From: Elioraea tepidiphila DSM 17972
GTDB lineage: Bacteria; Pseudomonadota; Alphaproteobacteria; Acetobacterales; Acetobacteraceae
Length of the DNA stretch: 37,371 nucleotides
Direction of reading: 5' to 3'
Assembly: GCF_000378465.1 (NCBI RefSeq)
Contig: NZ_KB899942.1
Span: 1 to 37,371, forward strand
Position 1 is the first letter of the stretch; each line of letters begins with the position of its first letter. The notes below the pieces were generated by a model, which was not told where the DNA came from, searched no databases, and worked only from the letters and a program-made list of their open reading frames with translations. Shown here one piece after another: positions 1-37,371 of the stretch. Position numbers and translations under genes: made by a program.

Positions 1-320
1 CTACGAGGCGCTGATGGCGGCGCGCGACAGCGACCCCGCCATCATGCTCGCCGACAAGGGCTATGACAGCGACCCGATCCGGCGGGACCTTGCGCGACCG
101 TGGCGCCGTGCCGGAGATCCCCACCAAGCGCAACCGGCACGTCCAGCACAGCGTCAGCCGCCCGCTCTATGCGCTGCGCAGCCGCATCGAGTGCTTCATC
201 AACCGCCTGAAGAACAGCCGCCGCGTCGCCACCCGCTACGACAAGACCGCGGACAGCTTCCTCGGCTTCGTAACACTCGCCTCCATCCGACTGTGGATCA
301 GGTTTGTCCACGCGGCCTAG
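1..320 (+). pseudogene. IS5-type transposase, 3' remnant with frameshift
   Basis: This is the C-terminal part of an IS5-family (IS427-like) DDE transposase, cut by the left window edge. Two reading frames together give the family's usual tail: the DKGYDSDPIRRDL block in the first frame, then a block with PTKRNRH, SRIECFINRLKNSRRVATRYDK and SIRLWIRF in the second. The frame changes at the double T of positions 90-91, and removing one T restores a continuous frame, so a one-base insertion is the simplest explanation. The stop TAG lies at 318-320, where the IS630-type element has inserted. The gene is very probably inactive. No terminal inverted repeat of this older element can be placed with confidence. 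Confidence 0.8.
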
Positions 321-332
321 AGCATTTTCGGG

Positions 333-938
333 TTACTCGAACGCATAGCCTGAGTACTCGAGGTAGTTGCGGCATTCGTCTGGCGGGAACCGGTCGAGCA
401 ACTCGCCGATGGTGGCCCACAGCGCTTCTTGTGTGCGGGCAGCGGCTTTGCGGAGCAGGGCCTTGAGCTTGGCAAAGGCCTGTTCGATCGGGTTTAGGTC
501 GGGGCTGTAGGGCGGGAGGTAGAGCAGGCTTGCGCCCCGAGACCGGATCGCCGCCTCGATGCCGGCGACCTTGTGGGCGCCGAGATTGTCCATGACCACC
601 ACGTCGCCCTTCGAGAGTTCGGGCGCGAGGAACTGCTCGACATAAGCGCGGAAGGCGGGACCCGTCATCGGGCCATCCAGCACCAGCGGCGCGACGAGGC
701 CGGTGCTGCGCAGCCCGGCCACGAGGGTGGTGGTGCGCCAGTGGCCGTGCGGCGCCGCATCGACCAAGCGCTCGCCCCTCGGGCCCCAGCCGTAGCGGCG
801 AGCCATGTTGGTGGCGGCACCGGTTTCATCGAGGAACACGAAGCGCTCGGGCTCCATGAAGCGCTGCCACACCCGCCACTGGGAGCGGTGGGTGGCGACA
901 TCCGGCCGGTCCTGCTCAGCGGCCCGAAGGGCTTTTTT
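333..938 (-). CDS. IS630-type transposase, catalytic part (orfB)
   Basis: This frame carries the IS630 DDE superendonuclease domain: FVFLDETGA with the first Asp, [11 protein letters not shown] with the second, and [19 protein letters not shown] with the C-terminal acidic residue (DDE_3 type). All three catalytic positions are present. The frame is open well upstream, to 1088, but homology begins only at the A run ([14 protein letters not shown]), so it has no start of its own. It must be reached by +1/-2 frameshifting or by transcript slippage on the seven A, or it is a broken single gene. The stop TAA is at 333-335, 13 bases inside the left end of the element. Confidence 0.8.
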
Positions 939-1284
939 TGTGTGACAGGCCGAGCCTGCGCAGCGTGGCCCAGATCGTCGACAGCGCACCCACCTCGATG
1001 CCGCGCTGGCGCAGCGCGTCCCGAAGCTCGGCCAGCGTGATGCCGCGCTTGCCTGAGGTGAGTTCGCGCAACAAGGCTTCATGTCCATCCAGCAGCGGCT
1101 TGCGGTAGCCGCCGATCCGGGCTGGAGCGGCGCTGCCTGTCTGCCTCACCCGCTGCATCAGCTTGATCGCGGCCGAGGCGCTGACCTCGAACCGCCGCGC
1201 TGCCTCCCGCGCCGAACTGCCAGCCTCCACCGCGCGAACCAGGCGCCGGCGCAAATCAGGCGACAAGGGTGCCGTCATCTCCAA
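916..1284 (-). CDS. IS630-type transposase, N-terminal part (orfA)
   Basis: This 122-residue frame begins with the helix-turn-helix DNA-binding region of IS630-type transposases ([30 protein letters not shown], then a second HTH around residues 75-110 with [14 protein letters not shown]). It ends soon after [10 protein letters not shown] because the frame leaves the coding register at seven consecutive A (minus strand; T run at 933-939). With six A the frame would run on directly into the catalytic part at 333-938. It should bind the element's terminal repeats. Alone it lacks the DDE catalytic core. The start is the ATG at 1284, just inside the right end of the element. Confidence 0.8.
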
Positions 1285-1349
1285 CCTCGCTGCTTCATCA
1301 ACAGCGTCGAATCAGATCACCCGAATCCATGCAAGACGAAAATGCTCTA

Positions 1350-1779
1350 GCTAAGCGCGGAGCTAGGATGGGGTGATGTACGAGCGTCGGAGCCGTCTGA
1401 GCCGTCCGGCGTGACCTCGATTGTCAAATCTGGCGCCGGCTACCCCGCGCAGTTGCGGTAGAATTCCAGTGTGATCAGCACCTGCTCGTCGGCCTTGTCG
1501 GCGCGCGAGGCGTGGCGAAGCGCTCGCCGACCCACGAACAAGATCTTAGATCAGGCGGACAGGGTGACGAGCAGCGGGGGGGAAGGATTGGAGAAGGAGT
1601 GGGAACAGGGGTGGGGATGCAATCAAAGGAGAGCATAAGCCTCCTCATGGGGACAATCAGCACGAGAGGGGGGGGATGAAAGTGGGCGCTGCGCCGACTG
1701 CGCTTCCTCCACTGCAGCGTAGCACGCGTCCTCTGCTGCTCCACGTTTTCCTGACCTTCGGGATCGGCGGATCGCTCAG
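1350..1779. other. stretch without an intact gene
   Basis: No intact gene is seen here. Positions about 1400-1585 resemble the start region of the beta-helix gene at 3446-4375 and are listed separately. From 1586 to about 1740 the sequence is purine-rich on the plus strand (runs of GGGG and GGAG), with short frames that resemble nothing recognised. It reads as debris between the IS cluster and the methyltransferase remnant. Confidence 0.6.
1400..1585 (-). pseudogene. decayed copy of the beta-helix protein's N-terminus
   Basis: Side-by-side reading shows this stretch is a degenerate copy of about 4147-4345, the 5' part of the beta-helix gene. Shared blocks include the identical GCGCAGTTGCGGTAGA at 1447-1462 (matching 4197-4212), the CGTGGCGAAGCG block near 1511-1522 (matching 4271-4282), and a weaker match through the signal-peptide region (GAGCAGCGGGG near 1570). 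Indels and substitutions destroy the frame, and the rest of the gene is missing. It would have encoded roughly residues 10-75 of a paralogue. The similarity was judged by eye and needs an alignment. Confidence 0.7.
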
Positions 1780-2007
1780 GTGAACACCCAAGGCTTCCAG
1801 AACCGGCTGCGCCATTCCGACTACCGCGCCCTGCTGGAAGCGGCAGGCTTCCGGATCCTGCGCGCCGAAGGTACGCCCGACCCGCAATGCTTGGCCGATC
1901 TGGGCACGCTGCCGCTTGCCCGCCGCTCCCGCGACAAGCCGGCCGAGGATCTCGCGATCCTCACCTTGCTGTTCGTCGCCATAAAGCCCGGCCCGGCCGC
2001 GGCCTGA
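1780..2007 (+). pseudogene. SAM-dependent methyltransferase, C-terminal remnant
   Basis: The frame reads like the last 75 residues of a class I SAM-dependent methyltransferase found in sugar clusters: the FQNRLRHSDYRALLEAAGF block resembles the family's 'N-R-L-x-x-S-D-Y-x-x-L-x-x-A-G-F' region, followed by DLGTLPLA and a closing LTLLFVAIKP strand. The similarity may extend a few codons upstream of the GTG at 1780 (RIAQ), but the SAM-binding Rossmann part with its glycine motif is absent. The frame is open only for this tail. It is most likely a deletion remnant and without activity. Identification rests on the tail alone. Confidence 0.55.
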
Positions 2008-2086
2008 GCGCGTTGGCGATGCCTTCACCCTCTTTCTGGTAGACCGTGTCCCGTCATCCTCCCGAACAGCTCCGGCCCTTCCGCCC

Positions 2087-2329
2087 ATGAGACAGGTCTG
2101 CCTAGTCGGCGCCGGCTACATCGCCGGGGTGCATGCCGAAGCCCTGCGCGCCATCCCCTCGGTCCGCTTCGCCGCGGCCTTCGGCACCGCCGCCCATACC
2201 TCGGCCGAGAAGGTCCTCGCCGCCGGCGCGATCGGGGCGACGCATGTGCTGGTGCCGCCCGACCTGCAGTGCGGCGACAGCCGCACTGCAGCCGTCGTCG
2301 CCCGCGCGATCGCCGTGCACGCGCGATGA
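2087..2329 (+). pseudogene. Gfo/Idh/MocA oxidoreductase, internally deleted remnant
   Basis: The first 25 residues are a clear NAD(P)-binding start (VCLVGAGYIAGVHAEALRAI), and ATHVLVPPDL matches the later strand where Gfo/Idh/MocA enzymes continue with 'H-x-x-x-A'. Between and after these, large parts are missing: the frame is only 80 residues against the usual 330-380, and the EKP catalytic lysine region is gone. The deletions kept the reading frame, so a short product could still be made. Its TGA stop overlaps the ATG of the following glycosyltransferase (ATGA at 2326-2329), a relic of translational coupling. A sugar dehydrogenase role for the ancestor is inferred from context. Confidence 0.6.
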
Positions 2330-3423
2330 GCGCGGCGCCGCCGCTGCTGCTGAGCGTCTTCGCCACCTTCGCCGTGGGCGGGGCGCAGGTCCGCTTCGCC
2401 ACCCTCGCCAATGCCCTCGGCCCAGCCTTCCGCCACGCGATCGTGGCGATGAATGGCGACACCGCCTGTGCCGCGAGGCTCGATCCGTCGCTGGACGTCA
2501 GCTTTCCCGCCGTGCCGGTGCGCAAGGGCAGCCTGGGCGCGAATGTGCGGAGCTTCCGCCGCACGCTCACCACGCTGCGCCCCGCCGTGCTGCTGACCCA
2601 CAACTGGGGCTCGATCGAGTGGGCGATCGCGAATGCCCTGCCGGTCGTGCCGCAGGTGCATGTCGAGGATGGCTTCGGGCCGGAGGAGCGCGCGCGGCAG
2701 ATTCCGCGCCGGATCTGGCTGCGCCGGCTCTTCCTGCGCCGCTGCACCGTGATCGTGCCCTCGCAGACCCTGCTCCGGATCGCGCGCGAGGTCTGGCGCC
2801 TGCCCGCGGCGCGGCTGCGCTACGTGCCAAACGGCATCGACCTCGCCCGCCTCGCCGCCGCCGCGCCGCTGCGTCCGCCGGGCGAGGGGCCGGTGATCGG
2901 CACCGTGGCCGCGCTGCGCGCCGAGAAGGCGCTCGGCCGCCTGCTGCGCGCCTTCGCCCGGCTGCCCGCCGATCCGCCGGCGCGGCTGGTGATCGTCGGC
3001 GAGGGGCCCGAGCGGCCGGGGCTGGAGGCGCTCGCCGCCGAGCTCGGCCTTGCCGGCCGCGTCCTGTTCACCGGCCATGTCGAGGACCCGGCCGGCTGGT
3101 ACCGGGGCTTCGACCTGTTCGCGCTCTCCTCCGACACCGAGCAGATGCCGCTCTCGGTGCTGGAGGCGATGGCGGCGGGGCTCGCGGTGGCGGCGACCGA
3201 TGTCGGCGATGTGCGCGCGATGCTGGCGCCGGCGAACGCGCCGCATGTGGTGGCGAAGGACGAGGCCGCGCTCGCCGGCGCGCTCGCCGCCCTGCTCGCC
3301 GATCCGGCCTCGCGCGCGGCGATCGGCGCGGCCAACCGGGAGAAGGCCGCGCGGGACTACGCGCGCGAGACGATGATCGAGGCCTGGCGCGCGATCCTGA
3401 CCCAGGCGGCGGCGCGGGGCTGA
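2326..3423 (+). CDS. GT4-family glycosyltransferase
   Basis: A 365-residue retaining GT-B glycosyltransferase of family 4. The N-terminal Rossmann half has the glycine loop in FATFAVGGAQVRFATLANAL. The C-terminal half has YVPNGIDL, then LVIVGEGPERPGLEAL and the nucleotide-sugar-binding SSDTEQMPLSVLEAMAAG with the two glutamates seven residues apart. It resembles the GT4 enzymes often found beside XrtA-type clusters (stp2-like), which is a family-level match only. It should act at the inner face of the cytoplasmic membrane, adding a sugar to the lipid-linked repeat unit. The start at 2326 is chosen because it lies in an ATGA overlap with the preceding remnant and removes an arginine-rich N-terminus. 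It converges on the beta-helix gene with a 22-base gap. Confidence 0.88.
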   Translation: MSAAPPLLLSVFATFAVGGAQVRFATLANALGPAFRHAIVAMNGDTACAARLDPSLDVSFPAVPVRKGSLGANVRSFRRTLTTLRPAVLLTHNWGSIEWAIANALPVVPQVHVEDGFGPEERARQIPRRIWLRRLFLRRCTVIVPSQTLLRIAREVWRLPAARLRYVPNGIDLARLAAAAPLRPPGEGPVIGTVAALRAEKALGRLLRAFARLPADPPARLVIVGEGPERPGLEALAAELGLAGRVLFTGHVEDPAGWYRGFDLFALSSDTEQMPLSVLEAMAAGLAVAATDVGDVRAMLAPANAPHVVAKDEAALAGALAALLADPASRAAIGAANREKAARDYARETMIEAWRAILTQAAARG

Positions 3424-3445
3424 TGCCGCGCGCGCGACAAGCCCG

Positions 3446-4375
3446 TCAGCGCACCTCGCCCGGGCCCGCCAGCACCGTCACCGGGCCGTGGATCGTGTTG
3501 CCCTCCAACAGCACCGGCGTCGTGGTGCGGTTCTCGACGAAATTGGTGCCGCGCGGCATCAGGTTCTCGAACCGGTTGCCGATCACGCGCAGGCTGGTGG
3601 TGGGGTGGCGCACCCCTTCGGCGCCGAGCATCACCGCCGCGGTCGGGTTGCCGTGGTCGGGCCCCTTGCGCAGCGTGGTGTTGCGCAGCAGCAGGTTGCC
3701 GCCGTTCGGGATGTCCACGAGATAGCTCGCCCGGTTGCCCGGCGTGTCCAGGATCTCGCTGTCGACGATCTCGGTGGCGAGCGCGCGCGACTTCACGTGG
3801 TGGCAGATCCGCGTGGCCTCGAAGCGGGTGCGCAGGATCGAGACGAGCGCCCAGTCATTCGCATAGACCGCGTGCGCGCAGAGATGGATCAGCGCGCCAT
3901 TGCCCACGAACACGCTGTCCTCGATGCGCAGGCGCGCCGTGCGCATGTTCACCGCCGTCAGGATGCCGTTCTGGTTGTCCTCGAAGCGCGAGCGCCGGAT
4001 GGTGAGATCGCCGCCCTCGGCGCGGATGCCGGCGGCATTGCCGCCCTCGAAGGCGGCGCCGCGGAAGGTGAGTCCGATCACCGTGACGCGCGGCGCGGCG
4101 ATCACGAACAGCGCCTTCTGCGCGCAGATCGGCCCGGTGATCACGACCTCGCCGCCCGGCGCTGCCTCGATCGTCACATCCGGCGCCGTCCAGACCGCGC
4201 AGTTGCGGTAGACCCCCGGCGCGATCACCACCCGGTCGCCGGCCTTGGCGGCGCGCGCGGCCGCGCCCGGCGTGGCGAAGCGTTCGCCGGGGCCGACGCG
4301 CAGGGTCTCGGACCAGGCCGGCGGAGCAAGCAGCGGGGCGGCGAGCAGCAGGGCGGCGAGCAGGGCGTGGCGCAT
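3446..4375 (-). CDS. exported right-handed beta-helix protein
   Basis: The 309-residue product begins with a standard signal peptide (MRHALLAALLLAAPLLAPPAWS, probable cleavage after AWS). Mature sequence starts with ERFATPGAAARAAKAGDRVVIAPGVY, the usual opening of parallel beta-helix proteins, followed by about nine coils in which Asn, Gly, Val and Ile recur (VTIEAAPGGEVVITG, LTIRRSRFEDNQNGI, LRIEDSVFVGNG and so on). Such folds include polysaccharide lyases, hydrolases and C5-epimerases, but no catalytic signature can be assigned. It probably works on the polymer in the periplasm or outside. The start at 4375 is backed by GGAGAGG about 7 bases upstream. A decayed second copy of its 5' part lies at 1400-1585. 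Confidence 0.82.
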   Translation of the reverse strand: MRHALLAALLLAAPLLAPPAWSETLRVGPGERFATPGAAARAAKAGDRVVIAPGVYRNCAVWTAPDVTIEAAPGGEVVITGPICAQKALFVIAAPRVTVIGLTFRGAAFEGGNAAGIRAEGGDLTIRRSRFEDNQNGILTAVNMRTARLRIEDSVFVGNGALIHLCAHAVYANDWALVSILRTRFEATRICHHVKSRALATEIVDSEILDTPGNRASYLVDIPNGGNLLLRNTTLRKGPDHGNPTAAVMLGAEGVRHPTTSLRVIGNRFENLMPRGTNFVENRTTTPVLLEGNTIHGPVTVLAGPGEVR

Positions 4376-4481
4376 CACGCGGTCCTCTCCGGCAGGGGCG
4401 TGGCCGCGCACCATGCCGTCCCGACCGTCATGCGGTCCAGGCCGGCCATCTTGCGGGCGGGGCGGAAGCCGGGTGCAGTCC

Positions 4482-4529
4482 GCCCGCCGGCGCAGCCGGC
4501 AGTCCCGTGCCCGCCGGCGCAGCCGGCAG
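4482..4529. repeat. perfect 21-bp direct repeat
   Basis: Two identical 21-bp copies at 4482-4502 and 4509-4529 are separated by TCCCGT (27-base period). Each contains GCCGGC-GCA-GCCGGC, which could fold on itself. They lie between the divergent beta-helix gene and the SMR gene, just before the SMR ribosome-binding site. The role is unknown. Confidence 0.85.
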
Positions 4530-4553
4530 CCCCATGCGCGCCGGAGCCCCCCG

Positions 4554-4928
4554 ATGAGCCTGCCCGTCCTCGTCACCATCCTCGTCTCGGTCCTGCTGTC
4601 GGCCCTGGCGCAGATCGCGCTGAAGGCCGGGATGTCGCGCCCGGAGATCGCCCAGGCGATCGCCGAGGGCGCGCCCGCGACGATCGCGGCGAGCATCGCC
4701 ACCCAGCCCTTCGTCATCCTTGGCCTCGCCGCCTACGGGCTCGGCGCGGTGGTGTGGCTGTTCGTGCTGTCGCGGATCGACGTCTCGCTCGCCTACCCGT
4801 TCGTCAGCCTCGGCATCGTCGTCACCATGCTGCTCGGCATGCTGGTGTTCGGCGAGGTGATCACGGCGATGCGCGCCGCCGGCGCGGCCTTCATCATCGT
4901 CGGCATCGTCATGCTGGCCTGGAGCTGA
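4554..4928 (+). CDS. SMR/EamA-type small membrane transporter
   Basis: A 124-residue protein with four predicted membrane helices (about 3-21, 46-66, 71-91 and 98-121), the size and layout of the small multidrug resistance / ArnE-ArnF group. Typical elements include SALAQIALKAG in helix 1 with the family's buried polar position and DVSLAYPFVSLGIVV in helix 3-4. In polysaccharide loci these proteins are generally lipid-linked sugar flippases rather than drug pumps. That role is inferred here from the flanking GT-C transferase and the HAD-UbiA fusion. The ATG at 4554 has GGAG seven bases upstream. Its TGA stop forms the first three bases of an intergenic repeat element. Confidence 0.85.
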   Translation: MSLPVLVTILVSVLLSALAQIALKAGMSRPEIAQAIAEGAPATIAASIATQPFVILGLAAYGLGAVVWLFVLSRIDVSLAYPFVSLGIVVTMLLGMLVFGEVITAMRAAGAAFIIVGIVMLAWS

Positions 4929-5004
4929 TACCCGACGCACAACGGCTTGACCTTTGTACGTCGGGTATCGCGCGCAGGGTTGGTGTGGCGGCTGCGCGCC
5001 AGGA
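4926..5004. repeat. intergenic palindromic repeat, copy 1
   Basis: The element opens with TGATACC, the TGA being the stop of the SMR gene. An 11-bp perfect stem (4927-4937 with 4959-4969) continues inward with four more pairs after one mismatch. A core of about 34 bases follows, bounded by an 8-bp inverted repeat (4970-4977 with 4992-4999). The core matches, in opposite orientation, the core of the larger copy at 12271-12401. It lies between convergent genes and probably also stops transcription in both directions, although no T-run follows. Confidence 0.85.
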
Positions 5005-5017
5005 ATGAGGGCGCAGC

Positions 5018-6679
5018 TCAGCGCCCACCGACCTGCCCCTCGACGCTGCGGCCGATGATCGGCAGCTCGATCGTCAGCGCGCGCCCGGTCGGCCGCACCT
5101 CGCCGCGCGCGCGGTAGATGCGGAGCTCGCGATCCTCCACCCGGATGTTCGCGCGCAGCGGAATGCGCGCCACCTCCTCGTAGCCTTCGCCTTCGAGCAC
5201 GCGCTGCAGCCGCGCCATCTGTTCGAGGTCGGTCCAGAAATCCGGCTGCGCCACCACCACGCCGACCCCGAGCTCGGCGAGCTTCGTCGCGATCTCCGCC
5301 TCGGTGTAGTCGGCCTGGGCGACGCCGAGCTCGCGCCGCACCGCGATCCTGAGCAGCAGCTTGTCGGCGCGCAGCGTGTAGAGATCGGGCCGGCCCGTCA
5401 CCGTGCGCATGTTGAAGACGAAGGCGCCGTCGCGCGTGCCCGAGAACAGCACGGCCGTGCCCGGCGGCGCGAGGGCGGCGGCGCGCAGCGCGGCCTCGCG
5501 GTAGCCCGCGACCTGCGGCACCGATACGGCCGCGAAGGTGACGCCGGCGAAGACGAGCGCGACCCCGAGCGGCAGGGCTATGCGCAGCGGCGCGGCAGAG
5601 AGGCCGCGGGCGGCGAAGGCGAGCCCGGCGGCCGCCCAGAGCGCGATCGGCACGAGCAGGATCACGCCGTGCCGCGCCTCCTTCAGCTCGACGAAGGAGA
5701 GTGCCAGATAGGCGAAGACGAACCACAGCACCGGCAGCAGCCGCTCGGCCGTGCTCCCACTGTCGCGCCGCAGCGCTGCGGCGAGGCCGAGCAGGGCGAG
5801 CGGCAGCGGCAGGATGCCGGTCATCTCCGGCAGCCGCGCGGCGTACCAGAGCCAGCCGGCGAGGGTGGCGCGCGAGGCGGCGGTGTCCGGGATGCCGGCG
5901 ACCGATTGCAGGTTCGCCTGGCCGAACAGCACCTGCAGCCCGATCAGCGGCACGAGCCCGAGCACGGCGAGCGCAAGCGCGATCCAGGTGACGCGGCTCG
6001 CGAGCAGCGCGCGGCCGCGCGCGAGCAGCAGGAACAGCCCGAGCGCCGGCATCACGAAAGCCATGTTCAGCTTGGTGTAGAGTGTGGCGAGGGCGAAACC
6101 GACCGCCAGCAGCAGCGAGACCGCTCGGCCGTCGCGCGCGTGGCGGACCGTGAACAGCGCCGTCCAGACCAGATAGGCGAGGCCCGGGATCTCCAGCATC
6201 ACCTGCCGGCCCCACAGCAGGATCTCGGGCATCCCCAGCAGCAGCACCGCGGCGGCGAGCGCGCTCCAGCGATCGAGCCAGAGCCGCGCGAGCAGCCAGG
6301 TGCCGAGGCCGAGCAGCGGCAGATGCAGCGCGATCACCGCCTGGGCGACGGCGTGGCTGTCGCCGAAGACGAGGAAGAACGGCGCGCTCAGCACATAGAG
6401 CAGCGGCGGGTAGAACAGGATCGTCAGCGCCGGGTAGCGCAGATAGTACTGCTCGGCGAAGCCGATCGGGTCGCGGATCGGTGCGGCCAGCACGAAATCC
6501 TTGAGGAAGATGCCGTTGAGCGCGTGCCGCGGCGCATCGCTCCACCAGAACGCGCCGTCGCGCGGCGAGGTCACGAAGAACAGCGCCGCCAGTGCTAGGA
6601 TGAGCGCGAGTCCGGGCAGGAGCTCCCGCACGCCCGGCGCGGCGAAAGGCATCGGCGGGGTGGTCGCACGCCCGTCCAT
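5018..6679 (-). CDS. ArnT/GT39-like membrane glycosyltransferase (GT-C)
   Basis: A 553-residue integral membrane protein with roughly ten or more hydrophobic segments and a soluble C-terminal part. The first large periplasmic loop has SDAPRHALNGIFLKDF, in the place where GT-C/ArnT-like enzymes keep the metal-binding or catalytic acidic residue, and YYLRYPALTILFYPPLL follows as in dolichyl-phosphate-mannose-type transferases. Such enzymes take a sugar from a polyprenyl-phosphate donor on the periplasmic side. The C-terminal region (about 380-553, with FSGTRDGAFVFNMR and VVVAQPDFW) looks like a small alpha/beta domain. The start at 6679 is chosen for AAGGAG six bases upstream. The frame is open further to 6763. 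It is divergent from the HAD-UbiA gene. Confidence 0.8.
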   Translation of the reverse strand: MDGRATTPPMPFAAPGVRELLPGLALILALAALFFVTSPRDGAFWWSDAPRHALNGIFLKDFVLAAPIRDPIGFAEQYYLRYPALTILFYPPLLYVLSAPFFLVFGDSHAVAQAVIALHLPLLGLGTWLLARLWLDRWSALAAAVLLLGMPEILLWGRQVMLEIPGLAYLVWTALFTVRHARDGRAVSLLLAVGFALATLYTKLNMAFVMPALGLFLLLARGRALLASRVTWIALALAVLGLVPLIGLQVLFGQANLQSVAGIPDTAASRATLAGWLWYAARLPEMTGILPLPLALLGLAAALRRDSGSTAERLLPVLWFVFAYLALSFVELKEARHGVILLVPIALWAAAGLAFAARGLSAAPLRIALPLGVALVFAGVTFAAVSVPQVAGYREAALRAAALAPPGTAVLFSGTRDGAFVFNMRTVTGRPDLYTLRADKLLLRIAVRRELGVAQADYTEAEIATKLAELGVGVVVAQPDFWTDLEQMARLQRVLEGEGYEEVARIPLRANIRVEDRELRIYRARGEVRPTGRALTIELPIIGRSVEGQVGGR

Positions 6680-6732
6680 CGGCAACTCCTTCACCATTCT
6701 GGGGCTAAGGCTTACCCCGAGTAGCCAATCGG

Positions 6733-8253
6733 ATGATGAACGCAACCGATCATCGCGCTCCACCGGCGCGTGAGCCCCAAGGCCGCCCGGCGGAGCCGGT
6801 GCCGCTCTGCGTCGATCTCGACGGCACGCTGCTCGCGGGCGACAGCCTCTATGAGCTGCTGTTCGCGGGGCTGCGCCGCCGCCCCGCCCTGGTGTTCCTG
6901 GCGCTGCTCTGGATCTGGCAGGGCAAGGCGGCGTTCAAGGCACGACTCGCGGAGGCGGTCGATCCGCGCGGCCTCGCCTTCCGTTTCCATGACGGCGTCG
7001 TCGCCTATCTCGCCACCGCCCGGGCGGAGGGGCGGCGGCTGGTATTGGCCACCGCCGCGCACCGGCGTGTGGCCGAGGCGATCGCCGACGAGCTCGGGCT
7101 GTTCGACGAGGTGATCGCCACCGAGGACGGGCGCAACCTGCGGGGCGCGGCCAAGGCGGCCGAGCTGGTGGCGCGGTACGGCCGCGGCGGCTTCGACTAT
7201 GCCGGCAACGACCGCCACGACCTGCCGGTCTGGGCGGAGGCGCGCCGGGCGATCGTGGTGGCAGCGGGGGGCTCGACGATCGCCGAGGCGGCGCGGCGGG
7301 TCGCCACCGTCGAGCGGGTATTCCCTGTCGCCGGGTTCGCGCCCCGGCCGCTGCTCAAGGCGATGCGCCTGCACCAATGGGCGAAGAACCTGCTGGTGTT
7401 CCTGCCGCTGCTGGCGGCGCACCGGTTCGACGAGGCGGCCGCCCTGCTCCAGGCCGGCGCGGCCTTCCTCGCCATGGGGCTGGTCGCCTCGGGTGGCTAT
7501 CTCGCCAACGACCTGCTCGACGTGCAGGCCGACCGGCGCCACCGCAGCAAATCCGCCCGGCCCTTCGCCGCCGCCACCCTGCCGCTGCCCTTAGGCCCGC
7601 CGCTCGTGCTGGCACTCGTCCTGCCCGGGCTCCTGCTCGCCGCGCTCGTCTCGCTGCCGCTCGCCGCCTGGGTCGGGGTCTATCTCGCCGCCACGCTCAC
7701 CTACTCGCTATGGTTGAAGCAGAAGGTCCTGATCGACGTGTTCTTCCTCGCCGGGCTCTACACCCACCGGGTGCTGGCGGGCGGCATCGCCACCGGGATC
7801 GTGCCGTCGTTCTGGCTGCTCGCCCTTTCGGTGTTCGTCTTCCTGAGCCTGGCACTGCTCAAGCGCTACTCCGAGCTGATCAAGGCGGGCGCGGCCGAGA
7901 CCGGCACGCCGGCCGCGATCCGCGGCTACCGGGCGGAGGATCTCGAACCGCTCGCCGGGCTCGGCACCGCGAGCGCGGTCGCCGCCGCCCTGGTACTCGC
8001 ACTCTATGTCGACAGCGACAACGTGCGCGCGCTCTACCGCTCGCCGGAACTGCTCTGGCTCTGCTGTCCGCTGCTGCTCTACTGGCTGAGCCGGATGTGG
8101 ATCGGCGCGCGGCGCGGCGTGATCGACGACGATCCGCTCGTGTTCGCGCTCCGCGACCGCATCAGCCTGGTGGTGCTCGGGCTGACCCTCGCGCTCGCGG
8201 CGGCGGGGGCGGTGGTCCATGCCTCCTGCGTGGCGGGGCTCGGGTGCGGTTGA
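6733..8253 (+). CDS. HAD phosphatase-UbiA prenyltransferase fusion
   Basis: A 506-residue fusion. Residues about 24-195 form a HAD-type phosphatase: the nucleophile motif DLDGT (Asp28, Asp30), LATAAHRR as motif II, and GNDRHDLPVW as motif IV. Residues about 205-500 form a UbiA-type membrane prenyltransferase with about nine helices and the first Asp-rich motif NDLLDVQADRRH (Asn259 to Asp267), followed by KSARPFAAATL. This matches the decaprenyl-phosphate phosphoribosyltransferase-like group of UbiA proteins, so it may make a polyprenyl-phosphate sugar, the HAD part removing the sugar phosphate. Substrate is inferred, not shown. It is the first gene of a five-gene plus-strand run and overlaps the next by 10 bases. 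Only a weak ribosome-binding site precedes the start, and the next ATG at 6736 is equally possible. Confidence 0.85.
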   Translation: MMNATDHRAPPAREPQGRPAEPVPLCVDLDGTLLAGDSLYELLFAGLRRRPALVFLALLWIWQGKAAFKARLAEAVDPRGLAFRFHDGVVAYLATARAEGRRLVLATAAHRRVAEAIADELGLFDEVIATEDGRNLRGAAKAAELVARYGRGGFDYAGNDRHDLPVWAEARRAIVVAAGGSTIAEAARRVATVERVFPVAGFAPRPLLKAMRLHQWAKNLLVFLPLLAAHRFDEAAALLQAGAAFLAMGLVASGGYLANDLLDVQADRRHRSKSARPFAAATLPLPLGPPLVLALVLPGLLLAALVSLPLAAWVGVYLAATLTYSLWLKQKVLIDVFFLAGLYTHRVLAGGIATGIVPSFWLLALSVFVFLSLALLKRYSELIKAGAAETGTPAAIRGYRAEDLEPLAGLGTASAVAAALVLALYVDSDNVRALYRSPELLWLCCPLLLYWLSRMWIGARRGVIDDDPLVFALRDRISLVVLGLTLALAAAGAVVHASCVAGLGCG

Positions 8254-9209
8254 GCCCGTCCGGCGTGAAGGCGCTTGCCAAGCGCGTCCTGTTCGCCTGC
8301 GGCGCGGCCGGGCTCATGCATCGCCGGCGCAACCGCGCCGTGCTGACGACGGTGATGTTCCATCGCGTGCTGCCGGACGATGATCCGCGCGCGGCCGGGG
8401 CGAATCCCACCTACGCGGTGACACCCGAGGAGCTCGATGCCTGCCTCGGCCTGTTCCGGCGCTTCCATGCCGTGATCGGGCTCGCCGAGCTGGAGGCGGC
8501 GGTCGCGCGCGGCCGGGACCTGCCCGCGCGGCCGCTGCTCATCACCTTCGACGACGGCTGGGCCGACACTGTCGAGCACGCCCTGCCGGTGCTGCGCGCG
8601 CATCGTGTGCCGGCGGTGGTGTTCGTCGCCACCGGCCATATCGGCCGCGCGGAGGGGTTCTGGCAGGAGGAGGTGTTCGACGCGGTGCTGGCCGGCGCGG
8701 GCGGGGCGCCGGCAGAGGCTCAAGCGACGGTCGCGGCGCTCGACCGGCTGGCGCCCGAGGCGCGGGCCGAGCGGCTCGCCGCGCTGCCGCGCCGCGCCCT
8801 GCCGCGCCGGATGGCGGATGCGGCGGGGCTTGCCGCGCTCGAACGGGCCGGCATCGCGATCGGCGGGCACGGCCACAGCCACGAGCCGCTGACCCGCGTC
8901 GCCGACCCGGCGGCGGAGTTCCGCGCCTGCCGCGAGACCCTCGCCCGGCTCGGCCTCGGCGGCGACCGGCCGGCCTTCTCCTTCCCGCACGGCCAGACCA
9001 GCCCGGCGCTGATCGCCGCCGCCCGGGCGGCCGGATTCGGGCTCTGCTTCACGAGCGCGCCGACCCTGACGCCGCTCGCGGCGCTCGACGCGGCGAGCGG
9101 GATCGGCCGGATCGAGATCGACCTGCGGCCGCTGCGGGGGCGCGCGGGCCTCGATCGCGCCACGCTCGCCTTCGGCCTGATCACCCCGCCACACGCGTCC
9201 GGACGATGA
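8244..9209 (+). CDS. NodB-type polysaccharide deacetylase
   Basis: A 321-residue carbohydrate esterase family 4 protein. The metal and catalytic motifs are in place: LLITFDDGWAD (motif 1, Asp-Asp), IGGHGHSHEPL (motif 2, the His pair), and FSFPHGQ (motif 3 region). The insertion between motifs 1 and 2, which includes GFWQEEVFDAVL, is typical of deacetylases in exopolysaccharide clusters. There is no clear signal peptide, so it may act on cytoplasmic lipid-linked intermediates or be membrane-tethered. The GTG at 8244 is chosen because it overlaps the end of the HAD-UbiA gene; a TTG at 8250 is possible. Its stop overlaps the next gene's ATG by four bases, so the two are translationally coupled. 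Confidence 0.87.
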   Translation: MRLSPSGVKALAKRVLFACGAAGLMHRRRNRAVLTTVMFHRVLPDDDPRAAGANPTYAVTPEELDACLGLFRRFHAVIGLAELEAAVARGRDLPARPLLITFDDGWADTVEHALPVLRAHRVPAVVFVATGHIGRAEGFWQEEVFDAVLAGAGGAPAEAQATVAALDRLAPEARAERLAALPRRALPRRMADAAGLAALERAGIAIGGHGHSHEPLTRVADPAAEFRACRETLARLGLGGDRPAFSFPHGQTSPALIAAARAAGFGLCFTSAPTLTPLAALDAASGIGRIEIDLRPLRGRAGLDRATLAFGLITPPHASGR

Positions 9210-10249
9210 GCGCACAGAGCCGCGCCGGGCTCGCCGCCGAGGTGAAGCGGCCCTCCGAGCTCAGCGCCGAGGAGCGCGCGACTTGGCTCGGCCTGATGGC
9301 GGCGCAGCCGCCGCTGCGCCGCGCCTTCTTCGCGCCCGGCTTCGCGGAGGCCTGCGAGCAGGCGCATGGCCGCGCGCGCGTCGCCGTGCTGCGCCGGGGC
9401 GGCGAGACCGTCGGCTTCTTCCCGTTCCAGTACCCGAGCGCATGGCATCGCCGCATGGGCCTCGCCGAGCGCATCGGCGGCGAGCTCTGCGATCATGCCG
9501 GCGTGATCCTGCGGCCGGGCGTGCGGCTCGATCCGGCCACGCTGCTCGGGCTCTGCCGGCTCGGCGGGCTGTTCATCAGCCATCTCGGCGAGGATCAGCC
9601 GGCGCTCGGGCTGACGGCGGCGGAGTGGCGCATCGGCCATGTGATCGACCTCGCCGGGGGCAGCGCCGCCTACTTCGCTGGCCTCGGCGCGGCGAACAAG
9701 CCGTTCCTGCTCGACACCGAACGGCGGCACCGGCGGCTGGAGAAGGAGTACGGCGCGCCCGAGATCAGCATCACGACGCGCCCGGAAGCGGCCGAGCTCG
9801 ACGCGCTGATCGCCGCCAAGCGCGCCCAGTATGCCCGCACCGCCGTCGGCGACCCCTTCGCCGATGCCGCGCATCAGCGCCTGGTGCGCCTGCTCGCCGG
9901 GCGCGAGGATGCGGCCTGCACGCCGCTGCTGAGCACGCTCACCGCCGGCGGGCGGGTGCTCGCGCGGCATTTCGGCCTGATGCATGCCGGCGTGCTCAGC
10001 TATTGGTTTCCGGTCTATGATCCGGAGGCGAGCAAGGTCTCGCCGGGGCGGCTCCTGCTCTGGCACACGCTCCGCGCCGCCGACGCGCACGGCATCCGGC
10101 TGATCGACCGGGGCGAGGGGGACAGCCAGGCGAAGCGGGATTTCTCGACCGGCGAGCAGCGTTTCGGGCGGGCAAGCTGGTATGCCGGCGGCTGGCGCGG
10201 CATGCTCGCCAAAGGCTGTCAGAAACTGACGTGGATGCTCCGTCGATGA
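9206..10249 (+). CDS. FemAB/CelD-type GNAT acyltransferase
   Basis: A 347-residue protein of the CelD/BcsL-like acetyltransferase group (GNAT fold, Acetyltransf_6). Typical parts are VAVLRRGGETVGFFPFQ in the N-terminal half, KRAQYARTAVGDPF in the middle, and the closing block LLWHTLRAADAHGIRLIDRGEGDSQAKRDF (split here as LLWHTL and RLIDRGEGDSQAKRDF). Members modify polysaccharide or lipid-linked precursors by acyl transfer, and the exact donor is not known. It is coupled at both ends by ATGA overlaps (9206-9209 and 10246-10249). A second, unrelated-looking FemAB-like gene, the XrtA-associated type, lies at 29879-30922. Confidence 0.8.
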   Translation: MSAQSRAGLAAEVKRPSELSAEERATWLGLMAAQPPLRRAFFAPGFAEACEQAHGRARVAVLRRGGETVGFFPFQYPSAWHRRMGLAERIGGELCDHAGVILRPGVRLDPATLLGLCRLGGLFISHLGEDQPALGLTAAEWRIGHVIDLAGGSAAYFAGLGAANKPFLLDTERRHRRLEKEYGAPEISITTRPEAAELDALIAAKRAQYARTAVGDPFADAAHQRLVRLLAGREDAACTPLLSTLTAGGRVLARHFGLMHAGVLSYWFPVYDPEASKVSPGRLLLWHTLRAADAHGIRLIDRGEGDSQAKRDFSTGEQRFGRASWYAGGWRGMLAKGCQKLTWMLRR

Positions 10250-11205
10250 GCGACGACCAGGCGCCCCCCCGCGCCGCGCCGACCGTCAGCATCGTCATCC
10301 CCGCCTACAATGCGAGCGGGCTGCTCGAGGCCGCGATCGGCTCGATCGCGGCGCAGACCCTGCGCGAGATCGAGGTGATCCTGGTCGATGACGCCAGCAG
10401 CGACGACACCGCGGCGCAGGCGCGCATGCTGCTCACCCGGCACGGCCTCGCGCACGACGTGATCCGGCTCGCGGCGAATGCCGGGCCGGCGGCGGCGCGC
10501 AACCGCGGCGTGGCGGCGGCGCGCGGCACCTATGTCGCCTTCCTCGACGCCGACGACGAATGGCTGCCCGACAAGCTCCGGCTGCAGGTCGCGCTGATGG
10601 AGGCCAACCCGAAGGTCACGCTGTGCGGCTGCCAGGCCGACTGGGTGGACGGGTCCGGCGCGGTCATCGGCCCGCTCTACCAGGACCTCCCCGAGCTGCT
10701 GCCGGATGGCTGGAAGCTGCTGCTCTGGAACTGCTACGTCGCGACGCCCTGCGCGATGGTGCGGCGGCGCGACCTCGGCACGCAGCCCTTCGATCCGCGG
10801 CTGCGGATCGGCGAGGACCGCGACCTCTGGATCAAGCTCGCGAGCAACGGCATCGTCGGGCTGGTGCCCGAGAAGCTGGTGAACATCCGCGTCTCGCCGG
10901 CGAGCTACATGTCGCGCCATACCGCCCTGCTGACGCAGTACACCAAGCCGATGCTGGAGAAGCACGTCGACGCCTTCGCCGACACGCTGTCGCTGCGCGA
11001 GCGGATGCGCGCGATCGGCAGCCTGCACAGCCAGATCGGCAAGGGGCTGAGCGGTGCGGCCGGCCACTACCTGAAGAGCGGCCGGCATCTGCTGATGGCT
11101 GCCCTGCTCGGTTTCCGGCCGATGGACAGCCTGCGTCACCTGCTCTTCACCTCCCCGCTCGTCAGCCCGCTGAAGCGCTACGTCAAGCGCGTGCTCGCGG
11201 GATAG
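10246..11205 (+). CDS. GT2-family glycosyltransferase
   Basis: A 319-residue inverting GT-A glycosyltransferase. The N-terminal domain shows VSIVIPAYNASGLLEAAIGS, VILVDDASSDDT and NAGPAAARNRG, then the metal-binding DXD-like FLDADDEW at about residues 102-109, and RLRIGEDRDLWIKL carrying the ED catalytic-base region. It adds a sugar from a nucleotide donor to the growing repeat unit at the cytoplasmic side. The C-terminal 60 residues have short hydrophobic and basic stretches suited to membrane association. The start at 10246 is chosen from the ATGA overlap with the previous gene; a GTG at 10231 is in frame. Confidence 0.9.
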   Translation: MSDDQAPPRAAPTVSIVIPAYNASGLLEAAIGSIAAQTLREIEVILVDDASSDDTAAQARMLLTRHGLAHDVIRLAANAGPAAARNRGVAAARGTYVAFLDADDEWLPDKLRLQVALMEANPKVTLCGCQADWVDGSGAVIGPLYQDLPELLPDGWKLLLWNCYVATPCAMVRRRDLGTQPFDPRLRIGEDRDLWIKLASNGIVGLVPEKLVNIRVSPASYMSRHTALLTQYTKPMLEKHVDAFADTLSLRERMRAIGSLHSQIGKGLSGAAGHYLKSGRHLLMAALLGFRPMDSLRHLLFTSPLVSPLKRYVKRVLAG

Positions 11206-11220
11206 GACACCGGCCTGCGC

Positions 11221-12255
11221 ATGCACCGCACCGTCGAGCTCGCCGCGCTGCCCGCGCTCGAGGCGCCGCTGCTGTGCGTCGTGATCGACACCGAGGAGGA
11301 GTTCGACTGGTCCGGCCCGTTGTCGTCACGCAACATCTCGGTGCAGTCGATCAACGACATCGGCTACGGCCAGGCGATCTTCCGCCGCTACGGGCTGCGC
11401 CCGGCCTATCTGCTCGACTACCCGGTGATCGCCGATCCCCGCGCGGCCGGGGTGTTCGGCCCATGGGCGGAGGCGGGCGAGTGCCTGATCGGCGCGCAGC
11501 TGCATCCCTGGGTCACGCCGCCGCACGAGGAGGTGGTGTGCCCGTACAACTCCTATCCCTGCAACCTCGATCCCGATCTGGAACAGCGCAAGCTCGCCGC
11601 CCTGACGGAGAGGATCCGCAGCACGCTCGGCATCGCGCCGCGCATCTACAAGGCCGGCCGCTACGGCCTCGACCTCGCGCGCGAGGCGATGCTGAGCGGG
11701 CTCGGCTATCGCGTCGACACGAGCGTGGTGCCCTATCGCAGCTTCGCCGGCGCGGGCGGCGGGCCCAACTTCTTCGGCTATCCGGAGCGGCTGTTCTGGA
11801 GCGGGCCGGCGGGGAACGTGCTCTACCTGCCGGTCACCCAGTCGCTGGTCGGGCCGCTGCGCTTCCTGCGCCGGCACAGGGTGAGCCAGCGGATCTTCGG
11901 GCGGCTGTCCTCGAGCCTGCATCTGCCGGGCATTCTCGCCCGGCTGCACCTGCTCGAGCGGATCATGCTGACGCCGGAAGGCGTGTCCTTCGCCGAGATG
12001 CGCAAGCTCGTCGACTCCATGCTGGCCGAGGGCGAGCGGGTGTTCACCTTCTCGCTGCACAGCCCCTCCTTCATGCCGGGCGGAACACCCTATGTGCGCA
12101 GCGCGGCCGAGCGCGATGCCTTCCTCGCCCGGATCGAGCAGTTCCTCGACTACTTCTTCGGACCTGTCGGCGGCAGGCCGGCCACGCCGCTCGATCTGCT
12201 GGCGATGGCCGAGACGGCGCGGCGGACAGTGACGTCGGTCGCCGCGGCGGCGTGA
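11221..12255 (+). CDS. WalW-like polysaccharide deacetylase-family protein
   Basis: A 344-residue protein of the WalW-like branch of the polysaccharide deacetylase superfamily. The first block VVIDTEEEFDWSG carries the acidic pair, GAQLHPWVTPP is the family's second block with the metal-site His, and RIYKAGRYGLD and FTFSLHSPSFMPG are the later blocks. Which sugar it acts on cannot be read from the sequence. There is no signal peptide. It is the last gene of the plus-strand run starting at 6733, 15 bases after the GT2 gene, and faces the minus-strand operon across a repeat element at 12271-12401. A GATAGGAC stretch upstream is only a weak ribosome-binding site. Confidence 0.82.
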   Translation: MHRTVELAALPALEAPLLCVVIDTEEEFDWSGPLSSRNISVQSINDIGYGQAIFRRYGLRPAYLLDYPVIADPRAAGVFGPWAEAGECLIGAQLHPWVTPPHEEVVCPYNSYPCNLDPDLEQRKLAALTERIRSTLGIAPRIYKAGRYGLDLAREAMLSGLGYRVDTSVVPYRSFAGAGGGPNFFGYPERLFWSGPAGNVLYLPVTQSLVGPLRFLRRHRVSQRIFGRLSSSLHLPGILARLHLLERIMLTPEGVSFAEMRKLVDSMLAEGERVFTFSLHSPSFMPGGTPYVRSAAERDAFLARIEQFLDYFFGPVGGRPATPLDLLAMAETARRTVTSVAAAA

Positions 12256-12270
12256 CGGCAGCGGCGCAGG

Positions 12271-12401
12271 CTCATACCCGGCGCACGAAGGTTTCATCTT
12301 CGTGCGCCGGGTATGAGGTTTCCTTTGGCGCACAGCCGCCACACCAGCCCTGCGCGTGATCCCAGGCTGCCAAAGGTCAAACCTTTGGCAGCCCGGTATC
12401 A
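12271..12401. repeat. intergenic palindromic repeat, copy 2 (two hairpins)
   Basis: A 131-bp element between convergent genes. Its left hairpin has a perfect 20-bp stem (12271-12290 with 12298-12317, 7-base loop). Its right hairpin has a perfect 13-bp stem (12365-12377 with 12381-12393, 3-base loop). Between them lies the core shared, inverted, with copy 1 at 4926-5004 (GGTGTGGCGGCTG and flanks). On the minus strand it begins TGATACC, and that TGA is the stop of the gene at 12399-12815. The hairpin with its strong stem should act as a two-way transcription stop, although no T-run is present. Confidence 0.88.
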
Positions 12402-12815
12402 GGCCCGCGCCGCGCCGGCCGGACGCGGCACGCCGGCCTCGGCATGACCGGCAAGGATCGCCACCTCGCACGGCGCCGCGCCTCGGGGCAGGATGAAGCT
12501 CAGCAGCGCGATCCTGGCCGAGCCGTCCGCATGCGCCGCCAGCACGACGACCTCCACCGGCAGGTCTTGGGCGAGGGCGGCGCAGCGCCCGATCAGCAGG
12601 GCCGCGCGGGGCAGCGCACCGGGGCCGAAGAAGCAGCGCGCCGAGGCGAGCGCGTGCCCGCCCGTGCCCGCCGCCGCGACCGTCAGCGTGAGCAGTGGCG
12701 GCACGGAGACCGCCGCCGCGCTCCGCACCGGAGCGGCCATCGCCGGTGGAACCGGCGCGCGGCAGGCGGCCGCGCTCAGCGCGAGCGGGGCAAGCGCGCG
12801 CCGGGTCAGGGTCAT
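12399..12815 (-). CDS. small exported protein of unknown function
   Basis: A 138-residue product with an N-terminal export signal (MTLTRRALAPLALSAAAC), either cleaved after AMA near residue 27 or, less likely, lipid-modified at Cys18, because the residues before it (AAA) fit the lipobox poorly. The rest is Ala-rich with LLTLTVAAAG, two further Cys and a run of beta-like segments (VEVVVLAAHADG, RIALLSFILP). No family was recognised. Its ATG overlaps the stop of the upstream glycosyltransferase (ATGA at 12812-12815), so it is co-translated as the last gene of the minus-strand operon. Its stop codon is provided by the adjacent repeat element. Confidence 0.65.
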   Translation of the reverse strand: MTLTRRALAPLALSAAACRAPVPPAMAAPVRSAAAVSVPPLLTLTVAAAGTGGHALASARCFFGPGALPRAALLIGRCAALAQDLPVEVVVLAAHADGSARIALLSFILPRGAAPCEVAILAGHAEAGVPRPAGAARA

Positions 12816-14080
12816 GCCGCCGCCTCCTTGCGCGCAAGCACGCGCCGGAACAGCGCGAGCTGGCCTGCGGTCGTCTCTTCCCAGCCGAACCGCTCGGCAT
12901 AGGCGCGTGTCGCCGCGCGGCCGGGCGGGCGGCCGAGCACCTGGCGCACGCCTCCGGCGACCGCCTCCGCCGTCGCCTCGTCGATCACCACGCCCGCTTC
13001 CGGTGCCGCGACCGCCTCGCGCGAGCCCCAGGCCGGGGTCGCCACCACGGGCGTGCCGCAGGCCATCGCCTCCAGCAGCACGTTCGCCCAGCCCTCGCGC
13101 GAGGAGGCGAGCACCATCACGTCGGCAGCGCTGTAGTAGAGCGGCAGCCGCGCATGCGGCACCGGCCCCACGAGACGCACGCGGTCGGCGAGGCCGAGGC
13201 GCGCGGCGAGCGCTTCGAGGGCGGAGCGTTCCGGTCCCTCTCCGGCGATCACCAGCCGGTGCCCGGGCAGATGCGCGAGCGCCTCGATCGTCAGGTGATG
13301 GCGCTTGCGCTCGATCAGCAGCCCTACCGAAAGCAGCGTCGGCCCGTCGAAGCCGAGCTCGGCGCGCGCCGCCGCGCGGTCGGGCACGGGCCGGAACACC
13401 TGGAGATCCACGCCGTTGCGCAGCACCGTCACCTTCTCTGGCGGCGCACCGAGGGCGACGAGACCCTCCTTCAGCGCCGCGCTCACCGCGATCAGCGCAT
13501 CGGCGCGCGCGATCGCCGCGCGGATCAGCGTCCCGGGGATGCGGTAATGCGGCAGCTGCGAGGTGTCCGACCCGCGCGCGGTCAGCACCACCGGCACGCC
13601 ATGGTCGCGCGCGAGCCACACCGCGGCGACGCCGTCGGGATAGAGGTAGTGGCCGTCGATCGCATCGAAGACGAAACCGTCCGCCACCATGCGCGCGAGC
13701 GCGCGCCTGGCCGCGCGGTAGAGCGTGACCGGGTTGGAGACCATGCCGATCCCCGGCACGGCGAGGAAGCGCGGATGGTGCACGGCGATGCCGTGCCGGG
13801 TTTCGCGGATCGGGATTTCCGGAAATCCGGCTTTCGGGTCGCCGGCCGGGGTGCGGCCGGGAAACCAGGGGATGGGCGCGAGAACCGTGCTGGTCGCGTC
13901 ACCGCCCGCGACGAGATGGCGAAGCCTGTTCTCGACGAAGACGCCATGATTGGGCTGGGCGGGGTTTGGGTACAGCGTGCTGAAGGTCAGCAGCCGGAGC
14001 GGCCTGGGCGGCGACGGCGCCTCGCCTGGCCGGACGATCGCCGCCGTCCGCGGGCTTGCCGCCTCCGCGGTCGCCGTCAT
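12812..14080 (-). CDS. GT4-family glycosyltransferase
   Basis: A 422-residue GT-B family 4 enzyme. The opening LLTFSTLYPNPAQPNHGVFVENRL is split as LLTFSTLYPNPAQPNHG and VFVENRL; it is typical of the exosortase-associated group in which the N-terminal loop binds the acceptor. Later come VVLTARGSDTSQL, VLRNGVDLQVF, LVIAGEGPERSALEAL and the nucleotide-sugar block SSREGWANVLLEAMACG with the Glu pair. It should extend the lipid-linked glycan at the inner membrane. The ATG at 14080 is chosen as the nearest start before homology. It lies inside the preceding small gene, and the 5' part of this gene overlaps that frame by 182 bases. It is followed by an ATGA overlap with the exported protein. Confidence 0.87.
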   Translation of the reverse strand: MTATAEAASPRTAAIVRPGEAPSPPRPLRLLTFSTLYPNPAQPNHGVFVENRLRHLVAGGDATSTVLAPIPWFPGRTPAGDPKAGFPEIPIRETRHGIAVHHPRFLAVPGIGMVSNPVTLYRAARRALARMVADGFVFDAIDGHYLYPDGVAAVWLARDHGVPVVLTARGSDTSQLPHYRIPGTLIRAAIARADALIAVSAALKEGLVALGAPPEKVTVLRNGVDLQVFRPVPDRAAARAELGFDGPTLLSVGLLIERKRHHLTIEALAHLPGHRLVIAGEGPERSALEALAARLGLADRVRLVGPVPHARLPLYYSAADVMVLASSREGWANVLLEAMACGTPVVATPAWGSREAVAAPEAGVVIDEATAEAVAGGVRQVLGRPPGRAATRAYAERFGWEETTAGQLALFRRVLARKEAAA

Positions 14081-14192
14081 CGACCATGTCGAACGGCCAC
14101 CAGAAGTGGTGGCGGTACTGCTCCGGCAGGATGCTCCAGACGCAGAGCCAGGCGACGCCGATGAGCATGGCGAGATAGTAGAAGCTCTCCAC
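13899..14192 (-). CDS. small single-helix membrane protein, overlapping
   Basis: A 97-codon frame with a strong ribosome-binding site (GGGAGGAGGAC, nine bases before a GTG start). Residues 2-22 form one membrane helix (ESFYYLAMLIGVAWLCVWSI), followed by an aromatic, basic segment (PEQYRHHFWWPFDMVDDGD). This first part looks like a real protein. The last 55 or so residues (from GGGKPADGG on) look like an out-of-frame reading of the glycosyltransferase gene that starts at 14080. The gene may therefore have lost its original stop, or it may truly overlap. It sits 31 bases after the O-ligase gene. No family is recognised. A role as a partner of the ligase or transferase is only suggested by position. 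Confidence 0.6.
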   Translation of the reverse strand: MESFYYLAMLIGVAWLCVWSILPEQYRHHFWWPFDMVDDGDRGGGKPADGGDRPARRGAVAAQAAPAADLQHAVPKPRPAQSWRLRREQASPSRRGR

Positions 14193-14223
14193 GCGGGGTC
14201 CTCCTCCCGAGCTTGCGGCCCGC

Positions 14224-15564
14224 TCATGGGCGCAGCGCGCTGCCGCGCGCGGTGGCGATCGGCGCGGCCGCAGCGCGCATGCGCCAGCCGCCGGTCCTGG
14301 CCGGCGCGGCGGCATCGACAGGCTGCGCGGCCGGCTGGCGCACCAACTTATGCACCGCCGCGAGCACGACGATCAGCGTCCAGAAACAGTCCCAGTAGGC
14401 GAGCGACAGGAACGAGCCGCCGGTCATGTAGGCGACCATCGCGACCTGCGACATGCGGGCGAGGTCATAGGCCCAGCGGAACTCCGGCCGGTTGCGCGTG
14501 TGGCGGGCGATCCTGAGCGTGTAGAGGCCGCCGGCGACAAGGATGCCGAGCCAGATCCCGAACACCACGAAGCCATGCTCGCCCAGGGTCTCGAACCAGA
14601 TGCTGTGCGCCGCGCGGGCCTTCACCTGCGGCATCACCATGTTGACGATGTCCTGCTTGTACATCGACAGGAATCCGCCGCCGACCAGCGGGCGCATCAG
14701 GGCGATCCGGACCGAGGCCTCCCAGATCGTGATCCGTCCCATCGCCGAGCCGTCCTGCTCGTAGGAGCGGATCGTCTCCATCCGTTCGACCCAGCTATCG
14801 GGCATGAACAGGATCGCGGCCGCGCCGGCGAGCGCGATCGCAACCCCCGAGAGCACCTTGCCGCGGCTGCGGGTCCACAGCACCGCGCCGGTCGCGACCA
14901 GGGCCACGAGCGCGCCGCGCGACTGGCTGCCCACCACGGCGAACAGCGTCGTCGCCATGGCGAAGATGAGGCCGTGGCGCACCACCTGGTGGCGCGACTG
15001 CAGGCGCAGGTAGTTCATCAGCGGCAGCGAGACGAGCAGTGCCGTCGCCAGATGGTTGCGATCGAAGATCATGCTGTTCGGCGGGCCGATGACGATGAAG
15101 CCGCCGCCCGTCACCAGCGTGAAGATGCCGCCCTTCACGCCGAAATAGCCGAGCGCAATCACGATCAGCCAGATCAGCGCATGGACCCGCCGCCGGCTGT
15201 CCACCAGGGCTGCCGTCAGCAGCAGGCCGAGCAGGGTCTTGAAGGTGCGGTCCCACTTCGCCCAGACCTCCGCGGGCGGGCCGAGCGCGGCGAAGGAGGT
15301 GATCGTGATGCCGATGATCAGCAGCGTCATCAGCACCGTCACGGCGTTGATCGGCAGCCGCTTCGGCTCGCGCGCGACGAAGCAGCCGAACAGCGTCACG
15401 ACGAACACCATCGCCGCCCAGGGCTGGCTCGAGGCGAACCCCCACAGCAGCTGATGGGGGTTCATGAACGAGATCCACGACCACAGCATCACACCGACGA
15501 ACGGCCGCGCCGCCGCCAGCCCGAGCAGGGGCACGATGAAGGCGATGAAGACGAGGTCGCGCAT
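14224..15564 (-). CDS. exosortase-associated O-ligase (Wzy/WaaL-like)
   Basis: A 446-residue membrane protein with about eleven predicted helices. It matches the probable O-glycosylation ligase group linked to exosortase A systems: the N-terminus MRDLVFIAFIVPLLGLAAAR, then FVGVMLWSWISFMNPHQLLWG (given in two parts as FVGVMLWSW and ISFMNPHQLLWG), a large loop with MPQVKARAAHSIWFETLGEHG (again MPQVKAR, then AHSIWFETLGEHG), and a WzyC-like H-x-x-x-x-x-x-x-x-E-x-G pattern. Members of this fold transfer or polymerise lipid-linked glycans on the periplasmic face. Whether this one polymerises the exopolysaccharide or glycosylates PEP-CTERM proteins is unsettled. It follows prsT by 30 bases and belongs to the minus-strand operon. 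Confidence 0.85.
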   Translation of the reverse strand: MRDLVFIAFIVPLLGLAAARPFVGVMLWSWISFMNPHQLLWGFASSQPWAAMVFVVTLFGCFVAREPKRLPINAVTVLMTLLIIGITITSFAALGPPAEVWAKWDRTFKTLLGLLLTAALVDSRRRVHALIWLIVIALGYFGVKGGIFTLVTGGGFIVIGPPNSMIFDRNHLATALLVSLPLMNYLRLQSRHQVVRHGLIFAMATTLFAVVGSQSRGALVALVATGAVLWTRSRGKVLSGVAIALAGAAAILFMPDSWVERMETIRSYEQDGSAMGRITIWEASVRIALMRPLVGGGFLSMYKQDIVNMVMPQVKARAAHSIWFETLGEHGFVVFGIWLGILVAGGLYTLRIARHTRNRPEFRWAYDLARMSQVAMVAYMTGGSFLSLAYWDCFWTLIVVLAAVHKLVRQPAAQPVDAAAPARTGGWRMRAAAAPIATARGSALRP

Positions 15565-15594
15565 CGTCCCGGCCGGCCGTGATCCGCCCTGCGC

Positions 15595-18423
15595 TCAGCC
15601 GCCGCGCAGCCGCGCGAGCAGCCGTTCCGCCTCGGCACGCTCGGGGAACTGCGCGTTGGACGTGACCACCGGCTCGATCACGCGCCGTGCCTCCTCGCGC
15701 TCGCCGGCCGCCTCCAGGGCGAACGCGTAGCGGTAGAACATCGACGCGTCCGGCCGCTGCCGTGCCACCGAGGCGGCGGCCGCCTGACGCAACAGCGGCA
15801 CCGCGCGCGCGGTCTCGCCGGAGCGCGCCAGGATCCAGCCGAGCGTGTCGGCGGTCTCGGCCGAGGGGGCGAGGTAGTAGGCGCGCTCGGCGTATTGCCG
15901 CGCCTGGCTGAGCGCCGCGCGGCCCTCGGCGGTCTCGCTGCTGCTGCGCGCCTGGATCAGCCAGGCGAGGTTGTTGAGCGCGATCGCGTCCTCGGGGCGC
16001 GCGGCGACCAAGCGCACCAGCCGGCGCTCGGCGTCGGCGGTCCGGCCCGCGGCGATCTCGAACTGCGAGAGCTGCGACTGCACCGCGAGATCGTCCGGCG
16101 TGCGCTCGAGCCAGGCGGCGAGCGCCTGGGCGGCCTCGTCCTGCTTGCCGAGGCGCTGCAAGGCGTCGGCCTGGCGCAGCACCAGCACGCCCGACGGCGC
16201 CTGCCGGTGGGCGGCGGCATAGGCGGCCGCCGCCTCCTCGAAGCGCTCCGCCCCCATCAGCAGATCGCCGCGCAGCGTCAGCGAGGAGGGCCGCGCGCTC
16301 TCCTGGCGCGCCAGCCGGTCGGCGGTCTCGAGCGCGGCGTCGAGCCCGCGTCCCTGGCGCACCGCCTGCACCAGGGTCTGTTGCAGCAACGGATCGGCTG
16401 GGCGCGTGCGCAGCCCCTGTTCGAGCACCAGCTCGGCCGCGCGCTGATCGTTCGCGCGCAGCAGCAGCGCCGCCACCATGCGGCGCGCGAGCGGATTGTC
16501 GGGGTCCTGCGCCATCGCCGCGCGCGCGGCCTCCTCGGCCTCGCGGAACTGCTCGGCGGCGGTGCGCACCTCGGCGAGCAGCAGCAGGTGGCGCGTCTCG
16601 CGGCGGCGATCGCGGAACGCCGGCGCGTCCAGCACCTGGGCCGCCTTGGCCGGCTCGCCGGCGCGTACCAGCACGGTCGCGAGCGCCATCGCGAGCGCCG
16701 GATCGCCGGGCTGGGCCGCGTTCGCCGCCTCCAGCACCGCGCGCGAGGAGGCCGCGCGCGGCCCGCCGCTCAGCACCGCGGCCGAGAGCCGCGCGAGCGC
16801 CTCCGGGTTGCCGGGCTCGCGCTCCAGCACCTCGGCGAACAGCCGCTCGGCGCGGTCGAGGTCACCCTGCATGGCGGCCACGCGGGCAAGCCCGAGCCGC
16901 GCGCGCACGCTGTTCGGATGGTTGCGCAGCACCGTCTCGAAGGTCGTCTTGGCGCCGTCGAGGTCGAGCCGCACCAGCCGGATCGTGCCCTCGAGCACGC
17001 CGGCGAGTTCGCCGCCGCGGGCCTGCGGGCCGAGCCGTTCGAGCTCGGCGGAGGCAACCGCGAGATCGCCGCGGGCGAGCGCGGCCGAGGCCAGCACCTC
17101 GCGCGCGCCGGGCTGGTTGGGATCCCGCGCGAGCGCGGCCTCGGCCGCCTGCTGCGCGCCCGCCGCGTCGCCGGTGGCGAGCCGGGCGACCGCGAGCCGG
17201 GCCAGCACGGCGGCATTGTCGGGCGTGAGCTCGGCCGCCTTGGCGAGCGCATCGAGCGCCTCCTGCCGCCGCCCCATCGCGGCATGGGCGCGGCCCAGCA
17301 TGTCATAGGCCTCGGCATCGGCGGCACCCCGCTGCGCCAGCCGGTCGAGCGTGCCGGCGGCCGCATCCGCCGCGCCGCGCTGCATCTCCAGCATGGCGAG
17401 CAGTTTCGCCCCGCGCGGATCCTCGGGCCGGCGCGCGACATGGCGCCGTGCCGCATCCTCGGCCTGTTCGAGCTGGTTCAGTGCGCGCTTCGCGGTGGCG
17501 AACAGCAGGAGCCCGTCGGGGATGTTGGGCAACTGGCTCTGGATGCGCTGCAGCTCCTGGTCCACCGCCTGCCAGTTCTGCGCCCGCGCGTGCAGCATCG
17601 CGCTCATGTAGATGCCGAGCGGCGCATTCGGCGCGAGCCTGAGAACCCGGTCGATCTCCTGGCGCGACTCGGCGTCGTTGCCCATCCGCATCAGCACCTC
17701 GCCGCGCCGCAGCCGCGCCATCACATTGCCCGGCTGCTGCTGCAGCAGCGCGGCGAAGGTGGCCGAGGCCTCGGCGAGCTGGCCGCGCTCGAACTGGAAG
17801 CTGGCCTTGCGCATCAGCGCTTCCGTGTTGGCGGGCTCGATCGCGAGCGCGCGGTCCACCGCCGCCTCCGCGGCGTCGCGGTCGCCGGAGACGGCGGCGA
17901 CGGTGGCGGCGGCGAGCTGCGCCTCGACCACGTTGGGGCCGAGCCGGACCGCGTCCGCGGCGGCGCGCGCGGCATCCTCGCGCCGGTTCAGCGCCAGATA
18001 GGCCATGGTGCGGCCGGCCGCGACCTGGGCCGACACCGCGTTGGGCACCTGGCCCTCCTGCATCGGGAACTCGCGCAGGATCTCCTCGAACCGGCGCAGC
18101 GTCATGTAGGCGCGCAGCAGCAGCGCGGTGCCGGCGGCGCGGTCATAGCCGCGCTCCAGGGCGGCGCGCGCCTCCTTCTCCGCGGTGTCGCCGTCGCCGA
18201 GATCGAGGCTCGCCTGGGCGAGGGCGGCGCGCAGGGACGCGTCGTTCGGGTTGTCGCGCACGGCGTTGCGGAACTCGATCTGCGCGGCGCGCAGATCGCC
18301 GCGCTGCTGCGCCGCGCGCGCCCGCTCGACCGAAGCCTCGACCGGGGCCGGCAGCGCCAGGATCAGCGCGGCGGCGAAGGCGAGAGGGGCGGCAATCCGC
18401 GTGGAGGTCATGAGCCGTGTCAT
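15595..18423 (-). CDS. prsT: PEP-CTERM system TPR-repeat protein PrsT
   Basis: A 942-residue periplasmic TPR protein of the PrsT group that accompanies PrsK and PrsR. After a signal peptide (MTRLMTSTRIAAPLAFAAAL and so on, cleavage near residue 30) the whole length is made of about 24 tetratricopeptide repeats, seen as recurring patterns such as AAQIEFRNAVRDNPNDASLR, AEKEARAALERG, LDALAKAAELTPDNAAVLAR and AERLFAEVLEREPGNPEALARL. Family members are usually lipoproteins. Here no lipobox Cys is present in the signal region. The role is probably scaffold or assembly in polymer secretion; the precise job is unknown. It lies 12 bases after prsR and before the O-ligase. The size fits the family. Confidence 0.87.
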   Translation of the reverse strand: MTRLMTSTRIAAPLAFAAALILALPAPVEASVERARAAQQRGDLRAAQIEFRNAVRDNPNDASLRAALAQASLDLGDGDTAEKEARAALERGYDRAAGTALLLRAYMTLRRFEEILREFPMQEGQVPNAVSAQVAAGRTMAYLALNRREDAARAAADAVRLGPNVVEAQLAAATVAAVSGDRDAAEAAVDRALAIEPANTEALMRKASFQFERGQLAEASATFAALLQQQPGNVMARLRRGEVLMRMGNDAESRQEIDRVLRLAPNAPLGIYMSAMLHARAQNWQAVDQELQRIQSQLPNIPDGLLLFATAKRALNQLEQAEDAARRHVARRPEDPRGAKLLAMLEMQRGAADAAAGTLDRLAQRGAADAEAYDMLGRAHAAMGRRQEALDALAKAAELTPDNAAVLARLAVARLATGDAAGAQQAAEAALARDPNQPGAREVLASAALARGDLAVASAELERLGPQARGGELAGVLEGTIRLVRLDLDGAKTTFETVLRNHPNSVRARLGLARVAAMQGDLDRAERLFAEVLEREPGNPEALARLSAAVLSGGPRAASSRAVLEAANAAQPGDPALAMALATVLVRAGEPAKAAQVLDAPAFRDRRRETRHLLLLAEVRTAAEQFREAEEAARAAMAQDPDNPLARRMVAALLLRANDQRAAELVLEQGLRTRPADPLLQQTLVQAVRQGRGLDAALETADRLARQESARPSSLTLRGDLLMGAERFEEAAAAYAAAHRQAPSGVLVLRQADALQRLGKQDEAAQALAAWLERTPDDLAVQSQLSQFEIAAGRTADAERRLVRLVAARPEDAIALNNLAWLIQARSSSETAEGRAALSQARQYAERAYYLAPSAETADTLGWILARSGETARAVPLLRQAAAASVARQRPDASMFYRYAFALEAAGEREEARRVIEPVVTSNAQFPERAEAERLLARLRGG

Positions 18424-18435
18424 GGCGTGTCTCCG

Positions 18436-19853
<1,418 letters not shown>

Positions 19854-19857
<4 letters not shown>

Positions 19858-21926
19858 GCGCGCCTCCGCCGCATCTCGCCTGTCGCCATCTCCGCCCCGT
19901 CATCCTCGCCGGCACGCGGCAGGGTCAGCCGCATGGTGGTGCCTTCGCCAGGCCGCGTCAGCACTGAAAGATCCCCCCCCGCCTCGCGCAGCAATTCGCG
20001 CGCCTGCCAGGCGCCGATGCCGCTGCCTTTCGCCTTCGACGTGCCGAGCGGACGGAACAGCACGTCGCGCACGAACTCCGGCGTCATGCCGGGGCCGCGA
20101 TCGGCGATGTCGATGACGATCCGCCCGCCCTCGCGGCGGAGCGCCACACGCACCGGTTCCTGCGCGGGCGAGGCGTCGATCGCATTGTTGATCAGGTGCG
20201 TCACCGCCGCATCGAACGCGTCCGCCCCGATCGCGGCAAGACCCGGATCGGGCCCGGGCTCGACGATCACGCGGCTCTGACGGGCGGCGGCAAGCGCGGC
20301 CAGCCGGGCGGCCGGGGCGATCTGCGGCGCCGCCGCGGCCGGGCGCGGCGCCACCTCCTCCTCGGGCTGGCGCAGCCGGACGATCAGGGTGTTGATCCGG
20401 TCGGTCGCGGCGCGCACCGTCAGCAGCACGTCCCGCTGGAACTCGGGGTCCTGCATGTGGTCCTCGGCATTCGCGAGCAGCAGGCTCAGCTGGTGCGAGA
20501 CGGTCTTCACGTCGTGCGCGACGAAGGCGAAACGCTTCGCGTACTCGGCGAGCTTGCGGCTGTCGGCCAGCCGTTCGGCGGCGCGGCGTTCGGCGAGGAA
20601 CATCGCCACCTCGCGCCCGAGCGTGCGCAACAGGTCGAAGGTCTCGCCATCGAGCGGGAAGGGCGCGCGCGGCGGCGCCAGCAGGACGATGCCGGCCAGC
20701 CCCTCGCGGTGGTGCAGCAGCGGCACGGCGATCCAGAGCGCGCCATAGGCGCGGGCGAGATCCGCGGGCGCCGCCTCGCCGAGTTCGGCGATCCAGGCGC
20801 CGTCGCGCAGCAGCGCCAGCAGCGGATGCGCCGCCCCGATCGCGAGCGGCGCATCGGGGCAGTTCCAGGACTGGGCCCAGGCGAAGCGGGGCGCGCCCTC
20901 GGCCTCCTCGCGCAGCAGCAGCACGCCGGCCGGGCTGTCGACCGGGTCGGCGATCGCGCGGATCGCCCGCAGGGTGCCGGGCGCCTCGGCATCGGCGGCG
21001 GAGAGGGTGGCGACGGTGCGCAGCCATTCCCGCCGATAATCGTGCCGGGCGGTGAAGAAGTTGTCGACGATCTGGCGGCGCAGCCGCGAACGCACCGATT
21101 GCGAGGAGGCGGCGACCAGCAGGGCGAGGGCGGCGGCGGCGAGCAGGCTGATCTGCACCGCCCGGCCCCAGTCGGCGCCGAGATGGCGCACCACCTCGCC
21201 GGCGAGCCCGATGCCGAGCAGGAACACGCCCCCCACCACCAGGGTGGCACCGTGGAACACCACCGCCCGGCTGATCGGCAACTGGCGGCGCCAGCGGCGG
21301 TCGCGCACCGCGGCGACCGCGAGCAGCGGCATGGCGAGCGCCGTCACCACCGCGCGCGCATCGAGCAGCGGCAGCGAGAACTCGCGCGCCAGCACGGCAT
21401 CGGCGTAGACCAGCACGTCGAAGGCGGCGAGCCCGCCGAAGGCGATGCAGGGGAGGTTGACGTGCCAGCGGGTGGCCTCGTCGGCATTGCGCCAGACGTT
21501 CTCGGCCAGCAGCACGGTGGCAAGCGCGAGGCCGAGCCGGGCGAGCAGCGCGGGCGAGCCGAGCGTGGGCAGGGCGAGTGCGGCGGTGGGCCCCGGCAGC
21601 AACGCGGCGAGGCCGATCAGCACCAGCACGGCGCCAACGGCGGCGAAGCGGCGGATGGCCGGAACCACGGCGGCGCCGGCAAAGCGGCGATAGAGCAGCA
21701 GCAGCACCGCGAACCAGAGCGCCCACCGCAGCATGTCGGCAGCCCCCGCCGGGCCGTCGAGCGGCTGGGCGGGCAGCAGCGCGACCGTGCCGGCCCAGAG
21801 CGCGGCGGCGCCACAGGCCACCGCGAGCGCGGCCGCCATCCGGCCACGCCCGGCGGCGAGCACGAGCGCAGCCCAGAACAGGCAGAACACCGCCGCGGCG
21901 GTGTGCAGCAGGACCGAGGCGGTCAT
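19854..21926 (-). CDS. prsK: PEP-CTERM system histidine kinase PrsK
   Basis: A 690-residue membrane sensor kinase. Residues 1-270 form about ten membrane helices (no large periplasmic loop), 290-445 a GAF-like domain (SPAGVLLLREEAEGAPRFAW, GALWIAVPLLHHREGLAGIV), followed by a dimerisation helix with an unusual H-box: FVAHDVKTVSHQL, phosphoacceptor His471. The ATPase domain carries the N-box HLINNAIDAS (Asn580/581), G1 DIADRGPGM and G2 KGSGIGAW. It is the cognate kinase of PrsR, encoded directly downstream with a four-base overlap. The signal sensed is not known; the many helices suggest a membrane or intramembrane cue. It follows the sugar transferase gene by 21 bases. Confidence 0.93.
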
Positions 21927-21947
21927 GGCGCGGGCGTCGCGGCCACG

Positions 21948-22688
21948 CTAGCCGGCCCTCTCCTGGACCAGCACGAGGCGGAGCGTGGCGAGCAGGATCC
22001 TGAGATCGAAGCCGAGGCTGCGGTGCTGCACGTAATGGAGATCGTAGCCGAGCATCCGGCGCGCGCCGGCGAGCGAGCCGCCGCGATCCAGGGGGCTGAC
22101 CGCCTGGTGCACCTGCGCCCAGCCGGTGACTCCGGGGCGGACGACCTCGCGGTCGCGCCAGCGGGGGATCCAGCGGGCATGTTCGGCGGCCGAGACGGGC
22201 GCCTCGGGGCGCGGCCCGACGAGCGCCATCTCACCCTTCAGGACGTTGACGAGCTGGAGCACGTCCTCGATGCGGCAGAGCCGGAACAGCCGGCCGAGGC
22301 CGCCGGCGCGGACGCGCAGGCGGTAGAGGGTGAAGGGGCGGCCGTGCCGGCCGACGCGCGGGATCCGTTCGACCACCGGGCCCGAACGGTCGGCCAGGGC
22401 GACCAGGGCGGCGGCGGTGAGCAGGGGGGCGGCGAGGCCGAGCACGGCAAGGGCGAGCAGGATCTCGATCGCGCGGCGCAGCGGCACCGACCCTGGCGCG
22501 TCATGGCGACGGGTGACGGTGAGCCAGCCCTCCGGCAGGCGCTCGGGCTCGAGCGCCGCGGCGCGGTCGACCCTGGGCGGCAGGGCGGCGTGTCCGGCGA
22601 GCGCGAACGGCCCCGGCCGGTGATCGCCGAGGGACGAGGGGGAAGGCGCAGACTCGGGCCGGGCGGCGCGGCCGAACCAGCGTGCCAT
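21948..22688 (-). CDS. initiating sugar transferase (bacterial sugar transferase domain), short and atypical
   Basis: A 246-residue monotopic phosphoglycosyl transferase (Bac_transf). It has one hydrophobic region (about 74-100), then YRLRVR in the place of the usual YKFRSM, and the signature NVLKGEMALVGPRPE followed by PGVTGWAQV and LGYDLHYVQHRSLGFDL. It should start the repeat by moving a phosphosugar onto undecaprenyl phosphate. Two oddities: the loop between LYRLRVR and the signature is much shorter than usual, and the catalytic Asp-Glu pair of the family appears as Glu141-Asp142 (RIEDVLQ where RIDELPQ is usual). The long N-terminal part of XrtA-type sugar transferases is absent. GGAGG six bases before the ATG supports the start. 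It leads the minus-strand operon. Confidence 0.83.
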   Translation of the reverse strand: MARWFGRAARPESAPSPSSLGDHRPGPFALAGHAALPPRVDRAAALEPERLPEGWLTVTRRHDAPGSVPLRRAIEILLALAVLGLAAPLLTAAALVALADRSGPVVERIPRVGRHGRPFTLYRLRVRAGGLGRLFRLCRIEDVLQLVNVLKGEMALVGPRPEAPVSAAEHARWIPRWRDREVVRPGVTGWAQVHQAVSPLDRGGSLAGARRMLGYDLHYVQHRSLGFDLRILLATLRLVLVQERAG

Positions 22689-22978
22689 GGCATCCTCCGC
22701 TGCGGGCGCAGGCCCGCTCGATGCCGGCCCGAAGGCCGACGGATACTCCCCCGATGGTTGCCCCCGGGGAAGGGGTTTAGACTAATTTTTGATGAAAGTC
22801 CAGCAGAGGATACGCAAATTGCGAGAATCCGCATCATTTTTGACACGTCCGGTTGTCGTGCCGCCCGGTCTTGCACCACCACGACCAGGGTAGCACGGGG
22901 ACGGCCCTGGCAGGGCGCCCGGCACGCGACTGTCGGCAGGATTCACAACCGGAAATGGCATCTTTGCCGCACCGAAGA

Positions 22979-23013
22979 CGGAAAAAGCGTTCCGAAGCGG
23001 GAAAACCGTCTCG
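22979..23013. promoter_or_regulatory. tandem 16-bp dyads, possible operator
   Basis: Positions 22979-22994 read CGGAA-N6-TTCCG, a perfect 5-bp dyad. Positions 22998-23013 read CGGGA-N6-TCTCG, a near copy (12 of 16 identical) with one mismatched pair. The 19-base offset puts both on the same helical face. They could bind a dimeric regulator such as PrsR, but this is a pattern only. Confidence 0.4.
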
Positions 23014-23046
23014 AAAATGGGGTGTCTTGAGTTTTTTTCTATTGCC

Positions 23047-23060
23047 CCCGGCCGGCCGGG
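23047..23060. promoter_or_regulatory. perfect 14-bp palindrome
   Basis: CCCGGCCGGCCGGG reads the same on both strands and sits about 115 bases before the export gene, right after a T-rich stretch. It could be an operator. In DNA this rich in GC such palindromes also arise by chance. Confidence 0.3.
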
Positions 23061-23175
23061 TTTGGTAAGACCCCGCCATCGTCAGCCGGCGTCGTGCTGC
23101 ATGCCGACCGTTCCGGTGGCCTGGGATCAGCCGTAGTCTAGAGGCCCGTACCGACAGGAGAGCGAGGCGACAGCG

Positions 23176-23808
23176 ATGCACGGTCGATCCCCCCACCTCT
23201 TGGCCCTCATGGGGCTCCTGGCGCTCGCCGCCTGCGGCCCGCGCACTGTCACACTGCCGGCGACCGACCCGCGCCCCGTGCTGCCGGCGATGGACGCGCC
23301 CGAGTATGTCATCGGCGCGGGCGATACGCTCAGCATCGTCGTGTACCGCCTGCCCGAGCTGAACGCCTCCGTGCCGGTGCGCCCGGACGGCCGCATCTCC
23401 ACGCCCCTGGTGCAGGACCTCGTCGCCGCCGGCCGCACCCCCTCCCAGCTCGCCTCGGCGATCGAGGAGGAGCTGCGCAAGTTCGTCCGCGAGCCCTTCG
23501 TCACCGTGCTCGTGACCAGCTTCGTCGGCCCGCCAGCCCGCCAGATCCGCGTGATCGGCGAGGCCGCCCAGCCGGTGGCACTGCCCTACCGCGAGGGCAT
23601 GAGCGTGCTCGACGTGATGATCGCCGCCGGCGGGCTCACCCGCTATGCCGCCGGAAACAGTGCGGAAATCATTCGGCGCGAAACTGTCGGCGGACCGGCG
23701 GAGGTGATCAGCGTGCGTCTTTCCGACCTGCTGCGTGACGGCGACATCTCCCAGGATCTGCCGATGCGGCCGGGCGACACCCTCGTCATCCCGCAGGGCT
23801 GGTTCTGA
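23176..23808 (+). CDS. XrtA-type polysaccharide export lipoprotein (Wza-like)
   Basis: A 210-residue outer-membrane export protein. The signal sequence ends in a lipobox (LALAAC, Cys20). The mature part has the poly_export domain (EYVIGAGDTLSIVVYRLPEL, split as EYVIGAGDTLSIV and VYRLPEL) and a following SLBB-type region (IRVIGEAAQPVALPYREGMS, VLDVMIAAGGLTRYAAGN). The closing IPQGWF is typical of the PEP-CTERM-associated branch. It should form the outer-membrane pore for the polymer. It opens the plus-strand export operon, 4 bases before the chain-length gene. The start has GACAGGAG upstream. Confidence 0.93.
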   Translation: MHGRSPHLLALMGLLALAACGPRTVTLPATDPRPVLPAMDAPEYVIGAGDTLSIVVYRLPELNASVPVRPDGRISTPLVQDLVAAGRTPSQLASAIEEELRKFVREPFVTVLVTSFVGPPARQIRVIGEAAQPVALPYREGMSVLDVMIAAGGLTRYAAGNSAEIIRRETVGGPAEVISVRLSDLLRDGDISQDLPMRPGDTLVIPQGWF

Positions 23809-23812
23809 CCCG

Positions 23813-25339
23813 ATGGACATCGGCGCGCTGATCCGACGCTACGCCGCCGCCGGCTGGCGGCATCGCTGGAAGGCGCTGCTGCTCGCCTGGCTGGTCTGCG
23901 GGCTCGGCTGGATCGGCGTCTACAAGCTGCCCGACGTCTATCAGGCGAATGCGCGCATCTACGCCGATGTCGATGCCATCCTGGGCTCGGTGCTGCGCGG
24001 CGTCGCGGTCGATGGCGCGCCCGAGCGCCAGGTGGAGACGCTGCAGCGCACCCTGCTCAGCCGCCCCAACCTAGAGCGGGTGATCGCGCGCACCGATCTC
24101 GACCTGCGCGTCACCGACGCCGCCTCGCGCGAGGCCCTGATCGAACGCCTGAGCCGCGAGATCCGGCTCGTGCCGCAGACGCGCAGCCTGTTCCGAATCG
24201 AGTACAGCGACCACGACCCGCGCATGGCCCATGCGGTGGTGCAGACGGTGATCAACCTCTTCATCGAGGCCGCCACCAGCACCGACCGCCAGCAGATGCA
24301 GACCGCGCGTCAGTTCATCGCCACCCAGCTCGCGAGCTACGAGAGCCAGCTGCGCGCGGTGGAGCAGAAGCGCGCCGAGTTCCGCGCCCGCTACATCGAC
24401 CTGCTGCCGTCGGAGAATTTCGGCGGCGTGAGCAAGCTCGACCAGGCGCGCACCCGGCTCGCCACCCTGCGCGGCCAGCACGAGGACGCGACCCAGCGGC
24501 GCGCCCTGCTGCAGCAGCAGCTCGCCGACACCCCGGCCACTCTCACCGGCCCCGCCGCCGGCGGCGGTGATCCGCGCCTGGCCGCCGCCGAGCGCAACCT
24601 GCGCGACCTGCTGCTGCGTTTCACCGACCAGCACCCCGACGTGATCGCCACGCGCGCGATGATCGCCGAGCTGCGCGCCCAGGGCGCGCGCAGCGGCGGC
24701 GCGGCGCGTGGCGGCGGGGCCGGCGGCGGTGTGCCGAATCCGCTGCACGAGCAGCTCAAGCTGCGCGTGATCGACGCCGACTCCGAGCTCGCCTCGTTCG
24801 AGCGCCAGATCCGCGATGTCGAGACCGAGGTCGAGCGGCTCGAGAACCTGCTGCGCACCGCCCCGCAGCTCCAGGCCGAGTACGTCAACCTGAACCGCGA
24901 CTATGAGGTGCTGCGCCGCAACTACGAGGAGCTGCTGGCCCGGCGCGAGTCGCTGCAGATCGCCGGTGCGGCGCGCACCGACGCCGACCGCGTGCGCCTC
25001 GAAGTGGTCGAGCCGCCGACCGTGCCGCTGACCCCCACGGGGCCGAACCGCATCCTGTTCGCCACCGGCGTGCTGCTGGCCGGGCTCGGCGCCGGCGGCG
25101 TGCTGGCCCTGCTGCTCGTCCAGCTCGATCGCGGCTTCTACACCGTGCACGACCTGCGCAAGCTCGGCCTGCCGGTGCTCGGCGCCATCTCCTCGGCACA
25201 GCCGGTGCGGCGCGCCGGCGCGGCCGTCGTCTTCGCCTCCGGCCTGCTGCTCCTGATCGCCGCCTACGGGGTCGTCATCGCCGGTGGCCCGGCACTGATG
25301 GCGAAGGTCCCCAACCTCGTCGCGAGGCTGATCGCATGA
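23813..25339 (+). CDS. XrtA-type chain-length determinant (Wzz/PCP)
   Basis: A 508-residue polysaccharide co-polymerase. It has a first membrane helix at about 22-40 (KALLLAWLVCGLGWIGVYKL), the Wzz-like YQANARIYADVDAIL just after it, a long periplasmic coiled-coil middle (about 160-390, with QLASYESQLRAVEQKRAEFR and SFERQIRDVETEVERLENLL), the PxxP-type turn PPTVPLTPTGPNR, a second helix at about 415-440 and an extra third helix near the C-terminus. A Gly-rich insert (GGAARGGGAGGGVPNP) sits in the middle. It controls length and couples export with the kinase encoded next, whose ATG overlaps its stop. The start at 23813 follows the export gene directly. A frame further upstream (23735) overlaps that gene and is rejected. 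Confidence 0.92.
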   Translation: MDIGALIRRYAAAGWRHRWKALLLAWLVCGLGWIGVYKLPDVYQANARIYADVDAILGSVLRGVAVDGAPERQVETLQRTLLSRPNLERVIARTDLDLRVTDAASREALIERLSREIRLVPQTRSLFRIEYSDHDPRMAHAVVQTVINLFIEAATSTDRQQMQTARQFIATQLASYESQLRAVEQKRAEFRARYIDLLPSENFGGVSKLDQARTRLATLRGQHEDATQRRALLQQQLADTPATLTGPAAGGGDPRLAAAERNLRDLLLRFTDQHPDVIATRAMIAELRAQGARSGGAARGGGAGGGVPNPLHEQLKLRVIDADSELASFERQIRDVETEVERLENLLRTAPQLQAEYVNLNRDYEVLRRNYEELLARRESLQIAGAARTDADRVRLEVVEPPTVPLTPTGPNRILFATGVLLAGLGAGGVLALLLVQLDRGFYTVHDLRKLGLPVLGAISSAQPVRRAGAAVVFASGLLLLIAAYGVVIAGGPALMAKVPNLVARLIA

Positions 25340-26283
25340 ACACCGCGCCCAAGGGCCGCGCTCACCTGGTGGAGCGCGCCGTCGAGGCGATGGGCGGGCT
25401 GGAGGCACGCGATCCGCGCCCGGCGGCCGCGCCGCAGGCCACCCCGCCCGCCGCGGCACCGCAGCCTGCGCCCGCACAACCTGCCGCGCGAAGCCAGCCC
25501 GCGGTCCCGCCCGCGGCGCCGGCCACCCCGGCGATTCCGCCGATCCCGATGGATCTGCTGATCAAGGCCGGGCTGGTGGCCGGCCCGACCGGACCGGGAC
25601 GCTCGCGCCTCTCCGAGGAGATCGCCGTGACCCAGCACGCGGTGCTGCGCACGGTGAAGGCCACCCCCTCGGTCGATGGCCGCTGCGGGCGGATGGTGAT
25701 GATCGCCTCGGCCCGGCCGGGCGAGGGCAAGACCTTCACCGCGCTCAATCTCGCCGCGGCGATCGCCGGCTCCGGCGCGCGCCCGGTGGTGCTGGTGGAC
25801 GCCGACGGCAAGCATCTCTCGGTCAGCCGCCTGCTCGGCCACGCCGAGACGCCCGGCCTGCGCATGCTGGCCGCCGAGCCGACGCGCGCGCCCCAGACGC
25901 TGCTGGTGCCGACCGCGATCCCGCGCCTGTCCTTCCTGCCCTACGGGCCGCACCCGGCCGGCCAGCCGGCCGCCGCGCCGGGGCAGATGATGGCGGCCGC
26001 CCTCGCCCGCCTCGCCGCCGCCCTGCCCGACCACATCCTCGTGCTCGACACGCCGCCCTGCCTCTCCACCTCCGATGCCTCCATCCTCGCCCCGATCGTC
26101 GGCCAGGTGGTGATGGTGGTGGAGGCGGAACGGACGCAGCGCGCCGAGGTCGAGGCCGCCCTCGATCTGGTCGAGGCCTGCCCCAACCTGCAGCTGCTGC
26201 TGAACCGCGCGGTATTGACAGCCAACGACACCTTCGGCGCATACGGCGGGTATGATGCGTACGCTGCGCCGCCGGGCGGCTAG
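25336..26283 (+). CDS. XrtA-type tyrosine-kinase-like ATPase
   Basis: A 315-residue BY-kinase-like P-loop ATPase. An Ala/Pro-rich N-terminal linker (about 25-72) precedes the nucleotide domain with Walker A SARPGEGKT (125-133), Walker A' VVLVDADGK (151-159) and Walker B ILVLDTPP (234-241). The C-terminal tail carries a short Tyr cluster (FGAYGGYDAY; Tyr303, 306, 309), the likely autophosphorylation sites. It partners the chain-length protein (ATGA overlap at 25336-25339). In Walker A' the family more often has DADLRRP; Gly-Lys here is a variant worth noting. It is one piece of a split Wzc: the membrane part is the previous gene. Confidence 0.9.
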   Translation: MNTAPKGRAHLVERAVEAMGGLEARDPRPAAAPQATPPAAAPQPAPAQPAARSQPAVPPAAPATPAIPPIPMDLLIKAGLVAGPTGPGRSRLSEEIAVTQHAVLRTVKATPSVDGRCGRMVMIASARPGEGKTFTALNLAAAIAGSGARPVVLVDADGKHLSVSRLLGHAETPGLRMLAAEPTRAPQTLLVPTAIPRLSFLPYGPHPAGQPAAAPGQMMAAALARLAAALPDHILVLDTPPCLSTSDASILAPIVGQVVMVVEAERTQRAEVEAALDLVEACPNLQLLLNRAVLTANDTFGAYGGYDAYAAPPGG

Positions 26284-26341
26284 GATCGCGCGCCGAACAT
26301 TCCGGCCCGGCGACGCCCCACGCTCCGCGTCCTCCCGTCCG

Positions 26342-28003
26342 ATGACCCGGGGGGGCTGGTCGGGTGTCGTGCTGGCCCTGCTCGCCGCCAGTCCCGGCGC
26401 GGCCCAGACCGAAACCCCGGCCGCGCCGGCCGGTCCCCCGGCCCCGCCGCCGCGCGTCGCCCCGCCCCCGCCGGGCGCTACCGTCGCCCCCGACTCGCCG
26501 TTCCGCCCGGGCACGCTGGGCTTTCCCTTCACCACCCTCTATGCCGCGCCCCCCGGGCCGCCGCGCGCTTGGACCATCACGCCGAGCCTCGGACTCAGCG
26601 TCACCTTCAACGACAACATCCGCAACACGCCGCGCAACCGCCGCTCCGACGTCATCTTCGGCGTCACTCCCGGCCTGACGCTGCGCGCCGAGACGGCGCG
26701 GCTGCAGGGCACCCTGAACTACGCGCCGACCGCCAGCTTCTACACCCGCTACAGCCAGCAGAATCAGATCGCCCATCGCGGCTTCGGCCAGGCCTCGCTG
26801 ATGCTCGTGCCCGATCTGCTGTTCGTCGACATGCGCGCCGCCGCCTCCGTGCAGTCGCTCGCGAGCGGCTTCGCGCAGGACGACAACACCGCGATCAACC
26901 GCGACGATCAGATCCAGACCTTCACCGCCTCGATCTCGCCCTACATCGTGCAGCGCTTTCGCGGCCTGGCGACGCTGCGTGCCGGTTATACCTACAGCTT
27001 CACGGACCAGGATCGGGCGGATAACCGCCGATTGCCGAGCGACACCGGGTTCGGCCCGACCAACTTCCGCGCCTCGAAGTTCAGCTCGCACACCGGCTAT
27101 GCCGTGGTCCGCTCGGGCGAGGATTTCGGCCGGCTGCTGCTGCAGGGCAGCCTCAGCGCCACCGAGTATGACGGCCAGGGGATCTACAGCGGCGCCTATC
27201 GCCGCACCCTGCTGCTGGAGACCGGCTACGGCATCACCCGGAGCCTGGCCGGGCTGGTCGAGGTCGGCTACGAGCAGCAGCGCTACAACAGCCGCCCGAT
27301 CACCGAGATCGACGGCGTGATCTGGGCCGCAGGGCTGCGCTTCACGCCGAACGAGGTGACCTCCATCACGGTGAAGTACGGCAAGCGCGACGGCTACAAC
27401 TCCGCCTTCGTGCAGGGGCGGACCGAGCTCGGCCCGCGCACCCGCATCTTCGCGACCTACACCGACCGGCTCAGCACCGCGGCGCTGACCGCCGCCGATC
27501 TGCTGCAGTCGATCGTGCTCGATCCGCTCGGCAACCCGGTGGATGCGCAGACCGGCGCGCCCGTGCTGCCCTCCACGGCGTCCTCGCTGCTCGGGCTCCA
27601 GGGGGGACTGTTCCGCGTCCGCAGCGCCACGGTCTCGCTCAGCCACAGCTTCCGCCGCGACACGGTCACGCTCGCCCTGACGCACGAGAACCGCCGGCCG
27701 ATCGCCGCCGATCCGCAGCAGACCGCGCCGCAGTTCAGCCAGAAGGGCAGTTCGGTCAGCCTGAGCTGGTCGCGCCCGCTCGACGAGCTGACCAATCTCA
27801 CCGCCTTCGCCCGCTACGGCATCAGCACGCGCCAGGGCCGCGGCGACACCAACAACTACAGCGCCGGCGCCTCCCTGACACATTTGATCAACCCGAGCCT
27901 GTCAGGCTCGCTCACCTATCGCGTGACCTACCGCGATGGTGGCGGCCTGGACGGCAGCGCGCTCCAGAACATCGTCATCGCCGCGGTCCGACAGACCTTC
28001 TGA
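26342..28003 (+). CDS. XrtA-associated outer-membrane beta-barrel protein
   Basis: A protein of 553 residues from the chosen start. A signal peptide (MTRGGWSGVVLALLAASPGA) is followed by a Pro/Ala-rich linker (about 20-55) and then by a long barrel region of alternating hydrophobic strands with aromatic ends, for example WTITPSLGLSVTFNDNI, ATLRAGYTYSFTD, FVQGRTELGPRTRIFATYTD and the terminal IVIAAVRQTF, ending in Phe as outer-membrane barrels do. This matches the hypothetical barrel that follows the kinase in XrtA-type clusters. The role may be in polymer passage. The start at 26342 gives a clean signal peptide; an in-frame ATG at 26252 overlaps the kinase gene and would add a 30-residue Arg-rich leader. 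Confidence 0.85.
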   Translation: MTRGGWSGVVLALLAASPGAAQTETPAAPAGPPAPPPRVAPPPPGATVAPDSPFRPGTLGFPFTTLYAAPPGPPRAWTITPSLGLSVTFNDNIRNTPRNRRSDVIFGVTPGLTLRAETARLQGTLNYAPTASFYTRYSQQNQIAHRGFGQASLMLVPDLLFVDMRAAASVQSLASGFAQDDNTAINRDDQIQTFTASISPYIVQRFRGLATLRAGYTYSFTDQDRADNRRLPSDTGFGPTNFRASKFSSHTGYAVVRSGEDFGRLLLQGSLSATEYDGQGIYSGAYRRTLLLETGYGITRSLAGLVEVGYEQQRYNSRPITEIDGVIWAAGLRFTPNEVTSITVKYGKRDGYNSAFVQGRTELGPRTRIFATYTDRLSTAALTAADLLQSIVLDPLGNPVDAQTGAPVLPSTASSLLGLQGGLFRVRSATVSLSHSFRRDTVTLALTHENRRPIAADPQQTAPQFSQKGSSVSLSWSRPLDELTNLTAFARYGISTRQGRGDTNNYSAGASLTHLINPSLSGSLTYRVTYRDGGGLDGSALQNIVIAAVRQTF

Positions 28004-28018
28004 CCGGGGACCCGCCCC

Positions 28019-29029
28019 ATGTATCTCGACTACTACGGCTTCACCGCCCACCCCTTCCTGATGACGCCGGATGCACGGCTGTTCTTCGCCTCCAGCGTGC
28101 ACGCGCGCGCGCATGCGCATCTCGTCTACGGGCTGGCGCAGCGCGAGGGCTTCATCATCATCACCGGCGAGGTGGGGGCCGGAAAGACCACGCTGGTCGA
28201 GCGGCTCTGCGCCGAGCTCGACCCGAACTCCTTCACCATCGCGCGCATCATGACCAGCCAGGTGGCGGGCGACGATCTGCTGCGCCTGGTCGCCGATGCC
28301 TTCGGCGTCTCCTCCGACGGCACCAAGGCCGCCGTGCTGCGCGGCATCATGGACGCGCTGCGCGCCGGCGAGAGCGTGGGGCGGCGGCACCTGCTGATCG
28401 TCGACGAGGCGCAGGGCCTGCCTCCGTCGGCGCTCGAAGAGCTCCGCATGCTCTCGAACGTGACCGAGGACGGGCGGGCCTTGCTGCAGACGATCCTGCT
28501 CGGCCAGCCGCAGCTCCGCCGCACCATCGCCAGCCCCGATCTGGATCAGCTGCGGCAGCGCGTGCTCGCCTCCTATCATCTCGGCGGGCTCTCGAAGGAC
28601 GAGACCCACGCCTATGTCGAGCACCGCATGCGCGCGGTCGGCTGGTCGGGCACGCCGCAGTGGGAGCCGGAGGCGCTCGACCTCGTCTACCGCTTCAGCT
28701 CAGGGATCCCGCGCCGGATCAACCGGCTCTGTGCCCGCGTGCTGCTCGGCGGCGCGCTCGAGCACGCGCAGACCCTGACCGCACCGATGGTCGAGATCAC
28801 CGCGCGCGAGCTCGAGGAGGATCTCACCGGCGGCCAGCCCGCCGGCCGGGCGCCGCTGCGCGAGTTCGCCGCCCAGCACCAGCCGACGCATGAGGGGGCG
28901 AGCGTGCCGGCCTCGGTGATCACCGAGCTGTCGCGCCGGATCGAGATGCTGGAGATCCAGGCGGCGCGGCGCGAGCGCGTCTTCAACCGGTTGATGGATC
29001 TGTTCTCGGGGCTGGATCAGCGGCGATGA
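28019..29029 (+). CDS. XrtA-associated ExeA-like ATPase
   Basis: A 336-residue AAA ATPase of the general-secretion ExeA-like group that regularly follows the barrel gene in PEP-CTERM loci. It opens with MYLDYYGFTAHPFLMTPDAR, has Walker A GEVGAGKT (50-57), Walker B LLIVDEAQ (125-132) and the sensor region LLGQPQLRRTI, then a winged C-terminal part with FSSGIPRRINRLCARVLL. The last 60 residues (ITELSRRIEMLEIQAARRER) form a short coiled coil. No transmembrane helix is seen, so it is cytosolic. It probably powers or regulates assembly of the export machinery. It overlaps the deacetylase gene by four bases. Confidence 0.92.
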   Translation: MYLDYYGFTAHPFLMTPDARLFFASSVHARAHAHLVYGLAQREGFIIITGEVGAGKTTLVERLCAELDPNSFTIARIMTSQVAGDDLLRLVADAFGVSSDGTKAAVLRGIMDALRAGESVGRRHLLIVDEAQGLPPSALEELRMLSNVTEDGRALLQTILLGQPQLRRTIASPDLDQLRQRVLASYHLGGLSKDETHAYVEHRMRAVGWSGTPQWEPEALDLVYRFSSGIPRRINRLCARVLLGGALEHAQTLTAPMVEITARELEEDLTGGQPAGRAPLREFAAQHQPTHEGASVPASVITELSRRIEMLEIQAARRERVFNRLMDLFSGLDQRR

Positions 29030-29868
29030 GCCGCCCGACCAACGCGATGAGCGTGGACGTGGAGGACTGGTTCCAGGTCCAGGCCTTCGCCGGCGTGATC
29101 GACCGCGCCGCCTGGGAGACGCTGCCGCGCCGGGTCGAGGCGAACACCGACCGCATCCTCGCGCTGTTCGAGCGCGCGGGCGTGCGCGCGACCTTCTTCA
29201 CCCTCGGCTGGGTGGCCGAACGACACCCCGCCCTGATCCGGCGCATCGTCGCGGGCGGCCATGAGCTCGCGAGCCACGGCTACGGCCATGAGCTGGTGCA
29301 CGCGATCGGGAAGGAGGCGTTCCGGGCCGATCTGCGCCGTGCCAAGGCGGTGCTGGAAGATACGGGCGGGGTGGCGGTGATCGGCTACCGCGCGCCGACC
29401 TTCTCGATCGGACGGCGCTCGGCACCCTGGGCGCACGCGGTGCTGGCCGAGGAGGGGTATCGCTATTCCTCCTCGGTGTTTCCGGTGAAGCACGATCTCT
29501 ATGGCGAGCCGGACGCGCCGCGCGCGCCGCACCGCCCCGATCCGTCGGGCGTGGTCGAGCTGCCGATGACGACGGTGCGCGTGGGCAGGCGCAACCTGCC
29601 CTGCGCCGGCGGCGGCTGGTTCCGGCTCGTGCCCTATGCGCTGTTCCGCGCCGGGCTCCGGCGCGTCAACGCCGACGGCACGGCGGGGCTGTTCTACTTC
29701 CACCCCTGGGAGGTCGATCCGGATCAGCCGCGCGTCGCCGCCGGGCGGCTCGCGCGCTTCCGCCACTATGTCGGGCTCGCGGCGATGGAGGGGCGCGTCG
29801 CCCGGCTGCTGCGCGACTTCGCCTGGGGCCGGATGGACCAGGTCTTCGCCTCCGCGATCGCGGCCTGA
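29026..29868 (+). CDS. XrtA-type polysaccharide deacetylase (DUF3473)
   Basis: A 280-residue family 4 carbohydrate esterase with the DUF3473 tail. Motif 1 is MSVDVEDWFQVQ, motif 2 GGHELASHGYGHELVH (the two metal His), motif 3 GYRAPTFSIG, and the tail has GLFYFHPWEVDPDQPR. It removes acetyl groups from the polymer or its precursor. No signal peptide is evident, as usual for this branch. The ATG at 29026 overlaps the ATPase stop. It is one of three deacetylase-superfamily genes in the window, and the one belonging to the conserved XrtA core. The next gene follows after a 10-base gap. Confidence 0.93.
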   Translation: MSRPTNAMSVDVEDWFQVQAFAGVIDRAAWETLPRRVEANTDRILALFERAGVRATFFTLGWVAERHPALIRRIVAGGHELASHGYGHELVHAIGKEAFRADLRRAKAVLEDTGGVAVIGYRAPTFSIGRRSAPWAHAVLAEEGYRYSSSVFPVKHDLYGEPDAPRAPHRPDPSGVVELPMTTVRVGRRNLPCAGGGWFRLVPYALFRAGLRRVNADGTAGLFYFHPWEVDPDQPRVAAGRLARFRHYVGLAAMEGRVARLLRDFAWGRMDQVFASAIAA

Positions 29869-29878
29869 GGAGCCTCTC

Positions 29879-30922
29879 ATGACGGTGCGGATCCGCGCGC
29901 TCGACGCGGCGAGTGCCCCGGCCTGGGACGCGTTCGTGCGGGCGGCCGAGAGTGCGACGTTCTTCCACCGGGCGGCCTGGGAGCGCGTGATCCGCGAGGT
30001 GTTCGGACACGCCACCTACTACACGTTCGCCGAGCAGGACGGCGCGATCGTCGGCGTGCTGCCGCTCGCGCGCATGAAGACCTTGCTGTTCGGCGACGTG
30101 CTCGCCTCCACGCCGTTCTGCGTCTATGGCGGCACGGCCGCCGTCACGCCCGAGGCGGCAACGGCGCTCGAATCCCACGCGCTCGATCTGCAGGCGAAAC
30201 TGGGCGCGCCCGCGCTCGAGTTCCGCCGCATCGCCGCCGAGGACGAGGGATGGCTCGGGCGGCCGCCGCTCTACTACACGTTCCGCAAGGCGATCGTGCT
30301 GACCGGCGACGACGAGGCCGACATGGCGCGCAACATCCCGCGCAAGCAGCGCGCCGAGGTGCGCAAGGGCTTCAAGCGCGGGCTGACCTCGGTCTCGAAC
30401 AGCGACACCGACACGCTGCACCGCGTCTATGCCGAGTCCGTGCGCAACCTGGGCTCGCCGGTGTTCCCGCGCCGCTATTTCCGCGCGCTTGCCGAGGCGT
30501 TCCCCGACGAGCACGACGTCACCACCGTGCTGCACGAGGGCCGTCCGGTCGCCTCGGTGCTGAACTTCCACTTCCGCAATGAGGTGCTGCCCTATTACGG
30601 CGGCGGCACGGTCGCGGCGCGCGCGCTCTCGGCCAACGAGGTGATGTACTGGGAGGTGATGCGCCGCGCGGGCAACGAGCGCGGTGCGACGCGGTTCGAT
30701 TTCGGGCGTTCCAAGGCTGGAACGGGCGCGTTCGACTACAAGAAGAACTGGGGATTCACGCCCGAGCAGTTGCACTACTGCTACCGGCTGACGCCGGGGG
30801 CGGCGATCCCCGAGAACAACCCGAACAACCCGAAATACCGGCTGTTCATCGCGCTCTGGAAGCGCCTGCCCGTGCCGGTCGCGAACCTGCTGGGGCCGCC
30901 GCTCGTGCGAGGGCTGGGGTAG
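29879..30922 (+). CDS. XrtA-associated FemAB-like protein
   Basis: A 347-residue FemAB/GNAT protein of the PEP-CTERM-associated type: FFHRAAWERVIREVFGH near the start, then DVLASTPFCVYGG, NIPRKQRAEVRKGFKRGL in the middle, RPVASVLNFHFRNEVLPYYG, and the closing FDFGRSKAGTGAFDYKKNWG with TPEQLHYCYRL. Related proteins transfer aminoacyl or acyl groups. Here the acceptor is probably the polysaccharide or its lipid intermediate. A GAGGAG eight bases before the ATG supports the start at 29879. It ends the export operon. In related loci a glycosyltransferase and the exosortase often come next, but here a foreign-looking stretch follows. Confidence 0.9.
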   Translation: MTVRIRALDAASAPAWDAFVRAAESATFFHRAAWERVIREVFGHATYYTFAEQDGAIVGVLPLARMKTLLFGDVLASTPFCVYGGTAAVTPEAATALESHALDLQAKLGAPALEFRRIAAEDEGWLGRPPLYYTFRKAIVLTGDDEADMARNIPRKQRAEVRKGFKRGLTSVSNSDTDTLHRVYAESVRNLGSPVFPRRYFRALAEAFPDEHDVTTVLHEGRPVASVLNFHFRNEVLPYYGGGTVAARALSANEVMYWEVMRRAGNERGATRFDFGRSKAGTGAFDYKKNWGFTPEQLHYCYRLTPGAAIPENNPNNPKYRLFIALWKRLPVPVANLLGPPLVRGLG

Positions 30923-31257
30923 GCTCAGCCGAGGGCTGCGAGGGCCGCCTCCGGAAGCAGTTGGACGGCGATATCGGTCAGGTCAGGCCGAAGGAGAAGT
31001 CAGCCGGGAATCCGAGCAGATTAGGCTGCTGTGAGAAAGGTGGATGACCCAGTAGTCATGTAGGACGGGAAGGTTCTGGGTGCTCGTTCGTATGGGCTTA
31101 TCGGTATACTGCATGTGAGAGCATTCTTATTTACCGGACGCCACCGCCCTCACCTTCCAGTCGTCTACGACTGGTAGCAGTGGTCGTAAGCGTCTTGTTG
31201 CAGGGACTTGTTTCCTAGTCGTCGCGCGCGTATTTGGGCACATGAAAGGAGTTCAGC
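30923..31257. other. 335-base stretch without a gene, lower GC
   Basis: No gene is seen. GC falls well below the flanking operon. A hairpin of two 8-base arms with a 2-base loop lies at 31157-31174 (CCAGTCGT and ACGACTGG), and a TATACT hexamer at about 31104-31109 could be part of a promoter. GAAAGGAG at the end is the ribosome-binding site of the next gene. The composition suggests acquired DNA beginning after the FemAB gene. Confidence 0.55.
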
Positions 31258-31764
31258 ATGCCCGACGATGCGACGAAGCCGACGGCCGAGGTGATCGAGC
31301 TGCGCCCGGCCAAAGCCACCAAAGCTTCAGAGAAGAAGTGGGGCAAGGCGGTGATGGAGCGCGGGTTCTGTGTCGTGCCGTCACTGCTTTTGCGGGCACA
31401 GCCACGCCTGAAGCTGACGCCCACACAACTCGCGGTGCTGATGCACCTGGCCGACTACTGGTGGGACGTGGCGCGCAAGCCTTACCCGAGCAAGAAGGCA
31501 CTCGCTGAGCGGCTTCGGCTCGGGGAGCGGCAGGTCCAGAGGATCATTGCCGACCTTGAGAAGGCTGGTTTTGTGAAACGGATCGAGCGGATCGCGAAGC
31601 ATCGCGGCAAGCTCTCGAACGAATACGACCTCACCGGCCTCGTCACTCGGCTGAAGGAGATCGAGCCGGAGTTCCGTGCGGTCGAGGAAGAGGTCAAGTG
31701 GAAGCGGCGGGCGGTGGCCCGCCCCGGGCTCAAGGATCGGAGGGTGGACAGTTCAACACCCTGA
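31258..31764 (+). CDS. winged helix-turn-helix protein, mobile-element type
   Basis: A 168-residue protein with a helix-turn-helix of the HTH_36 kind: KLTPTQLAVLMHLADYWWD, then YPSKKALAERLRLGERQVQR as the recognition region and IIADLEKAGFVKRIERI as the wing. The C-terminus is basic (VKWKRRAVARPGLKDRR). Proteins of this type are common on plasmids, phages and integrated elements, often as replication or transcription regulators; the specific role here cannot be read. The start is backed by a strong GAAAGGAG six bases upstream. The gene ends seven bases before an interrupted tRNA-like gene and stands alone, which suggests a remnant of an integrated element. Confidence 0.75.
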   Translation: MPDDATKPTAEVIELRPAKATKASEKKWGKAVMERGFCVVPSLLLRAQPRLKLTPTQLAVLMHLADYWWDVARKPYPSKKALAERLRLGERQVQRIIADLEKAGFVKRIERIAKHRGKLSNEYDLTGLVTRLKEIEPEFRAVEEEVKWKRRAVARPGLKDRRVDSSTP

Positions 31765-31771
31765 TCAGGTT

Positions 31772-31881
31772 CGCGGCGTAGCTCAGCCGGATAGAGCGTC
31801 CCGCTTCCTACGTGTCTGTGAGATGGCAGCTTCACAGTACGGGCGGGAAGGTCGCAGGTTCAAGTCCTGCCGCCGCGTCCA
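31772..31881 (+). tRNA. tRNA-like gene (possibly Arg-CCU) with a 33-nt insertion in the anticodon loop
   Basis: All arms of a tRNA can be drawn: acceptor CGCGGCG (31772-31778) with CGCCGCG (31871-31877), D arm GCTC/GAGC (31781-31784, 31794-31797), anticodon stem TCCCG (31799-31803) with CGGGA (31844-31848), T arm GCAGG/CCTGC with TTCAAGT loop (31854-31870), discriminator T and encoded CCA (31879-31881). But 40 bases, not 7, lie in the anticodon loop. They start with TTCCTA, which would give anticodon CCU for Arg, and contain a hairpin CTGTGA/TCACAG. Without about 33 bases the gene would be a normal 77-nt tRNA. It is either a pseudo-tRNA, perhaps used by an integrating element, or a tRNA with a very short intervening sequence. 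Confidence 0.65.
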
Positions 31882-31910
31882 ATAGACCTTTCCTGCGAAG
31901 GGGTTAGGCG

Positions 31911-32330
31911 TCACCCCACCCAGGGATCGATCACCGGCACGCCGCACTCCTGAAGGTCGCGGTCGCGCGTGACGACCGTCGCGTCATGCACATGGGCGAT
32001 CGCGGCGATCATCGCGTCCTGCGCCGCGATCCGCCGCCCGGCCCGCTCGCGCGCCGCCGTGATCGCGGCATAGGCGGGGGCGGCCTCCAGCCCGAAGCCC
32101 AGCACGCGCCCGGCGAACTCGACCGCGAACATCGCCTCGGCCTGTTCCGCGAGCATCTCCTTGCGCCGCCCGTCCGGCAGGCGGGCGATCCCATACAGGA
32201 TCTCCGCGACCGAGATGCTGGCGACATGGAACGCGGCGGCCGGGGCGCGGCCCATCCAGGCTTGCACCGCCGGCGCGGGCGTGGGCCGCATCAGCTCCGA
32301 CACCACGTTGGTGTCGAGCAGCAGGATCAC
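31911..32330 (-). CDS. vapC: PIN-domain toxin (VapC/FitB-like)
   Basis: A 139-residue PIN-domain ribonuclease. The acidic site is complete: Asp6 in MILLLDTNV, Glu43 in VAEILYG, Asp105 in AAQDAMIAA and Asp123 in VVTRDRD. Length is normal for the family. It should cleave RNA (tRNA or rRNA in known cases) unless bound by its antitoxin, encoded directly upstream with a four-base overlap (ATGA at 32327-32330). The pair is of the FitAB/VapBC kind. It lies 29 bases from the end of the tRNA-like gene, on the opposite strand, in what looks like acquired DNA. Confidence 0.9.
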   Translation of the reverse strand: MILLLDTNVVSELMRPTPAPAVQAWMGRAPAAAFHVASISVAEILYGIARLPDGRRKEMLAEQAEAMFAVEFAGRVLGFGLEAAPAYAAITAARERAGRRIAAQDAMIAAIAHVHDATVVTRDRDLQECGVPVIDPWVG

Positions 32331-32617
32331 CCGTATTCGGGTCCGCTGAAATCGGGCGGCGGGCGGCCCGGCTCGCGCGGCGGCAGGTCGAGCTCGACCC
32401 CGCCGAGCGGGGCGAAGCGGCGCCGGATCGCCGCGTAGAGCTCCGCACCGGTCTCGGGTCGGGCGGCAAGCGCCTGCTTCAGGATCTCGCGCGCCTCGGC
32501 CTCCATCGAGCGGCCGTGGCGGGCCGCGCGCAGCCGCAGCCGCTCCTTCACCTCGGGGTCGAGGCGGCGGATGGTCAGGGTGGCGGGCTCACTGCGGCCG
32601 GCTGGGTTGGCAGGCAT
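32327..32617 (-). CDS. RHH antitoxin (FitA/VapB-like)
   Basis: A 96-residue antitoxin. The N-terminal ribbon-helix-helix (ATLTIRRLDPEVKERLRLRA, then HGRSMEAEAREILKQAL) matches the FitA/Arc-type antitoxins. The C-terminus (VELDLPPREPGRPPPDF) is the flexible part that would wrap the toxin. It should repress its own operon and neutralise the PIN toxin. An inverted repeat at 32629-32648 just upstream is a probable operator. The start ATG at 32617 is the only one that leaves the ribbon intact. Confidence 0.87.
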   Translation of the reverse strand: MPANPAGRSEPATLTIRRLDPEVKERLRLRAARHGRSMEAEAREILKQALAARPETGAELYAAIRRRFAPLGGVELDLPPREPGRPPPDFSGPEYG

Positions 32618-32628
32618 GCATAATGCTA

Positions 32629-32648
32629 GCAGAACGCTTCTATTCTGC
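32629..32648. promoter_or_regulatory. inverted repeat, probable antitoxin operator
   Basis: GCAGAA-N8-TTCTGC, a perfect 6-bp dyad 12 bases before the antitoxin start and in the only non-coding gap upstream of it (32618-32659). RHH antitoxins bind such dyads. A second small palindrome, GCATGC, lies at 32614-32619 on the start codon. Confidence 0.5.
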
Positions 32649-32659
32649 GCAAACTACCC

Positions 32660-33538
32660 TTACCCCCAACCCTCCTCGCGCCTGAGCCGCGCGGCTTCCT
32701 CCTCCATCCGCGCGATCTGGCGGTCGAGCGCGCGCTCGTCGCTGAGCGAGGGCTCGGCGCGCGCCGCGCGGGCGAGCCACGCGGCCGCGCGGGCGATCTG
32801 CACCCGCTCGACCGGGGCGAGCGCGCGCACGACCGAAGGGTGGCGGCGCAGGAACCGCTCCAGCCGGTCCGAGCCCAGCTCCTGGAGGCTGGAGGCCGCG
32901 AGGCGGTGTGGCCGCAGGTCGATTCCGAGCGGGCCGGCCCATTCCTCCCACTTCGCCCGGTTGCGCGGATCGAAGGGCAGCACCGGCACCCAGGGCACGC
33001 GCAGGGCATCGGCGACGATCGCGCCATGCATCGCCTCGGTGACCAGAAGCTGGGTGCGCAGCAGCGTCGCGAGCGTCTGCTCGACCGGCGCGGTCGGGTC
33101 GACGAGCGTCACGCCGGCGCGCGCGCAGACCGCCTGCCAGTTGCCGCGCACGGCACTCTCCCAGTGCGGCATGAAGCCGACGAGCTCCGCCGCGCGCGGG
33201 CGATCCGCGAGCAGGCGCCGCACCAGCACGCCGGGATCGCCAAGCGCCAGGGACGCAGACAGGCCGAGCAGCCGCGCGGTGCGCGGGCCGCGCACGAAGC
33301 GGATGTCCCAGCCCTGCGCGAGATCGGGCCTGCGACCGTAATCGGGCACGAAGCCCGCGCCGAAGACGAGCTTGCGCGCCGCCGAAGGCAGGTCATGCAC
33401 ACCGATGATCGACCCGATGCCGAGGAACAGCGTCGAGTCGTCATCGTCGAACACCGCGCCGAACAGGCGCGGCCAGAGCCAGAGATTGAGCTCGTCGCCG
33501 AAATTCGGCCGCTCGCCCCGCCAGTGGATCAGCCGCAC
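32660..33538 (-). CDS. polysaccharide pyruvyl transferase-family protein
   Basis: A 292-residue protein of the polysaccharide pyruvyl transferase family (ExoV/CsaB-like, GT-B-like fold). It begins VRLIHWRGERPNFGDELNLW (the family's N-F-G-D-x-L/E start), continues FLGIGSIIGVHDLP, KLVFGAGF, FVRGPRTARLLGL, ALGDPGVLV and LLVTEAMHGAIVADALRVPW with the conserved His-Gly-A. It should add a pyruvate ketal to the exopolysaccharide from phosphoenolpyruvate. The C-terminal 60 residues are helical and charged. The GTG at 33538 is chosen as the start next to homology, with AGAAGG about 13 bases upstream; an ATG at 33622 is in frame but adds sequence unlike the family. Confidence 0.82.
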   Translation of the reverse strand: MRLIHWRGERPNFGDELNLWLWPRLFGAVFDDDDSTLFLGIGSIIGVHDLPSAARKLVFGAGFVPDYGRRPDLAQGWDIRFVRGPRTARLLGLSASLALGDPGVLVRRLLADRPRAAELVGFMPHWESAVRGNWQAVCARAGVTLVDPTAPVEQTLATLLRTQLLVTEAMHGAIVADALRVPWVPVLPFDPRNRAKWEEWAGPLGIDLRPHRLAASSLQELGSDRLERFLRRHPSVVRALAPVERVQIARAAAWLARAARAEPSLSDERALDRQIARMEEEAARLRREEGWG

Positions 33539-33702
33539 GCGCGCCCCACCCTTCTGCCCCCAGCACGATACGCGCGCCGGCGCCCAAACCGCACGGGGGT
33601 GTCGCACCACCATCCACCCCAACTGAAAGACAACCTAAGGTAGTATATTGGGGGGTCATGACGTCATAAAATCCCAGAGTTCTGCGAAAAACATGCTTGT
33701 TT

Positions 33703-33717
33703 TGGCGCAGTTTATGA
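33703..33717 (+). promoter_or_regulatory. partial sigma-54-like promoter before a PEP-CTERM gene
   Basis: TGGCGCAGTTTATGA has the -24 TGG and shares TGGCGCA-N-TT-N2-TG with the promoter at 36245-36260. Its -12 part has GA rather than GC, so it is at best weak. It lies in the AT-rich region before the PEP-CTERM gene. The start point would be near 33728, 27 bases before a possible leader start. Confidence 0.35.
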
Positions 33718-33754
33718 TAAATTAGACATCTCTGCGTCGCCCGGAAGAAGCAGC

Positions 33755-33823
33755 ATGCCCACCCCGTCTTGGCGTTTCCCGCATCCGCACATCGCCGCAG
33801 CCCGCCCCCTGCTCCGGCCATGA
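33755..33823 (+). CDS. possible 22-codon leader before the PEP-CTERM gene
   Basis: ATG at 33755 follows GGAAGAAG, a good ribosome-binding site, and reads 22 codons (MPTPSWRFPHPHIAAARPLL, then RP) to a TGA that overlaps the next ATG (33820-33823). It could couple translation into the PEP-CTERM gene, or be the true N-terminus separated by a frameshift. No known leader-peptide pattern is seen. Confidence 0.35.
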   Translation: MPTPSWRFPHPHIAAARPLLRP

Positions 33824-34278
33824 GTGTGGCGCTCGTCAACGTCCTCGGCGGCATAATCCATCGCTGCGTCCAGGTGACGCGGCCCCGCGCCCGGCCGGTG
33901 CAGCGCATCGCCGCCGCCGTCGCCACGGTCGCGCCACGGCCGCGGCCACTCCGGCGCGCCGCGCAGGTGTTGTTGCTGTGCTCCGGCACGGCAGCGCCGC
34001 TGCCGCTGTTGCCCGCGCCCGCACCGCCTCTGCCGCTGCCGCCGCCGTGGCCCGCCATGCCCCTCCCCTTCGGCCTCGGCGAGGGTCCGCCGGTGACCTT
34101 GATGGCCCTGCCGCTCGGCGGCATCGGCGGCTTCATCCCCGACTCGGGCAATCCGCCCGGGCCGGACGCCCGGGTCACCGATCCCGACCCCCCCGCGACC
34201 GTACCGGAGCCGGCGGCGCTCGCGCTGTTCGGGCTCGGCCTGGTCGGGCTGGCCGGTGTCCGCCGCGCGCTGCGGTAG
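33820..34278 (+). CDS. Pro-rich PEP-CTERM protein
   Basis: A 152-residue protein that ends with a typical PEP-CTERM signal: VPEPAALALFGLGLVGLAG, then VRRALR (motif, helix, basic tail). The middle is rich in Pro (PAPAPPLPLPPPWPAMPLPF) and Gly, with no Cys-rich or catalytic pattern. Such proteins are cut by an exosortase and attached or released at the surface. The N-terminus is unusual: the first 50 residues are rich in Arg and a clear signal peptide is missing, the nearest hydrophobic run being AAQVLLLCSGTAA at about 48-60. The real start may be elsewhere, or a frameshift may separate it from the leader at 33755. Plus strand, followed 34 bases later by the glycosyltransferase. Confidence 0.7.
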   Translation: MSVALVNVLGGIIHRCVQVTRPRARPVQRIAAAVATVAPRPRPLRRAAQVLLLCSGTAAPLPLLPAPAPPLPLPPPWPAMPLPFGLGEGPPVTLMALPLGGIGGFIPDSGNPPGPDARVTDPDPPATVPEPAALALFGLGLVGLAGVRRALR

Positions 34279-34312
34279 GGCCACGGCAACGGACATGCTG
34301 TAAGGGGGCGCC

Positions 34313-35542
34313 ATGGCCCGGCGCCTTCTCTTCCTCGCCCATCGCATCCCCTATCCGCCCGACAAGGGCGAGAAGATCCGCGCCTGGCACATGCTCGACC
34401 ACCTGGCGAACACCTGGGATGTCGAGCTCGGCTGCCTGGTGGATGATCCGCGCGACCTCGACCACCTGCCCGGCTTGCGCGCCCGCTTCGCCCATGTCGA
34501 GGCGCATCGGGTGCGCGGGCGGTGGCAGGCGGCCGCGCGCGCGCTTGCCCGCCTGCGCCCCGGCCTGCCGCTCACGCTCGGCTGGTTCCACCACCCCGCC
34601 CTCGCCGCCTGGGTGCGCCGCGGCCTCGCCGAGCGCCGCTGGGACGCGGCCTTCGTCTACTCCTCGGCGATGGCGCCCTACGTGATGGGGCCGGGCGCGC
34701 ACCGGCCAGGGTTCCGGCGCGTGCTCGACATGGTCGATGTCGACTCCGCCAAGTGGCAGGCCTATGCCGCCGGCGCCAAGCCGCCGATGCGGCTCGTCTG
34801 GGCGCGCGAGGCGCGCACGCTGCGCGCTCTCGAACGCCGCGCCGCGCTCGACTTCGACCGCACCCTGTTCGTCTCCGAGGCGGAGGCGCGGCACTTCGTC
34901 AGCCTCGCTCCCGACTGCGCCGACAGGGTCGATTGGGTCGAGAACGGCGTCGATCTCGCCCGCTTCGACCCCGATGAACCGCGGCCGAGCCCCTACCCCG
35001 AAGGCGCGCTGCCGATCGTGTTCACCGGCACCATGGGCTACCGACCCAACGTCGAGGCGGTGGTGTGGTTCGCCGAGGCCGTGCTGCCGCGGCTGCGCGG
35101 CCGCACGCCCGCGCCCTCGTTCTGGATCGTCGGCGCCAACCCCGCGCCGGCGGTGCAGGCGCTCGCCCGGCTGCCCGGCGTGCACGTCACCGGCACGGTG
35201 CCGGATGTGCGCCCGTATCTCGCACATGCCGCGGTGGCGGTGGCGCCGCTGATGATCGCGCGCGGCATCCAGAACAAGGTGCTGGAGGCGATGGCGATGG
35301 CGCGCCCGGTGGTCGCGACCACGGCGGCCTTCGAGGGCGTGCACGCGGCGCCGGGGCGCGACCTGCTGGTGGCCGACGGGGCGGAGGCCTTCGCGGCGGC
35401 GGTGGCCGCGGTGCTGGACGGGGCGCATCCGGGGCTGGGAGAGGCCGCACGCGCGGCGGTGCGGGCCGCGCATGACTGGCCCGCCACGCTCCGGCGGCTG
35501 GATGCGGCGCTGCCCGCGCCGGGGTCAGCCCAAGCGGGGTAG
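34313..35542 (+). CDS. stp1-type glycosyltransferase, exosortase-associated
   Basis: A 409-residue GT4 enzyme of the PEP-CTERM/XrtA-associated stp1 kind, recognised from its opening MARRLLFLAHRIPYPPDKGE and KIRAWHMLDHLA, then LVDDPRDL, the central LDMVDVDSAKWQAYA, VENGVDLARFDP, FTGTMGYRPNVEAVVWFAE, APLMIARGIQNKVLEAMAMA and RPVVATTAAFEGV. All match the group's usual layout and length. It should add a sugar to the repeat unit at the membrane. AGGGGG ten bases before the ATG serves as ribosome-binding site. It ends two bases before the convergent PEP-CTERM gene. Its presence here marks the locus as an XrtA-type one even though the exosortase is not in view. Confidence 0.92.
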   Translation: MARRLLFLAHRIPYPPDKGEKIRAWHMLDHLANTWDVELGCLVDDPRDLDHLPGLRARFAHVEAHRVRGRWQAAARALARLRPGLPLTLGWFHHPALAAWVRRGLAERRWDAAFVYSSAMAPYVMGPGAHRPGFRRVLDMVDVDSAKWQAYAAGAKPPMRLVWAREARTLRALERRAALDFDRTLFVSEAEARHFVSLAPDCADRVDWVENGVDLARFDPDEPRPSPYPEGALPIVFTGTMGYRPNVEAVVWFAEAVLPRLRGRTPAPSFWIVGANPAPAVQALARLPGVHVTGTVPDVRPYLAHAAVAVAPLMIARGIQNKVLEAMAMARPVVATTAAFEGVHAAPGRDLLVADGAEAFAAAVAAVLDGAHPGLGEAARAAVRAAHDWPATLRRLDAALPAPGSAQAG

Positions 35543-35544
35543 GT

Positions 35545-36192
35545 TCAGGCAGCGCACCGGCGCGTGGCGAAGCCGAGGCCCAGGAGGCCCATGGCGAGCA
35601 GCGCGAGCGAGGCCGGCTCCGGCACCGTCACCTCGCGCGCACCGGTCAGGTAGAAGGCGTGCTCTTGGGAGTTGGTGGACCACGGGCCGTTGGCGCTGCC
35701 CAAGCTCTCCTGCCCGCGCGCGGTGGCGTTGGCGTCGGTCGTCACCCAGTAGATCTCGTCGATGCCGAAGTTCGCGCTCGCATGGATGCCGAGCCAGTAG
35801 GTGACGCCGGCCGCGGCGCCGAAGTCGGCGATGTCGAACTCGAACAGCCAAGCATTGCCGCCGAAGTCCCAGGGGATCCCGCTGTCGGTGACGGTGGGTA
35901 TCACCGCACCCGACTGCAGCACCGCGCCGGGCGTATCGCCGGCATCGGCGTAGATATAGTAGGTGAAGGAGCCATCCCAGGCGCCGACATCGCCGAACCC
36001 GGCGAGATAGACGCCCGCGCCGGTCACCGCGGTGTTGGCGGCGAAGCTGAAATCCTCCGCCTGCACCCAGCCCGTCGTCTCGTTGCCGCTGACGCCGTTC
36101 GGCCCGCCGTTGTTGAAGACGACCGCGGCCTCGCTCTGCATCGACAGCGCGCACAGGGCCGCCGCCCCGAATGCCAGTCCCTTGATGTTCAT
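35545..36192 (-). CDS. PEP-CTERM surface protein
   Basis: A 215-residue exported protein. It has a signal peptide (MNIKGLAFGAAALCALSMQS, cleavage after SEA), a mature domain of beta-strands with many aromatic and Asp/Gly residues (WVQAEDFSFAANTAVTGAGV, GSFTYYIYADAG, YWLGIHASANFGIDEIYWV), and the PEP-CTERM end VPEPASLALLAMGLLGLGF with ATRRCAA. The central block resembles small all-beta domains found in several PEP-CTERM proteins; the function is not known. An exosortase would cut at the PEP motif. The start has GGGGAGAG nearby, and a sigma-54 promoter match is located 53-68 bases upstream. Convergent with the stp1-type gene. Confidence 0.9.
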   Translation of the reverse strand: MNIKGLAFGAAALCALSMQSEAAVVFNNGGPNGVSGNETTGWVQAEDFSFAANTAVTGAGVYLAGFGDVGAWDGSFTYYIYADAGDTPGAVLQSGAVIPTVTDSGIPWDFGGNAWLFEFDIADFGAAAGVTYWLGIHASANFGIDEIYWVTTDANATARGQESLGSANGPWSTNSQEHAFYLTGAREVTVPEPASLALLAMGLLGLGFATRRCAA

Positions 36193-36244
36193 CCTGCACT
36201 CTCCCCGAGGGGGTACGTCGCACCCGGTTGCCTGGCAAAGGTCA

Positions 36245-36260
36245 CGCAAGAATTGCGCCA
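36245..36260 (-). promoter_or_regulatory. sigma-54 promoter match before a PEP-CTERM gene
   Basis: On the minus strand TGGCGC-N5-TTGCG, that is GG-N10-GC with the -24 and -12 parts of a sigma-54 promoter, one mismatch each from the usual TGGCAC and TTGCA. The start of transcription would be near 36234, about 42 bases before the ATG at 36192. A 10-bp palindrome AAACGCGTTT (36269-36278) lies just upstream. This fits control by the PrsR activator of this locus. Confidence 0.65.
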
Positions 36261-36381
36261 CGGCTGGCAAACGCGTTTTGGCTCAAAGCGTTAGGAGCCC
36301 CCCCGCCGCGCCGGGTGGGGGGTGTGTAAAGGATTCCGACGGTCCTGCGCCGGGCCGGAGCGGTCCCGCCGCCGCAGCCCG

Positions 36382-37371
36382 TCAGGCCAGCTGCGGCGCG
36401 GCGTTCAGCAGGATCGCGTCGAGCGCCAGCAAGCCGGTCTTCTCCAGCACCACGCTGCCGCCCGCGAAGCGGATCACCATGTCCTGCCCCTGCCGGGTGG
36501 CCTCCAGGCTCGCCGCCGCCATGCCCTCGAACATCAGCCGGTCCTGCGACGCATCGAAATCCGCCACCCGGTAGTGCCCCTGGTCGCGCACCACCAACAG
36601 ATCCCGCCCCGCCCCGGTGGTGACCCGGGCGTCCGGGCCGGTCAGCATGAACACGTCCGTGCCGGCCGAGCCAGGCATCACCCCGTCCTCCGGGCGGCCG
36701 TTGTGCAGCGTGAAGCGGAACACGCCGGAGGGCGGGAAGTTGTGGCTCAGGGTCGGCAGCGCGATCCCGTCATGCGCGACCCCCACCAGGGCCGGCCCCG
36801 GCAACGGCAGGCTGCTCACCCCGCTCCTGGCGTAGCTCAGCACGAACTCGGTGCTCTCGCCGGTGGCGACCTCGAGCGCCACGGTCCAGGGGCTGGCGGG
36901 ATTGGCGGCCGCGAGCACGCCTTCGAACACCCGCTCGCCGTTCGCCTCGACGCTGAGCACGCCCTGGCTCTGCTGGTTGCGCGGGTTGAGCGCGAACACG
37001 ATCGTCTCGGTTGGCGCGGGATCGGGCTCGGCCACCACCGGCGGCGTGGACGGCGGCGGCTCCGGCGTCGCGGGCGGCTCGGACGAGGACGGCGGGGGCT
37101 CATCCCACCTCCTGCCGCCTGCCGACAGGCTCGCCTCCTGGGCCGTGTTGTTCAGCAGCGCCATGCGCACCGGCAGCTCGACGCCGTTGTAGGACACCGC
37201 GTTCACGTACAGGTTCCGGTCCTGCGCCGTGCTGCCCTGGTAGGTGTCGTTGATCATCTGCACGCGCAGCGACAGCGTGTCGGGGAAGTCGCCGCGCAGG
37301 ACCACGAGATCCGCCTCCGAGCGCGACTTGAGCGCCGAGGCGGTCAGCGTGCCGCCGATCTGCTGGCCGTC
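36382..37371 (-). CDS. secreted CBM60-like/RTX-type protein, 3' part
   Basis: The last 329 residues of a larger gene that runs beyond the window. It starts in a carbohydrate-binding module like CBM60 xylan-binding domains (LVVLRGDFPDTLSLRVQMIN, DTYQGSTAQDRNLYVNAVSY, NGVELPV). A Pro-rich linker (PPPSSSEPPATPEPPPSTPP) follows, then a second beta-rich domain (about 120-235) and a serralysin/RTX-like C-terminus (GTDVFMLTGPDARVTTGAGR, DLLVVRDQGHYRVADFDASQ, DRLMFEGM) as in type I secreted proteins without signal peptides. It may be a glycan-binding or glycan-cutting protein for the polymer. The catalytic part, if any, lies outside the window. Confidence 0.78.
   Translation of the reverse strand, partial: DGQQIGGTLTASALKSRSEADLVVLRGDFPDTLSLRVQMINDTYQGSTAQDRNLYVNAVSYNGVELPVRMALLNNTAQEASLSAGGRRWDEPPPSSSEPPATPEPPPSTPPVVAEPDPAPTETIVFALNPRNQQSQGVLSVEANGERVFEGVLAAANPASPWTVALEVATGESTEFVLSYARSGVSSLPLPGPALVGVAHDGIALPTLSHNFPPSGVFRFTLHNGRPEDGVMPGSAGTDVFMLTGPDARVTTGAGRDLLVVRDQGHYRVADFDASQDRLMFEGMAAASLEATRQGQDMVIRFAGGSVVLEKTGLLALDAILLNAAPQLA

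Follow-up and report, generated by a model that had tools for sequence, protein, structure and literature searches.

The analysed window, a 37,371-nt stretch of the Elioraea tepidiphila DSM 17972 genome, holds two related elements that share a core in opposite orientation, each located between convergent genes as judged from the reading frames (Table 1). The core common to both was matched once on each strand, against no matches in 100 shuffles. Both copies start with TGATACC, the TGA being the stop codon of the adjoining gene. At copy 1, this is a small transporter gene (4554–4928; Pfam EamA, E 8e-7), and the last part of the reading frame ending at copy 2 (12402–12815) gave no Pfam match.

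A full copy is about 124 bp of gene-free DNA with three hairpins, in the order H1 (a terminal hairpin), core hairpin (nearly invariant), A-rich linker, and H2 (the other terminal hairpin). The predicted fold of copy 2 has an energy of −92.7 kcal/mol on the plus strand and −96.5 kcal/mol on the minus strand (z = −12.29 and −11.23, respectively). Copy 1 lacks H2, being truncated just past the start of the linker, and folds with −42.8 kcal/mol (z = −2.95). An earlier note on this DNA had described the two elements, their shared core and setting, the TGATACC start with its stop codon, and the stems in both copies, with all of which the matches, reading frames, and folds agree; the missing H2 of copy 1 is not mentioned there.

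Table 1. Features of the two element copies in the window.
Feature	Position	Strand	Basis
Copy 1, left target-site copy (TGA stop of the EamA-type transporter gene)	4926–4928	+	Sequence; 238-codon in-frame reading, high GC3; Pfam
Copy 1, terminal hairpin H1 (TACC...GGTA)	4929–4967	+	Fold; homologous position in family
Copy 1, core hairpin (14-nt loop 4978–4991)	4970–4999	+	Core match 4972–4997; fold; loop variation
Copy 1, probable linker remnant (H2 and right target copy absent; end approximate)	5000–5009	+	Comparison with full copies
Copy 2, left target-site copy (TGA stop of the minus-strand gene)	12399–12401	−	499 codons open within locus; GC3−GC2 0.28
Copy 2, terminal hairpin H1	12360–12398	−	Fold; alignment; pairing test
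Copy 2, core hairpin	12328–12357	−	Core match 12330–12355; fold; alignment
Copy 2, A-rich linker (on the plus strand, T-rich tail behind H2)	12317–12327	−	Alignment; terminator-like match 12271–12317 (+); T-tract count
Copy 2, terminal hairpin H2 (TACC...GGTA)	12275–12313	−	Fold; alignment; pairing test
Copy 2, right copy of the duplicated TGA	12272–12274	−	End and target-duplication comparison across copies

BLAST places the element at no fewer than 41 sites in the 4.3-Mb Elioraea genome. The 94 BLAST rows were collapsed by hand to these 41 places, which are a lower bound because 40 of the 66 first-look candidates were scored. Searching the same genome with the core pattern at up to three mismatches gave 44 matches (reversed control, 1). 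Among the matches listed in an exact core scan are relatives in other Acetobacteraceae and in some other Alphaproteobacteria, and the core was found in 28 of 150 genomes of the family (control, 0). Our description of the spread rests on these two scans; at up to two mismatches, 25 of 385 genomes match but the reversed control gives about 34, which makes that scan unreliable beyond the family. Cores were also found alone, without a full element, and 101 of 264 core matches have no definable end, so that full elements form a subset. Using one Elioraea and one Rubritepida copy as queries, no similar DNA was found among 72,556 plasmids. Searching 11 loci against Rfam at E values up to 1 returned three matches, of which a tRNA exceeded its gathering score and the other two fell far short of theirs; none corresponds to the element, and the 11 loci give no support for a known structured RNA. 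An open-access literature search yielded no description of the hairpin element; the core strings are present in one unrelated paper.

From genome to genome, H1 and H2 differ in sequence and keep their pairing, and the core hardly changes. Between-genome identity is 0.92 for the core, 0.63 for H1, and 0.60 for H2 (shuffled baselines of 0.53 and 0.52 for H1 and H2, respectively), and across genera both ends have about four terminal bases in common, TAC(C/G). The pair-preserving stem changes that the earlier note had read from the two window copies are borne out by an alignment of 26 of the 27 listed copies from the Elioraea genome (L018 was left out). In this alignment, 21 of 49 pairs have changed on both sides versus 11.2 in shuffles, the cells changed on both sides number 75 versus 15.4 (0 of 500 shuffles as high), and 95.9% of the cells are paired, compared with 87.8% after shuffling and 32 to 41% when slid. 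Template-switch correction during replication is a mechanism that perfects quasi-palindromes, and it could have kept these hairpins without selection on RNA or an enzyme. The genome-specific hairpins, which stay near-perfect, are consistent with this, as is one copy (L014) in which the outer flank and inner arm of H2 both differ together from the other copies. The mechanism leaves the conserved core and the spread unexplained, however, and the core stem also has paired changes while the core loop is nearly fixed; we consider this explanation unlikely.

The core loop reads GG-TT-GG-TGT-GG-C-GG, which resembles the thrombin aptamer, and a G-quadruplex was considered for it. Variation across 241 hairpins (reversed-loop control, 19) peaks at loop positions 3, 7, and 9, a result that is biased because the patterns used to collect the hairpins did not constrain positions 3 and 7. 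An RNA energy model marginally preferred the quadruplex for one variant (−12.9 versus −12.3) and did not prefer it for the Elioraea or the B-type loop. The idea was set aside in view of the biased count and the marginal energies, which come from the RNA model only.

The copies are biased toward gene 3′ ends. In the Elioraea genome, the left end is defined in 37 copies, 29 of which lie exactly on a recognised stop codon, taken as one ending a frame of 80 or more codons with coding-type GC3, and the same holds for 4 of 9 copies in other Elioraea and 37 of 66 in other genera. As a baseline, the window has 136 TGAs that are either non-coding or stops, and 19 of these end genes, a figure based on one window and rough gene calls. 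The view that the element is a family of small mobile repeats placed at gene ends, which the earlier note had put forward, is supported.

The same note held that the element donates the stop codon; insertion would then be random in gene tails, with retention where the leading TGA falls in frame. The TGA at the left end of 32 of the 37 copies agrees with such a scheme, but orthologous sites that lack the element, in two congeners, do not. Clean comparisons were obtained for 10 of 30 locus pairs, representing eight distinct sites at which the right flank follows the gene's TGA after 0 to 1 nt; nine were scored by script and one (L008/L270, script score −35) was read by eye. In all 10, the empty orthologue ends in TGA at the same codon. 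Another 10 comparisons had one flank only, and the remaining 10, at sites that are truncated, nested, or diverged, had a gap of at least 14 or a negative one. L007 has no intact TGA as its right copy. For L017, the orthologue in G002 stops at TAG, and no right flank could be located for it. Donation of the stop is thus refuted for the eight sites tested and, with six copies having matched flanking triplets other than TGA, we regard it as hardly credible.

Comparison of empty and filled sites shows that insertion converts TGA into TGA[TACC...GGTA]TGA, i.e., with a 3-bp target-site duplication. TNA stands on both sides in 64 copies, and the two triplets match in 58 of them (52 TGA, 4 TAA, 1 TCA, and 1 TTA), compared with a shuffled mean of 46.3 and 0 of 100,000 shuffles as high. 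The TAA, TCA, and TTA pairs indicate that the target is TNA; for this general rule, the six non-TGA matched pairs count in favor and six unmatched TNA pairs against, and of 90 copies with both ends defined, 26 have no TNA on at least one side. Two copies for which the left end alone is defined (L215 and L305) have TCA as their triplet. Usually, the triplet hit is the TGA or TAA that ends the gene lying on the H1 side, and because it is duplicated, the gene keeps its stop. Alternatively, the element could insert 3′ of a TGA without duplication, in the style of IS200/IS605, in which case the right-hand TGA would belong to the element. Most copies do read TGA...TGA, and in most Elioraea copies the right TGA has a pairing partner in the inner TCA of H2. 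The matched non-TGA pairs argue against this, and so does the search for a Y1 transposase, which found none in the Elioraea genome. IS200/IS605 elements have such a transposase and make no target duplication, and we consider this alternative very unlikely.

The earlier note had further suggested a REP-like element, for which a RAYT (a Y1 tyrosine transposase) would be the agent of spread. Short palindromes located where genes converge would fit, and REP ends supplying stop codons are described (PMC3733652). Matches to PF01797 (Y1 or RAYT-type transposase) number zero in the Elioraea genome and are lacking in 10 of 11 core-rich genomes, several of which are drafts, the family being present in one. 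Neither a GTAG nor a CGTC tag was found at the ends of the aligned copies (A1, 26 copies; A2, 32 copies), and a 3-bp duplication is present. Because the transposase was not found in the Elioraea genome and in 10 of the 11 core-rich ones, we judge a REP-like origin extremely improbable.

No element copy carrying a transposase was found in the core neighborhoods, which were covered in part, and the BLAST rows from the Elioraea genome (40 of 66 candidates scored) contain no H1-only or H2-only match that would mark a longer element. The genome does encode IS5-like transposases (nine DUF4096 matches, seven over the cut-off), and the IS1031 group of the IS5 family duplicates TNA. The one IS5-like copy that was examined is flanked by 3-bp TAA, i.e., the same TNA class. 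The element could be a MITE that such a transposase moves in trans via the terminal bases, with the core and hairpins as passengers. The inverted repeats of the IS5-like copy (GAGYCTGTCTCGAA) nevertheless share nothing evident with TACC...GGTA, and an ordinary MITE conserves its ends, whereas in this element the ends are variable and the middle hardly changes; we assign this origin a low probability.

We conclude that the element is probably a non-autonomous mobile repeat of about 124 bp that inserts at TNA, duplicates its target, and mostly occupies stop codons. Its body runs from TACC to GGTA, with three target bases duplicated upon insertion. TNA sites would be scarce outside genes in G+C-rich genomes, and an insertion that recreates a stop should be harmless, which may be why stop codons are hit. 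Among 20 copies with TNA on both sides that lie off recognised stops, the H1 side has TGA or TAA in 18 and TCA or TTA in two; the orientation may be set by a target preference that is one-sided (TRA on the H1 side). A putative trans-acting enzyme would recognise the core together with the ends in their folded form, and not depend on long inverted repeats of specific sequence. Possibly, although we think it rather unlikely, mobility is structure dependent, with a trans enzyme reading the fixed internal hairpin and cutting at the feet of the sequence-free flanking hairpins, with insertion at stop codons in one orientation. If so, the ends would be defined by folding, in single-stranded DNA or an RNA copy, and yet a 3-bp duplication would be made; such structure-read transposition would differ both from sequence-read inverted repeats and from IS200/IS605.

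At least five A in eight linker bases are found in 27 of 40 Elioraea tepidiphila copies and 77 of 123 other copies, versus 1.8% of random 14-mers from the studied loci. On the H1 side, a T-tract is found in 0 of 40 and 1 of 123 copies, respectively. Because the linker forms a T-tract behind H2, a one-way terminator role for the convergent gene is plausible. The two-way terminator proposed in the earlier note is doubtful, the T-tract being on the H2 side alone and the scan of window copy 1, which lacks H2, giving no terminator-like site. Once inserted, H2 with the linker T-tract behind it may end transcripts that arrive from the convergent gene; the H1 and core hairpins may protect or end the transcript of the upstream gene. 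The side on which H2 and the T-tract lie points to the element as a source of terminators for convergent genes.

Among described repeats, the element comes closest to CIR (CcrM-associated intergenic repeats) and to MITEs. Chen and Shapiro reportedly described the CIR of Caulobacter and Brucella in 2003. According to one source (PMC2229807), CIR are intergenic repeats of Alphaproteobacteria of about 110 bp, with two independent hairpin arms, a linker, TA termini, and marker GANTC sites, and their target duplication is given as unknown. Compared by these descriptions, the element resembles CIR in host group, approximate length, intergenic position, TA ends, and two hairpin arms with a linker. 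It differs in having a third, core hairpin within the linker, in having GANTC in 0 of 30 Elioraea tepidiphila copies (6.0 expected; 22 of 50 versus 12.5 expected in copies from other genera), and in duplicating TNA, mostly at stop codons. MITEs and other small mobile repeats (RUP, Correia/NEMIS, and ERIC) are, in two sources (PMC2229807, PMC10969869), short and non-coding, with TA ends, target-site duplication, and no transposase of their own. All these traits are found in the element, which departs from the descriptions by its variable ends and conserved middle, the TNA duplication, and the exact stop-codon placement. REP/BIME repeats with their RAYT are palindromes downstream of genes, often between convergent genes, whose ends may supply stops (PMC3733652). 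The position 3′ of genes, often in a convergent setting, is shared; the element differs from that description by the missing tag, the RAYT not found, the longer three-hairpin unit, and the target duplication. With the IS1031 group of the IS5 family, the TNA duplication is common and the terminal sequences are unrelated. Set beside these systems, the element provides a clear-cut natural example of stop codons serving a repeat as a safe harbor, the duplicated target restoring the stop, and the empty-site evidence offers one route by which palindromic repeats may come to seem stop-supplying. Its inverted conservation, with a nearly fixed middle and free but folded ends, makes the recognition and movement of the repeat directly testable.

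The repeat to which the two window elements belong is a genuine mobile, structure-conserving family, and the stop codons at which its copies lie are targets of the element and not supplied by it. The two elements are present as the earlier note described them in sequence, core match, and fold, and they are members of a repeat family rather than two copies alone. A search of the strain's own genome (4.30 Mb in 56 contigs, the window being one of them, C33) with copy 2 gave 94 rows, which were merged by hand to 41 places, a minimum count given that scoring covered 40 of the 66 first-look candidates. The core pattern, with up to three mismatches, matched this genome 44 times versus once for the reversed control. 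Convergent genes lie on both sides of 24 of the 41 copies, by a hand count on rough gene calls that were wrong at several of these places, including both window copies.

Coordinates and locus lists for the repeat and associated features
Feature	Locus	Position	Strand	Observation
Window copy 1		~4926-5009	+	H2 lost
Window copy 2		12272-12401	-	Intact
Copy with TCA on both sides	L014	1499-1628		Inner H2 arm reads TGA, pairing kept
Resident IS5-like element	L320	about 1177-2108		14-nt inverted repeats, TAA both sides
Clean empty sites	L004, L007, L008, L010, L012, L015, L020, L023
Core hairpins adjoining tRNA	L134, L138, L164, L172, L221, L224, L079, L078			No recognized H2

A full Elioraea copy reads, in order, TNA (the target triplet), TACC-H1-GGTA, TCGC, core hairpin, A-rich linker, TCA, TACC-H2-GGTA, and TNA, H1 and H2 being terminal hairpins; the two TNA copies enclose approximately 124 bp. 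Its core hairpin consists of GCGCGCAG, a 14-nt loop, and CTGCGCGC. Two core types, each found in several genera, carry the loop GGYTGGYGTGGCGG with closing pairs A-T and G-C, or the loop GGYTGGTGGGGCGG with closing pairs G-C. Composite arrangements were also seen: tandem core and linker at a spacing of about 34 to 48 bp (L141, L155, L156, L181, L183, L212, L220, and L227), a further element, its core of B type, beginning at the expected H2 position of the first (L018), and TACGG directly after the right-hand TGA as the putative start of a second element (L136 and L146).

Flank pairs were made for 25 sites, 23 of which were searched in six congeners. Clean empty sites, with 0 to 1 nt from the gene's TGA to the right flank, were obtained in 10 of 30 locus-pair comparisons, representing eight sites (L008 was scored by eye); a single flank was found in another 10, and 10 had a gap of at least 14 or a negative gap, via truncation, nesting, or divergence. 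The suggestion that the element donates the stop codon fails here, since in all 10 clean comparisons the empty gene already stops with TGA at the same codon. For example, the empty GCGC TGA GGCTTCAG corresponds to the filled GCGC TGA[TACC...GGTA]TGA GGCGTCAG. The right-hand TGA copy is no longer intact at L007, and at L017 the orthologue stops with TAG, and no right flank was located. Across genomes, TNA stands on both sides of 64 of 90 two-ended copies, and 58 of these pairs have the same triplet left and right (52 TGA, 4 TAA, 1 TCA, and 1 TTA) versus a shuffled mean of 46.3, a count as high arising in 0 of 100,000 shuffles. The other 26 two-ended copies, each with at least one non-TNA flank, probably reflect decay, truncation, or misplaced boundaries.

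Mapping bore out a bias to gene 3′ ends: counting stops of open frames that have 80 codons or more and a coding-type GC3, 29 of 37 own copies with a placed H1-side end lie on a stop codon, as do 4 of 9 in other Elioraea and 37 of 66 in other genera. The baseline, 19 gene stops among 136 window TGAs outside called genes, comes from rough gene calls (at least one wrong) and is probably low. One stop-codon copy (L310) lies at the stop of a 488-codon frame that we take to encode translation factor IF-2. The H1 end is TGA or TAA in 34 of the 37 copies. Orientation seems to be set by the target, and not only by selection at stops, because TGA or TAA is also on the H1 side in 18 of 20 two-sided-TNA copies off recognized stops, a set that may include stops of missed short genes; TCA stands at the left in two further copies with only that end defined.

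In a cross-genus alignment of 32 copies, chosen from 69 listed full ones, the core and the terminal TNATAC...TATNA are near-invariant, and little else is. Between genomes, copies average 0.92 identity in the core, 0.63 in H1, and 0.60 in H2 (shuffled baselines for H1 and H2, 0.53 and 0.52); within genomes the averages are 0.94, 0.84, and 0.82. These figures come from 61 copies sorted into nine groups, of which one or more combine related genomes. That the stems vary yet pair, as compensatory change would produce, was confirmed with 26 own copies and 49 pairs: both-sided changes occur in 21 pairs versus 11.2 in shuffles, and 95.9% of cells are paired versus 87.8% shuffled and 32 to 41% slid. 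Both-sided change cells number 75 versus 15.4, counts that overstate events because many paired changes are common to subfamilies. In two Elioraea species (L002 and L077), elements whose H1 sequences differ, both good hairpins, occupy the same orthologous stop codon, a pattern compatible with independent insertion as well as with subsequent exchange. The L014 copy hints at template-switch correction.

Exact core matches cover at least 109 stretches in a one-genome-per-species collection, with 80 titles listed. Those among the matches listed that carry a genus or family name are presumably Alphaproteobacteria, mostly Acetobacteraceae (Rubritepida, Roseomonas and its split genera, Paracraurococcus, and Siccirubricoccus); Hyphomicrobium, Stappia, Rhizobium, Devosia-labelled genomes, and Thermaurantiacus are also listed, and several titles give Proteobacteria only. 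With up to three mismatches in 26 bases, the core occurs in 28 of 150 family genomes (control, 0). Copy number is patchy, with 37 core matches in the own genome, 40 in genome G523, and 0 to 9 in six congeners.

The core hairpin has other contexts. Reversed, it lies approximately 13 to 23 nt downstream of a tRNA 3′ end at 8 of 18 loci checked, several with a T-rich spacer between the two, as though the tRNA stood in for H2. The opposite arrangement, just 5′ of tRNA-Met, was seen in two Elioraea genomes (L058 and L092). In the own genome (L071) and in G006 (L075), it stands between a terminator-like hairpin and the start of a gene, presumably obgE in both species.

Of 163 copies, 104 have an A-rich linker, versus a background of 1.8%, and convergent-gene transcripts therefore have a T-tract behind H2; on the H1 side, a T-tract occurs in 1 of 163. 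A pattern scan predicted a terminator-like site behind H2 at window copy 2 and found none at copy 1. As to mobilization, a REP-like nature in the RAYT sense was not upheld: a search for a Y1 transposase found none in the own genome, and of 11 core-rich genomes 1 had a match. The resident IS5-like element is flanked by TAA and thus has the same kind of duplication as the repeat, but its ends differ; DUF4096 has nine matches in the own genome, several at contig ends. An enzyme would recognize the core and fold of the repeat, we infer, because the near-fixed part lies inside it, between ends that fold although their sequence is free.

No description of this element was found in the literature searched. 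REP termini supplying stop codons are already noted in PMC3733652. GANTC, a marker of CIR repeats, occurs in 0 of 30 own copies and is mildly enriched in other copies. The nearest known build, likened by description and not by sequence, is that of the CIR repeats, which PMC2229807 gives as two arms and a linker, about 110 bp long, with TA ends.
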